From the NCBI GenBank assembly GCA_027577415.1, contig JANBQS010000351.1, positions 1-20,327 on the forward strand: a stretch of 20,327 nucleotides of DNA, in the 5' to 3' direction. The first letter of the stretch is position 1, and every line of letters starts with the position of its first letter. The stretch is from Coemansia sp. RSA 922 (taxonomy: Eukaryota > Kickxellomycota > Kickxellomycetes > Kickxellales > Kickxellaceae). The notes below the pieces were generated by a model. It did not search any database. It had not been told where the DNA came from and worked only from the letters and a program-made list of their open reading frames with translations. This document shows, piece by piece, positions 1-20,327 of this stretch. Both the position numbers and the translations under genes were made by a program.

Positions 1-666
1 TTAACGTTATCAGTCAGGTCCTTCCAAGTGCCGTCAACGCCGACTACTTTGGCCTGACCACCCAAATTGCCTTCGGTACCGACTTGTTTGGCAACACGCG
101 ACACCTCAGACGCAAACGTGCTAAGCTGGTCCACCATGGTATTGATGGTCTCCTTGAGCTGACCCATCTCGCCGCTGAGTTCTACCTTGATCTTCTGAGT
201 CAGATCGCCCTTGGCGACAGCCGTGGTGACATTGGCGATATCGCGAACTTGGTCAGTGAGGTTCTTGGCCATACTGTTGACATTGTCGGTCAGGTCCTTC
301 CAAGTGCCGTCAACGCCGACTACTTCGGCCTTGCCACCCAGGTTACCCTCAGTACCGACCTGCTTGGCGACACGCGACACCTCAGACGCAAACGTGCTAA
401 GCTGGTCGACCATGGTATTGATAGTCTCCTTGAGCTGACCCATCTCGCCACTGAGTTCCACCTTAACCTTCCGAGTCAGATCGCCCTTGGCGACAGCCGT
501 AGTGACATCGGCGATATCGCGGACCTGACTCGTCAGATTATCCGCCATGGTATTAACGTTGTCGGTCAGGTCCTTCCAAGTACCATCAACGCCGACTACT
601 TCGGCCTTACCACCCAAATTGCCTTCGGTACCGACTTGTCTGGCGACTCGCGACACCTCAGACGCA

Positions 667-700
<34 letters not shown>

Positions 701-3700
701 TCGCCTTGAGCAGACCCATCTCGCCACCGAGTTCTACCTCGACCTTTCGGGTAAGATCGCCCTTGGCGACGGCCGTGGTGACATCGGCGATATCGCGGAC
801 CTGGATCGTCAGATTGTGGGCCATCTTATTAACGTTGTCGGTCAGGTCTTTCCAAGTGCCGTCAACCCCATTAACGTGAGCCTGGCCACCTAAATTGCCC
901 TCGGTGCCGACCTGTTTGGCGACACGCGACACCTCAGACGCAAACAGGCTGAGCTGATCAACCATGCCATTAATAGTTGTCTTCAGGTGGAGCATCTCGC
1001 CTTGGACGGTGATGTCAATCTTCCGCGTGAGGTCACCCTTAGCGACAGCTGTGGTGACATCGGCAATGGTGCGGACCTGGAATGTTAGGTTTTCGGCCAT
1101 AATGTTGACATTATCGGTAACATCTTTCCATGAGCCGTCAACGTTGGGCACGTTGGCCTGGCCACCGAGACTCCCTTTAACTCCGACCTCAAGTGCTACG
1201 CGAATTATCTCGCCGGCAAACGTGCTAAGCTGGTCTACCATCGTGTTGATAGTCGCCTTGAGCAGACCCATCTCGCCACCGAGTTCTACCTCGACCTTGC
1301 GGGTAAGGTCGCCCTTGGCGACAGCCGTGGTGACATCGGCGATATCGCGGACTTGGTCTGTGAGGTTCTTGGCCATCTTATTAACGTTGTCGGTCAGGTC
1401 CTTCCAAGTGCCGTCAACACCGACGACGATAGCCTGGCCGCCCAAATTGCCCTCGGTACCGACTTGTCTGGCGACACGCGACACCTCAGACGCAAACGTG
1501 CTTAGCTGGTCAACCATCGTGTTGATGGTCTCCTTGAGCTGACCCATCTCACCGCCGAGTTCTACCTTGATCTTCTGAGTCAGGTCACCCTTAGCTACAG
1601 CCTTGGTAACAGCGGCGATATCGCGAACCTGGTTGGTCAGATTTTCCGCCATGTTGTTGACATTGTCCTTAAGATCCTTCCAAGTGCCGCCAACATTCGG
1701 GAGATCAGCTAGAACGCCGAGAACACCGTCGGTGCCGACCTGTAGCGCGACATGAGAGACAGCAGATACAATTTCGCGTAACTTATCCACCATGTCGTTG
1801 ATAGTCGTCTTCAAGTCGAGCATCTCTCCTTGGACGTCGACGTCGACTTTTTTGCTAAGGTCGCCTTCTGCAATCGCCGTCGTGACCATGGCAATATTTC
1901 GCACCTGGTATGTAAGGTTGTTGGCCATACTGTTGACGTTGTCGGTCAGATCCTTCCAAGTGCCGTCAACGCCGACTACTTTGGCCTGACCACCCAAATT
2001 ACCCTCGGTACCGACTTGTTTGGCAACACGCGACACCTCAGACGCAAACGTGCTAAGCTGGTCCACCATGGTATTGATGGTCTCCTTGAGCTGACCCATC
2101 TCGCCGCTGAGCTCCACCTTGACCTTTCGGGTAAGGTCGCCCTTGGCGACAGCTGTGGTGACATCGGCGATATCGCGGACTTGGTCTGTGAGGTTTTGGG
2201 CCATACTGTTGACATTGTCGGTCAGGTCCTTCCAAGTGCCGTCAACACCGACTACTTTGGCCTGACCACCCAAATTACCCTCGGTACCGACTTGTTTGGC
2301 AACACGCGATACCTCAGACGCAAACGTGCTTAGCTGGTCGACCATGGTATTGATGGTCTCCTTGAGCTGACCCATCTCGCCGCTGAGTTCCACCTTGACC
2401 TTCCGGGTAAGGTCGCCCTTGGCGACAGCTGTGGTAACATCGGCGATATCACGGACCTGGTCAGTGAGGTTCTTGGCCATGCTGTTGACGTTATCAGTCA
2501 GGTCCTTCCAAGTGCCGTCAACGCCGACTACTTCGGCCTTGCCACCCAGGTTACCCTCAGTACCGACCTGCTTGGCGACTCGCGACACCTCAGACGCAAA
2601 CGTGCTAAGCTGGTCGACCATCGTGTTGATAGTCGCCTTGAGCAGACCCATCTCGCCACTGAGTTCTACCTTGATCTTCTGAGTCAGATCGCCCTTGGCG
2701 ACAGCCGTCGTGACATCGGCGATATCACGGACCTGGATCGTCAGATTGTGGGCCATCTTATTAACGTTGTCGGTCAGGTCCTTCCAAGTACCATCAACGC
2801 CAACCACTTTGGCCTGGCCGCCCAAATTGCCCTCGGTACCGACTTGTCTGGCGACACGCGACACCTCAGACGCAAACGTGCTAAGCTGGTCCACCATGGT
2901 GTTGATGGTCTCCTTGAGCTGACCCATCTCGCCACTGAGTTCTACCTGGACCTTCTGAGTAAGATCGCCCTTGGCGACAGCCGTGGTGACATTGGCGATA
3001 TCGCGGACCTGGTCAGTGAGGTTTTGGGCCATACTGTTGACGTTGTCGGTCAGATCCTTCCAAGTGCCGTCAACGCCGACTACTTCGGCCTTGCCACCCA
3101 AATTGCCTTCGGTACCGACTTGTCTGGCGACACGCGACACCTCAGACGCAAACGTGCTAAGCTGGTCCACCATGGTGTTAATAGTCTCCTTGAGCTGACC
3201 CATCTCGCCGCTGAGTTCCACCTCGACCTTCCGAGTAAGGTCGCCCTTGGCGACAGCCGTGGTGACATCGGCGATATCGCGAACTTGGTCAGTGAGGTTT
3301 TGGGCCATCTTATTGACGTTGTCGGTCAGGTCCTTCCAAGTGCCATCGACACCGACTACTTTGGCCTGGCCACCCAAATTGCCCTCGGTGCCGACCTGTT
3401 TGGCGACACGCGATACCTCAGACGCAAACGTGCTAAGCTGGTCGACCATGGTGTTGATAGTCGCCTTGAGCAGACCCATCTCGCCACCAAGTTCTACTTC
3501 GACCTTCTGAGTAAGGTCACCCTTGGCGACAGCCGTGGTGACATTGGCGATATCGCGGACCTGGATCGTCAGATTATATGCCATGGTATTAACGTTGTCG
3601 GTCAGGTCCTTCCAAGTGCCGTCAACGCCATCAACGTTAGCCTGACCACCCAAATTTCCCTCGGTACCGACTTGCTTGGCAACACGCGATACCTCAGACG

Positions 3701-3702
3701 CA

Positions 3703-3736
<34 letters not shown>

Positions 3737-6700
3737 TCGCCTTGAGCAGACCCATCTCGCCACCGAGTTCTACCTCGACCTTTCGGGTAAGATCGCCCTT
3801 GGCGACAGCCGTAGTGACATCGGCGATATCGCGGACCTGGATCGTCAGATTATACGCCATGGTATTAACGTTGTCGGTCAGGTCCTTCCAAGTGCCATCA
3901 ACGCCATCAACATTAGCCTGGCCACCCAAATTGCCCTCGGTACCGACTTGTTTGGCGACACGCGATACCTCAGATGCAAACGTGCTAAGCTGGTCGACCA
4001 TCGTGTTGATCGTCTCCTTGAGCTGACCCATCTCGCCGCTGAGTTCCACCTTGACCTTTCGAGTAAGGTCGCCCTTGGCGACAGCCGTGGTGACATCGGC
4101 GATATCGCGGACCTGATCAGTAAGGTTTTGGGCCATACTGTTAACGTTATCAGTCAGGTCCTTCCAAGTGCCGTCAACGCCGACTACTTTGGCCTGACCA
4201 CCCAAATTGCCCTCGGTGCCAACCTGTTTGGCGACTCGCGACACCTCAGACGCAAACGTGCTAAGCTGGTCGACCATCGTGTTGATAGTCGCCTTGAGCA
4301 GACCCATCTCGCCACTGAGTTCCACCTTGATCTTCTGAGTCAGGTCGCCCTTGGCGACAGCCGTAGTGACATCGGCGATATCGCGGACCTGATCAGTGAG
4401 GTTTTGGGCCATCTTATTGACGTTGTCGGTCAGGTCCTTCCAAGTGCCGTCAACGCCGACGACGATAGCCTGGCCACCCAAATTGCCCTCGGTGCCCACT
4501 TGTTTGGCGACACGCGACACCTCAGACGCAAACGTGCTAAGCTGGTCCACCATGGTATTGATCGTCTCCTTGAGCTGACCCATCTCGCCGCTGAGTTCCA
4601 CCTTGACCTTCCGGGTAAGGTCGCCCTTGGCGACAGCTGTGGTGACATCGGCGATATCGCGGACCTGATCAGTGAGGTTTTGGGCCATCTTATTGACGTT
4701 GTCGGTCAGATCCTTCCAAGTGCCATCGACGCCGACTACTTTGGCCTGGCCACCCAAATTGCCCTCGGTACCGACCTGTCTGGCGACACGCGACACCTCG
4801 GACGCAAACGTGCTAAGCTGGTCGACCATGGTGTTGATTGTCATCTTAAGGTCAAGCATCTCTCCCTTCGGCTCGGAAGTAACCTTTCGCGTGAGGTCGC
4901 CCTTAGCGACGGCCTTAGTGACGAAAGCGATATCACGGACTTGACTAGTCAAATTGTCCGCCATGCTGTTGACGTTGTCGGTCAGATCCTTCCATATGCC
5001 CTCTACGCCATCAACGTTAGCCTTGCCCCCTAGATTGCCCTCAGTGCCGACTTGTCTGGCGACACGCGTGACTTCGGAAGCGAACGTGCTAAGCTGATCC
5101 ACCATGGTGTTGATGGTCTCCTTGAGCTGACCCATCTCGCCGCTGAGTTCTACCTCGACCTTCCGGGTAAGATCGCCCTTGGCGACAGCTGTGGTGACCT
5201 TGGCGATATCACGGACCTGGTTGGTCAGGTTATCCGCCATGTTGTTGACATTGTCGGTCAGGTCCTTCCAAGTGCCATCGACGCCAACAACGATAGCTTT
5301 GCCACCCAGATTACCCTCGGTACCGACCTGTCTGGCGACACGCGATACCTCGTTAGCAAAGGTGTTGAGTTGGTCGACCATGGTGTTGATGGAGTCTTTA
5401 AGGATGCCCAGCTCGCCTTTGAGCGGGGTGGTTATCTTTCTACTAAAGTCACCACGCTCCACTGCGCTCATAATCTGGCTGATATCCCGGACTTGAAGAG
5501 TGAAGCTATTTGCCATCGTATTGACGTTGCCAATCGTCTCTTTCCATGTGCCCTTTAGGGAGCCCACCACGGCCTGGATGCCTAGCTTGCCTTCAGTGCC
5601 AGCCTCCATCGCCACGCGCGTTACACCTGAAGCAACACTGGCGAGGATGGTAACCAAGTCGTTCATCGTCGTCTTGAGCACGTGCATCTCGCCACTCGCA
5701 TCCACAGTGACCATCTTGGTAAGGTCTCCATTGGCCGCCGAGGTGCACACATTGGCGAGATCGCGAATTTGGTTGGCATGGATACACGTCATTGTGTTGA
5801 CCTCTCTCATAAGATCATACCACGTACCCCTTAGACCATGGACGCTACCACAGCTACCCAAGTTACCGCGGACACCCTCATTGCGCGCAACTGTGGCAAT
5901 CTCATGGGAGACACCCGACAATAGCGAGGCCATGCGGTTGACGCGGCTGGCAAGACGCTGAGTATGCGTGATCGGACGGGTGCTGACTGGGGTGCTGGCA
6001 ATGTTGGACTGCACGCCGTGGCTAACTGCAGCGCCAGACGGTGGCAGCATCGGCCACTCGGAGTCATCGTCATCAGAAACAGCATGGCAGCGACTGCAAC
6101 TCACGCGTGCGCTAAAGTCGCCGTTGAGAATAGACTCGGTAACGCGCTCACAGGCCATGACACACTCGAGGCACACCTCCTCACCAGCTGGGGCTGGGGC
6201 CAGGAAGCGGCTTGGTCCACTGGAAAACGTCGATGGTGCCATATAAGCGGACATGGCAGGCAAAGAACCTGACGCGATAGCACGGCTCGTCTCAGCAGTG
6301 GCCACAGCTGCTGCGTCAACGGGCAAGAAGATTGACCACCAGTTGGATATAACCGGCGCTGTCAACTTGTTCCTGCCCTCTGCAGTGGTTGGTAGACCCT
6401 CGTCATCAGCGGTGGGCTCGAGGGCAGTAGTAGAAGGCAAGGCTGCCGTTGTCGCCGCCGCCGCCGCCTCAGCTGGGGCTACTACTGGCTCGGCAGAGTC
6501 CTGTAGCACCTGCGACTGCTGCTCCAGTTGAAGCGCCATCTGTGCCAAATAGGTCTGGTAGGTATCCTTTTCTCTCGCCCACTCGCGCTCGCGCTGGACC
6601 AGCTGGCGCAAGCTGCCGAGAACGCTCTCCACTGTGTGCGAGCGTGTGGGACCGGCGTCACTATTGTGCTCTTCATCGTCTGAGTGGACAGGAAACCTAG

Positions 6701-6989
6701 CGTCCTGCCAGAATGGGGAGCTGCTAGCATCGCGGAAGCTCGCGACATCGCTGAAACTGCTCGACTCACTGTAGTTATCGTCGTTAAGTAGAGCAGCTCT
6801 TCTTTCGATCGATACGCCATGCGGGTGCTGGCCAAGCTCAGATGCGGTCTCAAGCTCAGGCTCGGGTTCAGAATCCGAGGTCGCTGACGTATGACCGAGG
6901 TACCTGTCAACCACGGCCAATGATCCGTCGTAGTTGCCGTCGCCAAGACGGACGAGGCACTCACCCACTGCGTCAATAAGACTGGTCAT
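1..6989 (-). CDS. nik1: Group III hybrid-type histidine kinase with a giant poly-HAMP array (3' end outside window)
   Basis: The frame is open from the ATG at 6989 to the window edge, at least 2329 codons with no stop or intron. Residues 1-120 are acidic and serine-rich; 121-163 look like a coiled coil ([15 protein letters not shown]); 175-179 is an alanine run. A degenerate HAMP with cysteines at 273, 276, 280, 298 and 301 follows. From residue 388 the protein is a chain of 92-residue HAMP units ([50 protein letters not shown]), the signature of fungal Nik1/Os-1. No membrane segment is seen, so it is probably cytosolic. In known fungi this family senses osmotic stress, feeds the HOG MAP-kinase relay and is the target of phenylpyrrole and dicarboximide fungicides. 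The HisKA, ATPase and receiver domains are not in the window; their presence is inferred. Usual homologues have five or six units; this has at least 21. Confidence 0.93.
33..5828 (-). repeat. 21 complete 276-bp HAMP-encoding tandem repeats
   Basis: The landmark encoding GTWKDL recurs every 276 bases: its plus-strand start lies at 21, 297, 573, 849, 1125, 1401, 1677, 1953, 2229, 2505, 2781, 3057, 3333, 3609, 3885, 4161, 4437, 4713, 4989, 5265, 5541 and (diverged) 5817. The spacing never deviates, so there is no indel across 5.8 kb. A 22nd unit begins at 32 and is cut by the edge. Each unit encodes one canonical HAMP (unit residues about 15-67) and a HAMP-like linker. Units at the N-terminal end (4850-5830) and those around 960-1260 and 1680-1870 are diverged; most others are near-identical. 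Confidence 0.97.
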
Positions 6990-7568
6990 CCTCAGCGCGT
7001 ACGACTAGGCGTAGCAGCAAAGATGAATAAACGGAAGGCCAATACGCACCAAGAGTGCAAGTAAAGTCAGAATACGCTTAACGTTTTGTTTGCCCTACAG
7101 TATGTCAAACATAAGAAGAAAAAAGTGCTCCAAGTATTCCACGATAACGGATTGCCTTTTAGTGTTGCTTCCACATTGCAAGCTTTGTGGCAATAGGGTA
7201 GGCTCAGCTCTGGTACATTCGCAGAGTGACTTACAAATTAAGCGAGCTGTTTATAGCTAGAATTTGCAGGTTAATTTAAAAAAATTATAGCTAGCTGAAA
7301 AGAGTAAAGATAATAGAGCCAAATCCAAGGATTTTTTTGTTCTGGTTGCCTCTTGGATTGTATAGCCAATTAGCATTCAGTCATGTGCTACTATCGCTGG
7401 CATGCATGTGCCTACGACATTGTTCGCCCAACAAAGAGACAACTGTCTCATTACTACCCAATGACGTCAACAAAATGTATTATTCCAACAATAAACTTAA
7501 AAAAACCCAAGAGCTTCAAAAGCCCTGATCTACAATACTCGACTCCAAACGAGCGACACGGCATGTCG
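6990..7568. other. Intergenic region: kinase promoter and AA9 downstream region
   Basis: This stretch lies upstream of the kinase start (6989) and downstream of the AA9 stop (7569), both on the minus strand. It is A+T-rich, with short homopolymers around 7270-7340 and 7497-7505. The only distinct motif is a perfect CRE palindrome at 7462. I see no convincing coding sequence, tRNA or repeat in it. Confidence 0.6.
7462..7469. promoter_or_regulatory. Perfect CRE/ATF palindrome TGACGTCA
   Basis: The eight bases match the full CRE consensus bound by fungal ATF/CREB-type bZIP factors. It lies 473 bases upstream of the kinase start, so it could act on that gene. ATF/CREB factors act downstream of Hog1-type kinases in several fungi, which would suit an osmosensor promoter. 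An eight-base match can occur by chance, so function is only a suggestion. Confidence 0.3.
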
Positions 7569-8285
7569 TTAAGGAGAGTAGACAGGTGGACCAGGAATGA
7601 TGTAAGTGGCGCCGCCCTTGTGCTTATTGAAGAGAACGCCTGGCTCTGTTGAGTTATAAATGCCCGAAATAGGGTAGAGCTCTGGGTTTCCACTAGTTGC
7701 GCCAGTAACAGATATTTGAGCGCAATTAGGGTAAAACTGCGCCTCGCCTTCAGTTTTAGCATTATGCAAGGCAATAATCTCGGTTCTCAGCAAGTACTCT
7801 CCGTTATTGATCTGAGTAGGAATCTTTACAGTCAATTTACCATGATTCTCGCGTACAACGTCAGTACACCACATGTTTCTTTCGACGTTAAACCCTTGTT
7901 CATATATCTTGAACCAAGAATTACCAAGACCATTGCTCTCCAAGGGTGCCATGTACACGAGGCATGGACCACGATGAGATGGCGAGATAACGTTGTCGGA
8001 CTCGGTCGTATTAAAGTGATGCCACTCTACGACAATCTCGGACCCAGCCACCACGGGCATTATCTCAGTAAGTGCAGGTTCCATTCCCGTGGAGCGGCAT
8101 AAGAGTAGAGGGTTGTTGAAGTCTTTAATCGGTCCATTGCGCATGAGAGGGCGAATATACTTTCCCTTTGGATTCATACCATCTTTCGTACCAATAAAGA
8201 AAAGGTTTGTGTGAGCAGTGGCGACATTGAATATAGTTGCGACCAGCGCGAGTATAAGCAAGTAGCCCGGTGAGGTGTGACGCAT
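7569..8285 (-). CDS. Secreted AA9 lytic polysaccharide monooxygenase
   Basis: The 238-residue product belongs to family AA9 (formerly GH61), copper enzymes that oxidatively cleave cellulose and related glucans outside the cell. I chose the ATG at 8285 over an in-frame one 18 bases upstream (8303), because it gives a compact signal peptide (residues 1-24) ending ATA, followed directly by His25, which becomes the N-terminal histidine needed for the copper brace. The second copper ligand is His104 (SPSHRGP) and the axial tyrosine is Tyr185 (QFYPNC). The second-shell His174 (IIALH) and Gln183 are also kept, at the family's spacing of 9 and 11 residues. The ending GVLFN...YIIPGPPVYSP is typical. 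One deviation is LRTEI where most members have LRHEI. The mature length of 214 suits a single catalytic domain, with no CBM1. All key residues are intact, so it should be active. Substrate cannot be read from sequence. Confidence 0.92.
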   Translation of the reverse strand: MRHTSPGYLLILALVATIFNVATAHTNLFFIGTKDGMNPKGKYIRPLMRNGPIKDFNNPLLLCRSTGMEPALTEIMPVVAGSEIVVEWHHFNTTESDNVISPSHRGPCLVYMAPLESNGLGNSWFKIYEQGFNVERNMWCTDVVRENHGKLTVKIPTQINNGEYLLRTEIIALHNAKTEGEAQFYPNCAQISVTGATSGNPELYPISGIYNSTEPGVLFNKHKGGATYIIPGPPVYSP

Positions 8286-8816
8286 GTTTCCAGAAACAAA
8301 CAAAAAGTATTGAGAGTATGTATAAAAATAGTGCTAGAGTATCGAAATACAAGTGGAGCAAGAAATGGGGTGGAGCACTTTTCTCTCTCTCTCTCTCTCT
8401 CTCTGATAGAACATGCCAAGTGGGCTTGGAAAGAGTGAAAAGGATAAAAAGAGTAATAAGCAAGCGCTTCCTTCCTTTTTGCCAATGACATATCATGCTT
8501 ACCTCTCTTAGTAAAAAGGCTGTGAAGCTCAATGGAAGCGGGCCCCATTGGCCCAAATGCACTTGAGCCAACTGCTTCTTTTTTGGCCTTTGTCAAAGTA
8601 GGCCCTCCACCTCCAAAAAGAGTTCGTTTTTCTCTTTTTACATCGAGTGGTTCATGTCTTTCATCCGGCCCCCGTGGTTTTTGAAAACACACAGCTTGCA
8701 ATTTTGATTAAGCTATACGATCTACTCGTAACGAAAAAAGCAAGGAGTACGGAGAAAATAACAAATAGAAATATATTATTTTTAAACAAAAACTATAAAC
8801 ACCAAGGCATATTCGC
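8286..8816. other. Intergenic region: AA9 promoter side
   Basis: This covers the AA9 upstream region and the downstream side of the ubiquitin-like gene. It contains a (TC)n tract at 8382-8404 and A/T-rich stretches at 8750-8800. Minus-strand open frames run through it, but they include the microsatellite (RERERERE) and resemble no protein I know, so I do not call a gene. Confidence 0.5.
8382..8404. repeat. (TC)n microsatellite, about 11.5 units
   Basis: A pure TC run of 23 bases lies about 100 bases upstream of the AA9 start; read on the AA9 strand it is a GA repeat. Such tracts are common in fungal promoters and vary in length between strains. No specific function is shown. Confidence 0.9.
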
Positions 8817-9362
8817 TCATATTTTAGTTGCAGAGCGTGCAGTATGATTCAGCCAATTCATAAACATGTCAGTTTTGATCTGGGGTACTTGGAACATTAA
8901 GCCTCTCTGTTTAGTATTGTTCTGGCACCGACCAAACGTCAAAACACTGCTTAGTCCCAATCCAGCAACCGTCTCTTGTGGCCTTAGCACTCTTCCAGAC
9001 AAAGTCAAAGACCCCTCACATAAAACAAGTTTAGATACAAAACACATCAACTGTCTAACAGTACATGTATCCGCAACATTAAGCTGAACAATAGAAGCGC
9101 CCCCAAGCTCTAAATTTATATCCAACCGGTGCACTACAATCAAGTGTAGGACCAACGGCCGATCCTGATATTTCCTTGTTCTAACGCTATACCCTATTGA
9201 TTCAGAGTTGTGCAACTCCTGTTTCATATAGAATAGGTGTTGTCTGTCCACGGAAATCCCACATTGTTCGAATATGACTCCTTTTATTTGCTGTATACTG
9301 ACAGTGACCAGCAGCTGTATTTTTAAGTGTGCTCCATTGCATCGTTTGATAATTAACAGCAT
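8817..9362 (-). CDS. Tandem ubiquitin-like domain protein, not conjugatable
   Basis: The 181-residue product contains two ubiquitin-like folds, at about residues 1-77 and 79-146, then a short tail. Domain 1 aligns with ubiquitin position by position from the first methionine without a gap through residue 50: Met1, Lys6, Gly10, Ile23, Lys27, Ile30, Gly35-Ile36, Asp39, Gln41, Leu43 and Leu50 coincide. This supports the ATG at 9362, which also has an in-frame stop just upstream (9366-9368). Domain 2 (INLELGG, TVRQLMCFVSK, LTLSGRVL, ETVAGLGL, SVLTFG) is more diverged. Neither domain ends in Gly-Gly, and lysines equivalent to 11, 29, 33 and 48 are lost, so it should not be conjugated or form usual chains. 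A role as a binding module or adaptor is inference. The partner and function are unknown; I recognise no named homologue. Its codons are A+T-richer than those of SMG9 next door. Confidence 0.75.
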   Translation of the reverse strand: MLLIIKRCNGAHLKIQLLVTVSIQQIKGVIFEQCGISVDRQHLFYMKQELHNSESIGYSVRTRKYQDRPLVLHLIVVHRLDINLELGGASIVQLNVADTCTVRQLMCFVSKLVLCEGSLTLSGRVLRPQETVAGLGLSSVLTFGRCQNNTKQRGLMFQVPQIKTDMFMNWLNHTARSATKI

Positions 9363-9698
9363 TCGTTAAATATGTGTTCAAAGTAGAAATAACAATGTAA
9401 TCATTTACTGTAAATCGTAAAAAAAAATAGAGAAAAAATATTTTAAACACGAACAAGTAGAGAGAAAGAAAGAAAAAGTACTCGTTGAACCGCAGCAATA
9501 ATAAAAAAAAGGCGAATTTCCTTTTCAATGACTTTCTTTTCAGCCTACCAGTCTTTTTAAAAAAAGGAAAGAGCCACGCGATTTCTTTTTACCAAAAAGC
9601 CATAGACATGTTTTCCAGTCAACGGGACCTGTCTCGCCACACACACATCCAAAAAAGGAAAGAAAACACACCCCCTTGTATAGAATTGAGCCCACCAT
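9363..9698. other. A+T-rich intergenic region
   Basis: This lies between the ubiquitin-like gene start and the SMG9 stop. It is rich in A and T runs (for example 9420-9480 and 9500-9570). No gene, tRNA or clear regulatory motif is visible. Confidence 0.6.
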
Positions 9699-11279
9699 TT
9701 ATTTAGTTCTACCCGATCTCGACAATATCGCCGGACTAACCAAGTTATCTTGTTCAAATACCGAAGCCAAGTTTTGCAGCTGGAATGACCTACGAATAGA
9801 GTCCCAAGCCCTAAGACAAGTATTCATCCATACGCCCTGCGGTCTCTCGTCCCAGCCCAAGGACGAACCAGGAGCCATTAAACGAGCCCTCAGCTCATCA
9901 ATAGCCAGCTCAAACGACCCACACGAGTTACCCACCAAAGGCGAACAGAGCAAAGAGCGACGCTCCAACGAGCCCCTAGACTTTGCCGCAGTAGCCACGT
10001 CAAGCGGTGGAGGATATAAGGGAAGAACCGGAGTAACAGTCCAAGATTCTGCCACCTGCAGAAACCGCGGCACAAAGCCCTGAACCACAGGTATAGGTGA
10101 CCGTACAGACACAGGAGACCGACTGGGAATAAACGTGACATCGCAGACAGTAATCCCAGTAGCCTTCTCGTAGCTATGAGCAACATCAGCACTAGGCGAG
10201 GCGTTAAGCACAATATGCAGTTTGCATTTGTGTCTCTGGCTGCCAGAATCTGATGGCAAATGCGGGGCATCAAGCCTGGGTAGTGACTGTGACAAAGTAC
10301 GCGCCTCAACAAGCAATTTGACCAGACCATTATCCAGACCAGGACCCTTCTTACAATCGACAAAGACCAACAATACGTCACAGACCTGCATCAACAGAGT
10401 AGCCAGCTGCAAATCGCGAGTTCTCGCAGACGCCAAACCCCCAGGCCCAGAAAGTCTGAGACGCACATCGGAGGATACTAGGGAGAGTACGGGCGGTGTG
10501 TCAATAAGTATTATGCGTGCAGGAGTGACCCAAAAATCGACTCCCAAAGTACCAATTTTGTTCTCCATAGCCAGCGGAAATATCTCCGTCGCGTCTGCAC
10601 TTTGCGCCAGTCGCGATAAGACTAGAGACTTTCCCGTAGACGGACGACCCAACACGCCGATACACTGGCGACAGTCGAGCGGGCCCAAGTGCTTCCGCAC
10701 CACGCTGTCCAGCAGCTTGCCCGCCGGCGACAAAAGCATCAGCCGACTGCTCCGCGGCTGGTCAGCAATGTTCTTATAAGCTGGAATATCAGCTATAGTA
10801 AGCGATTCAGCAGGCGCCTGAGTTCGAACCGGAGGAGTCAGATGTTGTGGCTGAGGCGGCGGTGACGCGACAGGGCGACGTGCCAGCACAATGGGTGCAG
10901 GTGCGGCTTCGTCATTAGCCTGGGCAATGCGCTCCGGGCGCATAAGTATCCTAGGCACAACAGGCGCGGTATTTGCAGCGACAGGACCAGAATTGGCATG
11001 AGACGGCTGCCTCTTCTTACCGCGAGATCCACTACCACCAGCAGGAGTGCCTCGACTTGGCGGACCACCATTCCTTCGCCTGCTACCAGGTCCATTAGCA
11101 GGGATACCGTTATCAGACTGATTCTTTTGACCGTTAACATCACTCGTCACACGGTCAGCCGACTGTGGTGGCTGTTGTGATCGGCGACCTCTATTGGGTC
11201 TACTAGAACCCGGTTTATGTCCGCCAGCATTTGACGAAGAAGACGAGCTCTTGGGCGGATTCGGTTCAGAGCTATTCAT
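9699..11279 (-). CDS. SMG9: SMG9-like nonsense-mediated mRNA decay factor
   Basis: In animals SMG9 pairs with SMG8 and binds and restrains the SMG1 kinase that phosphorylates UPF1 during nonsense-mediated decay. The 526-residue frame begins at the ATG at 11279; an upstream in-frame ATG at 11372 would add a hydrophobic, A+T-rich 31-residue stretch unlike the family. Residues 1-170 are disordered, rich in Ser, Pro, Gly and Arg. The G-fold domain follows: Walker A GRPSTGKS at 211-218, a TLGVDF switch-like segment at 244-249 and LIDTPP at 258-263 as Walker B. The C-terminus (ELRARLMAPG, then VWMNTCLRAWDSIRRS) matches the terminal helices of animal SMG9. The canonical Walker A is intact. Domain order and overall similarity make the assignment firm; whether SMG1 and SMG8 exist in this genome is not known from the window. 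Confidence 0.85.
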   Translation of the reverse strand: MNSSEPNPPKSSSSSSNAGGHKPGSSRPNRGRRSQQPPQSADRVTSDVNGQKNQSDNGIPANGPGSRRRNGGPPSRGTPAGGSGSRGKKRQPSHANSGPVAANTAPVVPRILMRPERIAQANDEAAPAPIVLARRPVASPPPQPQHLTPPVRTQAPAESLTIADIPAYKNIADQPRSSRLMLLSPAGKLLDSVVRKHLGPLDCRQCIGVLGRPSTGKSLVLSRLAQSADATEIFPLAMENKIGTLGVDFWVTPARIILIDTPPVLSLVSSDVRLRLSGPGGLASARTRDLQLATLLMQVCDVLLVFVDCKKGPGLDNGLVKLLVEARTLSQSLPRLDAPHLPSDSGSQRHKCKLHIVLNASPSADVAHSYEKATGITVCDVTFIPSRSPVSVRSPIPVVQGFVPRFLQVAESWTVTPVLPLYPPPLDVATAAKSRGSLERRSLLCSPLVGNSCGSFELAIDELRARLMAPGSSLGWDERPQGVWMNTCLRAWDSIRRSFQLQNLASVFEQDNLVSPAILSRSGRTK

Positions 11280-11443
11280 ATGGAGTAGTAATTGAGTTGG
11301 CTCTTCATTCGGGTGGACATTTAAGACGCAATGTAGGATAAAAAAGTTGACAACCTTTAAAAAATAATTCAAAATTCAAAAAAAGCTGAGAAACAGAAGA
11401 TAAAAAAGGTCCCTTGATCAGGAAAGGTCGAAATGTTTTTTTT

Positions 11444-12454
11444 TTAAACCTTTGGCATGCGACGACGACGGGCTTCGACTTTGGCAGCTTTTTTGGCAGC
11501 TTTTTTAGCGGCTACTTCAGGGTCAACAGCTTGCTTTGTGGTGGGCTCTGGCGGGTTAGTAGCGTCTTCAATAGCCTGACGGACGATTTCCTGAGCATTG
11601 TCGGTATCGGAGGCATCGTCATCCACAGAATCAGCGTCCTTCGAGTCGACAACAACCGGCGCGGCACGTAGGCCAAGAGCGACCATCAGCGAGTTTGCAA
11701 TCCAGACCGGAAGGCTCACGATAACGACGCGGTTGATGCTAGCGGGCTGCACACTGTAGGGGTTAATAACGCCAACAGTATTGATCTGACGAGCGGCCAG
11801 GTCTTCGCCCTCAAAGCCAGAGTCCTCCGAGTTACCAATGGGTCCAGTAGCGGTTTTCTGTTGTCTCCTCAACCTACGATTATTCTGCTGAACACTCTGG
11901 TCGCCCCTTCTAACCTTGAGTTTACCTTCATTAGCTCTCTCTTCCTCCTCAATTTCTTCAATCCTCTGTCTAGCGCGCCAAAACGAAAGCGAGTGAAACA
12001 AATACTGCATCCCAGACACAAACACCAATAGACCCACGACAACAGTACCGAATCCAGGCCTCCACCTACGATATAGGTATCCGGTTCCGCGCCATACGGG
12101 GACACCATTCTTACGGAAAAAGTTATACCGCTTACGCATCTCTGGGTCCCTGAGAATGTTGACAGCGAGGGTTATTCTTTGGAACCGTTTCTTCTCAGAC
12201 TCGCTCTTTTTGCCAGGTAGTTTGCCTAGTTTGTCGGGGTGGTATTTCTTGGATAGCTGGCGGTAGGCACGGTTGAGTTCACTGACGGGACTTTTGGCTT
12301 CGACGCCCAAGAGTTCGTACCAGTCGGTTGTCACTTCATTGCGCTTGATATCGTCGTAGAGCTCGAATATCTCGTGGTCCAGCTTCTCCCAGGCTGCAGC
12401 CAGGGCAAACAGCAAGCTGAAAACCAGCAGAGTGGTTGGCAAATTCAGCCGCAT
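11444..12454 (-). CDS. ERJ5: ER membrane J-domain co-chaperone, ERJ5 type
   Basis: This family stimulates the Hsp70 BiP/Kar2 at the endoplasmic reticulum and supports folding there. The 336-residue product has a signal peptide (1-21, ending ALAAA), a short helical spacer, and a J domain at about 44-111 with the essential HPD at 72-74 (KKYHPDKLG). A transmembrane segment follows at about 136-155, then a charged EEIEEEER coil, a second hydrophobic stretch at 243-263 and a basic Ala/Lys C-terminus (AAKKAAKKAAK, RRRR). J domain behind a signal peptide and followed by one main membrane helix is the ERJ5 layout. The gap to the SMG9 start is 164 bases. The start lies opposite BCP1, so the two probably share the divergent promoter. 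DNAJC1-like naming is the main alternative. Confidence 0.85.
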   Translation of the reverse strand: MRLNLPTTLLVFSLLFALAAAWEKLDHEIFELYDDIKRNEVTTDWYELLGVEAKSPVSELNRAYRQLSKKYHPDKLGKLPGKKSESEKKRFQRITLAVNILRDPEMRKRYNFFRKNGVPVWRGTGYLYRRWRPGFGTVVVGLLVFVSGMQYLFHSLSFWRARQRIEEIEEEERANEGKLKVRRGDQSVQQNNRRLRRQQKTATGPIGNSEDSGFEGEDLAARQINTVGVINPYSVQPASINRVVIVSLPVWIANSLMVALGLRAAPVVVDSKDADSVDDDASDTDNAQEIVRQAIEDATNPPEPTTKQAVDPEVAAKKAAKKAAKVEARRRRMPKV

Positions 12455-12692
12455 CTTTTTTTTTTTGGGAGACAGATGAGAATAAAGATTTAATTATAGA
12501 AAGAGAGCTAAAGAAAAAAATAATACATAGACCGGCAGCGAAAATGGCACACAAGTATTCAGAATAGGGGAGAGGCTAATCAGAGCAGTAGATTTGATGT
12601 CTGGTTCCAGACAATAATTATTTTTCTTTGGTTTCGTATATAAAAATTTTTTATTATTATTATTATTTTCAATTTTGTGAAACAGCCTTAGA
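12455..12692. promoter_or_regulatory. Divergent promoter between ERJ5 and BCP1
   Basis: This 238-base gap is the only place in the window where transcription diverges. It is strongly A+T-rich. On the BCP1 side it holds a TATA-like run (tatataaaaa near 12638) and an ATT repeat (about 12650-12667) just before the BCP1 ATG. A poly-T run at 12457-12466 lies next to the ERJ5 ATG. Confidence 0.6.
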
Positions 12693-13553
12693 ATGAGCCG
12701 TAAAAGAACCCACGACAGTGACAAGGAGATGGACAGCGGTAGCGAGGACAGTAGCAGGCAAGACAGCGAAGCCGAAGCCGGATCCGACGCTGAAGAGGAG
12801 GAAAAGGAGATCGTAGACGTAGACTTTGAGTTCTTCGATCCCAAGCCCATAGACTTCCACTCTATGAAACGCATGCTAATGGGGTCATTTGGAGACGATG
12901 CCGAAGACTTTAACCTCAGTGGACTCGTAGACCTGATACTCTCACAAAACACTATCGGATCCACGGTAAAATTTGAGGGCGACGATGATCCGTACGCGTT
13001 CCTCACGGTACTCAACATGCACGTACACAAGGATAAGGAGCCCATACAGCAGATCAAGGACTATTTGCTCAAAAAGGCCGAAAAACGCGGAGCCGCTTCA
13101 AAGCTCTCTGAGATTTTTAATGGCCAGGGACATGTTGGTCTCTTGTTCAGCGAGCGTGTCGTCAATATGCCGCCGCAGGTTGTGGCGCCCATGCTCAAGA
13201 TGCTAGTGGAGGAACTGGAGTGGGCCGTGGCTGATGGCGAGCCCTACGAGTTTGAACACTACGTGTTGCTGGCTCCCATGTACAGGGAGACTGAGGCCGT
13301 TGACGACGATGAGGGTGGCGCAAAGAAGCGGACGGGTCCGACTATCGACGCCTATGCGCATGCGGAAGACGAGTTCATTGAGGAGTTTGCGTGTGCTAAA
13401 TTCGACTACAAGTTCTCCCGGTCCAAGCGCGTGGCAGAGTCAAGAAACTCGTTTGCTGACACTGGGCTCGCACCATCGAGACGGTGCCTCGTCATACACA
13501 AGGCCAAGATGCCAGCACTAATCGCGCGACTGGAATCGGCACTAGCAATGTGA
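12693..13553 (+). CDS. BCP1: BCP1/BCCIP family protein
   Basis: In yeast Bcp1 is an essential nuclear protein that chaperones ribosomal protein uL14 (Rpl23) and is needed for nuclear export of the lipid kinase Mss4; the animal homologue is BCCIP. The 286-residue length is close to yeast Bcp1. Residues 1-43 are acidic and serine-rich (DSGSEDSSRQDSEAE). The conserved domain starts at VDVDFEFFDPKPIDFHSMK and runs through GLVDLILSQNTIGSTVKFEG, LTVLNMHVHKD and GLLFSERVVNMPPQVVAPML to EHYVLLAPMYRE. The C-terminus ends in a basic segment. No membrane segments or introns are seen. RRP6 follows on the same strand after only 118 bases. A poly(A)-signal-like AATAAA lies at 13595. Confidence 0.93.
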   Translation: MSRKRTHDSDKEMDSGSEDSSRQDSEAEAGSDAEEEEKEIVDVDFEFFDPKPIDFHSMKRMLMGSFGDDAEDFNLSGLVDLILSQNTIGSTVKFEGDDDPYAFLTVLNMHVHKDKEPIQQIKDYLLKKAEKRGAASKLSEIFNGQGHVGLLFSERVVNMPPQVVAPMLKMLVEELEWAVADGEPYEFEHYVLLAPMYRETEAVDDDEGGAKKRTGPTIDAYAHAEDEFIEEFACAKFDYKFSRSKRVAESRNSFADTGLAPSRRCLVIHKAKMPALIARLESALAM

Positions 13554-13594
13554 TTATGATTATGATCAAGGTTTTTTTTTTCCTTCTCTGGTAA

Positions 13595-13600
13595 AATAAA
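13595..13600 (+). terminator. Candidate poly(A) signal for BCP1
   Basis: An AATAAA hexamer lies 42 bases after the BCP1 stop, after a T-run, inside the 118-base gap before RRP6. Position and motif fit 3'-end formation, but fungal signals are loose and this is not proof. Confidence 0.4.
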
Positions 13601-13642
13601 AAAAACTAGACTATAGCAATAATTTCTCCACAGCTATTCAAA

Positions 13643-13662
13643 ATTATTATTATTATTATTCT
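13643..13662 (+). repeat. ATT trinucleotide tract before RRP6
   Basis: An ATT repeat of about six units lies immediately upstream of the RRP6 start, probably in its 5' leader. A matching tract precedes BCP1 at about 12650-12667. Both are close enough to the start codon to lie in the transcribed leader. Confidence 0.8.
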
Positions 13663-13671
13663 TTTTGCGAA

Positions 13672-16251
13672 ATGGCACAGAGTAACAGCTTTGTCGACAA
13701 TTTTGATGCGTCGATTGCGGCGGCGTTTGGCGCTTTGGTCAAGGCGACCAAGGCAGCGGGACGCCTAGGTGACGATATAGCGTACCACCGGACGCTAGAC
13801 GAGTCAGTAGACACGCGCTTGGAGCAAGCGTCGCAGCGCACGCTGACCATGGCCAACCACCTCTGGATGACATCTCGCGCCGACACATCCCTACCGATCA
13901 CCGCAGCCGACGACATAGCCATACTTACCGAGGGGCAGTGGACGAGCGGACCGCAGTTCAGCGCGGTCATTGACGCAGTAGACACGCTCCTTGAGCGTAT
14001 CGACGTGGGGCTGGACGAATTGGCCAAGAACTCTGCGCACCAGCTACGCAACTCAGTAGGCGCGCAGAGCGCAGCCGTAGTGACTTCGGTGGCTGGTCGC
14101 GATGTGCGTGTGGTGCATGCGCAGAATATGCCGCGCCCGCAGCTACAGTTCCGCGACGCCATTGACAACTCCCCTAATACGCCGTTTGTGTGGCGTATTC
14201 GCACCAAGCCCCATGCGCGCGTGCCCTTGGACTACGGTCTGCCCAGCGCGGCGGTTGCAGGGTCCACCCTGGGCCAGCACCTGCAGACCCTGGGCATCTC
14301 GCGCCCCGGCACGCCGGGCGGGTCAGGGGCAGGCACCCCGCGCCGCAACAAGCCGTCCCCCGAGCTGAGCGCCGCGCAGCTGTCCGATGCGCTATCGGGA
14401 GCCGTATCAGCACTGCCTCACCCGTACGAGTACGAGATCAAGCACTACGAAGCGCCCCCACGCCTGTTCGCTGAGGCCGAGGCCCTGGCGCCACGCGACT
14501 GGGACACTACGCCATTCACCTTTGTCGACACGCCAGCCGCACTTTCTGCCATGATGGCTCACTTGGCGGGTGTGACGGAGATTGCCATAGATCTGGAGCA
14601 CCACAACTTCCGGTCATTCCAGGGCTTTACGTGTCTGGTCCAGCTCAGCTCACGCACCCAGGACTTTGTCATCGACGCGCTGGCGCTCCGCGACTCGCTG
14701 CACCAGCTCAACACGGTGACTGCCGACCCGCAGGTCATCAAGGTATTCCACGGCGCTGAGAGCGATATTGTCTGGCTGCAGCGTGATTTTGGCATATACG
14801 TTGTGGGACTCTTTGACACTTACCACGCGTCGCATGTACTGAACATGCCACACCACTCGCTGGCCCACTTGCTGCATGTGTTTTGTGCCTACGATACTGA
14901 CAAGCGCTACCAGCTGGCCGACTGGCGCATCCGTCCCATTCCCACCGAGATGATGCGGTACGCTAGGGCTGATACGCACTTCCTATTGCACATATTCGAC
15001 TGCATGCGCAACGACCTGGTACAGCGCGGCGCCCGCCTAGTAGGCGAGGACGTGGCCACTCCGGGTGCCCCGCATTTCGGCCAATTAGCCGGCGGCATTG
15101 ACAGGGTCCAGACCGCCACCCAGCCCATGCAAGTGGTCCTCCAGCGGTCTGCGCAAACAGCACTCACGGTCTATGTCAAGGACTCTTACGACGCAGACAC
15201 CGGAATGGGGCCCGGAGGGTGGGCCCAGCTTTTGCGCAAGTGGCGGCAGCCCCTAACGCCGGCGCAGTTCTCTGTTCTCCGTGCCCTGCATGCCTGGCGT
15301 GACGCATGTGCTCGCGACGAAGACGAGTCTACGAGATACGTGTTGCCCAACCATATGCTTTTCGCACTCGCTACAAAGGCCCCCGCTGATGTTCCTACTC
15401 TTTTGGCTTCCTGCCACCCGACGCCGCCACCTGTCCGCATGCATGCCGCTGACCTCGTTGTGCTCATTGCTCAGGCCCGGTCGGCTGCCGAGTCCCGGGT
15501 TCCTGAGACCCTTGCCCATGAGGAAGCTCCGCGTCCTGTGGCGCCCGTGCACATGCGCTTTGCTGACCCTGTCGACGAGCCTGTCGATGTGCTGACACCC
15601 GATATCCTCGCTAGTGCTCAGGCCATTGCCTCGCCGACATCGGCGCTTTTTGGCCCTACACCGCCAGTGGCCAGTGACTCTGAGGCCAAACGCCGTGCGC
15701 TCCAAGTACGTTCGACTTTGGTACTACAACCGGCAAAACCCACGGCAATCTTGGCTCCTACCGAACCCGAGTTTACTCTCGTCGCAGCTAAACGCAAACG
15801 CGCAGAGCCTGTTCGTCCAGCCGAACCCGTAGTAATTTCCGAGACCTATGCCGAATACCATGCACCCAAGCAGCAAAAACCAGCTCCGCCACTGGATACT
15901 ATGCAGTTGCCAAAGATCGCATTGGGTGATATCGACGATAGCTCGGACGATGAACCAAAGGTCAAAAAGTCGGTTATTTCGAAGAAATCGAAAACCCCCA
16001 AAAAGACCACCAAGAGTGTCTCTTCCACGGATGTCACTCCTTTCGAGTATGCGGAGGACCCAGAGATGGAGGTTATTGGAGAGTCGGCGGCTCCGGTTAA
16101 TAGTAAGAAGAAAGGCAAGAAACAGAATCGTCCTGCCAAGAGCTTTGACCCTTACTCGCAGATATCTACTACTAAGGAGCTGTCCAAGAAGCCCAATCGT
16201 TCGCGTGTCAGTCAAAAGTCTAGCAACCGTAGCATGACCTTCAAGAAATAA
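13672..16251 (+). CDS. RRP6: RRP6/EXOSC10 nuclear exosome 3'-5' exoribonuclease
   Basis: Rrp6 trims and degrades RNA in the nucleus as the distributive hydrolytic subunit of the exosome, acting on rRNA and snoRNA precursors and aberrant transcripts. The 859-residue product has an N-terminal PMC2NT-type region (about 10-120, which in yeast binds Rrp47), a GC-rich linker around 185-245, then the exonuclease domain. Its DEDD-Y catalytic set is complete: Asp307 and Glu309 (IDLEHH), Asp365 (HGAESDIVWLQ), Tyr430 and Asp434 (YARADTHFLL). The spacing 2-56-65-4 equals that of the yeast enzyme. An HRDC domain follows at about 525-605. The tail (about 720-859) is lysine-rich (KKSKTPKKTTKS, KKKGKKQNR) and suits nuclear import and RNA binding. 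It is close in size to animal EXOSC10. The frame ends in four consecutive stop codons. No intron is needed. Confidence 0.96.
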   Translation: MAQSNSFVDNFDASIAAAFGALVKATKAAGRLGDDIAYHRTLDESVDTRLEQASQRTLTMANHLWMTSRADTSLPITAADDIAILTEGQWTSGPQFSAVIDAVDTLLERIDVGLDELAKNSAHQLRNSVGAQSAAVVTSVAGRDVRVVHAQNMPRPQLQFRDAIDNSPNTPFVWRIRTKPHARVPLDYGLPSAAVAGSTLGQHLQTLGISRPGTPGGSGAGTPRRNKPSPELSAAQLSDALSGAVSALPHPYEYEIKHYEAPPRLFAEAEALAPRDWDTTPFTFVDTPAALSAMMAHLAGVTEIAIDLEHHNFRSFQGFTCLVQLSSRTQDFVIDALALRDSLHQLNTVTADPQVIKVFHGAESDIVWLQRDFGIYVVGLFDTYHASHVLNMPHHSLAHLLHVFCAYDTDKRYQLADWRIRPIPTEMMRYARADTHFLLHIFDCMRNDLVQRGARLVGEDVATPGAPHFGQLAGGIDRVQTATQPMQVVLQRSAQTALTVYVKDSYDADTGMGPGGWAQLLRKWRQPLTPAQFSVLRALHAWRDACARDEDESTRYVLPNHMLFALATKAPADVPTLLASCHPTPPPVRMHAADLVVLIAQARSAAESRVPETLAHEEAPRPVAPVHMRFADPVDEPVDVLTPDILASAQAIASPTSALFGPTPPVASDSEAKRRALQVRSTLVLQPAKPTAILAPTEPEFTLVAAKRKRAEPVRPAEPVVISETYAEYHAPKQQKPAPPLDTMQLPKIALGDIDDSSDDEPKVKKSVISKKSKTPKKTTKSVSSTDVTPFEYAEDPEMEVIGESAAPVNSKKKGKKQNRPAKSFDPYSQISTTKELSKKPNRSRVSQKSSNRSMTFKK

Positions 16252-16260
16252 TAATAATAG
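16249..16260 (+). other. Four consecutive in-frame stop codons ending RRP6
   Basis: The RRP6 frame ends TAA TAA TAA TAG. The run resembles an ATA/ATT microsatellite like those before BCP1 and RRP6. It would efficiently block readthrough, though it may simply be repeat slippage. Confidence 0.9.
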
Positions 16261-16387
16261 TATCCACTCAAATTTTTTCTTTAAAAATTTTCTTCTTCCA
16301 ATGAATCAACTGCTTTGTAAGTAAAAAAAACCCCCCACTTTCTTTTTCGAACCGAGTCTTTCCGCATTTCCTTTGAAGAAAAGCAAA

Positions 16388-16393
16388 AATAAA
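16388..16393 (+). terminator. Candidate poly(A) signal for RRP6
   Basis: An AATAAA hexamer lies 136 bases after the RRP6 stop, in the 257-base gap before the next gene. It is the best-placed match, but is not decisive. Confidence 0.3.
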
Positions 16394-16479
16394 AAGAGGT
16401 TGTCTACCTCTTGAGCAAAGTAAGAAAATTTTTTGAACCAAGCAAAGGTGTTCTCCTTTCTCCTCAACATTTCTCTGAA

Positions 16480-16497
16480 CCCCCCCCCCCTTTTTTT
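16480..16497 (+). repeat. C11-T7 homopolymer tract upstream of the seven-helix gene
   Basis: Eleven C followed by seven T sit 11 bases before the ATG at 16509. The tract would lie in the promoter or leader. Such runs are prone to length change and to assembly error. Confidence 0.85.
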
Positions 16498-16508
16498 GCG
16501 TAATTATC

Positions 16509-17312
16509 ATGGTTGTCTCGTATCAAGAAGGCTTTTGCCTGTCCAAGGACTGTATCCTGAGCTCTGACTGGCTAATCTATTCGCCAAGCAGTGCAGCCAC
16601 GATTAGTGCACTCTGTGTGGTCCCGTTTCTCTTATACATAGGCATAAGGGTAAGGAATTCAGACAAGGAGGGCCACATATACGATGCTATTGCACTTTTA
16701 ATGCTTTTTTTGAGTTCATTTATACGTGCCTTTATAAAACCCGAACTTAACAATGCGACGGCACTATATAGGGCCTCAATTTACTTTAACTATGCGTCTG
16801 CTATCTGGTTTAGCATGCTAAACACTCTTCCTTACTCTGTTATAAAAAGTGTAAAGCGCAAGTCAGAAATTTTTCATGCCAAAGAGCACGAGTCGAAAAG
16901 ATTTTCAATCATAATTCATACTCTCCTATTATGCATAATGATATCAGCCGTGGCTATTATGTTTAGAACGGCTAGTGTTGGAAGAATAGACCCATCTAGA
17001 CATATTATACAGTTTGTGGTCTTTGGTATCGCGATTTTGGCACTTGTCACTATAGTTTTTACCGTGTTTATTGCATATATAGGTATTAACAGAAACTGGC
17101 ATATACTATCGGCTACATTGGCAAGGAGTTTGCTGTTGCTTATGTGGGCATTGTTTATGGCCTGCAGATTGTATCTGCCCTTAGATAGTCCAGCGCGTGA
17201 TAGCGAACTATTGTTTTATTTGTTCAACATCGTTCCGCTGCTTCTCATGAGTGTTCTTCCGAGCTCTTTATCAGTATTCCATGATATTGACGAACCTGAT
17301 TCAGTTGTTTAA
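16509..17312 (+). CDS. Seven-helix membrane protein, possibly RTA1-like
   Basis: The 267-residue product has seven predicted hydrophobic helices at about residues 29-48, 58-76, 88-113, 132-152, 166-192, 198-221 and 232-255, with short loops and an acidic end. The first helix is preceded by WLIYSPSSAA, like the Y-x-PS-x-A opening of fungal RTA1-type lipid-translocating/7TM proteins. The region from LARSLL through SELLFYLFNIVP resembles the R-S...hE..fYvFD..pM segment of that family, but the usual acidic residues are partly missing. RTA1-like proteins act at the plasma membrane in lipid movement and drug tolerance. A divergent GPCR-like protein is the alternative. There is no signal peptide, since the first helix serves. 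Its codons are A+T-richer than RRP6, marking the start of a compositional change. Confidence 0.7.
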   Translation: MVVSYQEGFCLSKDCILSSDWLIYSPSSAATISALCVVPFLLYIGIRVRNSDKEGHIYDAIALLMLFLSSFIRAFIKPELNNATALYRASIYFNYASAIWFSMLNTLPYSVIKSVKRKSEIFHAKEHESKRFSIIIHTLLLCIMISAVAIMFRTASVGRIDPSRHIIQFVVFGIAILALVTIVFTVFIAYIGINRNWHILSATLARSLLLLMWALFMACRLYLPLDSPARDSELLFYLFNIVPLLLMSVLPSSLSVFHDIDEPDSVV

Positions 17313-18101
17313 GTAATTTGAATACAAGGTTTTTGTAGCTTTCTTTCTATTACCACTTGAATACATGACAAGATTTGTTTAGCACCCAACAATTACTTAA
17401 TTAGTATATGGCTACGTGAGTTAAATCGTCACAGTTCAGTTTTTTTTGTTTTTAATGTTTTGATGTGTGGTGAGTGAAACAGCTGTCAGAATGTGCGTCC
17501 ATCCTCGCTGTGCCGCACTCATAAACCCGCAGCAGCCAAAAAAGCTATTGCGAGGGCGCAGGCAAGCAAGATCATCGACAGGCAAACAGATGGCCCGACA
17601 CCTCCCTTTACGGACGGCGCACTTTGTGTCATCTTCCAGCGTGTAGTGTGTGTCTATGTTCGGTGAACAAAGAACTGAATATCAACTGTATACATGATCC
17701 TGTAAAGTACAGTCGGTTAAAGATTTCTTAAGCAGTTTCCCGGTCCAGCACCTGAGTTTTATACCCCCACTGGCAGTTGGTGGTGGATCCGGGTGCCGAT
17801 GGGGTCGTACATGTGATTGACGTTGAGGAGAGTGGATCTGCTGGTGAAAAAAATGTTGGGGGTAACATTGAGTTCTTTGGACCTCTAGTGGCACACTGAT
17901 AAATTACCCAGCATCAAGCTAACGGGTCAAACATGGCTATTGTCTCTTAGTAAACCACTTTCAAGCTCACATGTTTCTAGCTTCTTCGAAGCAAATTGTG
18001 ACACATCTCTTCTGACAGTTGGTTGCTCGCCAATAAAAGTGAAGAACTTGCACCATCGATGTGCTGCATATACGGAAACGCTCTATTTCGGATATCAACA
18101 T
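17313..18101. other. Gene-free stretch upstream of the promoter repeats
   Basis: No convincing gene is visible. A short plus-strand open stretch at about 17767-17900 reads like protein but has no start and fits no family I know. The segment beginning at 17903 (attacccagca, then aagctaa) is a diverged match to 20083 onward, so the duplicated block seems to start here. T-rich runs lie at 17435-17460. Confidence 0.5.
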
Positions 18102-18560
18102 TGCAATTGGTACGTCATGTCTTGTTTCTTTATTTTAAAGAAGCCTATGATAGAATGACGTACACATGTCAGCTGATTGCTTTCCAGTAAAGCAGAAAAA
18201 GAATATCTGCATTCAACATGCTGCCTAAAGAGAAACGTTCCACTTTAGAAAAGAATGTATTGCAATTGCGTCATGACTTTAACGTTTCAAAAGAAACAAA
18301 GAAGCCCTCGATGCTATGACGTACATTTCCTCCCTATTCATTGGCTGCTTGCCAGTAAAATTTTGGAGGTAGAGCACTCAATACACAGCCTACAAAAGAA
18401 AAATATTGCTCCACTTTGGAAAAAGTATATTGCAATTACGTCATGACTTGAATGTTCCAAAAAGAAACAAAGAGGCTCTCAGTGCTATGACGTACATTTC
18501 CTTGCTGCTCATTGGCTGCTTGTCATCGAAGGAGGGAGGGAACGCACAATTCTTGTCGCA
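18102..18560 (+). promoter_or_regulatory. Three tandem promoter repeats with CRE/ATF-like and CCAAT motifs
   Basis: Three related units begin at 18102, 18261 and 18431 (spacing 159 and 170 bases). Each starts tgcaatt followed by a CGTCAT site (18113, 18269, 18439), continues with an AAAGAAGCC or AAAGAGGC-like block, and then has a second inverted site atgacgtaca (18155, 18316, 18487). Units 2 and 3 then carry ATTGGCTGCTT (inverted CCAAT at 18340 and 18511); unit 1 has the related GATTGCTTTCC. The array ends about 100 bases before a TATA box and about 230 before the ATG of the small gene. It looks like an enhancer for bZIP (ATF/CREB) and CCAAT-binding factors; binding is inferred from motifs only. 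Confidence 0.75.
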
Positions 18561-18658
18561 AGACTGCTCATTGAAAAAAATTGGATTTGGACGCTCAGTT
18601 TTTCGTTGCTCTGCCCACCCTCCCAGCAAAAAGAAAAAATCGCTTTTTTTTCTTCTGC

Positions 18659-18665
18659 TATAAAA
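18659..18665 (+). promoter_or_regulatory. TATA box of the small unrecognised gene
   Basis: TATAAAA lies 124 bases upstream of the ATG at 18789. The interval is C/T-rich and G-poor, as in the leaders of highly expressed fungal genes. With the upstream repeats this makes a complete, probably strong and inducible promoter. Confidence 0.7.
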
Positions 18666-18788
18666 CCCCAAGCTGTTGAACGCACCCTTCTACTTTCAAA
18701 AGACAACCTTCACTCATCTTCACACCCAATTACTTTTTTTTGTCTATCTCAAATCAAATTTACTACAAATCAAGATAATTTTGAAAAC

Positions 18789-19235
18789 ATGCCTTTCTAT
18801 TATGCCGTTATTTGGGATTCCTCCAAGGCAGATGAATTTGAGCGCTCCAGATGCCTTATAGGTATTAACAAGGATGTTTGCAATTCTGCAACTACAGCTA
18901 AATACCTTATTGAAAAAATCACTAATTTAGTCCCTAAACTTGAGGCCCCAGTTCTATCAACCGGTGTGGAATATTCATGTGTTGAAGTCGACAAAGGTAG
19001 AAATGTCCATGATGCGGATGGAAATACATTTATTTTCTATGGTACCAGTGAGGATCTTGATAATGCAAAGAATTTGGCCAAAACAATAGGTTACAGGTCT
19101 CTTTTTGCATTCCATGAATTTAGGGTAAAAGACAATTCTACGAAACCTGATTCTTTTATAGATTTTAGTGATGGTACTATTACTACTGACTGGGTATATG
19201 CCCTAGCTTATATAGCCGCAGTGAAGGATGCATAA
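18789..19235 (+). CDS. Unrecognised 148-residue cytosolic protein
   Basis: I do not recognise this protein. The frame could open at 18606, but that would start upstream of the TATA box, so I take the ATG at 18789 (MPFYYAVIWDSSKADEFERS). There is no signal peptide or membrane segment; cysteines are at 22, 31 and 64. The pattern suggests a small alternating alpha/beta protein: strands at about 2-9, 60-68, 80-84 and 105-113, with a helix at 88-100 (DLDNAKNLAKTIG) and another at 36-48. The acidic end (SFIDFSDGT, then DWVYALAYIAAVKDA) may form a terminal helix. A strong promoter lies upstream, and most of it is copied again at 20185, so it is probably one member of a tandem family. Function is unknown; lineage-specific or stress-induced roles would be speculation. 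Confidence 0.8.
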   Translation: MPFYYAVIWDSSKADEFERSRCLIGINKDVCNSATTAKYLIEKITNLVPKLEAPVLSTGVEYSCVEVDKGRNVHDADGNTFIFYGTSEDLDNAKNLAKTIGYRSLFAFHEFRVKDNSTKPDSFIDFSDGTITTDWVYALAYIAAVKDA

Positions 19236-19497
19236 GTTTTAGCTGAAGCTGAGCTGATAGCGCAACTCTACAATTGAAAAAACTAGACAAATGCTCTTTT
19301 TGCTCGGAGCTTTCCAATTCTGACAACAGTAAAGATGATACCAGCCATAAAAGCCCTATGGGGGGATTTTGAAGTATTTTGGTATCTGCTTTACATTATT
19401 ACGATGCTTGGGGGTCAATGACCCGAACCTCGCAATTATATTGTAAAAGGGCTTTAGCATGCAGTTTCCCTTTATTCATTATCAACTCAATAAATTT

Positions 19498-19513
19498 ACG
19501 TTAGAATAATGTT
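19498..19513 (+). repeat. 16-bp direct repeat, left copy
   Basis: The sequence acgttagaataatgtt is repeated exactly at 19853-19868. Flanking bases differ apart from short A/T similarity, so the repeat boundaries are fairly sharp. Confidence 0.9.
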
Positions 19514-19852
19514 GAGCGGGAGAGGGACTCAGGAATATCGCCAGAAGCAAGGAGGAAGAGGATGCGCGAGGACCAACCGCAAACAACAGACGGACTGGGC
19601 GACGGGGTGCCTAAATGGCCCCGAACATGGAAACATAGGGAGGATGGATTCCGATTATTCTCAAATGCGGCGCAGGTTCAAATCACAATGGGCGTTTCGG
19701 CCTCATAGGGAAACCGCGAATGGAAATTATTTTCATATGGCCACAGGGACTGGGTGTTGATATTTTCGCACCGAGTACGCTGAACTAATGTTTATTATTA
19801 GAATTGTCCATAGAATTAACTGCCCCACTTGGGAATAAAACAGTCAAAACCA
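19514..19852. mobile_element. Possible short insertion bounded by 16-bp direct repeats
   Basis: This 339-base segment is G+C-richer in its 5' half than its surroundings and sits exactly between two copies of a 16-base repeat, the layout of a target-site duplication made by a non-autonomous retroelement. It encodes no transposase. A B-box-like GGTTCAAATCA lies at 19675 but is far from either end. No terminal inverted repeats or poly(A) tail are clear. It could instead be an old local duplication. Confidence 0.3.
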
Positions 19853-19868
19853 ACGTTAGAATAATGTT
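19853..19868 (+). repeat. 16-bp direct repeat, right copy
   Basis: This is the exact second copy of the repeat at 19498-19513, followed by A/T-rich sequence (aaaatatttgct). Confidence 0.9.
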
Positions 19869-20184
19869 AAAATATTTGCTCTACACATCACTTTGTTAAA
19901 AAAGGTGTTTATTCTTGCTGAAGAGCCCAACCACCTTGTGATGCAAATAAGACTTTTTCCAAAATATACAATAGGGATGTACCTCAAAGACCATAGCCCA
20001 ATTAAAAGGATTATACCTCTGACAGGCCAAGAAAAGCGACAACAAGTGATTCACTATAGCTCAAATCCATCTGTACTGAAGTATTACCCAGCACTAAGCT
20101 AAGGGCCAAAATAAATATGACCAACATCTCCAACCAATTCACTTGTAAGTTTTGCGTGTTTCCAGCTTCCATGATATAAATAGC

Positions 20185-20327
20185 AATGACGTACACATGT
20201 CAGCTGATTGCTTTCCAGTAAAGCAGAAAAGAATATCCGCATTCAACATGCTGCCTAAAGAGAAACGTTCCACTTTAGAAAAGAATGTATTGCAATTGCG
20301 TCATGACTTTAACGTTTCAAAAGAAAC
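20185..20327 (+). repeat. Second copy of the small-gene promoter segment (runs off the edge)
   Basis: The 143 bases match 18154-18297 with one single-base indel and one substitution (atctgc against atccgc). The copy holds the second half of promoter unit 1 and the start of unit 2, including atgacgtaca at 20186 and GCGTCATGAC at 20298. It ends only because the window ends, so the match probably continues and leads to another gene of the same family. Confidence 0.9.

Follow-up and report, generated by a model that had tools for sequence, protein, structure and literature searches.

Coemansia is a genus of the Kickxellales, and one contig of Coemansia sp. RSA 922 ends within a gene that encodes a very long chain of HAMP domains. 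This locus raises the question of whether such a chain is real, to what kind of protein it belongs, how far it exceeds the arrays of related proteins and what a rod of this size could do in signalling. The figure to compare it with is that of five or six repeats, given for the studied Ascomycota proteins (PMC3418262, PMC3848655).

The HAMP array in the window

The window, by which we mean the whole stretch of DNA analysed (20,327 nucleotides, positions 1-20327 of contig C351), belongs to a 20.4-Mb assembly of 960 contigs. Its minus strand holds a single stop-free frame of 2334 amino acids at 3-7004 that reaches the left contig end, where the gene is cut. The predicted start codon encodes residue 6 of this frame and lies at 6989, and the start resembles the N-termini of the Coemansia relatives P0054 and P0171; we annotate 3..6989 (minus strand) as the N-terminal part of a group III hybrid histidine kinase coding sequence.

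Tandem Repeats Finder reported a period of 276 at window positions 4-5390, with 19.5 copies, 82% matches and 0% indels, which bears out the exact 276-base periodicity claimed in the initial annotation. The autocorrelation of the C351 protein was 0.69 at lag 92 and at most 0.12 at the other lags from 20 to 299 except 184 and 276, and all 19 steps between 20 pattern-matched units measured 92 residues. The repeat unit is a di-HAMP pair of 92 residues, that is, 276 bp. Pfam searches with the same protein gave E=4.4e-196 for HAMP and E=1.9e-159 for HAMP_2, with 20 stretches for each. Profiles for A (46 positions) and B (45 positions), derived from the array and then refined with it and 120 homologs, recognised 21 A and 22 B HAMPs; these 43 domains alternate without a break from residue 362 up to where the contig stops. 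A lone type B HAMP (residues 362-405; 5790..5921, minus strand), located with the array-derived profiles, is followed by 21 A+B pairs of 92 residues each at 3..5786 (minus strand), which the repeat finder, Pfam and our own profiles all located; 20 of these are complete and the 21st has its B HAMP truncated by the contig end (42 of 45 positions). The earlier description thus holds for the presence of the array and for its alternation. Its "at least 21 complete units" become 20 complete pairs and one cut by the window end, its alternating HAMP-like linkers are themselves B HAMPs recognised by the second profile, and its extent of 1..5828 falls slightly short on the right, where the first clear HAMP occupies 5790-5921.

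An AA9 family (lytic polysaccharide monooxygenase-like) gene adjoins the kinase at 7569-8333 (minus strand), and the same frame adjoins the kinase on another contig, C723. Between 9699 and 16251 there are frames with a weak GTPase match (just under the Pfam cut-off), DnaJ, BCCIP, and PMC2NT with 3'-5' exonuclease and HRDC (Rrp6-like), and a U3 snoRNA was located at 17481-17716 (minus strand, 45.6 bits).

Continuation of the array and the kinase module

A HAMP search of the genome gave at least 31 matches, those listed lying on contigs C351, C29 and C723. Contig C29 starts within a B HAMP of the same repeat, as expected from the claim that the array runs past the window edge, and adds 15 HAMPs (8 A, 7 B) before a kinase module. 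The ends of C351 and C29 share no exact suffix-prefix overlap in the range of 10-399 nt; the overlaps that suit the register best are one of 53 nt containing a single mismatch and one of 329 nt containing 20. Were C29 the continuation of C351, the chain would have at least 56-58 HAMPs (58 with the 53-nt overlap, 56 with the 329-nt one) across an unassembled junction, or more if units are missing between the contigs. Because the two contigs are unjoined in the assembly and C29 could come from the other haplotype, only 43 HAMPs are proved in one piece. We also considered C29 as an allelic copy of the C351 interior and judged this unlikely, the best gapless placement reaching an identity of 0.885 (1716 nt) against 0.956 between haplotypes, though individual pairs differ between the haplotypes by up to 11%.

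The second haplotype is represented by C723 (L010, L021), which is 96.0% identical to the window over 4070 nt and 97% identical in the neighbouring genes at 12681-16251, so that the assembly holds two haplotypes at this locus. Contig C723 also ends within the array, and each of its five pairs best matches the C351 pair of equal number. Within the array the haplotype identity of 0.956 corresponds to 66 differences in 1515 nt. Synonymous divergence (Jukes-Cantor) between C351 and C723 was 0.13-0.28 in four bins from residue 546 and 0.04-0.06 in the earlier bins. The bases that differ between haplotypes occurred at the same column of another unit in 64 of 66 cases, versus 72% expected for random bases, a pattern only suggestive of gene conversion between haplotypes, as selection could produce it too.

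The C29 protein (L009) carries, after its HAMPs, a HisKA domain at residues 733-798, a HATPase at 845-960 and then a receiver, with the H-box, N, G1, G2, acidic-pair, phospho-Asp and Lys motifs. This is the sole HisKA match among the matches listed in the genome search. At 1196 of 1198 residues (99.83%) the protein agrees with the one from Coemansia sp. S100 named 'histidine kinase osmosensor', and it is 89% identical to a C. aciculifera protein; among the matches listed, the kinase is closest to fungal proteins whose annotation reads osmosensor or NIK1 histidine kinase. A hydropathy scan, which is not a dedicated predictor, found no strongly hydrophobic segment in either fragment (no 19-residue window above 1.6 on the Kyte-Doolittle scale). 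The Nik1-type identity proposed for the window is therefore borne out by a kinase core with its motifs, and leftward extension would lead to the HisKA, HATPase and receiver domains, all of them on C29, whose link to the window is unassembled.

Two further features of the C29 protein lie outside its kinase core. About 150 residues (~1176-1330) interrupt the receiver, separating its acidic pair (AEDN, 1125) from the phospho-Asp (ILMDVQMP, 1339), and most of this insert has pLDDT <50 in a low-confidence AlphaFold model. The insert was present in six of six aligned Kickxellales kinases (shorter in Spiromyces) and absent from all four others aligned, those of Mortierella alpina, Mucor, Basidiobolus and Calocera. 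Behind the receiver, residues 1431-2101 form a tail of 671 residues (15% acidic, 13% basic, 29% S+G+P). Counted from the H-box match, 1077-1386 residues remain in four Kickxellales proteins (P0121, P0124, P0173, P0142) versus 475-540 in four other fungi.

Array length among relatives

We compared 231 proteins, namely three fragments of this genome and 228 homologs taken as the best 120 of each of three long-query searches, a set biased to long arrays and no census. In this set, 230 proteins matched HAMP (227 homologs and the three fragments); 216 of them have an H-box after the array, and the median for these 216 is 30 HAMPs. The longest arrays, of 56-78 HAMPs, belong to ten homologs: 78 in Coemansia sp. 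RSA 986 and Linderina pennispora, 74 in C. reversa and C. spiralis, 66 in Kickxella, 65 in Martensiomyces, 64 in RSA 638 and RSA 2618, 60 in Mortierella alpina and 56 in Linnemannia zychae; Calocera cornea follows with 55. Length varies within Coemansia itself, where the entries range from 24 (C. mojavensis, labelled partial at the source) to 78, RSA 1821 having 30. A strain-variable osmotic or fungicide response, as suggested in the initial annotation, would be a conjectural role for such variation. The 2010 survey of Dunin-Horkawicz and Lupas reportedly holds HAMP chains of up to about 31.

With 43 HAMPs in one piece, the array does greatly exceed the five or six repeats of the Ascomycota literature proteins. 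The further idea that its length is exceptional fails for the family, in which eight relatives carry 64-78 HAMPs, and a unique giant array is rejected because relatives have more units. We judge the array to be real, well preserved and extreme, yet no record for this fungal kinase family. In the open-licence literature we found no description of a giant fungal HAMP array, and our literature search returned no experiments on any Kickxellales Nik1.

Age, selection and register of the units

For divergence among units we took 26 full units by pattern (19 from C351 and 7 from C29), which form 325 pairs with a median nucleotide identity of 0.826 and a median dN/dS of 0.12 (321 pairs with finite dS). 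Dropping seven divergent units (1, 2, 3, 14, 16 and 17 of C351 and 7 of C29, in the numbering of that comparison) left 171 core pairs with median dS of 0.52, median dN of 0.05 and identities of 0.72-0.95. By these sequence measures the units are old and under purifying selection, and with a median dS of about 0.5 an assembly fiction or recent slippage is unlikely.

The register is kept far beyond this genome. Among the A-to-A spacings below 184 residues in the 231 proteins, 3475 of 3690 are exactly 92; the other 215 include 72 of 97 residues and 45 of 93. The 22 Kickxellales entries have 458 of 487 spacings at 92, the remaining 29 being different. Each of the 97-residue steps belongs to a different protein; most of these 72 proteins are bacterial or unnamed, and one is from Mortierella.

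A conserved plan of the array

A tree of 404 units of 92 residues (FastTree, midpoint root) was built from C351 (20 of 21 A starts, the cut last one excluded), C29 (8 units) and 13 of the 228 homologs, that is, long or complete Kickxellales arrays together with Dimargaris and Mortierella alpina. Of the 28 units of this genome, 21 fell into one single-species clade (local support 0.963). The units outside were W1, W4, W15 and W18 of C351 and units 6, 7 and 8 of C29. Among these, W18 and C29 unit 6 paired together (0.548) and were joined by a C. spiralis unit (0.891).

Three of the others mark the ends. The first pair, W1 (residues 407-498; 5511..5786, minus strand), fell together with units from nine other species into a clade (0.832) whose members all stand at position 1, the first unit of Kickxella lying outside; we regard W1 as a position-locked N-cap unit. 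C29 unit 7 grouped with the penultimate units of ten others in an 11-species clade, all at N-1 (0.995), and C29 unit 8 shared a 14-species clade (0.912) with the final unit of every one of the thirteen others. The last unit contains the conserved linker to HisKA, so part of the orthology seen for it belongs to that linker.

The remaining one, W15 (residues 1695-1786; 1647..1922, minus strand), is a central landmark pair kept inside the array across Kickxellaceae. Its clade of 9 species (0.97) holds one within-array unit from each of eight other long-array genomes, at pair 28 of 39 in RSA 986, 22 of 37 in C. spiralis, 19 of 33 in Kickxella, 19 of 32 in both RSA 2618 and RSA 638, 18 of 37 in C. 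reversa, 18 of 39 in Linderina and 14 of 32 in Martensiomyces. These eight relatives have 13-27 pairs ahead of the landmark and 11-21 behind it; this genome has 14 ahead and, if C29 continues, 13 or 14 behind. The landmark is at most 65% identical to its own genome's units and 70-85% identical to a single unit in each of the eight other arrays, although in Linderina it barely stands out (identity 0.70 versus 0.67 for the next unit). It was also recognised in four Coemansia arrays outside the tree, as unit 17 of 25 in P0005, 19 of 22 in P0008, 11 of 23 in P0188 and 3 of 16 in P0122 (identity 0.79-0.84, next best 0.64-0.68), and Spiromyces unit 2 joins the clade weakly (0.764). It was not seen in P0015 (22 units), P0189 (Mycoemilia, 24), P0123 (14), P0045 (15) or P0048/P0049 (14), all labelled partial, nor in the smaller fragments tried; such incomplete arrays may stop short of the relevant part. 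Both short arrays, those of C. mojavensis and RSA 1821, lack a counterpart; their compared N-terminal segments are identical.

On this evidence, the first, penultimate, last and landmark units keep their identity and order across genera, with 21 of the 28 units homogenised within the species. We present this plan as new, having found no description of it in the open-licence papers searched.

The N-terminal region and its cysteines

The array is preceded by a region of 356 residues (5922..6989, minus strand) composed of S, G, P and A to 38%. It contains a cysteine cap, CxxC-x21-CxxCH (residues 278-307; 6084..6173, minus strand). The segment around this motif looks, by eye, like a HAMP A whose connector has been enlarged, and the motif could be a metal or redox site. 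The identical motif and spacing were found in nine of the ten other Kickxellales proteins compared, the Kickxella form being altered. Six other early-diverging fungi, Mortierella, Actinomortierella, Mucor, Absidia, Basidiobolus and Dimargaris, have one CxxC near the array start, and none was found there in Ramicandelaber. All cysteines of the C351 protein lie at residues 16-420, and the first of the C29 protein does not occur before residue 835, which leaves the rod almost devoid of cysteine.

Fold, proposed mechanism and known systems

A profile of 22 three-pair segments matched the solved chains 9trk ('histidine kinase, Gcn4p'; E=2.9e-93), 9trj (1.8e-45) and Aer2 3vol (1.2e-7). An AlphaFold monomer of three pairs (presumed to be a dimer) had inner helices of 30-32 residues and connectors of 13-16, at low confidence (mean pLDDT 64), and such models served for helix pattern and disorder only. 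The top three Foldseek hits were all Aer2 poly-HAMP structures (3LNR, 4I3M, 4I44; E 0.0065-0.014, none below 0.001). The array resembles the concatenated HAMPs of Aer2 by profile (3VOL) and by Foldseek (3LNR), and those of the 9TRK/9TRJ histidine kinase-Gcn4 fusions by profile. The Aer2 structure has three HAMPs (PMC3570549, as excerpted) as against 43 or more here, and 9TRK has one unit with five extra residues, like the 97-residue step.

Taken together, the locus probably encodes a Nik1-type (group III) kinase with a cysteine-capped N-terminus, a very long A/B HAMP chain in a 92-residue register and kinase, ATPase and receiver domains, its chain working as a rod. The HAMP pairs would each have two states and stack into a rod formed by a parallel dimer, roughly 130-140 nm long for 56-58 HAMPs if each contributes an axial rise of 2.4 nm, a rough value estimated from the helix lengths of a low-confidence model. 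Such a rod may keep the kinase active at normal osmolarity and turn it towards phosphatase under stress, in line with the proposals made for Nik1 proteins of five or six pairs. From the Nik1 and Aer2 literature combined with the array plan, we infer that the kinase-proximal units, the cap and the landmark bear specific contacts, whereas the remaining units would be interchangeable filler acting alike. Gene conversion and unequal exchange would let the number of filler units drift, while selection preserves the fold and the register.

The literature behind this model concerns much shorter chains. In Ascomycota group III kinases the HAMP region is reported to set the kinase state (PMC3418262, PMC7643160, PMC3848655, PMC6433957). 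CaNik1p has five repeats, or nine HAMPs (PMC3848655). In Drk1, fludioxonil converts the kinase to a phosphatase and HAMP mutations were present in nearly all resistant mutants (PMC6433957); in a DhNik1 model HAMP4 and HAMP5 switch with osmolarity (PMC3418262), and the Aer2 HAMPs adopt two conformers with opposite output (PMC3570549), in each case according to the portions of these papers cited.

Our protein shares with Nik1, Os-1, TcsC and Bos1 of the Ascomycota the N-terminal 92-residue HAMP pairs, the HisKA, HATPase and receiver domains and the lack of a transmembrane segment. It differs from them in its HAMP number (their five to six repeats make about nine to twelve HAMPs, against 43 in one piece and at least 56-58 if C29 continues), in the ~150-residue interruption of its receiver and in its long C-terminal tail. 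The Kickxellaceae homologs in public databases, entered as 'histidine kinase osmosensor' or unnamed (Coemansia RSA 986, C. reversa, Linderina, Martensiomyces, Kickxella), resemble it in their 64-78-HAMP arrays with the landmark and in the cysteine cap where the N-terminus is present (altered in Kickxella), and depart from it in their filler units and in the numbers of these on each side of the landmark. Five bacterial poly-HAMP kinases or chemoreceptors (P0069, P0076, P0089, P0091, P0103) also have 30-33 alternating HAMPs, but each contains a 97-residue step, and they have GAF domains (four of them) or a chemoreceptor domain (P0069).

A bolder version, which we regard as a long shot, is that the fixed ends and the landmark split the interchangeable filler into two adjustable stretches of a length-tuned, collectively switching osmosensor, where the filler would set threshold or cooperativity and the landmark would be a hinge or docking site.

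Alternative explanations

The most serious competitor to a signalling rod is a neutral ratchet, in which a few end units matter and the functionless middle changes length by unequal crossing-over. The range of 24 to 78 HAMPs among Coemansia entries (the lowest being the C. mojavensis entry labelled partial), the homogenisation of filler within the species and the short arrays of C. mojavensis and RSA 1821 without the landmark all agree with it. However, the median dN/dS of 0.12 between units, the preserved register and the presence of the landmark in nine of nine long arrays of the tree speak for constraint, although selection for a folded rod would leave the same signs. We hold this explanation to be a real possibility, if a doubtful one.

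A relay might also be dispensed with if the rod were a spacer or scaffold that separates the cysteine cap from the kinase or clusters dimers. The distribution of cysteines is in keeping with this: the long Kickxellaceae arrays have, in eight of eight cases, only 3-5 cysteines per 2943-3587 residues, every one within the first 478, unlike the Mortierella alpina array with its 24. The units are uniform, and a relay through ~28 pairs would presumably demand high cooperativity. Yet deletions of HAMPs in the shorter CaNik1p or DhNik1p alter the kinase state and the fungicide response, as described in the cited portion of PMC3848655, which a passive spacer would not do, and we consider a mere spacer unlikely.

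That the unit number is an assembly artefact, with reads of a short array stretched or chimerically joined, was a concern because C351, C29 and C723 all end within the array, and C351 contains exact repeats as long as 116 bp and shares others as long as 128 bp with C29. Nevertheless, the units are distinct sequences and not the same reads repeated (core median dS 0.52), the first five pairs recur in matching order on the second haplotype, the assemblies of relatives hold 74 and 78 HAMPs on 129- and 255-kb contigs, and a collapse would mean that the true number is larger, not smaller. On the synonymous divergence and the relatives, assembly expansion was judged unlikely, and an artefact in general seems to us very improbable. 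Hardly credible at all is that the repeats bind DNA, after the partial helix-turn-helix matches of Myxococcus AskA and AskB. In its favour, the C351 protein also matches SpoIIID (PF12116, E=1.2e-11) and further families, and a like overlap of SpoIIID/HTH matches with HAMPs has been described (PMC7643160, in the portion cited). Against it, no stretch of these families passes the threshold alone, and the best ones lie inside the HAMP array.

Implications

In the literature cited, the arguments on how HAMP chains carry a signal concern anything between a few domains and five or six pairs (PMC3848655, PMC6433957, PMC3418262, PMC3570549). This kinase family offers a natural length series from 24 to 78 HAMPs with matching ends, and with it a test of how far such rods carry a signal. 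The distinction between interchangeable filler and fixed caps and landmark points out which units may be worth testing. Five or six repeats describe the studied Ascomycota and are not general for fungi.
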